From Bacteroidota bacterium (GTDB lineage: Bacteria; Bacteroidota; Bacteroidia; Chitinophagales; Chitinophagaceae), in NCBI GenBank assembly GCA_028876495.1, contig JAGWRO010000042.1:1-37373 (forward strand): a stretch of 37,373 nucleotides of DNA, written 5' to 3'. The translations under genes and the position numbers were made by a program. This document shows, piece by piece, positions 1 to 37,373 of the stretch. Within the stretch, counting starts at the first letter, position 1; every line of letters starts with the position of its first letter. The notes under the pieces are model-generated. The model was not told the origin of the DNA. It saw nothing but the letters and a program-made list of their open reading frames with translations, and did not search any database.

Positions 1-90
1 ATCTTCCTTTTTTCTTCTCTTGCTATCTTTTTTATTAATTCTTTAATAATAAGTGCATCAGGTAACCGAAGAAGCAAATGCCAGATGTGA
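1..90 (+). other. Possible 3' end of a truncated reading frame
   Basis: Frame 1 is open from the window edge to a TGA at 88-90. It gives 29 residues: a hydrophobic stretch rich in Ile, Leu, Phe and Ser, then a basic tail (GNRRSK). This could be the C-terminal membrane segment of a protein that starts upstream. It is too short to identify and may be chance. No other gene signal is seen between 91 and 177. Confidence 0.2.
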
Positions 91-177
91 AGGAAGAAAT
101 AAAAAAAACCAAGAGGAGATCAAAACAAGAAATCCAATAAAAGAGGAAGAGACTATAGAATGGTAGGAGATTACAAA

Positions 178-414
178 TCACTCTTCTACCAAATGCAGTT
201 TATAAGCAGCTTTTATTAATCCTGATGTATTCTTTACATGAAGCTTGTTGATCAAATTTTGGCGACGGGTATCAATAGTTCTTTTATTTACAAATAATTC
301 CCGGGCAATTTCCTCGTTGGTCATTTCCATAGCGATCATTACTTTCCCCAACCCGCTATGTTTCGCATTCTGGCTGATTCTTAATCTTCCAGGCCTTTCA
401 TATCTTCTACTATC
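178..414 (-). pseudogene. LuxR/GerE-type HTH remnant
   Basis: On the minus strand, the 54 codons from ATG at 337-339 to the TGA at 178-180 encode a near-complete LuxR-family C-terminal DNA-binding helix-turn-helix. The core reads MTNEEIARELFVNKRTIDTR, followed by QNLINKLHVKNTSGLIKAA, the classic family pattern of recognition helix plus scaffold helix. Upstream, the frame is closed by a TAG at 415-417. The residues expected before the motif (LTxREKEVLxL) are absent, and no receiver or sensor domain can be found. It is therefore most likely the end of a response regulator that lost its 5' part by deletion or frameshift. A functional 54-residue stand-alone HTH is possible but unlikely. Confidence 0.6.
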
Positions 415-481
415 CTACTCAATGAGAATCTGCCGTGACTTACAGATGATTTATAATTTATCGATGAAGTACACGCTTTAA

Positions 482-807
482 AAAGCATTCGTCTACCCAT
501 AAGGTTATTAATTTATGCCGGAAGGTGGAAGTTTCGATCTTTCTTATAAATACTGTCGCAATCTAATTTTTCAACTGTTAAATTTTTCACTGAATATTCT
601 TTGCCAGGATTAAATTAATTGAACAAAAGTTAATTGAACTTAACTTTATTTTACATCTCATAACATTTGAATCCAGCATGATCATTTTCATTTGTTAATA
701 AGACCTTACCAACACCTGTTTAATATTTACCCATGTTTTGTTTTTAATCATCTGCTTAACTAATTTCGTTATTGGAATTTCAATTGTGAACAAGAAAATG
801 TAGAAGT
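482..807. other. Intergenic region upstream of the HTH gene
   Basis: About 325 bases of very AT-rich DNA with no convincing reading frame on either strand. The only feature I can support is the candidate promoter at 737-768, just before the HTH gene. Confidence 0.5.
737..768 (+). promoter_or_regulatory. Candidate Bacteroidetes promoter for the HTH gene
   Basis: TTTG at 737-740 is followed after 20 bases by TAATTTCG at 761-768. This matches seven of eight positions of the Bacteroidetes -7 consensus TAnnTTTG, at the usual distance from a -33 TTTG. It lies about 40 bases before the ATG of the HTH gene. The match is by eye only. Confidence 0.4.
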
Positions 808-1110
808 ATGAATGAAACACCCATGCTGTTTCCCATAACTCCATCTGAGTTTTGGAAACAAATCAAAATGATCATTGAAAATGTAATTGCTGAAAAATTA
901 AGCCAGCAAAATATCTCTCCGTCAACTTCACTCCTTCCGGAAAAAGCATTACTGAAAGTATCAGATGTTTGTGAAATTTTCCAGATCTCCAAGCCAACAC
1001 TTTATGAATGGTTGAAACAAGAGAAACTGAAAAGTTTTAAAGTTAAGTCACGCAGGTATTTTAATCGTGCAGACATCGATGATCTGATCGCAGGAAGAAT
1101 GCAAGCCTAG
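808..1110 (+). CDS. Excisionase-like helix-turn-helix protein
   Basis: A 100-residue protein. Residues 45-98 form a MerR/excisionase-type HTH_17 domain: ALLKVSDVCEIFQISKPTLY gives helix-turn-helix, and WLKQEKLKSFKVKSRRYF followed by ADIDDLIA is the wing and final helix. The first 45 residues are a helical extension. Proteins of this kind sit first in the replication/mobilization cassettes of many Bacteroidetes mobile elements and may act as a DNA-bending excision factor, a replication initiator accessory or a transcriptional regulator. The next gene starts about 20 bases downstream in the same direction, so they are probably co-transcribed. The fold is clear; the precise role is inferred from context. 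Confidence 0.8.
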   Translation: MNETPMLFPITPSEFWKQIKMIIENVIAEKLSQQNISPSTSLLPEKALLKVSDVCEIFQISKPTLYEWLKQEKLKSFKVKSRRYFNRADIDDLIAGRMQA

Positions 1111-1128
1111 ACAAAAATAATCTTAAAA

Positions 1129-2097
1129 GTGTGTGTGATGAACTGTGAGCAAGCCAATCAAATTGACCTGGTGAATTACCTTAATTCATTGGGGTATCAG
1201 CCTCAGAAAATAAGGGGATCAGATTACTGGTACTTATCTCCTTTCAGAAAGGAAAAAGAACCGTCATTCAAGATCAATAGAAATAAAAATGTATGGTATG
1301 ATCATGGCCCTGGTAAGGGAGGAAAGCTAATTGATTTCGCAATGGAATTTTATCGCTGTGATGTAAGTGAAGCATTACAAAAAATTTCTTCCTTTCACCC
1401 GCAAAATAATTTTAAAAATAAGCTGGTCAGACCGCAGTTCCACTTGCCTAAAAACTCTGTAGCCGATAATCAGGATGCAAGAGAAACTGCTATCAAAATA
1501 ATAGCCGCAAAGCAGCCCATCCAGGACCTGGTGCTTTGCCGCTATTTATGGCAAAGAAGGATCGATAAAAGTATTGCTGATCGTTATTGTTATGAAGTTC
1601 ATTTCGCGAATGCTGATAAACAAAAAATATACAAAGCCATAGGTTTTAAAAATAACGCCGGAGGATATGAATTACGCAATGAATATTTTAAAGGAAGCAG
1701 CTCTCCCAAATATGTTACTTACGTCGATAATGGCGCAAAAAATATTTCGGTATTTGAAGGATTTTTTGATTTCATGAGTTATGGAACTATGAATAAAAAT
1801 CAGCAGGAGGATCTAACAAGTCTGCCTAACCGACATATGAATTTTCTAATCCTGAACTCGCTTTCCTTTTTTGAAAGAAGCCTTCTTTTAATGGAAAAAC
1901 ATCAGCGCATTCATCTCTTTTTAGATCATGACAACGCTGGAAGGAAATGCACCAGCCTGGCCTTAAAAAGGTCATTGAAGTTCAAAGACGAAAGCAAGTT
2001 ATATAAGGGATACAAAGACCTCAACGACTGGATGATGAATTTCGGAAAACTGGAAAAGAAAATAAATGTCGGACTAAAAAGGGGGAAACACCTTTAA
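1129..2097 (+). CDS. TOPRIM primase-like protein of mobile element
   Basis: A 322-residue protein related to the N-terminal half of DnaG-type primases. Residues 33-72 align with the CHC2 zinc finger: SPFRKEKEPSF corresponds to the usual CPFHxEKTPSF, and KGGKLIDF to the usual GGDVIDF. However, the zinc-binding Cys and His positions are Leu, Arg, Tyr and His/Gly, so metal binding is doubtful. The TOPRIM signature is intact: Glu210 in SVFEGFFDF, and Asp266 and Asp268 in LFLDHDNAG. There is no helicase-binding domain. Such proteins are standard in Bacteroidetes mobilizable elements, between an HTH gene and mob genes, and may prime replication of the transferred strand. ATG at 1138 (MNCEQ) is an alternative start. 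A terminator-like hairpin follows. Confidence 0.85.
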   Translation: MCVMNCEQANQIDLVNYLNSLGYQPQKIRGSDYWYLSPFRKEKEPSFKINRNKNVWYDHGPGKGGKLIDFAMEFYRCDVSEALQKISSFHPQNNFKNKLVRPQFHLPKNSVADNQDARETAIKIIAAKQPIQDLVLCRYLWQRRIDKSIADRYCYEVHFANADKQKIYKAIGFKNNAGGYELRNEYFKGSSSPKYVTYVDNGAKNISVFEGFFDFMSYGTMNKNQQEDLTSLPNRHMNFLILNSLSFFERSLLLMEKHQRIHLFLDHDNAGRKCTSLALKRSLKFKDESKLYKGYKDLNDWMMNFGKLEKKINVGLKRGKHL

Positions 2098-2108
2098 ACA
2101 TTTTTATT

Positions 2109-2151
2109 AGCAAGCGGTGTTTTTGTGTTACAAAAACCCTGCTTGCTTTTT
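2109..2151 (+). terminator. Hairpin with T-run between primase-like gene and mobC
   Basis: AGCAAGC at 2109-2115 pairs with GCTTGCT at 2141-2147. Inside it, TTTTTG pairs with CAAAAA around a 5-base loop, and a T-rich run follows at 2145-2151. This looks like a rho-independent terminator for the upstream HTH and primase-like genes. It sits directly before the mobilization genes, where an origin of transfer is often found, so it could instead be, or overlap, the oriT inverted repeat. Confidence 0.55.
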
Positions 2152-2185
2152 CTCCCGTTGGTCGCAAAAGAATATTACAGAGGAT

Positions 2186-2548
2186 ATGATAAGTGAGATA
2201 ATTACAATTAAGCACAAAAATGGAAGACCCAAAAAAGTTGTAAAGAAGGAAATTATAAGGAGCATCCGGTTTTCAAAAACAGAATATTTTATTGTCAAAC
2301 AACACGCTTCCAGGTCAGGATTAAAGATCACTGTGTATATCCGGCAGATGGCTTTGCAGGGAAAAATAATTTCAAGATTATCTGAAGAAGAAAGGCAAAT
2401 TGTCAGGCAATTAATAGGGATGGCGAACAACTTAAACCAGCTCACAAAGATGGGACACCAGGAAGGATTTATTACTGCGGTATTGATGTTTGAAAACTAT
2501 AAAAACTTAATGGGTGAACTATTGGAAAAACTAAAAGGAAATGATTAG
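2186..2548 (+). CDS. mobC: MobC-like mobilization accessory protein
   Basis: I chose the ATG at 2186, which follows a purine-rich AGAGGAT and gives 120 residues. The longer frame from 2117 would begin inside the hairpin. An N-terminal ribbon-helix-helix (IIRSIRFSKTEYFIVKQHA, then SGLKITVYIRQMAL) is followed by the family hallmark GMANNLNQLTKMG. MobC proteins bind oriT and help the relaxase open and nick DNA. The last codons overlap the relaxase start by 8 bases (ATGATTAG), which indicates translational coupling and supports a shared role in the relaxosome. Confidence 0.82.
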   Translation: MISEIITIKHKNGRPKKVVKKEIIRSIRFSKTEYFIVKQHASRSGLKITVYIRQMALQGKIISRLSEEERQIVRQLIGMANNLNQLTKMGHQEGFITAVLMFENYKNLMGELLEKLKGND

Positions 2549-3476
2549 CAAAGTAGTCATAGGAAGAACATTTTACGGAGCCTGCAGGTATATATGCATG
2601 GACAAAAAAAGAGCGGTGGTTTTGGAAGCAGAAGGTGTAAGGGATTATGATTACAAACTCATGGCAAAAGATTTTGAATTACAGCAGTCCCTGAGGCCTT
2701 CTCTTACTAAAGCTGTTTTTCATGGCATCATCAGCTTTTACCCGGGAGAAAAAGTTGAAGATAAAATGATGACGGAAATCGCCAAAGAATACCTGGCGGA
2801 AATGAAGATTACCGACACGCAATTTGCGATTGTAAAACACATTGATAAAAATCATTTGCACCTGCATGTTCTTGCCAACCTGGTGAACAACCATGGAGAA
2901 ACTATTAAGGATAGCTGGATTGGTCTGAGAGGAAAAAAGGTTGCACAGAAACTCACGAAAAAATATGGATTGAAAGAAGCAATCTCAAAAAACTTAGCCT
3001 TAACAAATCTTGAATCCTTAAATGAAAGAGAAGCCAATCGTTACATCATTTACCAGGCTATTGTAGAGAAGCTACCCTTATGCAGAAGTCTTGCTGAATT
3101 AAAAGAAAAATTAACGAAAGAAAATATTGAAACATTATACAAATACAAAGGACATACAAAAGAGCTTCAAGGTATTAGTTTTAAAATGGGAGATTATAAA
3201 TATAAAGGAAGCGAGATTGACCGAAAATTCTCCATCAATAATCTTCAGAAAATATTGTTACAGCAGCAGTCAGCTAGATTCATAAAATCACCGGTAGGTT
3301 CATTGTATTCAAAAAGTATTTCTCAAAATAAGCAACCGGAAATTAATAAGCAGGTGAGTAAAGAAATGCATATTCTTAATGAAATGATGAAGCCAGGCCA
3401 AAGAGATCAATCGATGCCATCCGAATGGAGGTTACAAAAAAAGAGAAAGAAAAAATCAAAAAGAATGCATTTGTAA
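2541..3476 (+). CDS. mobA: Relaxase / mobilization nuclease
   Basis: A 311-residue relaxase of the MobA/VirD2-like (Pfam Relaxase) type. Its role is to nick one strand at oriT and stay bound to the 5' end during conjugal transfer. The metal-binding three-histidine motif is clear: His100, His105, His107 and His109 in HIDKNHLHLHVLAN. A likely catalytic tyrosine is Tyr17 in FYGACRYICMDK, and His61 in VFHGIISF belongs to the usual second motif. The C-terminus is Lys/Arg-rich (KKRKKKSKR), which suits non-specific DNA binding. The length is short for the family but typical of small Bacteroidetes elements. It overlaps mobC and is followed 11 bases later by the membrane protein gene. Confidence 0.88.
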   Translation: MISKVVIGRTFYGACRYICMDKKRAVVLEAEGVRDYDYKLMAKDFELQQSLRPSLTKAVFHGIISFYPGEKVEDKMMTEIAKEYLAEMKITDTQFAIVKHIDKNHLHLHVLANLVNNHGETIKDSWIGLRGKKVAQKLTKKYGLKEAISKNLALTNLESLNEREANRYIIYQAIVEKLPLCRSLAELKEKLTKENIETLYKYKGHTKELQGISFKMGDYKYKGSEIDRKFSINNLQKILLQQQSARFIKSPVGSLYSKSISQNKQPEINKQVSKEMHILNEMMKPGQRDQSMPSEWRLQKKRKKKSKRMHL

Positions 3477-3487
3477 ATTGAATAATA

Positions 3488-4063
3488 ATGTGTGAGATAT
3501 TATTACAGGCAATAGTGGAAAAACTGGAAGCTCTGGAAATTGCTTTATTAAAACAAGGTAGTGCAGGTAAAGATGAAGAAACTTCAAATGGGGAAATGAA
3601 ACTGCTTCAATCTGAATTCATAAAGTGGGCTACCACGCTTAAAACAAACAATGAAAAAATTAATAGCTTATCTGAAGACATACGTGCAATAAGAGTTAAT
3701 TCTGATAATCCTATGCAAAATCAAGTCAAGCATGTCCATCATTTTCATAAGCAGGTATGGCTTCCCGTTAGTTTGTTTATCATTTCTTTATTGCTTGCCT
3801 ATGGATGGGTTAATTGCAGTAACGAAAAGAAATCTTTTGAGGCAAACGATATGAAGTATAGATATTGGAAAGTTAATGGCAATACTCACTTATTAAAGAT
3901 TATTTACTACACTGATAGCCTATATAACCAGGATAAAGACCATTTTATAGAACAGGTTGTCCGGTCGGAACGCCAAATCTCTGAGCAGGAGAATATGCAT
4001 CGGCTGGCTGGTGAAAAAGAAAAAAACTTAGATCAAAAGGAAAAGAAAGTTTTGTCTAAATAG
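3488..4063 (+). CDS. Unknown single-span membrane protein of mob operon
   Basis: A 191-residue protein I do not recognise. Residues 1-70 are predicted helical and probably coiled. A histidine cluster, HVHHFHK, sits at 82-88, just before one membrane span at about 90-108 (WLPVSLFIISLLLAYGW). A charged, helical C-terminal region of about 80 residues (SERQISEQENMHRLAGEKEK) follows. There is no signal peptide, so the N-terminus is probably cytoplasmic. It begins 11 bases after the relaxase stop in the same direction, so it is almost certainly co-transcribed with it. A role in docking the relaxosome to the membrane or to a helper system is possible, but this is guesswork. Confidence 0.6.
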   Translation: MCEILLQAIVEKLEALEIALLKQGSAGKDEETSNGEMKLLQSEFIKWATTLKTNNEKINSLSEDIRAIRVNSDNPMQNQVKHVHHFHKQVWLPVSLFIISLLLAYGWVNCSNEKKSFEANDMKYRYWKVNGNTHLLKIIYYTDSLYNQDKDHFIEQVVRSERQISEQENMHRLAGEKEKNLDQKEKKVLSK

Positions 4064-4218
4064 AAGAATTATTATTGTCGATAAGTTGATAATAATTATT
4101 ACCGCTACATTTCTCCCTTAATTTTATTCATCTATAAACTTTATACATGAAACCTCTATCATGTATAAATAATTAAACTATTTTTACATGACAATCATTT
4201 CACGGATAATCTTAATAC

Positions 4219-5319
4219 ATGAGCAGAAAAACTATAAAAACAATAATTGATCAACCTTTCAATAATTTACCTTTCTTACCACCAGATAAAGAAAGTACTG
4301 AAACAAAAAATATTCTGCGCCAGGTTGTTAAGTCATCGCTTGCCTTAGCAGAATTAAAAGGGCTTGTGCATACCTTACCCAATCCGGATATACTTTTAAA
4401 TGCAGTTATCTTAAAAGAAGCGAGAGCCAGTTCAGAAATAGAAAATGTAATAACTACTCAGGATAAATTATACCAGGCTTTATCTGCAAAGGGAACTCAG
4501 GTAGATACAGCCACAAAAGAGGTATTGCGATACAGGGAAGCCATACTCTCAGGTTTTCAGCAAATTAAAAAAAAGGGCTTTATAAATGCCAATATAATTA
4601 TTCAAATTCAAAAGGTTCTGGAAGACAATAATGCGGGTATTCGAAAACTACCAGGAACTGCATTAAAGAACGCCGCCACTGGTAAAGTTATATACACGCC
4701 ACCTGATAATTATCATACGATTATTAGATTGATGAAAAATCTGGAAGATTATCTAAATGAGGAGGTTGAATTATCACCTTTGATTAATCTGGCCATTCAA
4801 CATTATCAATTTGAAAGTATTCATCCGTTTTATGACGGGAATGGGCGAACAGGCCGAATTATTAATGTGCTTTATTTAATTCTTCATGGTTTATTAGACA
4901 GTCCAATTCTATATCTAAGTGAATTTATTATTGAAAATAAATCCGACTATTACAGGCTATTACAGGAGGTACGCACAAAAGAAAATTGGGAGGAATGGAT
5001 ATTATTCATCTTAACCGCAATAGAAAAAACGTCCAAAGAAACGATCCATCAGATCCAGCAAATAAATAAACTTTTTCAAACAGTCAGTGATAAAATAAAA
5101 GAGGAATTTCCAAAATCATTTAATAAAGAATTGGTAGAACTTTTATTCGAACAACCTTATTGTAAAATTGACTTTGTAATAGAAAGACTAAATATTTCAA
5201 GAATTACGGCATCAAAATATCTCAAAGAATTAAAACAAATTGGAATTTTGGAATCAAAGCAAGTTTGGAAAGAAACGCTATATATAAATACTAAACTCTT
5301 TGATTTACTTAAAGGTTAA
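4219..5319 (+). CDS. Fic family AMP-transferase with HTH tail
   Basis: A 366-residue Fic protein. Fic enzymes usually transfer AMP from ATP to hydroxyl groups on target proteins. The catalytic motif HPFYDGNGRTGR spans residues 202-213 and is complete. The target-clamping flap region is around 156-162 (KVIYTPP), and IRKLPGT at 141-147 is the usual preceding motif. An N-terminal inhibitory helix is present: Ser71, Glu75 and Asn76 in SSEIEN fit the class II pattern [S/T]xxxE[G/N], so activity is probably self-restrained. Residues 290-366 form a winged-helix domain (ISRITASKYLKELKQIGILE). The gene lies between the mob genes and the att-like tRNA fragment, the usual place for cargo. No antitoxin-like partner gene is adjacent. 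Confidence 0.9.
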   Translation: MSRKTIKTIIDQPFNNLPFLPPDKESTETKNILRQVVKSSLALAELKGLVHTLPNPDILLNAVILKEARASSEIENVITTQDKLYQALSAKGTQVDTATKEVLRYREAILSGFQQIKKKGFINANIIIQIQKVLEDNNAGIRKLPGTALKNAATGKVIYTPPDNYHTIIRLMKNLEDYLNEEVELSPLINLAIQHYQFESIHPFYDGNGRTGRIINVLYLILHGLLDSPILYLSEFIIENKSDYYRLLQEVRTKENWEEWILFILTAIEKTSKETIHQIQQINKLFQTVSDKIKEEFPKSFNKELVELLFEQPYCKIDFVIERLNISRITASKYLKELKQIGILESKQVWKETLYINTKLFDLLKG

Positions 5320-5522
5320 TGTTTACTTAATCGTGTACACGTGAACGTTAGTATGCACAGATCTTAATAATTTGTTTTCTAATCGTAAAAAATACATTGA
5401 ATTTACTTATCTTTACTTTAGAATGTTGTTCTTTAAATTGAAAAGACTTTTGTAGAGTGATTCGTGGAGTTTAAAACATTAGTAGTTCTTAAATAATTGA
5501 TTAACAAGTAATAGAGCGGTTA
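5320..5522. other. Element-terminal non-coding DNA
   Basis: AT-rich DNA between the Fic stop codon and the tRNA-Ser scar, with no convincing gene. A perfect 8-bp palindrome GTGTACAC sits at 5333-5340. Integrase or excisionase arm-binding sites would be expected here, but I cannot identify them by eye. Confidence 0.4.
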
Positions 5523-5544
5523 GTTCGAATCCCTCTCTCTCCGC
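5523..5544 (+). repeat. tRNA-Ser 3'-end fragment, probable attachment site
   Basis: The sequence holds the T-loop (GTTCGAAT), the 3' side of the T-stem (CCCTC) and the acceptor 3' strand (TCTCTCC plus discriminator G), which matches the 3' end of a Bacteroidetes tRNA-Ser. The preceding bases (GCGGTTA) cannot form the 5' side of the T-stem, and no anticodon arm is present, so this is not a complete tRNA. A 22-bp tRNA 3' end at the edge of a mob gene cluster is the standard scar of site-specific integration into a tRNA gene. Confidence 0.75.
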
Positions 5545-5567
5545 TGAAATAAGCTCTTGCAAATAAG

Positions 5568-5617
5568 ATAAATAAAAACTCCTGTAAAAAATGATATTTA
5601 CAGGAGTTTTTATTTAT
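5568..5617. terminator. Perfect bidirectional terminator
   Basis: A 21-base arm at 5568-5588 and its exact complement at 5597-5617 enclose an 8-base loop. The stem core is ACTCCTGTAAA, flanked by A-runs on the left and T-runs on the right, so it can end transcription on both strands. Before the element integrated it probably terminated the tRNA-Ser transcript. It now also serves the minus-strand gene ending at 5646. Confidence 0.85.
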
Positions 5618-5645
5618 AGGGTTTATTATATCTGCTTCTTTTATA

Positions 5646-6416
5646 CTATAATTTGAGTCCCAGTTTTATTCCTGAAAAAAAATATGAATCGTTCTTAGTA
5701 GGGTTTCCCCTGGGAAGGCCTTCTTCCACAAAAGGAACACTTTTTCTATAAGCCATTTCCACGGCTTTAGGACCTTTTGCCTGATTAAGTACATCCAGGT
5801 TTACATATGTTTTACTTACATCATCCAGGTAATCCGTGAAAAGAAAGCGATATCCAAACTCATAACAGATTTCCCATTTTTCATTAAGAGCAACCTTCCA
5901 TCCCAATCCTACCGGCAAACAAACTTGTGTAAGTGAATATTTTTTTCTGCTTGAATATTGTGGTAATCCCTCTCCTTCTGTACTCAGAGGTTGTAAATAG
6001 GTTTTTACGTTATTTTTATCATAGGTATAAGGGTTAAAATGAAATACACCGACACACCCAAAAAAATAGGGGTAAGCATAAAAACCAGCCGGATCCATCA
6101 ATGGAATTTCAAAACCAATGTTAGCCTCAAGAATATTGGTTTTAAAGTTGAGGTTTCGGGCTTTTAAATCCGCATGCGTATTATACTTGTCATTTCCGGC
6201 AACAGCCCCAAATCCAATACCCGCTCTAAAATTTATAAAATTTCCAGTGTTATATTTTATATTAATATTCATAGCAGGCCTCATAGTATTGAAAGCTACT
6301 CTTTGTTGCGTTAAATCTCCATTGTATCCTGATACACCTAACATTACCTCCGCCACCCAACCCTGTCCCAAACAGGTATTGCCTATCAGCAAAAAAATGA
6401 ATAGGATTTTTTTCAT
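5646..6416 (-). CDS. DUF6089-type outer membrane protein
   Basis: A 256-residue protein with a signal peptide (MKKILFIFLLIGNTCLGQ) and then alternating polar/hydrophobic strands typical of an outer-membrane beta-barrel. Features include the early SGYNGDL motif, repeated Gly/aromatic strands such as NFRAGIGFG, and a C-terminal strand SGIKLGLKL. It resembles the DUF6089 proteins common in Bacteroidetes, whose function is not established. It is transcribed alone from the minus strand, between the terminator at 5568-5617 and a long intergenic region. Localisation is well supported; function is unknown. Confidence 0.75.
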   Translation of the reverse strand: MKKILFIFLLIGNTCLGQGWVAEVMLGVSGYNGDLTQQRVAFNTMRPAMNINIKYNTGNFINFRAGIGFGAVAGNDKYNTHADLKARNLNFKTNILEANIGFEIPLMDPAGFYAYPYFFGCVGVFHFNPYTYDKNNVKTYLQPLSTEGEGLPQYSSRKKYSLTQVCLPVGLGWKVALNEKWEICYEFGYRFLFTDYLDDVSKTYVNLDVLNQAKGPKAVEMAYRKSVPFVEEGLPRGNPTKNDSYFFSGIKLGLKL

Positions 6417-6854
6417 ACTATTTGATATTTTGGTTTACACAATGAATAATTGCATTTTACAATGTCTTTCCTTCTTCCGATTTTCATAATCTATTAGGTA
6501 ATAGATGTTAATGGCTCCTGTATCAAAATTAAGTTTTTGTAGTTAAACCCGTTATTTTTAACATATTAAATTAGTTAGTGCTGTAGCTTATATTCAAATA
6601 AAGCATTTTGGCGAATTTCTTATGCCCAATAGATAAGAACTGAAACAGAAAAACTAATTCATAAGTTGGACTTTGGTTAAACGATCAAAGGATATCCATA
6701 AACCTTAAGTTCGCAGGTAACTTTAACTTCGTGCATTGTTAGGTTATACGATTTGAGATCGTTATTTTATTATAATTATCGCATCATACTTTTGAGTGAT
6801 AAAACAAAAATTAATCATGGTCCCATTCAAACCGAAAATAAAAGCTTTTCACTT
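6417..6854. other. Intergenic region of about 440 bases
   Basis: AT-rich with no supported gene. TACTTTTG at 6787-6794 matches the TAnnTTTG -7 consensus on the plus strand, but only a 20-codon frame follows (from ATG at 6818), which I do not call. The palindrome AAAAGCTTTT near 6841-6850 lies just after the galM stop on the minus strand and may help end that transcript. Confidence 0.4.
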
Positions 6855-7991
6855 TTATCTTGATAGTTTTACTTTGTAAATAGTCACCTGGTGATATTTC
6901 TCTCCTGGTTTTAAAATGGTTGATGGAAAATTTGGTTTATTTGGAGAGTCAGGAAAATGCTGGGTTTCAAGAGCCAATGCTGAATGTTGGATTAGAGGTT
7001 CTCCTCCATGATTCAAAAATTTTCCATCAAGAAAATTACCTGTATAAAATTGCAGCCCCGGTTGTGTTGTATATATTTCCATAGTTCTGCCACTTATTGA
7101 ATCTGAAAGTTCTGCCACTTTTTCTAACGATGAGTCTTTTTTATTTAAAACAAAGTTGTGATCATATCCTCCCGGCACAGCCGAGAAATCACGACCGATT
7201 TTTTTCGGTGAAGTAAAATCAAAAGGAGTGCCTTTTACAGCCTTGATTTCGCCTGTTGGAATTAACGTACTGTCAACAGGTGTATAATGATCAGCATCAA
7301 TCATCAGTGTTTCATTAAGAATTGTATTACTTACATTGCCTGATAGATTAAAGTAACTATGGTTCGTTAAATTCAAAGGCGTTGCTTTGTCGGTCTCTGC
7401 TTCATACTCGATTTTTAAACCATCATCATTGGTTAATGTGTAATGAACTGTAACATTGAGATTTCCCGGGTAACCTTCTTCCCCATCTTTACTTAGGTAT
7501 TTTAAAGTAAGCTCCGGAACCGTATCGGAAGCGATCGAGGCATCCCAAACAACTTTATCAAACCCCTTTAATCCTCCATGCAATGTATTTTTTCCATCAT
7601 TGGCCGAAAGTTGGTATGTTGTTCCATCAAGCGTGAATTTGGCATCTCCGATCCTGTTTCCATATCGACCGATCAATGCTCCAAAATAAGGCGGATGTTG
7701 AAGATAAGGCTGTAAACTATCGAAGCCAACTATAATACTTGATCGGTTACCATTTTTATCAGGTGTTTTAAAGGAGGTAACGGCACCACCGTAATTTGTA
7801 ATGGTAACGGTGTCACCTTTAGCATTTACTAAAGTGAAGAGATATACTTTCTTTCCGTCAAATACGCCCCAGTCAGTTTTAGTGATGCCAGGCTTTATCA
7901 CCGCTTTTTTTTCATTCTCTGATGAATTATTGCAGGAAGTGATTAGTAAACCAACTATTCCGGTAACAAGTATGATTTTTAAGATTTTCAT
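6855..7991 (-). CDS. galM: Aldose 1-epimerase (mutarotase), lipoprotein
   Basis: A GalM-family mutarotase that interconverts the alpha and beta anomers of sugars, here probably arabinose. The start at 7991 (MKILKIILV) was chosen over 8012 because it gives a clean lipoprotein signal with the lipobox LITSC (Cys20). About 378 residues. Family motifs are NRIGDAKFTLDG, HGGLKGFDKVVWD, the catalytic His region NLTNHSYFNLSG, and the catalytic Glu region ALETQHFPDSPN. A lipid anchor places it in the periplasm or on the envelope, unlike cytoplasmic GalM of enterobacteria. It is the last gene of the minus-strand arabinose run. A gap of about 285 bases separates it from the small membrane protein gene, so it may also have its own promoter. 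Confidence 0.92.
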   Translation of the reverse strand: MKILKIILVTGIVGLLITSCNNSSENEKKAVIKPGITKTDWGVFDGKKVYLFTLVNAKGDTVTITNYGGAVTSFKTPDKNGNRSSIIVGFDSLQPYLQHPPYFGALIGRYGNRIGDAKFTLDGTTYQLSANDGKNTLHGGLKGFDKVVWDASIASDTVPELTLKYLSKDGEEGYPGNLNVTVHYTLTNDDGLKIEYEAETDKATPLNLTNHSYFNLSGNVSNTILNETLMIDADHYTPVDSTLIPTGEIKAVKGTPFDFTSPKKIGRDFSAVPGGYDHNFVLNKKDSSLEKVAELSDSISGRTMEIYTTQPGLQFYTGNFLDGKFLNHGGEPLIQHSALALETQHFPDSPNKPNFPSTILKPGEKYHQVTIYKVKLSR

Positions 7992-8276
7992 ATTCCTTAA
8001 TTTAGATTTCAAATTTATAAAATAATTACAGCCATCCTAAAATACAGATTCCATAAGTAAAAAGATTCTGCCAGGATAATTCCCTTTTTCTCTTTCACCC
8101 ATTTCTTCTTTACCATTTGCTTCAACAGTGAAGTTCAAATCACCAATAATGCCAAATCACCCCCATGTTCTTTTCTTTTTCCTGTCAGAATTATTTCCAG
8201 TTCATACGGCATTCTCCCTTTTGTTGACCATGCGAACAAAAAAAAATAAAGCCATGAGTGTAGGGCCCAACAAGCA

Positions 8277-8552
8277 TTAATCTTCCGCTTCCGTCCCATC
8301 CGACAGGATACTATTATCTTTATCATCAAGGATCGTATGCTTCCCCGGCCAATGAAGTTTAAGAAAAAGAACTCCCACCAAAAACAATATAATACTCCAC
8401 CATAAGCCTGCATGTAACTCTTCCAAAACAACATGCCCGTTTCCGGTTGCAGGAACAAAAGCCGGGATGTTGGCAATCAAAATAATAATGCCATATATGG
8501 TTAACATCCCACCAACAAAAAACCATATTGACAATCCATGTTCTTCGTGCAT
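8277..8552 (-). CDS. Small two-span membrane protein next to symporter
   Basis: A 91-residue protein with two membrane spans, about 8-30 (IWFFVGGMLTIYGIIILIANI) and about 48-66 (GLWWSIILFLVGVLFLKL). It has a short acidic N-terminus (MHEEHG) and an acidic C-terminal tail. It starts 12 bases after the symporter stop in the same direction, so the two are co-transcribed. I have no named family for it. Given the tight linkage, a small accessory subunit of the symporter is a reasonable guess. The 264 bases between it and the galM start hold no supported gene. Confidence 0.75.
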   Translation of the reverse strand: MHEEHGLSIWFFVGGMLTIYGIIILIANIPAFVPATGNGHVVLEELHAGLWWSIILFLVGVLFLKLHWPGKHTILDDKDNSILSDGTEAED

Positions 8553-8564
8553 AAAAAATAGTTT

Positions 8565-10283
8565 TTACCAAAATATAATTTGTAATATAATAAAAGCAAT
8601 AAGTACGACTACTGCCCAGAAAATCGGCCTTTTCAATAAAGGAAGATCCCGTTCTGAAGGCAATTCCGTGCAACCTCTTACTAAACCAACTAACTCTTCA
8701 ACAGGTTTAGGTTTCGTGGCTAAACTCACAAATACTGTTACCAAAACACATATTATCCACGACCAGAGAGCCCGGTACATATCTTCTGCCATTGCTTTTG
8801 CATCGGCAGAACCTGTTATTACTGCAAGAGCCCGTGGGTCAATTCTTACCCATGCCCACATACCAATAGAAGCTACTGTACCAGCGAGCAATCCCCAAAA
8901 GCCTCCTGCCGCCGTCGCTCTTTTCCATAACATTCCCAAAATAACCGTACCAAACAACGGCGCAATAAAAAAGCTGAATAACGCCTGAACGTAATCCATA
9001 ATACTTGCCGCATTTTCTACCAAGTAGGCAGTGCCAATGCTGATAAGAACGCCAACGAAAGTAGCCCATCGCCCCATTTTTACATAATGCTTATCGGTAG
9101 CTGGTTTCTTCGTAAGGGCAAAATGAATCGGCTTATAAATATCATACGTCCATACCGTGGAAAAGGCCGTAACATTCCCGGCCATACCAGACATGAAGCC
9201 TGCGATAAGGGCAGTAACTCCCAATCCTAATAAACCCGGTCCTAAATAACGGGCCATCATCAGAGGCAGGATTTCATTATAACTTTGCGCTCCGGTTGCC
9301 GCTGCCTGCGCCTGACCTACCAAACCGGGCATAACTGCCAAACCAATCAAACCAGGTAATATCACAATCAAAGGCACGAGCATTTTAAACCCTGACCCAA
9401 TAATAGGGGCCATTTTTGCCGATCGTAAGTCCTTTGCAGATAATACTCTCTGCACAACTAAAAAATCAGTAGTCCAGTATCCAAAAGAAATAACAAACCC
9501 TAACCCGAATACAATACCGATCCACTGAATGCCCATTGGATTGTCATTAAAATGCCCCAATGTACTCCACATATGGGTATAATCGCCATGAGGAAGATTT
9601 TGATGTATCCGGTTAACCATTCCTTTCCAGCCGCCAACTTCTACAAGCCCGAGAATAGGCACCAGCAAGGCTCCTGCCCAGATCAGCACAAACTGCAATA
9701 CTTCATTGAATATTGCAGAAAGCAATCCTCCTAACATTACGTAAACCATCACTGTAATAGAAGACACCCAGATACTGAAGTTTAAATTCCAGCCAAGAAT
9801 AACCTTCATTACCAATGCCATGGCAAACATATTTACCCCGCTCATCAGCACCGTCATAAAACCAAATGAAATGGCTGATAGCATGCTGGAGCCATTGCCA
9901 AAACGTAATTTTAAATAACCCGGTACGGAGTGTGTTTTGGAAATATAATAGAACGGCATCATTATAATTCCCAAAAAAAGCATAGCGGGGATAGCGCCAA
10001 TCCAATACCAGTGAGCAGCCAGAATTCCATATTGATAGGCAGATGCCGCCCAGCCCATCAGTTCCAGCGAACCGAGGTTGGCGGAAATAAAGGCCAGTCC
10101 TGCAATCCACATAGTCATTTTTCTCCCGGCAAGAAAAAAATCATCCCCGGTCTTCGTGTATTTTACCAGGTAGTACCCGATCCCTAATACGATCAGGAAA
10201 TAAATAATAATGATGAGCAAATCCGCCCAGTTTAATGAAATTAATCCTCCATCAAGCAAGTAATTGTTAAAGAGATTAGGCAT
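8565..10283 (-). CDS. Sodium/solute (sugar) symporter, SSS family
   Basis: A 572-residue integral membrane protein of the solute:sodium symporter family, with about 14 spans. Family signatures include DFFLAGRKMTMWIAGLAFI near residue 50 (the unwound first core helix) and SFGYWTTDFLVVQRVLSAKD in the middle, which is characteristic of SglT-like sugar symporters. The position between araA and galM makes L-arabinose the likely substrate. The gene is 47 bases after araA. Specificity comes from context only. Confidence 0.88.
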   Translation of the reverse strand: MPNLFNNYLLDGGLISLNWADLLIIIIYFLIVLGIGYYLVKYTKTGDDFFLAGRKMTMWIAGLAFISANLGSLELMGWAASAYQYGILAAHWYWIGAIPAMLFLGIIMMPFYYISKTHSVPGYLKLRFGNGSSMLSAISFGFMTVLMSGVNMFAMALVMKVILGWNLNFSIWVSSITVMVYVMLGGLLSAIFNEVLQFVLIWAGALLVPILGLVEVGGWKGMVNRIHQNLPHGDYTHMWSTLGHFNDNPMGIQWIGIVFGLGFVISFGYWTTDFLVVQRVLSAKDLRSAKMAPIIGSGFKMLVPLIVILPGLIGLAVMPGLVGQAQAAATGAQSYNEILPLMMARYLGPGLLGLGVTALIAGFMSGMAGNVTAFSTVWTYDIYKPIHFALTKKPATDKHYVKMGRWATFVGVLISIGTAYLVENAASIMDYVQALFSFFIAPLFGTVILGMLWKRATAAGGFWGLLAGTVASIGMWAWVRIDPRALAVITGSADAKAMAEDMYRALWSWIICVLVTVFVSLATKPKPVEELVGLVRGCTELPSERDLPLLKRPIFWAVVVLIAFIILQIIFW

Positions 10284-10330
10284 GGTAATTATTTTTTCTT
10301 TTGTTAGTAATTGAAAAATACTTTTGGCTT

Positions 10331-11821
10331 TTATCTTACTGAAAGATCATTCCATCTTAATTCATTTTTAAAATCACGGATATTTGTTTGTTCACTGATG
10401 AGCACGTACTCAATATCCGCCATATCTGCAAAATCGCCGAGGTGCTCTGCCGTTAGGTTCTGGCTAAAACAAGTGTGATGAGCTCCTCCCGCTAATATCC
10501 ATGCACCGCAGCCAGTGGACATATCCGGTTTGGGTTTCCACAAAACCCGTGCAACAGGTAATTTCGGCAAATCATGTACGGGCGCAATGGCTTCCACTTC
10601 GTTGACCAATAAACGAAAACGATTTCCCATATCAACTACAGAAGCATTTAATGCATTACCGCCACTAACGTTGAAGACCAGACGCACAGGATCTTCTTTG
10701 CCTCCAATTCCCAGTGGATGAATTTCACAGGAAGGTTTTCCGTGCGCGATCGAAGGACAAATCTCAAGCATGTGTGAACCCAATACCATTTCATTGTCCG
10801 GGTTAAAATGATACGTATAATCTTCCATGAAAGAATTTCCTCCATTTAGCCCGCTGCCCATAACTTTCATTGCGCGTACCAGCGCTGCCGTTTTCCAATC
10901 GCCTTCTGCAGCAAAACCATATCCCGCCGCCATCATTCGTTGTGCGCCAATACCGGGCAACTGTTTCATTCCATGAAGATCTTCAAAAGTATCAGTAAAA
11001 CCTTTGAAATTGCCCTCCTCCAGGAAATATTGTAAACCCAGTTCTATCCTTGACGCATCAATTAACGACTGGTGTCTTTCATTTCCTTTTTTCAAACCGA
11101 CATCCAGTTTATAGGTGTCTTCGTACAATTGAATAAGTTGGTTGATATCCGCATCCGTCACTTCATTGATCACCTTTACCAAATCACCAATGCCATGGGT
11201 GTTGACAGAATACCCAAATTTCATTTCCGCTTCTACTTTATCGCCATCCGTTACGGCTACGTAACGCATATTATCACCAAAGCGAACAAACTTTGCTCCC
11301 TGCCAATCATGCCAGCCTGCAGCGGCGCGTGCCCACACATTGATACTTTCAAGCACTTTTGAATCCTGCCAATGTCCAACAATTACTTTTCTTCGTATAC
11401 GCATGCGCGTCATAATGAATCCAAATTCACGGTCGCCGTGCGCACTTTGATTCAGATTCATGAAATCCATATCAATATCGCCCCACGGAATATCCCTGTT
11501 AAATTGTGTATGCAAATGACAAAGTGGTTTTTGCAGAATTTTCAAACCGCCGATCCACATTTTTGCCGGAGAAAATGTATGCATCCAGGCGATGATCCCG
11601 ATACAATTTTTCGTGGTGTTGGCTTCCATACAAATGTTGTAAATTTCTTCCGGAGTTTTCACCGTAGGTTTAAAAATAACGGTTATGGGTATACGCTTAT
11701 CTTCATTAAACGATTTGGCAATTACCTGCGAATGTTCCGCTACTTTATTCAGCGTTTCTTCTCCATACAAATGTTGGCTGCCGGTAACAAACCACACTTC
11801 TAAATTCTTAAGATCGATCAT
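10331..11821 (-). CDS. araA: L-arabinose isomerase
   Basis: Converts L-arabinose to L-ribulose. I chose the start at 11821 ([20 protein letters not shown]), because the frame upstream to 11896 has no family similarity and would overlap the preceding gene. This gives 496 residues, the usual length. The metal and active-site residues are in [32 protein letters not shown] and GGAHHTCFS, corresponding to the two Glu and two His ligands of the E. coli enzyme. The gene starts 34 bases after the GH27 stop and lies inside the ara run. Confidence 0.96.
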
Positions 11822-11855
11822 TTTAAAATGTTTAGTTATTCTGATTTTTTTAATA

Positions 11856-13208
11856 TTATTCTGGTGAAACGCGCAACAGCAAAGCGTCATGTGCATTTAC
11901 CAATTGCTGAAACTGATTCCTATAAATTCCTATGTTTTTTCTTTTCCACAAATCCCTTATTGCCGCTTTTTTAAAAGAACCGATATCCTTAAAGGAAAAA
12001 GAAATCGTTTGTGGTTGTTCCTGCAAATTAAAAAGTGCAATATTTATTTGTTTACTGTTCAATACATGAGAAATCCAAATGGCTTTTGTACTATCCTGGT
12101 AAATACATTGTGGATGCGCTGCATTTTGGTCAACAGAAATCACTTCTTCATTCGTTAAAAGACTATCATCAAAAGGCCGGTCTTCCGGCAAATTTCCTCC
12201 CATCATTAAAGGCGATTGATAAATACACCAAAACGTAAAATGCGTACGCAATTCATTATTGGTAAAGCGGCTATATCTTTCAGGCCCGACTGGTCCGCGC
12301 TTAGACAGCTTACCAATTTGCAACATATCACAATCCGGCCAGTGACCAGGGCCACCGGTTCCCTGCCATTGTTTGGCATAATTCATCATTGCCAGGATTT
12401 CTTTCCAATTGTCCCAAAAATCATCTGCCATGCGCCACATATTTGCATGAGACATTACATGTGTTGAATCTTTTAAAGGCGTAGCGCCGGGTGATAAACT
12501 TAATACGATTTGCCTTCCGCAATTTTCAATTGCTTTTTTATACCCTTCAATTTCTGCTTTATGATAAGGTCGCGAAATATCATCTACCTTAATAAAATCA
12601 ACATCCCATGAAGCATACAATTTTAGAATAGAATTCAGATATTCCTGTGCGCCTTGCTTTTGCATATCCAGGCCATACATGTGGTTCATCCATGGGCAGG
12701 TAGATGAAGTATCTGCAATCATATCGGCTGTAATGCCGTTCGTGCCAAACACGGGACTCTTAGTCCACACAGCCTGCCGGGGAATTCCACGCATCACGTG
12801 TATTCCGAACTTTAATCCTAACGAGTGAACATAATCACTTAAAGGCTTAAAACCTTTACCTCCAAATGCGGAAGGAAATTTGTTGGCGGTTGGTAATAAT
12901 CTTCCGTACTTATCCATTGCCAGCCACGGAATATACGAGCCGTCTATGAGCCTGCTTTGAAATGGATTGCCAATGTTGCTTCCCGGCGGATTATCATACG
13001 ACCAAAGAAAATCAACCACCACATATTGCCAGCCGAATTGTTTTAAATGCTTCGCCATATAATCAGCATTCGCTTTCACTTCATCTTCATGTACCGCCGA
13101 GCCAAAGCAATTATAACTGTTCCAGCCCATAGGTGGCGTTTGTGCAAGCGTTTGTCCTTGTATGTTAGAAGCAAAGCTTGCAATCAATATGACTAAAAGT
13201 ATCTTCAT
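11856..13208 (-). CDS. GH27 glycosidase (arabinopyranosidase or alpha-galactosidase)
   Basis: A 450-residue secreted glycoside hydrolase of family 27. It has a signal peptide ([19 protein letters not shown]), the family opening [12 protein letters not shown], a catalytic nucleophile candidate in FIKVDDIS, an acid/base candidate in [19 protein letters not shown], and a C-terminal beta domain. The classic alpha-galactosidase motif YLKYDWC is replaced by FIKVDD. Known GH27 members include alpha-galactosidases and beta-L-arabinopyranosidases. Location between araD and araA favours release of L-arabinose, but the sequence alone does not settle it. It directly abuts araD (no intergenic bases), indicating co-translation. 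Confidence 0.85.
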
Positions 13209-13913
13209 TTATTGCTGACCATAGTAACTGTCAGGGCCGTGTTTACGTTCATAATGTTTTTTTATCAATGCCTCTTTTAACCTCAATGAATCTGCTTTAA
13301 TTGATTCAGTTAAATAAGCCATCTGGGCGATATTTTCCAGCACCGCACTGTTGTAAACCGCTTTAGCAGCGGTTTTTCCCCAGGTAAATGGCGCATGATT
13401 GCCTACAAGGATCATTTCAACTTCTTCATAACGCAATCCTTTTTCCTTCAATGCATTCATAATTTGAAAACCTGTTTCATATTCATAATTGCCCTTGATC
13501 ATTTCATCATTCATTGGCGGCGCACATGGAACATCACAAGTGATATGATCTGCATGTGTTGTCCCATAAATAGGAATATCGCGAAGGCTTTGCGCCCATG
13601 CTGTCGCATAGATAGAATGCGTGTGTGCGATACCGTTAATCCTGTCCCAGTGCTTATACAAAACAGCGTGGGTTTTTGTGTCTGACGAAGGCCTTAAAGA
13701 TCCTTTAACTGTATTTGCATCAAAATCAACTATTACCATTTTCGCCGGGGTGAGTTCTTCATAAGGAATCCCGCTCGGCTTAATAGCAAATACCCCCAGG
13801 TCTCTGTCGGCTGCACTCACATTTCCAAATGTGAATAACACAAGGCCTAATTTTGGCAATTGCATATTCGCTTCGTAGGCTTCCTGTTGAATATGTTCGT
13901 ATTTATTTTGCAA
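13209..13913 (-). CDS. araD: L-ribulose-5-phosphate 4-epimerase
   Basis: Converts L-ribulose-5-phosphate to D-xylulose-5-phosphate, the last step before the pentose phosphate pathway. A 234-residue class II aldolase/epimerase-fold protein. Zinc ligands are visible as His97 and His99 in AHTHSIYATAW and His173 in GNHAPFTWG. PSSDTKTH around 76-82 is the phosphate/substrate loop, and FGNVSAAD the N-terminal substrate loop. The start overlaps the end of araB by 11 bases, so the two are translationally coupled. Confidence 0.95.
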   Translation of the reverse strand: MQNKYEHIQQEAYEANMQLPKLGLVLFTFGNVSAADRDLGVFAIKPSGIPYEELTPAKMVIVDFDANTVKGSLRPSSDTKTHAVLYKHWDRINGIAHTHSIYATAWAQSLRDIPIYGTTHADHITCDVPCAPPMNDEMIKGNYEYETGFQIMNALKEKGLRYEEVEMILVGNHAPFTWGKTAAKAVYNSAVLENIAQMAYLTESIKADSLRLKEALIKKHYERKHGPDSYYGQQ

Positions 13914-15588
13914 TGTTCTCTATTGTTTGTTGTTCTATAAATCTACCCAATTCCAGGTATTTTAAATACCGTTTCGCATATATGGCCGCCTTTTCTTTAT
14001 CAGGAAAATATTCTTTGTCAAAGCCACGGCCCATTGCATTCATCGCCTCTTCGACCTTATCGTAGAGACCAGCTGCTGTTGCCGCGAACATCGCTGCGCC
14101 GGTTGCGCATGTCTGTTCAGACCTATGAATTTTTATGGGCATATTCATTACATCAGCCATCGTTTGCATAATGTAAGGCGACTTTCTTGGTACACCGCCA
14201 ATACCAATCAATCCTTTTACCTTCACACCCTGCTCATTAAACCTGTCCACAATCGCTTTAGCACCAAAGCAGGTGCCCTCTACCAAAGCTTTAAAAAATC
14301 GCGGTGCATCCGTCGCGAGACTTAATCCGGTAACAGCGGCTTTCAGTAACTGGTTGGCATCGGGCGTTCTTCTTCCATTTAACCAGTCAACCGATAATTC
14401 ATCATTCTCACTTAAAGGTAATTTTTGCGCTTCATCTGAAAGGCGCGTAATTATTTTAGCGGTAACTTCTGCAATCAATTTATCAGCTGTTTCCGAATCA
14501 ATAAATGATGATTCAGAAATTAAATTTAACAACGGCCACGACAAAAGATTTTTAAACCACGCATACGTATCACCAAACGCCGACTGCCCCGCTTCCATGC
14601 CCATCATACCCGGGATTACAGAACCCGGCACTTGTCCGCAAATACCATTTACCAAAATATCTTTTACTTCTCCTGCCGGCGCCACCAACATATCGCATGT
14701 GGAAGTTCCCATCACCTTGCTTAAATGATACGGCTCTATCTGCCCGCCTACAGCACCCATGTGTGCATCAAAAGCACCTATGCCTGTCACCACATTGGTT
14801 GACAAGCCCAATTTTTCAGCCCATTCTGCTGATAAATTGCCTGCCGGTTTATCAGCAGTATAGGTTTTGGTAAAAAGCCTTGAAGTAAAATTATTTAGTA
14901 ATGGATCAATAGAAGAGAAGAAATCATTCGGTGGTAAACCGCCATAATCTTCTGCCCATAAGGCTTTATGACCTGCAGAACAAACGCCGCGCTTCATTTG
15001 AAATATGTCAGTTCCTCCTGTCAACAAAAACGGAATCCAATCGCAATGTTCCACCCAGGAATAACAGGCATTTCTTACACTTTCATCTACCCTCAGTACA
15101 TGAAGCAATTTTGCCCAAAACCATTCTGATGAATAAATTCCACCGACATACTGCAAATAATTTATGTCAAATTTCTTTGCCTGCTCATTTATCTCTCCTG
15201 CTTCTGCAGTGGCAGTATGATCTTTCCAAAGAACAAACATCGCATTCGGATTACTTTCAAAATCCGGAAGCAAAGCCAATGGTGTTCCTGTTTCGTCAAC
15301 CGCAACCGGCGTAGAACCAGTAGTATCCACCGAAATTGCAACAATATTTGATGATATCTCTTTCCCCGCTTTGTTCACGCAATCCTTTATTGTCGCTTCA
15401 AGTCCTTCGACGTAATCCAAAGGATGTTGGCGAAACTGGTTTTTTGAAGGATTACAATATAAGCCCTCCTTCCAGCGTGGATATTGAAATACAGAGGATG
15501 CAACTTCATCTCCGTTATAAGCATTTACAATCACAGATCGCACGGAATCAGTTCCAAAATCAACACCAATGACAAATTTTTGCGACAT
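13903..15588 (-). CDS. araB: Ribulokinase
   Basis: Phosphorylates L-ribulose with ATP. A 561-residue FGGY-family kinase, the usual length for AraB. The N-terminal phosphate loop region is VIGVDFGTDSVRSVIV. A second ATPase-fold half begins around residue 260 (GIGAFDAHMGAVG), and the FGGY C-terminal signature region is GLIGIGGVPRKSPYIMQTMAD. It is the first gene of the minus-strand ara run. Its start is 90 bases from the AraR-type palindrome at 15679-15699, which probably controls the operon. Confidence 0.96.
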   Translation of the reverse strand: MSQKFVIGVDFGTDSVRSVIVNAYNGDEVASSVFQYPRWKEGLYCNPSKNQFRQHPLDYVEGLEATIKDCVNKAGKEISSNIVAISVDTTGSTPVAVDETGTPLALLPDFESNPNAMFVLWKDHTATAEAGEINEQAKKFDINYLQYVGGIYSSEWFWAKLLHVLRVDESVRNACYSWVEHCDWIPFLLTGGTDIFQMKRGVCSAGHKALWAEDYGGLPPNDFFSSIDPLLNNFTSRLFTKTYTADKPAGNLSAEWAEKLGLSTNVVTGIGAFDAHMGAVGGQIEPYHLSKVMGTSTCDMLVAPAGEVKDILVNGICGQVPGSVIPGMMGMEAGQSAFGDTYAWFKNLLSWPLLNLISESSFIDSETADKLIAEVTAKIITRLSDEAQKLPLSENDELSVDWLNGRRTPDANQLLKAAVTGLSLATDAPRFFKALVEGTCFGAKAIVDRFNEQGVKVKGLIGIGGVPRKSPYIMQTMADVMNMPIKIHRSEQTCATGAAMFAATAAGLYDKVEEAMNAMGRGFDKEYFPDKEKAAIYAKRYLKYLELGRFIEQQTIENIAK

Positions 15589-15678
15589 CTTTTTATTTAA
15601 AAATTTATGTAACGATCAAAGTATCTTTTAAAAAATCACGCTAAAGAAAGAAGGTTAATGCCTGCTGAAAACAACCGT

Positions 15679-15699
15679 TAATTGTCAAATGTACAATTA
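15679..15699. promoter_or_regulatory. Probable AraR operator between araB and araR
   Basis: A perfect palindrome with 7-base arms and a 7-base spacer: TAATTGT, N7, ACAATTA. It lies in the divergent region between araB and araR, where a local regulator of both would bind. A near copy lies upstream of the GH51 gene (18190-18210), matching at 17 of 21 positions including the spacer start CAAA. Assignment to AraR is inference from position and recurrence. Confidence 0.7.
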
Positions 15700-15803
15700 T
15701 TAATAAAAGTTCATTCTTTTTTTGTTGTTTTTTTTAAAAGCGTACATCGCATATTTCATTTAGAAGTATTTTTACATCTTTTATCCTCCACAAAAAATCA
15801 ATA

Positions 15804-16511
15804 ATGGAACTAAAACGTTATAACCGGCAGAACAGAATGCTTGTAGCAGTCGATTGTATTATTTTTGGATTTGATGGCCAGGAAATAAAACTTTTATTAA
15901 TCAAAAGAGGTTTTGAACCCGAGAAAGGAAGATGGAGTTTAATGGGAGGATTTGTTCAGCCCGGGGAAAGCTTTGAGGTTTCGGCACAAAGAGTTTTAAA
16001 GCAACTGACGGGCCTGGAAAATGTTTACCTCGAACAATTATATGCTTTTGGTGACCCGAACAGAGATCCTTTGGAACGCACTGCATCTATCGCCTATTTC
16101 GCTTTGATAGATATTTCAAAATATGAAAAGCAGTTAAGTGACCATTTTCACCCGGAATGGTTTTCTTTAAAAAAAGTGCCTTCACTGATATTTGACCACA
16201 AGGAAATGATCCAAATGGCTAAAGAAAAACTACGATATAAGTCAGCCTTTCAACCGGTACTTTTTGAATTATTACCCGCAAAATTCACACTGCCGCAATT
16301 ACAAAATTTGTATGAAGGTGTTTATGAATCGCACATGGACAAAAGAAATTTCAGCAGAAAGGTTTTATCAACCGGGTTATTGATCAAACAAAAACAAAAA
16401 GATAAGGCAGGCTCAAAAAAAGGGGCTTTTTATTACAAGCTTGATAAGAAAAAATACAAACACCTGTTCAACTCCTTTTTGAAGTTTGGGCCGGAGCCGG
16501 GTAAAATATAA
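15804..16511 (+). CDS. araR: AraR, Nudix-fold transcriptional regulator of arabinose use
   Basis: A 235-residue NrtR-type regulator: an N-terminal Nudix domain (about 10-145) and a C-terminal winged helix (about 165-235; FTLPQLQNLYEGVYES, then KRNFSRKVLSTGLLIKQ). The Nudix box from Gly49 keeps the GxxxxxE start and Arg63, but the catalytic glutamates are replaced (Val64, Gln67, Leu68). It should therefore sense a ligand rather than hydrolyse nucleotides. Regulators of this type control arabinose genes in Bacteroidetes, with L-arabinose as effector. It is divergent from araB and convergent with the GH51 gene, 22 bases apart. Confidence 0.92.
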   Translation: MELKRYNRQNRMLVAVDCIIFGFDGQEIKLLLIKRGFEPEKGRWSLMGGFVQPGESFEVSAQRVLKQLTGLENVYLEQLYAFGDPNRDPLERTASIAYFALIDISKYEKQLSDHFHPEWFSLKKVPSLIFDHKEMIQMAKEKLRYKSAFQPVLFELLPAKFTLPQLQNLYEGVYESHMDKRNFSRKVLSTGLLIKQKQKDKAGSKKGAFYYKLDKKKYKHLFNSFLKFGPEPGKI

Positions 16512-16533
16512 TAAACCTCAAATCATTTCCTTA

Positions 16534-18084
16534 TTATTTTAATTCCAGCACCACTAACGATTTCGGAGGAAGATTTACTACCAGTTCATCTTTTTCCTTT
16601 TTAGCATTTGAAAACTTTGCCACTTTTATTTTATTGGGATTTTCAAAAGAATTGTAATCATTAAATTTCTCAGAAGTAAGAATCGTGCCGGTTACTTTAC
16701 TCCAGTTTTTTCCCTCAAAAGAAGTGTGAATGGTTATCGTTTTCGAAGGATCAATATTCACCAGCGAAATATGAATAGCACCGGTAGAATCTATCGAGGC
16801 CGAGGCATTTACAGCAGGAAGATGATCATTTCCTAAAATATAATCGGGTGATGAAAGTTTAATCGGCAACAACTTTGCATCCTGGTGAACTTTATACATA
16901 CCAAATACATAATAGGTTGGCGTAAGAACCATTTTCGCTCCTTTTGTAAGCACCAATGACTGTAACACATTTACCGTTTGTGCAAGATTTCCCATCCTTA
17001 CCCTGTCACTATGATTATTAAAAATATTTAAAGTTGACGCGGCCGCCAGCGCATCACGCAAACTGTTTTGCTGATAAAGAAAAGCGGGATTGGTTCCCGG
17101 TTCCACATCGGTCCAAACGCCCCATTCATCAACGGCCATAGCGATCTTTTTAGCCGGATCATATTTATCCATAACCGCCGCTTCGTCTTCAATAACTTTA
17201 TTCATCTCAAGTGCTCTCTTCAGAGTGCCAAAGTATTGGTCTTCCCCGAATTGTGTGGCAGATCCCTTGTGCCCCCAATTGCCGGTCGGAATGGTATAAT
17301 AGTGAACAGACACGCCCCACATCAAATTATGAGGAATATTTTTCATCAGTACATCCATCCAATGCGTATCATTTCCATTAGGGCCGCTGGCAATTTTATT
17401 CAAATGCGCGCCAGGATAATCATGACAAAACGTGGCGTAACGCCTGTAGAAATCAACATATTCCTCGGGCGTCATATTGCCACCACAACCCCAGCTTTCA
17501 TTTCCAACACCCCAGAAAGGAACATGCCACGGTTTATCACGGCCGTTTTGTTTTCTCAAATCGGTGATGGAACTTTTAAGCGGAGAATTCAGGTATTCCA
17601 CCCATTGCGACATTTCTTTTACCGTGCCGCTTCCAACGTTGCCGGCAATATAGGCCTGGCAACCGATGAGATCACAGAGTTCCATAAATTCATGTGTGCC
17701 GAAATAATTATCTTCCGTAACGCCTCCCCACGAGCTGTTAACGGTTTGCGGCCTTTTGTCTTTCGGGCCAATGCCATCCATCCAGTGATACTGATCGGCA
17801 AAGCAACCGCCCGGCCAGCGCATCAGCGGAACGTTAATAGCTTTTAAAGCCTTTACTATATCCAGCCTGATGCCGTCTTTGTTCGGGATCGCTGAATTTT
17901 TTCCTACCCAAAATCCATCGTAAATATCTCTCCCAAGATGTTCTGAGAACATTCCATAAATATCTTTTGAGATGGTTTGTTGAACAGAATCAGCCTGCAC
18001 CCTTAAAGTAGCAGTTGATTGTGAAAAAGCGCCTGATGAAATTGCGCAGATCATGATTGGAAGAAGAAAACTGTTAATACGCAT
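16534..18084 (-). CDS. Secreted alpha-L-arabinofuranosidase, GH51
   Basis: Removes terminal alpha-L-arabinofuranosyl residues from arabinan and arabinoxylan. A 516-residue protein with a signal peptide (MRINSFLLPIMICAISSGAF, then SQ), so it is exported. Catalytic residues are the acid/base Glu in GVGNESWGCGG and the nucleophile Glu in AVDEWGVW. MRWPGGCFAD and HYYTIPTGNWG are further GH51 signatures. The C-terminus forms the family's beta-sandwich, ending LPPKSLVVLELK. It is a separate minus-strand unit convergent with araR. The putative AraR operator copy about 105 bases upstream suggests co-regulation with the ara operon. Confidence 0.93.
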   Translation of the reverse strand: MRINSFLLPIMICAISSGAFSQSTATLRVQADSVQQTISKDIYGMFSEHLGRDIYDGFWVGKNSAIPNKDGIRLDIVKALKAINVPLMRWPGGCFADQYHWMDGIGPKDKRPQTVNSSWGGVTEDNYFGTHEFMELCDLIGCQAYIAGNVGSGTVKEMSQWVEYLNSPLKSSITDLRKQNGRDKPWHVPFWGVGNESWGCGGNMTPEEYVDFYRRYATFCHDYPGAHLNKIASGPNGNDTHWMDVLMKNIPHNLMWGVSVHYYTIPTGNWGHKGSATQFGEDQYFGTLKRALEMNKVIEDEAAVMDKYDPAKKIAMAVDEWGVWTDVEPGTNPAFLYQQNSLRDALAAASTLNIFNNHSDRVRMGNLAQTVNVLQSLVLTKGAKMVLTPTYYVFGMYKVHQDAKLLPIKLSSPDYILGNDHLPAVNASASIDSTGAIHISLVNIDPSKTITIHTSFEGKNWSKVTGTILTSEKFNDYNSFENPNKIKVAKFSNAKKEKDELVVNLPPKSLVVLELK

Positions 18085-18189
18085 AGTGAAGCTGTTTTTT
18101 TAAAAATTTATTTTAGAATATCTATCCGGACGACCTCAATCTATTCTTTTATGACTAGAGTTTTTGAAACAGGATTTGCAATTACGTTA

Positions 18190-18210
18190 TTATTGTCAAA
18201 AATACACTTA
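18190..18210. promoter_or_regulatory. Second AraR-type operator, upstream of GH51 gene
   Basis: TTATTGT, N7, ACACTTA shares 17 of 21 positions with the araB/araR palindrome. The arms are imperfect inverted repeats, so it may be a weaker site. It lies about 105 bases before the arabinofuranosidase start, at a similar distance to the first site from its genes. Nothing else is supported in the 295 bases between the GH51 gene and murB. Confidence 0.55.
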
Positions 18211-18379
18211 ATTTTTAAATTACGTCTTTATAAACTCACTTTTAAATAAGTAAATAACTCAGGAATTAAGCATGATTTTTTAAAAGATTTTCTGAAATTT
18301 ATTGGTAGCAAAATTTTAATGTATATTCAACTATTCCAGCACTTTTAATCTCTTCTCTTAACCTGGAAAAAATAAGTAA

Positions 18380-19396
18380 TCATAAAATATTTACTTCCCT
18401 TTCCAACTCGATATCAAACTTTTCTCTAACAGAAATTTTTATTTCTTCACTTAAGTTATAAATTTCTTTTCCTGTTGCATTTCCATAATTTACCAAAACC
18501 AAGGCCTGTTTGTTATAACAGCCTGCATCACCCTTGCGATATCCTTTCCATCCGCATTGTTCTATTAGCCAGCCTGCCGGAATTTTATAACTCTCTTCTT
18601 CATTTTTATAAAAGGGAAATTTGCCATCTTTTAAGACCTCTTTAAGCAAATCCAATTTCTCCTTTCCAACCACAGGATTTTTGAAAAAACTACCTGCATT
18701 ACCAATCAATGTGGGATCAGGCAATTTGGAGGTACGAATACTTACTACTGCATCAGAAATGGCCTTGATACTTAGTTTTTCAACTTTCATCTTTTGTAAT
18801 TCTTCCCCGATTGCTCCATAAGAGATATTGAAGTCCGGATTTTTTTTGAGCCGGTAAGTAACACTTAAAATGGCAAACTGATCTTTATACTTATTTTTAA
18901 AAACACTATCCCGATAACCAAAGTGGCAATCTTGTGCCGTAAATTTTTCAATTGATTTATCCTTTAAATGAAAAGCTTCCAACTCATAAAAAACATCTTT
19001 AATTTCAACCCCATAAGCGCCGATATTTTGCATAGGCGAAGCGCCAACCTTCCCCGGGATCAGTGAAAGATTTTCAACACCTCCAAAATTGTTATTGACA
19101 CAAAAAGTAACAAAGGAATGCCATGTAACACCTGCGCCTGCACGAATAAAAACGAATTCCTCATTCTCGTTAATAAGATCAATTCCGGGAATCTCATTTT
19201 TCAAAATAAACCCATTAAAATCTTTTGTAAACAAAATATTACTGCCTCCCCCGAGAATTTTTTTTGTTGCAGAAGCTTTTTCATTTATCAATTCTTTCAA
19301 TTCATCTGCCGAAGAGAAGATGGAAAAGTATTTTGCAAAGACATTTATTCCGAATGTATTATATTTTTGGAGTGAATAATTTTCGTGAACTTGCAT
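18380..19396 (-). CDS. murB: UDP-N-acetylenolpyruvoylglucosamine reductase
   Basis: FAD- and NADPH-dependent reduction of UDP-GlcNAc-enolpyruvate to UDP-MurNAc in peptidoglycan synthesis. I chose the start at 19396 (MQVHENYSLQKYNTFGI), giving 338 residues. The upstream frame to 19477 overlaps the divergent gene. Visible motifs are the FAD site LGGGSNILF, GAGVTWHSFV, VGASPMQNIGAYG, GYRDSVFK, the catalytic serine region NAGSFFKNP, and a Glu in AGWLIEQCGWKG. The SFFKNP block and overall length fit the E. coli-type enzyme. Confidence 0.95.
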   Translation of the reverse strand: MQVHENYSLQKYNTFGINVFAKYFSIFSSADELKELINEKASATKKILGGGSNILFTKDFNGFILKNEIPGIDLINENEEFVFIRAGAGVTWHSFVTFCVNNNFGGVENLSLIPGKVGASPMQNIGAYGVEIKDVFYELEAFHLKDKSIEKFTAQDCHFGYRDSVFKNKYKDQFAILSVTYRLKKNPDFNISYGAIGEELQKMKVEKLSIKAISDAVVSIRTSKLPDPTLIGNAGSFFKNPVVGKEKLDLLKEVLKDGKFPFYKNEEESYKIPAGWLIEQCGWKGYRKGDAGCYNKQALVLVNYGNATGKEIYNLSEEIKISVREKFDIELEREVNIL

Positions 19397-19427
19397 AGAA
19401 ATAAAATTAAGGGCAAAATACCAAAAT

Positions 19428-20078
19428 ATGAATGAACTAACGGCAGTTGTTCTTGGAGCTACCGGATTAACAGGCAATTTGGTAGTACAGGAATTATTGA
19501 AAGATAAAGATTACAAGAATGTTCGTGTATTAGTAAGAAAAACGCTATCAATCATTCATCCAAAATTGCAGCAGCACTTGGTGGATTTTAATAATAAAGA
19601 AGATTTTTCCAAAAAAATGGAAGAAGGTGATGTTATATTTTGCTGTATTGGCACCACTCAAAAAAAAGTGAAAGGAGACAAAGAATTGTATGAAAAAATT
19701 GATCATGATATCCCGGTAAATGCGGCAGAAATTGGCATTTCGCATCATTTTAAAAAGTTTCTTATCGTATCGGCGGTCGGGGCAAACGAAAACTCTTCTA
19801 ATTTTTATTTGAGCCTGAAAGGCAAAACAGAAAATTCATTAAAACCATTTCCTTTTGAAAGCCTCAGTATTTTTCAACCTTCCATTTTAAACGGGACCAG
19901 AAAAGAAAACCGCCCGGCAGAGAAGCTTGTACAAACTTTAATGGATTTACTTTCATTTTTATTGTTAGGACCTTTACAAAAATACAGAGCAATAGGCGCT
20001 GATAACGTAGCAAGGGCAATGGTTTATGAAAGCAAACAGAAAAAACAGGGATACATTATTACCAATATCCGGAGATGA
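19428..20078 (+). CDS. TIP30/HTATIP2-like NAD(P)-binding oxidoreductase
   Basis: A 216-residue atypical short-chain dehydrogenase. The Rossmann glycine motif is Gly10-ATG13-LTG16. The active-site pair Tyr127 and Lys131 lies in FYLSLKGKTE, preceded by VSAVGAN. The pattern IDHDIPVNAAEIG...HHFKKFLIVSA is typical of the TIP30/HTATIP2-like subgroup. The substrate is unknown. It is divergent from murB with only 31 bases between the starts, so the promoters overlap. A 21-codon frame overlaps its stop codon (ATGA type) at 20078-20143, but this is not called. Confidence 0.8.
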   Translation: MNELTAVVLGATGLTGNLVVQELLKDKDYKNVRVLVRKTLSIIHPKLQQHLVDFNNKEDFSKKMEEGDVIFCCIGTTQKKVKGDKELYEKIDHDIPVNAAEIGISHHFKKFLIVSAVGANENSSNFYLSLKGKTENSLKPFPFESLSIFQPSILNGTRKENRPAEKLVQTLMDLLSFLLLGPLQKYRAIGADNVARAMVYESKQKKQGYIITNIRR

Positions 20079-20190
20079 TGGACATGGCAAGGGAGTTTAT
20101 TTCAGACAATGAAAATGAAGAAAGCTTTGCGGAAGTTTATTAAACGAAACAGTAAATAAACAATTTTTAGGTATTCCTATTTTGTTTAAA

Positions 20191-22686
20191 TCATAACGGA
20201 TCTACATCAGCAATCACAAGAATACTTTTAAATTTTTTTTCAGACTTTAAAAGATCAATATGATTACGGATTACTTTCTTTTGACTTTGCAATTGGACAG
20301 CATCTTTTTGAAGCTTGATCATAATTTCCATTAAATACTTATTGCGTACACGATTGACAACAGGCGCTGCGGGGCCAACTAAATTTTCAAAATCCTTTTT
20401 TAAACTATTCGCAAGCACATCAGCAGCTTCAAAAACCAATTCTTTAACCGAATGTTTTATCACAATGCGAATCAAACGGCTGAAAGGAGGATAAAAGAAT
20501 TGGTTCCGCATGGCCAATTCGTATTCATAAAATTTTTCGTAATCATGCTGCTGAACAAACAGCAACACAGGATGATCAAGCTTAGATGCCTGTATAAGTA
20601 CCAATCCTCTTTCCAGCTTGCGCCCGGCTCTGCCACTTACCTGCTCCATCAATTGAAACGCTCTTTCATTTACACGAAAATCAGCAAATGACAACAATCC
20701 GTCAGCATCCAAAATACCTACAAGGCTTACTTTTTCAAAATCAAGCCCTTTCACCACCATTTGCGTTCCTGCTAAAATGTCAATCCGGTGTTGTTCAAAC
20801 AATTTGATCAAAGTATCATGTGCATTTTTTCCTTTTACAGCATCTACATCCATCCGCGCAATTCTGTTATTGGGGAAATCTTCTGTAAGCTCTTCCTCAA
20901 TTTTTTCTGTTCCAAAATTTTTCTCCATCCAGTTCACACTTCCACAGGCAGGACACGCAACCGGCTTTGGATAGGTATTTCCGCAATAATGGCAATGCAA
21001 TTTATTAGAATATTTATGGAGCGTTAATGTAACTGAACAATTTTCGCAATGTGGAATAAATCCGCAAGTGCCGCATATTAATAATGGAGCATATCCGCGC
21101 CTGTTTTGAAAAAGAATTACCTGCTTATCATGTTGCAAAGCTGCTTCAATCTCTGCTTTCAGTTGCGGCGAAATCATCACCTTGCCTTTTTTGGAAGCGG
21201 CCACAGTTTTTGTATCAATAATTTTTATTTCAGGCAATTGGGTTCCACCAAATCTTTCAGTAAGTGTTACCAAACCATATTTATTTTTTTGAGCGTTATA
21301 ATAACTTTCCAAAGATGGCGTTGCACTTCCCATTAAAACTTTAGCATTAAAAAGAGATGCATAATATACCGCTGCATCCCGTGCGTTATAGCGCGGCGCC
21401 GGGTCTTGTTGTTTAAAAGAAGGATCATGTTCTTCATCAATAACAATCAATCCAAGATTTTTGAATGGAAGAAACAACGCACTTCGGGCGCCAAGAATAA
21501 TTTTTAATTCCCCGGTTTTTATTTTATTCCAGATTTCTATTCGCTCGTTGTTATTAAATTTAGAATGATAAATTGCAATATTTCCACCGAAATAAAATTG
21601 CAATCTTCTAATAATTTGCGCTGTCAAAGTGATCTCAGGCAAAAGATATAAAACCTGTTTCCCTTCCGCTTCCATTTTTTCTATTTGTTTAATATACAAC
21701 TGAGTTTTTCCGCTACTGGTAATTCCATGGAGAAGGCACACTTCCTTTTTCTCAAAAGCTGTATTTATTTCATGAAGCGCTTTTTGCTGTGAATCGTTTA
21801 ATTTAAAATCCACATCCATTTTCCTCGGAAGAGAAGGAAGCCGGTCAGTATTTCGACGTTCAACAAAAAGAATATTTTTATCTACAAGACTTTTTAGCTG
21901 GGCTGCGCTTGCACCTGATTTTTTTAAAAGCTTAACCTGTGAAACCTCTCCTTCCGTTTTTGAAAAATGCAGAAAACTCAACAACAATTCCAGTTGCTTT
22001 GGTGCTCTCCCAAATTCATCCATCAACTTATTTAATTGTTCATCTGATGAAAACTGAGGATTCAGTAAAATAAAATTTTCTTTTTTCTCTTTGAATTTAT
22101 CAGAAAGCGATTCCCAAACAAAACAAACTCGTTTATCAATCATTTTTTTTATCAAGGGATAAACATGCACCATGCTGCTAACCTGTTGCACTTCCGAAAT
22201 CTTCAGCTCTTTTTTTATCAGCAATGCCTCGGCCACCAGGTATTCTTCATTATCCAGGTCAGAAAAATCCTCGCCATATTCTTCATTATATATTAAAATG
22301 GTTTCGCTGCTTAACTTTAAATGAGTTGGCAAAGCCGCCGCCATCACTTCTCCTTCGCTACACATATAATAGTCACTGATCCATTTCCAAAGCATTAATT
22401 GCTGCGGATAAATTACAGGCTCATCATCTATTACATTCAAAATGTCTTTGGTTGAATAAGAAGGCTTTTCATGAGTTATTGATTTTATGATGCCTGAATA
22501 TTTCTTGTTTTTTCCAAACACCACTTCCGCACGGCATCCGATTTTAATCTTCCTGAGCAAATTTTTCGGAACAGAGTAAGTATAAGTTTTAGGAATAGCT
22601 AACGGCAGTATTACCTCCAACCAAGTGGATGTCGTTTCATCTTTTTCATAAAACAAATTTTGATCTGCAGGATTTTCATTAATCAT
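20191..22686 (-). CDS. priA: Primosomal protein N', replication restart helicase
   Basis: A superfamily 2 helicase that reloads the replisome at stalled forks. The start at 22686 (MINENPADQ) is preferred, because the 14 residues upstream lack similarity; about 831 residues. An N-terminal DNA-binding domain (LEVILPLAIPKTYTYSVP) is followed by a Walker A motif GITSSGKT, a DEEH box in VIDEEHDPSF, eight zinc-binding cysteines in CGTCGFIPHCENC and CHYCGNTYPKPVACPAC, and helicase motifs VKGLDFEKVSLVGI and QVSGRAGR. The gene lies 50 bases upstream of plsC's stop-side boundary in the same direction. Confidence 0.96.
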   Translation of the reverse strand: MINENPADQNLFYEKDETTSTWLEVILPLAIPKTYTYSVPKNLLRKIKIGCRAEVVFGKNKKYSGIIKSITHEKPSYSTKDILNVIDDEPVIYPQQLMLWKWISDYYMCSEGEVMAAALPTHLKLSSETILIYNEEYGEDFSDLDNEEYLVAEALLIKKELKISEVQQVSSMVHVYPLIKKMIDKRVCFVWESLSDKFKEKKENFILLNPQFSSDEQLNKLMDEFGRAPKQLELLLSFLHFSKTEGEVSQVKLLKKSGASAAQLKSLVDKNILFVERRNTDRLPSLPRKMDVDFKLNDSQQKALHEINTAFEKKEVCLLHGITSSGKTQLYIKQIEKMEAEGKQVLYLLPEITLTAQIIRRLQFYFGGNIAIYHSKFNNNERIEIWNKIKTGELKIILGARSALFLPFKNLGLIVIDEEHDPSFKQQDPAPRYNARDAAVYYASLFNAKVLMGSATPSLESYYNAQKNKYGLVTLTERFGGTQLPEIKIIDTKTVAASKKGKVMISPQLKAEIEAALQHDKQVILFQNRRGYAPLLICGTCGFIPHCENCSVTLTLHKYSNKLHCHYCGNTYPKPVACPACGSVNWMEKNFGTEKIEEELTEDFPNNRIARMDVDAVKGKNAHDTLIKLFEQHRIDILAGTQMVVKGLDFEKVSLVGILDADGLLSFADFRVNERAFQLMEQVSGRAGRKLERGLVLIQASKLDHPVLLFVQQHDYEKFYEYELAMRNQFFYPPFSRLIRIVIKHSVKELVFEAADVLANSLKKDFENLVGPAAPVVNRVRNKYLMEIMIKLQKDAVQLQSQKKVIRNHIDLLKSEKKFKSILVIADVDPL

Positions 22687-22736
22687 TACTGCAAATATAT
22701 TGAGAGTGCCTGACAAGGAATAAAGCAAGAAGAGAG

Positions 22737-23504
22737 TTACCTTTCTTTAATCCAGCTTGCTTGATAACGGATAAGCGCTTCTTCCATTTGTTTAAATATT
22801 TCTTCTTTTAAGAAAGGCAGGTCTTCAAGTGTTAATCCCTCAGTATTTGTGGCAGAAAGATAAACGCTTCGGCATTTTCCGGGATTTAATGAAAATATAC
22901 TTTTATAATTAAGCCGGTCATAAGTGTCTAAAAATAAAATAGGAAGAATTGGTTTTTGCGTTTCTATCGCAATACGAAAAGCTCCGTCATAAAATTTCTT
23001 TAACGGATGATGCGTTGTGTTAAAAGTTCCTTCCGGACAGATAAACACCGATATCTTTTTTTGAACAAAGGCAACCAGTTCTTGCAAGCTTTTTGAGCGT
23101 GCCTCAGGATTTGACCTATCAACCGAAACGGCTCCTCTTTTATAAATGGAACCAAAAACCGGAATTCTGTTCATTTCAGCCTTCCCCAAAATTCTCATAT
23201 TTTGCCCTTTCACTACCTTCATCATCATCGGTATATCCAGATAGGAAATATGGTTGCTTACAAAAATATATTCCTGCTTCCTGTCATGAGGTTCTTCATC
23301 AATCTGCAAATATTTAATACCAATCATAAAGAAGAAAGCGTTTGCCCAAAACCTTGAAAATTTATAAATAAGATTTCCTGCTTTTACAGGTTCTTGTAAA
23401 AAAGCCCATATAAACAACGGCATCAGAACTAACATCCAGAATAAAAACACAGCAAAACCGTAAATACTGAAAAAAAAACGAAAAATTTTCTTAAGAATCT
23501 TCAT
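22737..23504 (-). CDS. plsC: 1-acyl-glycerol-3-phosphate acyltransferase
   Basis: Acylates lysophosphatidic acid to phosphatidic acid in phospholipid synthesis. A 255-residue protein with one or two N-terminal membrane spans (about 12-36). The HX4D catalytic motif is His85 to Asp90 in SNHISYLD, and the substrate motif EGT is at 158-160 in CPEGTFN. Block II is RGAVSVDRS. It lies upstream of priA in the same direction, with about 50 bases between them. Acyl chain specificity cannot be read from the sequence. Confidence 0.9.
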   Translation of the reverse strand: MKILKKIFRFFFSIYGFAVFLFWMLVLMPLFIWAFLQEPVKAGNLIYKFSRFWANAFFFMIGIKYLQIDEEPHDRKQEYIFVSNHISYLDIPMMMKVVKGQNMRILGKAEMNRIPVFGSIYKRGAVSVDRSNPEARSKSLQELVAFVQKKISVFICPEGTFNTTHHPLKKFYDGAFRIAIETQKPILPILFLDTYDRLNYKSIFSLNPGKCRSVYLSATNTEGLTLEDLPFLKEEIFKQMEEALIRYQASWIKER

Positions 23505-23653
23505 GACATGATTTAATCTCGCGAAAGTAAAAAAGCGAATTTAGATATACAAAAGCGCAATTCTTTATATATTGGATAACAATATTTTATGTGAAAAGTA
23601 AAAAATTAGATTATTTAATACAATTTAGTATTACAATTTGCATGAAATTATCT

Positions 23654-23661
23654 TACATTTG
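23654..23661 (+). promoter_or_regulatory. -7 box of rplU-rpmA promoter
   Basis: TACATTTG matches the Bacteroidetes -7 consensus TAnnTTTG exactly. It lies 22 bases before the rplU ATG, leaving a very short leader. A TTTG at 23637-23640 is too close to be a standard -33 element, so only the -7 box is called. Confidence 0.5.
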
Positions 23662-23683
23662 CACTCCAAAAAATTGGAAAAGT

Positions 23684-23989
23684 ATGTTTGCTATAGTAAA
23701 AATCGCCGGTCAGCAGTTTAAAGTTACACCAGGCCAAAGTTTATATGTTCCTCATCTTGCAGGAAAACAAGGTGATAAAGTAGAATTTTCAGAAGTACTG
23801 TTGCACGACAACGATGGAAAAATTTCTGTTGGTAGTGATGCAAATGTAAAAGTTGAAGCAGAAATATTGAACGAGTTAGTAAAAGGAGATAAAGTGATCG
23901 CTTTTAAAATGAAAAGAAGAAAAGGTTTTAGAAAAAAGCACGGTCACCGTACTCAATATACTCATATAAAAGTAACCGGAATTGCGTAA
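23684..23989 (+). CDS. rplU: 50S ribosomal protein L21
   Basis: The start at 23684 (MFAIVKIAGQQFKVTPGQ) gives 101 residues, the family length. The frame upstream to 23591 contains the promoter and is not translated. Diagnostic features are AIVKIAGQQFKV at the start and KMKRRKGFRKKHGHRTQYT near the end, the basic rRNA-binding region. The protein sits on 23S rRNA near L20. It is followed by rpmA after 68 bases, the usual rplU-rpmA pair. Confidence 0.97.
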   Translation: MFAIVKIAGQQFKVTPGQSLYVPHLAGKQGDKVEFSEVLLHDNDGKISVGSDANVKVEAEILNELVKGDKVIAFKMKRRKGFRKKHGHRTQYTHIKVTGIA

Positions 23990-24057
23990 GCAATTTTATA
24001 AAATTGAAATGAAAATAACTTCATTTCTAAATACGATCATTTTTTAATTTAAGAATA

Positions 24058-24324
24058 ATGGCACATAAAAAAGGTGAAGGTTCGGTAAAAAACGGACGTG
24101 ATTCACAAAGCAAAAGATTAGGCGTAAAAATTTTCGGCGGCCAGGCTGCTGCTTCAGGAAATATTATTCTTCGCCAACGAGGAACAGTTTATCATCCAGG
24201 CAAAAATGTTGGTCTCGGAAAAGACTTTACCATCTTCGCAACCAGTGATGGAGTGGTTGAATTTAGAAAGACAAAAGGTGATAAAACCATCGTTTCTGTA
24301 AATCCTTCAGAAGCTACTGCATAA
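24058..24324 (+). CDS. rpmA: 50S ribosomal protein L27
   Basis: An 88-residue ribosomal protein whose N-terminal tail reaches the peptidyl-transferase centre. The signature [20 protein letters not shown] and [19 protein letters not shown] match the family. It begins directly with MAHKKG, without the cleaved N-terminal extension seen in Firmicutes. Co-transcribed with rplU. Confidence 0.97.
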
Positions 24325-24349
24325 AAAAAATTCAAATAAGTTTTGGTAG

Positions 24350-24378
24350 TTGACAAAATGTTTTTAATTTTAGTTTTT
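24350..24378 (+). promoter_or_regulatory. Candidate promoter of the H1-like gene
   Basis: TTG at 24350-24352 and TAGTTTTT at 24371-24378 (seven of eight positions of TAnnTTTG) are separated by 18 bases, slightly less than usual. They lie about 30 bases before the ATG, so the small gene may be transcribed independently of rplU-rpmA. Confidence 0.35.
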
Positions 24379-24405
24379 ATTTACTAACAATTAAATTCTA
24401 AAAAC

Positions 24406-24579
24406 ATGGCAACTGCAAAAAAAGCCGCTCCTAAAAAGGCTGCTGCAAAAAAAGCCGCTCCTAAAAAAGCTGCTCCCAAAAAAGCCGCTCCTAAAAAAGC
24501 TGCTCCTAAGAAAGCCGCTCCTAAAAAAGCTGCTCCTAAAAAAGCTGCTCCTAAAAAAGCTGCTCCTAAGAAAAAGTAA
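24406..24579 (+). CDS. Histone H1-like KKAAP-repeat protein
   Basis: A 57-residue protein: MATA, ten 5-residue units of the form KKAAP (the second is KKAAA), then a final KKK. It is almost entirely Lys, Ala and Pro, like the C-terminal tails of histone H1 and the short H1-like proteins of Bacteroidetes and Chlamydiae, which bind and compact DNA. Clear support for a real gene: an ATG in an AT-rich leader, a frame made only of Lys/Ala/Pro codons with silent codon variation between units, a promoter candidate upstream, and a strong terminator 25 bases after the stop. Cellular role (nucleoid binding) is inferred from composition. Confidence 0.8.
   Translation: MATAKKAAPKKAAAKKAAPKKAAPKKAAPKKAAPKKAAPKKAAPKKAAPKKAAPKKK
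24418..24567 (+). repeat. Ten 15-bp tandem units
   Basis: Ten in-frame copies of the unit AAAAAAGCYGCTCCT encode KKAAP. Units differ mostly at silent positions (GCC/GCT, AAA/AAG, CCT/CCC). Such arrays can change copy number by slippage, so length may vary between strains and assemblies. Confidence 0.9.
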
Positions 24580-24603
24580 TTATATTTTTCTTACAGATAC
24601 TTC

Positions 24604-24630
24604 AAGTCCCGAAAATCTCGGGACTTTTTT
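24604..24630 (+). terminator. Rho-independent terminator after H1-like gene
   Basis: AAGTCCCGA at 24604-24612 pairs with TCGGGACTT at 24618-24626 around a 5-base loop. Six T residues follow at 24625-24630. A strong intrinsic terminator for the rplU-rpmA/H1-like unit. Confidence 0.9.
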
Positions 24631-24810
24631 ATTGGTTATCGTTTCACTAAAATTCATACCAGTAAAGAGTTCTACAAATTATTCACCTTATGCATGCTGA
24701 TTTAAAAACCGCATTATACTCAAACTATGGAAAATAAAAACCCCCAATATTTGTTTGTTTACAGTAGCAGAGTTATTTGCGTTTAAGGATTACTGTTATA
24801 ACGGGATGGT

Positions 24811-27800
24811 TTATTTTTCTCCTGCAAAAGTCTCAGGCATCAAAGGTAACTCCACAAAAAAGCAAGTCCAATGCCCTTCTTTTGTTTCAAACCAGATCCT
24901 GCCATTTAATGTTTCTACTATCCCCTTACACATCGCAAGCCCAAGGCCGGTACCTGAAGTTTTAGTAGTGAAATTGGGAGCAAATATCTTATTTACCATT
25001 TCGGCGCGGATTCCATTTCCATTATCCTTAATAGAGATCACAACTTTATGATCATACAATTCACTTTTAATTTCTAACATTACCTTCCTATAATCAGGAA
25101 CGGACTGTACAGCGTTTTGAAGAAGATTAGTAAATAAACGATTGACCTGCGTCTTATCGGCTTCAATCATTATTTTATCAGGATAAAGTTTAGCATCAAC
25201 TCTCACCTCATCATTAGTAGAATAAAGTGTTATTGAATTTTCGAGCATCTGATTTACATCAAAAATTTGCTTTTTTGTATTGCCTATTTTTGCAAACTGA
25301 GCAAAGTCTCCTGCAATTTGTGAAAGGTGTTCTATCTGTTCCAGCAATATTTGGGCAACATACAATGAAATGTTTTTTACATCGGGCGAATTTTTTTCAA
25401 TAGCCATTTGCAAATACTGAAGATTCAGTTTCATTGGAGTAAGTGGGTTCTTTATTTCATGCGCAACCTGCCTTGCCATTTCTCGCCACGCTCCTTCTCT
25501 TTCACTCCGGGCCAACATTTTTGCACTTACGTCCAGTTTCTTTACCATCTTATTATATTCCTTAACAAGATCGCCGATTTCATCTTTCCTGTTCCACACG
25601 ATTTCCTCATTACCTGTTTCAAGATTAATTTTCTTCATTTTATCACTCATTAAAGAGAACGATTGAGTGATCCTGTTAGTAATGAAAAGAGCAATAATAC
25701 CTGCAATTAAAAAAATAAAAGCATTGAGATTTATGATTGTTACCAAAAAATTCGAGATCTCATCCTGCAATTTATTTTGCGATTCAAAATAAGGAATATT
25801 CAAATAAGCATATTCTTTTCCCGCTTCATTACGCACCGGAACATAGTTGTTCAAATATTGAAGGCTACCTATTTTTTGCTCCTGGAAATATTGAACATCC
25901 TTTAACTTGCTTAAATGAAAAAATGCAACAGGGTCCATCTTTTCGCTCACGATTCCCTTGTTGTAGGGCAAAGGAACTGATGAAACTTTCAGGTTTCCGT
26001 TGAGGTCATATAAATTCAAATCAGTAGCATGAATATTGGATATTTTATTGATGACTTCTGCAAGCTTATTGTTTGACAGACTATCGAAATTCAAAAGTTG
26101 ATAATTATTAAGTGGCATAGTGTCAATTGAATTTCGCAGCTCGTTTTCCATTACATGAATGGTGCCACTCAGTTTTTCCCTATTGTTGCTATGGTATCGT
26201 CCTATAAAAAAAAGAATGGTAGTTGTTGCAATAACAATAAAGGAAAAAACACTGATCAAAATGATGGTTCCATGAACCTGGTTGCGGATATTTAATTGAA
26301 ATAAAGATTTGAAATTTGAATTTAATTTTCTCTCAGTAAGAAAATGATTGGCAAGATTAAAGAAGATCGCAATTAGTAAAAAAGAACAAAAAAGGTAAGC
26401 AAATAAAGTTACCGACTCTACCAAAAACCTGTCCTGTCGTGCGATTACAATTACCTTATCTGCATTTGCTTTATACCATAGTTCTTCATAACCATTTCTC
26501 TTTACGATCCGGAATTCATTATAGGTAAAATCATTATTATCAATATCTGTTGTAAAAGGATAATCATTATAACTACTACTTAATTTATTATTATTATAAA
26601 TGGCAAATGCATACACCGGTGAACTTTCAATTGAATTATTATTGCCTTTTGAAAAAAGTTCGGGATACAAAGCATCGCTTTTGTACCGCTTGGGTTTTGA
26701 AATAATAAAAAGATATCCCTGTTTCAAACCGTCAGAATTGGTAACTTCCTTTTTACTAATATAGTTAAACCGGTCATAAGAAATATCATAGTAAAACAGA
26801 TCTGGTATATCTGTAGGTTGTCCCTGAGTTTGTATGATCGCATTCAGCGCATTGAAAGTTGTTGAATCCTCATTGTACAGAGGCATTTCAGCAGCATTAA
26901 ACGTATAAATTTTGGTATCATATTTATCAAGATATCCGGAAAAATTTTCATTAATAAGGCTATCTTTTAAAAACCTGTTTTCAAACGGATCCTTAAACCT
27001 ATCAAAAACATTAGAGAGATAATCGTTTGTAAAATCCTTCAGAATAATGCTCACAATAACCGGCCCAGAGGGATCAGCTTTATTAGCCAGGTTTTCTGCA
27101 AAATGCTTTCTATCCTCCAGTTCTTTTGTACGGTTTTGCAATACAATGATTGCTGTAATAGATAGTGAAAAAAAGAAAACCCAAAAAATAAACTTTGATG
27201 AAACAAGATTATATGCGTGAAGTAACAGAACGCGGAAATTAAGCAGGAAAACAAAAAGCAAGAGCCATAAAAGTACCGCCAGGTTAAAACTCAAATGTGC
27301 AGATCGAAAAGTAAAAGTCAGTATAAGAAGCCCTGCAACTGTAAGGATCAAATACAATTGATATCTTTTCCGGCCAATAAAAATATTCAATGGCTGAAGC
27401 AACAATGCGATGAGAAAAAAGTATCCGGTTGCCACACAGCTCAAAACAATAAACCCTATAACGCTGTAAATATTAAGAGTAAAAAAATTAATTACATCAA
27501 AAGATATCTGAGAATCTGCTACAAGGCTTTGTACTGTAAAACTGCCAAGCAAAGTGAATAAAACCATTAAAGCGCAAATAAAAACAATTGCTGAATACCT
27601 GTAAAAATCAGATTTGAATCTAATTTTTGAAAAATCAAATTTAAAATAGTACCTGATAAATAAAACGACCCAAATGAAAAGAATTGAATTGATAAGCAGA
27701 TCGCCCAGAGATCTTAAAATAAAATTGGCTCCATAAATTGAAGGATCAAATAATTCAAGGTTTTTAAAATTTAGAGGAATGGGAAGAAGATAACTTAATA

Positions 27801-28587
27801 TCCTTAATAAAACAAGTGACACAACGAGAACGGCAAGTCCTATCCAAAATCCTTTTTTATGGACATAATAAGTGGATAGCCGGTGTATAAAAAAAAGAAC
27901 GAATATTGAAGCAAAGATTCTCAATAATATAGCAAGCAGATTATCATGGCCGGCAGGATTGGTTAGCTTATGTAGATAGAAAAGCGGAGCTCCCTGTAAA
28001 TCTTTAATTACATATCTTGTAGGCGTCAGGCTTATATCGTAAGCCTTCTCAATATTATTTTCAGCAACAAAAGTATTATGCAAATATTGATTTTGGATAT
28101 AATAATTCCACTTTACAGGAATAAGAAAATCAACTTTATAAAAAGTTCCTGAAGAATTTTGGAAAGTTTTTTTATTAGTAACATACCAACCATTCAATAG
28201 TTTACGAAACCCGATACCATTATCAGAATGAAGAACAAATGAATTGGGGGCAATTACCTGAGTGTTCCAAAAGACAGGAATTAATTTATTACCAGGCCCG
28301 ATCTTATAAATAAAAATAAAATAGTCTTTATCTACCTGCTTTTGCAATTCCTTCTCATCATATTTTCCACTGATGAGTTTATTAATCAATGAAGTATCTG
28401 TATAAAACGCATTAATTTTCTTCAGATTATTATTGATGTTCCTTTGAATAGCTTTTTGAGCAGCTCTTGAAGGTGAACTCCCACTCCAGTAATTATCAAC
28501 TATAAAAGCAAAAGTAAATAACCATGCTGCTGCAATCAGCAAAAAAGAATTTCTTTTAAGAAAGCTATCGTTCCTGATCAAATTCAA
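24811..28587 (-). CDS. Large multi-span sensor histidine kinase, NtrY-like
   Basis: A 1258-residue membrane histidine kinase. The N-terminal half contains a first span (about 14-32), an extracytoplasmic region, and a cluster of roughly eight or more spans between about 215 and 480. Then comes a second extracytoplasmic region, a further span (about 715-740) and a third sensor-like segment. A final span before the HAMP domain (ITNRITQSFSLMSDKMKKIN) leads to the HisKA box with the phospho-accepting His near residue 1040 (QVAHEIKNPLTPMKL). The ATPase boxes are N (NLLQNAVQSV), G1 (DNGNGI) and G2 (TSGTGLGL). The PLTPMKL form is typical of NtrY-like kinases. No response regulator is adjacent. The start overlaps mazG by 4 bases, so it is translated from the mazG transcript. 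The signal sensed is unknown. Confidence 0.88.
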   Translation of the reverse strand: MNLIRNDSFLKRNSFLLIAAAWLFTFAFIVDNYWSGSSPSRAAQKAIQRNINNNLKKINAFYTDTSLINKLISGKYDEKELQKQVDKDYFIFIYKIGPGNKLIPVFWNTQVIAPNSFVLHSDNGIGFRKLLNGWYVTNKKTFQNSSGTFYKVDFLIPVKWNYYIQNQYLHNTFVAENNIEKAYDISLTPTRYVIKDLQGAPLFYLHKLTNPAGHDNLLAILLRIFASIFVLFFIHRLSTYYVHKKGFWIGLAVLVVSLVLLRILSYLLPIPLNFKNLELFDPSIYGANFILRSLGDLLINSILFIWVVLFIRYYFKFDFSKIRFKSDFYRYSAIVFICALMVLFTLLGSFTVQSLVADSQISFDVINFFTLNIYSVIGFIVLSCVATGYFFLIALLLQPLNIFIGRKRYQLYLILTVAGLLILTFTFRSAHLSFNLAVLLWLLLFVFLLNFRVLLLHAYNLVSSKFIFWVFFFSLSITAIIVLQNRTKELEDRKHFAENLANKADPSGPVIVSIILKDFTNDYLSNVFDRFKDPFENRFLKDSLINENFSGYLDKYDTKIYTFNAAEMPLYNEDSTTFNALNAIIQTQGQPTDIPDLFYYDISYDRFNYISKKEVTNSDGLKQGYLFIISKPKRYKSDALYPELFSKGNNNSIESSPVYAFAIYNNNKLSSSYNDYPFTTDIDNNDFTYNEFRIVKRNGYEELWYKANADKVIVIARQDRFLVESVTLFAYLFCSFLLIAIFFNLANHFLTERKLNSNFKSLFQLNIRNQVHGTIILISVFSFIVIATTTILFFIGRYHSNNREKLSGTIHVMENELRNSIDTMPLNNYQLLNFDSLSNNKLAEVINKISNIHATDLNLYDLNGNLKVSSVPLPYNKGIVSEKMDPVAFFHLSKLKDVQYFQEQKIGSLQYLNNYVPVRNEAGKEYAYLNIPYFESQNKLQDEISNFLVTIINLNAFIFLIAGIIALFITNRITQSFSLMSDKMKKINLETGNEEIVWNRKDEIGDLVKEYNKMVKKLDVSAKMLARSEREGAWREMARQVAHEIKNPLTPMKLNLQYLQMAIEKNSPDVKNISLYVAQILLEQIEHLSQIAGDFAQFAKIGNTKKQIFDVNQMLENSITLYSTNDEVRVDAKLYPDKIMIEADKTQVNRLFTNLLQNAVQSVPDYRKVMLEIKSELYDHKVVISIKDNGNGIRAEMVNKIFAPNFTTKTSGTGLGLAMCKGIVETLNGRIWFETKEGHWTCFFVELPLMPETFAGEK

Positions 28588-29357
28588 CTTCGGATATTTT
28601 GTTTTTTAATTTCGTTCCAAATTGCATCCATCTCGGCAAGTGACATTTCGGCCAGATTCATTCCTTTTTCCTGTACGGCTTTTTCCATCTGGTTAAATCG
28701 TTTTATGAATTTTTTGTTCGTTAGCTCCAGCGCATTTTCAGCATCCAATTTTAAAAACCGGACATAATTAATTACAGAAAAGAAAAGATCGCCTGCCTCT
28801 TCCTCTATTCTTTCTTCTTCTCCGGATTCCACTGCTTCCTGCAATTCCTGCTTTTCCTCTTCTACCTTTTCCCAAACCTGTTCTTTGGTAGCCCATTCAA
28901 AACCCACCTGCTTTGCTTTTTCCTGTATCCTCATTGCCTTTACCATTGCCGGTAAAGATTTGGGAACGCCACTTAAAACAGATTTTTTGCCCTCTTGAAG
29001 TTTAATCTGTTCCCAGTTTTTCTTTACGTCTTCCTCATCATTCACCTTCACATTTCCATAAATATGCGGATGCCTTTTTATCAGCTTATCACAAATTCCT
29101 GCAATTACTTCCTGCAATGTAAACTTATTTTGTTCAGAGCCTATTTTTGAATAAAAAACAATATGTAATAACAGATCACCCAATTCCTCTTTGATAGCAT
29201 TCCAGTCTTTATCGGTAATAGCATCTGCAAGTTCGTATGTTTCTTCAATAGTTTGCTGCCTCAAAGTGTGAATGTTTTGTTTCTTATCCCATGGGCATTT
29301 TTCACGCAATTCATCCATAATTGCCACAAGACGATCGATATTTATATTTTGCTTCAT
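28584..29357 (-). CDS. mazG: MazG nucleoside triphosphate pyrophosphohydrolase
   Basis: Hydrolyses NTPs or dNTPs to monophosphates, with a house-cleaning role. A 257-residue full-length tandem MazG. The first domain has CPWDKKQNIHTL, metal-binding Glu38, Glu39 and Glu42 in IEETYELADAI, and Glu58 and Asp61 in EELGDLLLHIVF. The second domain repeats the pattern in VEEEKQELQEAV and EEEAGDLFFSVINYVR. The last 4 bases overlap the kinase start, an ATGA-type junction. Pairing of mazG with a sensor kinase may be only an operon convenience. Confidence 0.93.
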   Translation of the reverse strand: MKQNINIDRLVAIMDELREKCPWDKKQNIHTLRQQTIEETYELADAITDKDWNAIKEELGDLLLHIVFYSKIGSEQNKFTLQEVIAGICDKLIKRHPHIYGNVKVNDEEDVKKNWEQIKLQEGKKSVLSGVPKSLPAMVKAMRIQEKAKQVGFEWATKEQVWEKVEEEKQELQEAVESGEEERIEEEAGDLFFSVINYVRFLKLDAENALELTNKKFIKRFNQMEKAVQEKGMNLAEMSLAEMDAIWNEIKKQNIRS

Positions 29358-29519
29358 TTTAAAAAAATAATATTGGGAAATGGGTTCAAATAATAAAATT
29401 TTTCATTTTTTATAATTTCCGGTTAAAAATAGCAAACAAAAACTGCAATAAAGATTAATGAATTATTTTACACTCTTCAAAAATTTGAATTACTATAACT
29501 ACTTATTCTTATTAGAAAA

Positions 29520-30365
29520 ATGAGCAAAAATATTCTTCACATTATAGTCAGTCTTGTTTTTATATTCATAACTGATATTTCCATAGTAAAGGCCCAATAT
29601 TACTACAAAGACATAATAGGTACTAATAAAGAAAACAAAGAGTTTTCTATTTTGAAAAACTCAAACATTAAGGACATAAAAATAGCCAGCTTTAATGAAA
29701 ATGACCAGCCGAGCAAAGGCTTTTTTTGTGAAAAAAGAATAAATAAAAAGTTTTCGCAATCCCAGTTAATGACCAAGTCCAATATCACCGGAGAGTCGCT
29801 ACTGGTAACTGATTACAACGATAATGGAGAAGTTATTAAAACAACGACTACCACGCCACACACTACAAATATAGTAGAGTATAAATATGACAAGGAAGGA
29901 AATATTATTTCAATTTACACAAATACTGTGGCAGATGGCGATTCCATTGGCATCACAGAAACCCACGAATATATTTACCAAAATGGCAAACCTGTAAAAA
30001 TGCTTCGTAAAAAAAATAATATGCTTATATCTACTATCACTTTCGTTGCTGATCATAAAGGAAATATAATAGAAGAAGACCCGTCAGGTAAAAGTGATGA
30101 CAAGAAGTATTACTATTATTATGATGACAGCAATCGCCTGACTGATGTTGTGCATTATAATCAAATTGCTAAAAAATTATTACCCGACTATATGTTTGAG
30201 TATAATAATACCAATCAGCCAAAACAAATGATTTCAGTTGATGTAACAGGAAGGAGTTATTTTATATGGAGGTATGCGTACGATGACAAAAATTTACCTG
30301 AAATTCAGAAATGTTATTCAAAAGAAAAACAATTGCTCGGTACCATTCAATATCAATACCAGTAG
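29520..30365 (+). CDS. Secreted protein with RHS/YD-like repeats
   Basis: A 281-residue protein of unknown function. It has a signal peptide (about 1-25, ending VKAQ). Residues 90-281 consist of five or six degenerate strands of the RHS/YD type: EYKYDKEGNIISIYT, HEYIYQNGKPVKM, YYYDDSNRLTDVVHY, FEYNNTNQPKQM and WRYAYDDKNLPEIQ. Such repeats form beta-sheet shells that in larger proteins encapsulate toxins or bind surfaces, but no toxin domain is present here. It is transcribed alone from the plus strand, divergent from mazG. Confidence 0.6.
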   Translation: MSKNILHIIVSLVFIFITDISIVKAQYYYKDIIGTNKENKEFSILKNSNIKDIKIASFNENDQPSKGFFCEKRINKKFSQSQLMTKSNITGESLLVTDYNDNGEVIKTTTTTPHTTNIVEYKYDKEGNIISIYTNTVADGDSIGITETHEYIYQNGKPVKMLRKKNNMLISTITFVADHKGNIIEEDPSGKSDDKKYYYYYDDSNRLTDVVHYNQIAKKLLPDYMFEYNNTNQPKQMISVDVTGRSYFIWRYAYDDKNLPEIQKCYSKEKQLLGTIQYQYQ

Positions 30366-30367
30366 GT

Positions 30368-30706
30368 TTAAACCAACTGCGAAATATCAAATAAGATAAT
30401 AAATATAGAAATCAAAACTGTCATCAACATCAGAAACCGAAGTGACAACAAACGTTTTTGAAAACTTCTTGAAGCCAGGATGATCGCAATCAGGCAAAAT
30501 ATAATGGAAACAATATCTATTATATGAATGTCTTTAAAAAAGCCTGAAAAATAACCAAGAAATGTATCTTGTCTATCAACTTCGTTCATATCACTGAACC
30601 GGATACCAATCGATGTCCACATTATAAAGAGTATTAAGGCCGGTAATAAAAAAACAATGGATAGCGCACCAGTTACTTTTTTCTTTACATGAGAGTTGGT
30701 TGACAT
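30368..30706 (-). CDS. Small three-span membrane protein
   Basis: A 112-residue protein I do not recognise. It has three hydrophobic spans: about 12-34 (GALSIVFLLPALILFIMWTSI), about 57-75 (DIVSIIFCLIAIILASRSF) and about 87-108 (FLMLMTVLISIFIILFDI). The N-terminal MSTNSHVKKK is basic, predicting a cytoplasmic start. It is convergent with the YD-repeat gene, with only 2 bases between the stop codons. Function unknown. Confidence 0.6.
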   Translation of the reverse strand: MSTNSHVKKKVTGALSIVFLLPALILFIMWTSIGIRFSDMNEVDRQDTFLGYFSGFFKDIHIIDIVSIIFCLIAIILASRSFQKRLLSLRFLMLMTVLISIFIILFDISQLV

Positions 30707-31036
30707 TTTAGTAAGTTATGATTTATTAAAAGTAGAAGAAAAAAAGAAATTTGCAAAACACTTACAATTTACAAAACGCTTCTAAATGATTTCTTAAAAA
30801 AATTACCACTTTTTTATTATTCTCAATTGATTTAACAAAATTTATTTTTTTCTTTTTATTACTGAGAATCAGAAATAAACACCTCAATTTCTTTTTTAAT
30901 TTATTTAGCGGCAAGTTCAAAAAAAAAGAATGGCATGATTTTAGACTTTAGGGTATATATAATCGTAAAAAATATTCTATAAATCTATTCTTAAAATTCT
31001 TTACGCCCCATTTTTTAAATACTAAACAACTTAAAC
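30707..31036. other. AT-rich intergenic region
   Basis: About 330 bases between divergent genes, with long A and T tracts and no supported gene. It presumably holds the promoters of both neighbours. I see no clear TAnnTTTG box or operator. Confidence 0.4.
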
Positions 31037-32008
31037 ATGAACGAGTATACAGAACAACCTGATACTATCAGTAAAAAACCACGTGAATCAAAAAATTTAA
31101 TCATTGGTTTATTGATTGCAGCAATAATTATCCTTGGTGGATTTTTTATTTTTGATCACAGCAAGTCTAATGAAAATCTAAAAGCAGAACAAACAGAAGT
31201 TGCTAAAGTAACAACAGAGAAAAGCAACATTCAATCGAGTTTTGACGCCTCTCTGGCACGACTTGATTCAATGCAGACTGCCAATACAGATTTAAATGGT
31301 AAACTTACTTCAAGCAATGAAGAAATTGCAAAAATGAAATCAGAAATACGAAGCATTCTACATAAGAAAAATGTAACAGCTTCTGAACTTTCCAGAGCAC
31401 GAACTTTAATTGCTCAATTAAACGGAAAGATTTCTGACCTGGAATCTCAAATAGCTACACTCACCCAACAGAATGACAGTCTGCAACAAAATGTAGTTGT
31501 GCTTAAAAACCAAAATCAAACTTTGTCTCATAACCTTGATTCTACTATCGTAGTAAAACAAGTATTAGAGAAAAAAGTGGATATAGCCTCTACATTAAAC
31601 GCTGACAATATTTCTATTACTCCGGTTAAAATAAGAAACAACGGTAAACAAAAAATTTCTACAGTTGCAAAAAGAGTTGATAAACTATTAGTAAGTTTTG
31701 ATGTAAATAACAGAATTATTGCACCAGGCACTACTGATCTTTATGTAGTGGTAATAGGCCCTGATGGCAAACCGGTAACCACTTCCGATTCATCGTCAAA
31801 TACTTTTCTTACACGCGACAACAGCAGCCAAACATTTACAGCAAAATTACCTGTAGATCTTGAAACAGCAAAAACCAAAAATGTTCAATTTGCATTTGCC
31901 CCGGCAGGTCATTTTAAACAAGGGAATTATAAAATACAGATTTACCAGAATGGATTTTTAATAGGTGAAAAAACCAAAGAATTGAGGAAAGGCGGTTTAT
32001 TCAGCTAA
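31037..32008 (+). CDS. Membrane-anchored coiled-coil protein
   Basis: A 323-residue protein of unknown function. One N-terminal membrane span at about 21-39 (LIIGLLIAAIIILGGFFIF) is preceded by a Lys/Arg-rich cytoplasmic tail. A long coiled coil runs from about 45 to 175 with regular heptads (LNGKISDLESQIATLTQQND). The C-terminal region of about 140 residues is beta-rich and ends FLIGEKTKELRKGGLFS; it contains VSFDVNNRIIAPGTTDLYVVV and looks like an Ig-like or carbohydrate-binding sandwich. The protein is probably anchored in the inner membrane with the coiled coil in the periplasm. It ends at a strong palindromic terminator. Confidence 0.65.
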   Translation: MNEYTEQPDTISKKPRESKNLIIGLLIAAIIILGGFFIFDHSKSNENLKAEQTEVAKVTTEKSNIQSSFDASLARLDSMQTANTDLNGKLTSSNEEIAKMKSEIRSILHKKNVTASELSRARTLIAQLNGKISDLESQIATLTQQNDSLQQNVVVLKNQNQTLSHNLDSTIVVKQVLEKKVDIASTLNADNISITPVKIRNNGKQKISTVAKRVDKLLVSFDVNNRIIAPGTTDLYVVVIGPDGKPVTTSDSSSNTFLTRDNSSQTFTAKLPVDLETAKTKNVQFAFAPAGHFKQGNYKIQIYQNGFLIGEKTKELRKGGLFS

Positions 32009-32041
32009 GTTCAGTTAATATATTTCTTCCTATATCTCTAA

Positions 32042-32083
32042 AACCAAAGGCAACCCGGATCATGATCCGGGTTGCCTTTGGTT
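32042..32083. terminator. 42-base perfect palindrome
   Basis: Each 21-base arm is the exact complement of the other with no loop (centre ATCATGAT at 32059-32066). The core is GGCAACCCGGATC. It lies 34 bases after the coiled-coil protein gene and before the next plus-strand gene, so a terminator is the obvious role. The following T-rich stretch is CTTTTTCC at 32088-32095, a little distant. A perfect cruciform with no loop is more than termination needs. Confidence 0.75.
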
Positions 32084-32191
32084 ATTGCTTTTTCCCAAAA
32101 TAGCGTTTATTCATCAAAGTTAGTAATGGAATTAAAATCAATTTTCTTTAAATAGAAAATAATGCTACTTTCATTTTCAAAAAAATAAAAA

Positions 32192-33088
32192 ATGAAAAAG
32201 CTATTTGTATTTATTTTTCTGTTTGCTTCAATTACCTCGTTTGCACAAAAAACAGATAAGCATTTACAAAAAGAGATCGGCGATTTGTTGCAAGGTTTTA
32301 ACGGAGATGCGGGCGTTTTTGTATATGATATTTCACGAAATAAAATAGCTGCTGTAAATGCTGATACTATCTTTCCTACAGCAAGTATGGTTAAGGTTCC
32401 GATACTGATCGGCTTAATGCACAAAATTCATAATGGTGAATTATTGTATCACCAGGATATGCTTTTTACCGATTCTGTCAGGTATTCTGAGGGACAGGAA
32501 ATTCTCGCTTCTTTTAAAGACAGTTCAAAGATCGCTTTAAATGAATTAATGATGCTGATGATGAGTATGAGCGATAATGGAGCCAGCCTTTGGATGCAAG
32601 GGCTTTCCGGTGGTGGCACACAAATAAATAAATACATGGATAGCCTGGGCATGAAATACACCAGGGTAAACAGCCGGACTGAAGGAAGAAAAGAAAATTA
32701 TAATTTATATGGATGGGGGCAGACAACACCCAGAGAAATGGCTACATTAATGAAGATGATCGTTGAGAATAAAATTATTGACAAGCAAATAAGTGAGAGA
32801 ATGCTTCGGCTAATGAGCCGCCAGTTTTGGGATGAAGATGCAATATCACAAATTCCACCAAATGTGTTTGTGGCAGATAAAAGCGGCGCTGTTGATGCTA
32901 CCAGGGATGAAGTTTTATATGTAAATGGTGCACATCCATACATCTTCTGTATCTGCACAAAAAATAACAAGGACACCAGTTGGGAAACTAATAATGAAGC
33001 CTGGGTTCTTACCCGTAAATTATCAGCTTTGTTATGGAAGTACTTCAATCCAAAATCTACCTGGCAACCAAGCGAATATTTAAAATAA
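32192..33088 (+). CDS. Class A beta-lactamase-like serine hydrolase
   Basis: A 298-residue exported serine hydrolase with the class A beta-lactamase fold. Signal peptide is about 1-19 (MKKLFVFIFLFASITSFAQ). The active-site triad of motifs is complete: Ser65-xx-Lys68 (TASMVKVP), Ser127-Asp-Asn129 (MSDNGA), and Lys230-Ser-Gly (DKSGAV). The omega-loop (about 158-180, ending QTTPREM) lacks the usual ExxLN pattern, so the deacylating glutamate is uncertain; Glu164 or Glu168 are candidates. It could be a true beta-lactamase or a penicillin-binding/esterase relative. Long AT-rich leader with no regulator of the AmpR or BlaI type nearby. Confidence 0.8.
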   Translation: MKKLFVFIFLFASITSFAQKTDKHLQKEIGDLLQGFNGDAGVFVYDISRNKIAAVNADTIFPTASMVKVPILIGLMHKIHNGELLYHQDMLFTDSVRYSEGQEILASFKDSSKIALNELMMLMMSMSDNGASLWMQGLSGGGTQINKYMDSLGMKYTRVNSRTEGRKENYNLYGWGQTTPREMATLMKMIVENKIIDKQISERMLRLMSRQFWDEDAISQIPPNVFVADKSGAVDATRDEVLYVNGAHPYIFCICTKNNKDTSWETNNEAWVLTRKLSALLWKYFNPKSTWQPSEYLK

Positions 33089-33225
33089 TTTTAGCTAAAA
33101 ATTATTAAAACCAGAAAACACATTTTTTGTTGGTTTACTGTTTTGCCTTTAAACCAGGAATAAAGAATATTTGTTTGTTTACTATACTTCGATTCGGCAA
33201 TAATTTCTCTTATTATAAAACATAT

Positions 33226-33260
33226 AAACTGCCCTTGTATTTTTCAAGGGCAGTTTTTTG
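33226..33260. terminator. Bidirectional terminator
   Basis: AAACTGCCCTTG at 33226-33237 pairs exactly with CAAGGGCAGTTT at 33245-33256 around a 7-base loop, followed by T residues to 33259. It separates the convergent serine hydrolase gene and the type IX-secreted protein gene and can serve both. Confidence 0.9.
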
Positions 33261-33262
33261 TT

Positions 33263-35341
33263 TTATTCTTTTACAAATTTCAACGTTTTAGTTTGGTTGT
33301 TTGATTTTACCTGCAGAATATAAACTCCGGATTGGATGTAAATTGGAATAGAAATTATTCCATCCGGATTTTGAATTTCATTTTTATAAATCTCTTTCCC
33401 ATTTAAATCGTGGATTGAAAGCAGAGCCTGTTTATTGATTCCTGTCACACTTATTTTCAAATTATTCTTAACAGGATTTAATAATAATCGAACGCTGAAT
33501 TGATTTGAATTGTCAATTTTTAAAATAACAATCTTGCTTATAGAATAATTTCCATCAAAATCATTTGAAACCAACCTGTAATATAGAGTTTGATACCTGG
33601 AATTCATTACACCGATATCAAGGAAAGAATATTGGTTTAATTGATTCGAATTGCCTTTTGCAGAAACGCTTCCTATGTTGTTCCAATGCTGTGCATCATT
33701 ACTTGATTGCACCGTAAAATCTTTTGTATTCAATTCTTGTGCGGTGGTCCATTGCAACAATGCATCACTTTCTTTAGAAGAGACGGTGAAATCCACAAGT
33801 TTAACCGGTAATGGCGTAAAAGTTCCATCAACTACAAAAAGGTCGGTAACAGAAGAATCAGCAGGATTGTTATCTGTTGCCAAAAAAAATATTTTGCTGT
33901 TATTTACAAAATAAAGTGTCGGATCTGCATTGTGCTGGTTTGGAAAAATATCCTGGACCATCATAGTAATGGTTCCATCCGTTTTCCAAAGTTCATTCCC
34001 ATGAGTACCGTCATTTGCTGCAAAAAATAATCCTGAAGTGGTAAACAACCAACTCGGACTTGAAGAGATGCCATCATTTGCGCCCACATAAATATCTTTC
34101 AATAACTGGGTGGTTGTCCCATCAGACATCCACAATTCATTACCGTTGGCATCACTCGCTGAAAAGAAAAACTTTCCGTTATACAATGGATTTGAAGCAC
34201 CATTTAAAAAAATGAAAGGAACATTTCCTTCAGCATTTACGGGAAAATCTTTAAAACTTTTTGTTCCTACAGCTGTGCCATCAGATTGCCATAAACTAAA
34301 AAAAGTCGTGGCATCCGAATACGGAAAAATAAATTTATCAGCTAAATTTATAGCATCCACTAAAAGATAAGAACCCGTGCCGGAAACAGCACCTAAATCT
34401 TTTACGAAAGAAGTATGCGTTGTAGTTGCGTCCGTTCCGTCTGTACTCCACAATGCATCTCCCGAATGAACGCCATCATTTATCAAAAAATAAGCGTGGT
34501 TATTAAAAACATGAAACAAGTTAAAAACGTAATTGTTCACAAAACCGTAAGGCGACATTATATTGTCTTTTATCAACACGGTTCCGCCTGCTGTTCCATC
34601 TGTTCTCCAAATCTGCATCGTTAAAGCATCTGCTGAAGTAATTGTAAAAAGTAAATTACTATTGAATGGAGAAAAAGCGCGAGGGTTTGAAGAAGTAGCA
34701 CCTATGTTAATATCTTTCAGTAAGTTGGTGGTTACCCCTGTGCCTGCAGAAGCCCAAAGTTCATTACCATTTGCAGTAGTTTTTGCGTCAAATAAAACCA
34801 CCGTTCCATTTGATGCTATTGCGAAAGCCGTGGTATCTATTCCGCTGGTAGCACCGGTTACAATATCTTTTACTAAAGTTGTATTTCCAGCAGTACCATC
34901 CGTTTTCCATAATTCACATCCTTCCCCAGGGGTAACAGCAGCAAAATATACGTGGTTATTAAGCGCAATCATCGTAGTCGCCAGCGGCTGACTATTAGCA
35001 GTACCGGGATTAATATCTTTAATAAGTTTTGTACCATTTGTAGTGCCATCGGTAATAAATATTTCTTTACCACAATGAGGAGAAATGCCTTTAAAAATAA
35101 ATTTACCGTTCAACAAAAAACCATAACCGATATACTTAATCGTATCAGAAATTTGGATAGTACCTACTGCAGTTCCGTCCGAAATCCAAATGGAAGAATC
35201 AAGGGTTGATTCGAAAAGAGCAATGGTGTTTTTGAGTGCAATAATGGAAGTTAAACTTTTGTTGGCATTAATTTGTGTTACCTGTTCTTTCGAAAAGAAA
35301 GCCAACAAAAAGAAGACGAGTAATAACAGACTTTTCTTCAT
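33263..35341 (-). CDS. T9SS-secreted protein with ELWxxDGT repeats
   Basis: A secreted protein of about 692 residues. I chose the start at 35341 (MKKSLLLLVFFLLAFFSKEQ) because it gives a normal signal peptide; the frame extends to 35404. Residues 30-500 hold about nine or ten degenerate copies of the ELWxxDGT unit, such as ELWKTDGTAGNTTLVKDI, EIFITDGTTNGTKLIKDI, ELWMSDGTTTQLLKDI and SLWQSDGTAVGT, predicting a beta-propeller-like surface protein. A fibronectin-like strand region follows (about 520-620). The last 80 residues are a type A type IX sorting domain (NPVKNNLKISV, then GVYILQVKSNNQ and KTLKFVKE). It should be carried through the outer membrane by the Por system. Ligand unknown. Confidence 0.85.
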   Translation of the reverse strand: MKKSLLLLVFFLLAFFSKEQVTQINANKSLTSIIALKNTIALFESTLDSSIWISDGTAVGTIQISDTIKYIGYGFLLNGKFIFKGISPHCGKEIFITDGTTNGTKLIKDINPGTANSQPLATTMIALNNHVYFAAVTPGEGCELWKTDGTAGNTTLVKDIVTGATSGIDTTAFAIASNGTVVLFDAKTTANGNELWASAGTGVTTNLLKDINIGATSSNPRAFSPFNSNLLFTITSADALTMQIWRTDGTAGGTVLIKDNIMSPYGFVNNYVFNLFHVFNNHAYFLINDGVHSGDALWSTDGTDATTTHTSFVKDLGAVSGTGSYLLVDAINLADKFIFPYSDATTFFSLWQSDGTAVGTKSFKDFPVNAEGNVPFIFLNGASNPLYNGKFFFSASDANGNELWMSDGTTTQLLKDIYVGANDGISSSPSWLFTTSGLFFAANDGTHGNELWKTDGTITMMVQDIFPNQHNADPTLYFVNNSKIFFLATDNNPADSSVTDLFVVDGTFTPLPVKLVDFTVSSKESDALLQWTTAQELNTKDFTVQSSNDAQHWNNIGSVSAKGNSNQLNQYSFLDIGVMNSRYQTLYYRLVSNDFDGNYSISKIVILKIDNSNQFSVRLLLNPVKNNLKISVTGINKQALLSIHDLNGKEIYKNEIQNPDGIISIPIYIQSGVYILQVKSNNQTKTLKFVKE

Positions 35342-35734
35342 GATCCTGAATTTTAGAATTTTATAAAATAGAGTTAATACAAATGATCGTTTGGAAAACT
35401 TCATTTAATATTTAAAAAACTAAAAGGATAAAAAGGAGAAGAATGTAGCGTACCATTTAATTAACAACAAAATTTTAAGAGGTAAGGCTATTGGTTAATT
35501 AAATTGAAAGCACTTTGTACCATAAAATTAAGCCAATAAACAATATCCTTAAAACTATTTTTCAATAATAAATTCAAGGAGTAAAATTTTTGAATATCCT
35601 GCTTATAATGTTAACTTGTATACTCAAAATACAGGCTAAAATAAATAAGTTAATTCTCGTTAAAGGAATTATAATAACCTGACCAGGAGTTAACTTTTTT
35701 ATCGAATTTTCGTCTATAATTTAAAACCAAGATC
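35342..35734. other. AT-rich intergenic region
   Basis: About 390 bases between divergent genes. The first 63 bases could encode an N-terminal extension of the T9SS protein, which I consider untranslated. The remainder is AT-rich with no gene, tRNA or clear hairpin seen. Promoters of both neighbours must lie here. Confidence 0.4.
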
Positions 35735-37252
35735 ATGAAATATTTATACTACATATCAAGCCTTGTGATTGTGATAGCAATTTCTTCTTGCAGCAGTACA
35801 AGATATTACCAAAGTAATCCAAATGGATACTCGCAAAATTACGATCAGCAACAAACGATTACCTACCAGCAATTTTATAATGACCTGAGTCCTTATGGTG
35901 ATTGGATCAACTATGGAAACTATGGTTACGTGTGGGTTCCATTCCAGGCAAACTTCAGGCCTTACTATACCAATGGATATTGGGTTTACACCGATTATGG
36001 ATGGACATGGGTTTCTAATTATAACTGGGGCTGGGCACCATTTCACTATGGCAGGTGGATCAATGATATACGCTTTGGATGGATGTGGGTACCCGGCTAT
36101 GAATGGGCGCCTGCATGGGTTTCGTGGAGAGGCGGTGGAGATTATTATGGATGGGCTCCTTTAGCTCCGGGAATGAGTATAGATATGAATATTGGCTCTA
36201 TCCCTTACAATGACTGGACTTTTGTTCCACGCCATTATATCAACAGTCCGCGTATTAATAACTATTACGTAAACCAGTCGAGGAATAACATGATTATTAA
36301 TAACACCACCATTATTAATAATACCACCATTATTAACAATCAGAACAATGGAACAAGGCGCGCCAATTATAATCCGGGTCCTCCGGTAAGGGAAGTAGAA
36401 CAAACTACAGGAACAAGGATCAGAAAATACAACCTGGTAACTGTAAACAGGCCAGAAGCCACCCAGGTATCCAGTTCGTCTGTAAGGCTTTTTAGGCCGG
36501 CTGTAAACCAGCAACCTGCTTCTACCAATCCTCGTCCTGAAAAGGTTAAAACTCTTGATGAAATAAGAGCTACCCGTTCTGCTCCGGTAAGAGAATTTCC
36601 AAAAGAACAAACACCGCAGATTTTAAAGAACGAGCCTCCTGTTAACAGGCCTGGAGTAACGCCTGAAAGAAACAATGATAATAATACCACACCTGCAAGA
36701 ATTTTCCCCAAACCAAATGAAAATCCTCCTGCACAAAATAATCCTGTTACACCAAATCCTGTTAATCGAAATACAAATCCGGAAAATAATAAGCCGCAGG
36801 ATAATCAAATCAGGAATAATCCTCCTGTCAGGACTTTCCCAAACAATCCTGCGCCTCCAAAAGAGCCACAAAAGGATTTTAACAGGAATCCACCTGCATA
36901 TAATCAACCTGCAGAAAAACCAGTTGAAAACAGGAGACCTGTAAGAACATTTTCAAATAATCAGCCACAAAAGCCGGTAACATCCAATCCGTATAAACAA
37001 AATGAAGAGAAAATAAACAGCAAGCCGGTAAATTCTCCGCACCAAATACGACAAAATAATCAGCAACCATCAAGGCCAGCACCTCAAAACAACCAACAAA
37101 AAAACATCCCTGTAAGAGAACCTGTTAGAAGGTTTACCCCTCAACCTGTGTCTCCTTCAGGGCAGACAGAAAAACAACAAAAAACTGACAAGCAAGCGGA
37201 AAATGTGAGAACTTTTAATACACAGAAAAAATACTCAACAACCACCTTTTAA
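35735..37252 (+). CDS. DUF6600 lipoprotein with Pro/Asn-rich tail
   Basis: A 505-residue probable lipoprotein with a lipobox at AISSC (Cys19). Residues 45-165 form a DUF6600-type domain with recurrent Tyr/Trp motifs (YGDWINYGNYGYVWVPF, NGYWVYTDYGWTWVSNY, GWMWVPGYEWAPAWVSW). Residues 180-505 are low-complexity Asn/Pro/Gln-rich and carry six copies of a [V/A]RxF motif (VREF, ARIF, VRTF, VRTF, VRRF, VRTF). It is anchored to the outer or inner membrane, with the aromatic domain possibly binding peptidoglycan or polysaccharide; this is inference. A hairpin overlaps the stop codon. Confidence 0.7.
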   Translation: MKYLYYISSLVIVIAISSCSSTRYYQSNPNGYSQNYDQQQTITYQQFYNDLSPYGDWINYGNYGYVWVPFQANFRPYYTNGYWVYTDYGWTWVSNYNWGWAPFHYGRWINDIRFGWMWVPGYEWAPAWVSWRGGGDYYGWAPLAPGMSIDMNIGSIPYNDWTFVPRHYINSPRINNYYVNQSRNNMIINNTTIINNTTIINNQNNGTRRANYNPGPPVREVEQTTGTRIRKYNLVTVNRPEATQVSSSSVRLFRPAVNQQPASTNPRPEKVKTLDEIRATRSAPVREFPKEQTPQILKNEPPVNRPGVTPERNNDNNTTPARIFPKPNENPPAQNNPVTPNPVNRNTNPENNKPQDNQIRNNPPVRTFPNNPAPPKEPQKDFNRNPPAYNQPAEKPVENRRPVRTFSNNQPQKPVTSNPYKQNEEKINSKPVNSPHQIRQNNQQPSRPAPQNNQQKNIPVREPVRRFTPQPVSPSGQTEKQQKTDKQAENVRTFNTQKKYSTTTF

Positions 37253-37264
37253 AAAGGTGGGTTG
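37239..37264 (+). terminator. Hairpin overlapping the stop codon
   Basis: CAACCACCTTTT at 37239-37250 pairs with AAAAGGTGG, one bulged G, then TTG to 37264. The TAA stop at 37250-37252 lies at its centre. No T-run follows, so its activity as a terminator is uncertain. Confidence 0.4.
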
Positions 37265-37373
37265 AAAGCATCGGGCGTAGCCCTCTTTACGTGTCCAGGG
37301 GTGGCGAGAACAAATCGAAATTTCGAGTCTGGCTTTCTTCCTTTTTGTCCTCTCCTTCTTGATACCTTACGTA

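Follow-up and report, generated by a model that had tools for sequence, protein, structure and literature searches.

NBU2, a mobilizable element, enters tRNA-Ser genes. In Klebsiella pneumoniae, insertion of ICEKp1 at the 3' end of a tRNA gene moves the host terminator away to the element's far end and int is transcribed from the tRNA promoter, while stem-loops before int are described as a potential terminator attenuating int (PMC13023037, in the portions of that paper available). The 10K genomic island of Riemerella anatipestifer is associated with a tRNA-Arg gene, an integrase and a printed 53-bp repeat (PMC6764341, from the accessible part of the text); by our own reading of the printed letters, this repeat appears to end in a hairpin with a T run. 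Islander tRNA islands have a tyrosine integrase, a regenerated tRNA gene at one end and a displaced fragment at the other (PMC4383910, as far as the excerpts consulted go), and the locus described here has the same parts. NBU1/NBU2-type integrative mobilizable elements (IMEs) of Bacteroidetes share with it their own relaxase and integrase, and no conjugation machinery was seen in those parts of the element that are available here (PMC5704250, in the sections at hand). The window, meaning the whole stretch of DNA analysed, is one complete contig (C28) of 37373 bases from a 4.7-Mb draft genome in 99 contigs. It holds a tRNA-Ser scar at which such an element ends, and the element, like many of its relatives, seems to carry a predicted transcription stop signal of its own just behind the tRNA that it entered.

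The attachment site in tRNA-Ser(TGA)

The 3' part of a tRNA-Ser is readable at window positions 5523-5544, and ARAGORN found no complete tRNA in the window. When up to two mismatches are allowed, the 22-mer at 5524-5545 has two sites in the 4.7-Mb genome, the scar itself and an intact tRNA-Ser(TGA) on contig C43. The sequence-only reading had recognized a T-loop, the 3' arms of the T-stem and acceptor and the discriminator in the 22 bases, which alignment to the intact gene bore out; it placed the scar correctly at 5523-5544, but the exact repeat runs six bases further, to a maximal length of 28 bases (window 5523-5550 against C43:28365-28392). A rough estimate from base composition gives about 2e-11 chance matches to the 28-mer in a genome of this size. 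As in tRNA islands generally, an intact tRNA stands at one end and a matching 3' fragment at the other, with an integrase behind the tRNA on C43 and the scar on the separate contig C28. The expected division between mob genes on one side and chromosomal genes on the other also holds: left of the scar the genes encode HTH, primase-like, NikA/MobC and relaxase proteins, and right of it a DUF6089 protein, an aldose epimerase and a sodium:solute symporter (Table 1). Base composition fails to tell element from chromosome.

Table 1. Positions of features in the window, with the roles proposed for them.
Feature	Position	Strand	Remarks
Right end of integrated element, all that contig C28 has	1..5522	+	Missing from G017, where the tRNA is joined to 5523 onwards
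HTH_17 protein, possible excisionase-like or regulatory	808..1110	+	Pfam HTH_17 1.8e-13; NCBIfam 'excise' 4.8e-6, under cut-off
Primase-like protein, CHC2 zinc finger and Toprim	1129..2097	+	
NikA/MobC-like mobilization protein	2117..2548	+	
MobA/VirD2-like relaxase	2541..3476	+	Pfam Relaxase 2.1e-33
Protein without family (orf5), kept behind relaxase in relatives	3488..4063	+	No Pfam above cut-off; relatives in 5/7 regions read
SoFic-like Fic protein, probably cargo	4219..5319	+	No match at E 1e-5 in the seven related regions
ATTCGTGGAGT, proposed arm-type integrase site	5460..5470	+	Single window copy, 0.01 expected
attR core	5523..5550	+	Exact copy of last 22 bases of tRNA-Ser(TGA) and 6 bases beyond; tRNA intact in empty site G017
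Terminator-like hairpin of host tRNA-Ser(TGA), apparently displaced by insertion	5568..5617	+	-29.4 kcal/mol for 5546-5625, z -8.75
Chromosomal flank: DUF6089 outer-membrane-like protein	5646..6416	-	Collinear behind tRNA in G017
Chromosomal flank: aldose 1-epimerase	6855..8012	-	Partly under G017 match 6869-7658, where G017 contig ends

The junction can be compared with G017, a genome of the same genus that has the arrangement of an unoccupied tRNA island site. One G017 contig matches C43:28287-34605 (87%) and 34775-40513 (89%) on one side and window 5523-6579 (83%) and 6869-7658 (93%) on the other, and the two sets of matches meet at an intact tRNA-Ser(TGA). G017 is, judged from these alignments, the empty site (attB), which puts C43 to the left of the insertion and the window from 5551 onwards to its right, with the 28 bases as attR. 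In a search of 20 genomes of the genus, some match to window 5500-6500 was found in 17, this genome included, many of them short and weak, and G017 is the only one in which both flanks were seen meeting. Two possible objections raised beforehand have answers here. A tRNA-Ser sharing the 3' end might have been missing from the genome, and tRNA-Ser(TGA) is present on C43; the same 22 bases might have stood at this position in relatives without the mob genes, and G017 does have them, within its intact tRNA-Ser(TGA), i.e. as attB.

A reading of the 22 bases as a piece of some old tRNA pseudogene, or as an accidental resemblance with no tie to integration, would find some room in a draft assembly with tRNA and scar on different contigs, but it is exceedingly improbable given that 28 of 28 bases are identical and that the mob genes end at the scar, and it was rejected on the grounds that the very same junction in G017 is occupied by an intact tRNA. 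Positions 5523-5550 are thus almost certainly attR, where an integrative mobilizable element, put into the 3' end of tRNA-Ser(TGA) by a tyrosine integrase, has its right boundary. With this boundary, one end of a defence-gene island is known to the base, and so is its target, which makes excision and transfer testable.

Just before the scar, at window 5513-5521, AGAGCGGTT is identical to a nine-base stretch in the D-arm of this tRNA-Ser(TGA); the likeness is either due to chance or indicates that the element's own end once held an internally deleted tRNA. Elsewhere in the window, a perfect 42-base palindrome occupies intergenic DNA at 32042-32083.

The integrase end, the cargo and related elements

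The sequence-only reading had placed an intact tRNA-Ser with this 3' end, beside an integrase gene, upstream of the window. Both are present in the genome, with the tyrosine integrase about 260 bases behind the tRNA, but on a different contig, C43, and not in contiguous upstream sequence. The distance on C43, 264, was counted to the first residue of a query without start codon. The integrase is about 406 residues long and comprises an arm, a SAM-like and a catalytic domain. Near the contig end, at C43:310-996 (within L029:310-1017), an N-terminally truncated integrase (65% to the main C43 integrase) runs in the opposite direction, a sign of element nesting or stacking.

The scar could accordingly end one element while the C43 integrase belongs to a second one stacked in the same tRNA, the true partner being lost in an assembly gap or represented by the truncated integrase. 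Besides that integrase, the separation of C43 and C28 into two contigs speaks for such a stack, as does the resemblance of the flank right of the scar to the left end of the element, which repeated use of the site would give. It is nonetheless unlikely, because the genome has one tRNA-free copy of the 3' end only (at up to two mismatches), where a stack of two elements normally leaves another unless it falls in the gap, and because ATTCGTGGAGT is common to both ends. In the window this sequence lies 63 bases before the core; further copies follow the tRNA at the integrase ends of C43, contig C19 and G001. Its other matches among 263 loci (L107, L193, L206) were, where examined, away from such ends. 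We infer that ATTCGTGGAGT may be an arm-type integrase site.

With C43 and C28 taken as pieces of one element, it measures about 34 kb, any DNA between C43:1 and C28:1 excluded. Besides a CHU_C secreted protein, C43:1-28364 encodes cargo that resembles a defence cluster (L029:1649-12352, on C43); it comprises a SocA/Panacea-domain protein, a multi-ubiquitin protein together with a DUF6791-ThiF protein, a type IIG restriction-modification protein, and LmuA and LmuB of Lamassu. The element has its own relaxase and integrase, as IMEs do, and no conjugation pore was found among those ORFs of C43:1-28364 and window 1-5522 that were searched. It is most likely an integrative mobilizable element carrying defence genes, a known kind.

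Relatives were sought through the relaxase in 147 genomes of the family, which gave 63 matches at E 1e-3, mostly weak, and the surroundings were read for one match in each of seven genomes. On one contig of a genome from another genus (G028:C2), tRNA-Ser(GGA), an integrase 64% identical, HTH, primase, MobC, relaxase, orf5 and a scar follow each other in one direction; the scar is an exact copy of the last 16 bases of tRNA-Ser(GGA), 32.3 kb away, and extends to 23 bases when aligned by eye. This is a complete element of about 32 kb with the same layout, which supports pairing the integrase end with the mob end in the present genome. G028 is alone among the seven mob regions read in having a tRNA, a close integrase relative and a scar together. 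A second G028 element (G028:C6) has tRNA-Ser(GCT), an integrase and mob genes in the same order, and no scar was found in the 45 kb read. G026 has tRNA-Pro, integrase, HTH, MobC and relaxase together, and no exact att copy was found for it; the sole near copy (16 bases, 2 of them mismatched) seems to belong to a different inverted repeat and was rejected as an att site. In G089, tRNA-Asn stands 18.7 kb from an exact repeat of its final 16 bases, with the mob genes and a distant integrase (29%) between them. G116 has an integrase and mob genes, the tRNA being absent from the stretch read; in G001 and G085 the only integrase near the mob genes is a distant one, and G054 shows none.

The tRNA-Ser 3' end, at up to one mismatch over 21 bases, has matches in 31 of 34 genomes and more than one copy in six, four of which have intact tRNA-Ser genes only, while G101 and G182 each have one tRNA-free copy in addition. 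Exact or near-exact tRNA-free scars at this threshold are rare (2/34 relatives' genomes), which counts against the generality of intact elements. On G182:C66 (L249, L250), tRNA-Ser(TGA) and a tRNA-free copy of its 3' end lie 39 kb apart with similar downstream flanks, and the pair is probably another integrated element.

The present genome has further loci of this kind. On contig C19 (L007:9871-11058), tRNA-Ser(GGA) is followed by an integrase 88-89% identical to that of C43 and without the catalytic part; this is a second element of the same family, for which no tRNA-Ser(GGA) scar was found at up to two mismatches. A second NikA/MobC-relaxase copy (90-93%) on contig C90 (L056:1-1818) stops some 150 bases short of the tRNA-Leu(TAA) 3' end. 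The relaxase of this copy (C90:433-1365, 91%) might have marked the far end of the C19 element; this idea was set aside, given the missing tRNA-Ser(GGA) scar and the position beside tRNA-Leu(TAA). Also on C90 (L057:8726-10350), a full-length integrase relative (45%) lies directly behind tRNA-Pro(GGG), the third tRNA used by the integrase family within one genome.

Hairpins behind the tRNA gene

Integrase ends were compared at 112 loci, comprising 32 from whole-genome searches and 80 named loci that partly overlap and were not de-duplicated. A tRNA (74) or tmRNA (7) lies upstream on the same strand within 700 bases at 81 of them, and in 74 of the 81 its end is separated from the start of the integrase by 246-286 bases (full range 193-420). 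A terminator-like hairpin and T run within 110 bases of the tRNA or tmRNA end was found at 74/81 loci compared with 94/1620 shuffles; the seven loci without it are L041, L117, L120, L134, L138, L146 and L183. Among the 31 loci that have no tRNA, 27 could be tested, and the hairpin is present 130-260 bases before the integrase in 26. Identical hairpin sequences occur behind different tRNA genes, for example tRNA-Ser(TGA) and tRNA-Ser(GGA), which indicates that the hairpin goes with the element. The stem is paired in 95.9% of cells, with changes on both sides in 9 of 13 pairs and a covariation score of 0.408 compared with 0.153 for shuffles, in a set of 30 out of 61 distinct segments that was hand-picked among segments preselected as hairpins and so favours pairing.

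The same test was passed by 14 of 24 other tRNAs, three of which (G017, G019, L249) may be of the element kind, and by 17 of 30 tRNA-Ser genes without integrase at genus loci, one place being counted twice. A terminator behind a tRNA is itself ordinary, and the point of interest is that an element brings one. This ordinariness weighs against a reading of the hairpin at the integrase end as a DNA inverted repeat, bound by integrase or an accessory protein, in place of an RNA terminator; so do the T run that follows and a stem whose sequence varies while pairs are kept, G-U included. Two observations would suit a DNA site: within the attachment region such hairpins keep an almost fixed spacing to the integrase gene, and an A-rich pattern persists in their 5' arm. 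We consider this reading improbable. The preferred reading is that of a terminator. On C43 the tRNA is followed after 32 bases (26 when counted from the core) by a hairpin with a T run, at which tRNA transcription probably stops, leaving the integrase gene insulated from the tRNA promoter; int expression of the ICEKp1 kind would go with no strong terminator between tRNA and int, and the sequence of C43 suggests that one is there.

Integration may then be pictured as follows. The integrase would exchange strands inside the shared 28 bases, the tRNA gene would be completed at the left end by element DNA, and the old tRNA 3' end and old terminator would be pushed to the right end. The element would supply a replacement terminator-like hairpin 26 bases behind the core, and the relaxase with a helper conjugation system could move the excised circle. 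Consistent with this, the counterpart of the hairpin at 5568-5617 follows the intact tRNA in G017, which points to displacement of the host hairpin by integration here.

The displaced hairpin itself resembles those of the elements. With the core excluded, the right flank in the window scores 44 against the element terminator region, and the scores for G017, G019 and G001 are 56, 71 and 95, each of the four being reached by 0/1000 shuffles. None of 12 tRNA-Ser(TGA) flanks from 11 other genus genomes stands out, the best being reached by 37/1000 shuffles. Behind tRNA-Ser(TGA) in G001 just a 42-residue integrase remnant was matched, and at C19, where the integrase is broken, the hairpin test fails. 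These loci can be read as a putative decay series, from intact element to broken integrase, to left end only, to terminator only, and the hairpin at 5568-5617 looks like the remnant of a previous integration. An ancestral element that had captured a host terminator would account for the likeness too.

A wider proposal, to which we give a little less than an even chance, is that a widespread Bacteroidota integrase family has a portable tRNA terminator fixed in its attachment module. Each integration would replace the host terminator, keep the tRNA unit closed and silence int read-through, and decayed elements would leave the terminator as the tRNA's own; 5568-5617 and the tRNA-Ser(TGA) flanks of G017 and G019 would be fossils of this process. 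Mobile elements could thereby rewrite the 3' control regions of tRNA genes.

Comparison with described elements

The anatomy of the element is already known, and the portable terminator is the part worth following. In the literature searched, no description of an element-borne tRNA terminator in Bacteroidota was found, and one may already be in print. Islander islands do not differ from it in basic anatomy (PMC4383910, in the extracts seen), and the word 'terminator' is absent from the text of that paper. Compared with NBU1/NBU2, the element is larger and carries defence genes, a comparison by description and not by sequence (PMC5704250, available in part). The 10K island of R. anatipestifer is likewise a Bacteroidota island at a tRNA gene with an integrase; its putative hairpin lies inside the perfect repeat, whereas the hairpins at the two ends here differ in sequence (PMC6764341, partial text). 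The likeness to ICEKp1 is that the host terminator appears displaced to the far end in both, while the difference is the compact terminator-like hairpin that stands 32 bases behind the tRNA here (PMC13023037, on the passages available). Little read-through into int is predicted from such a hairpin, and an element-borne terminator suggests an answer to integrase control beside a tRNA gene that is unlike that of ICEKp1.
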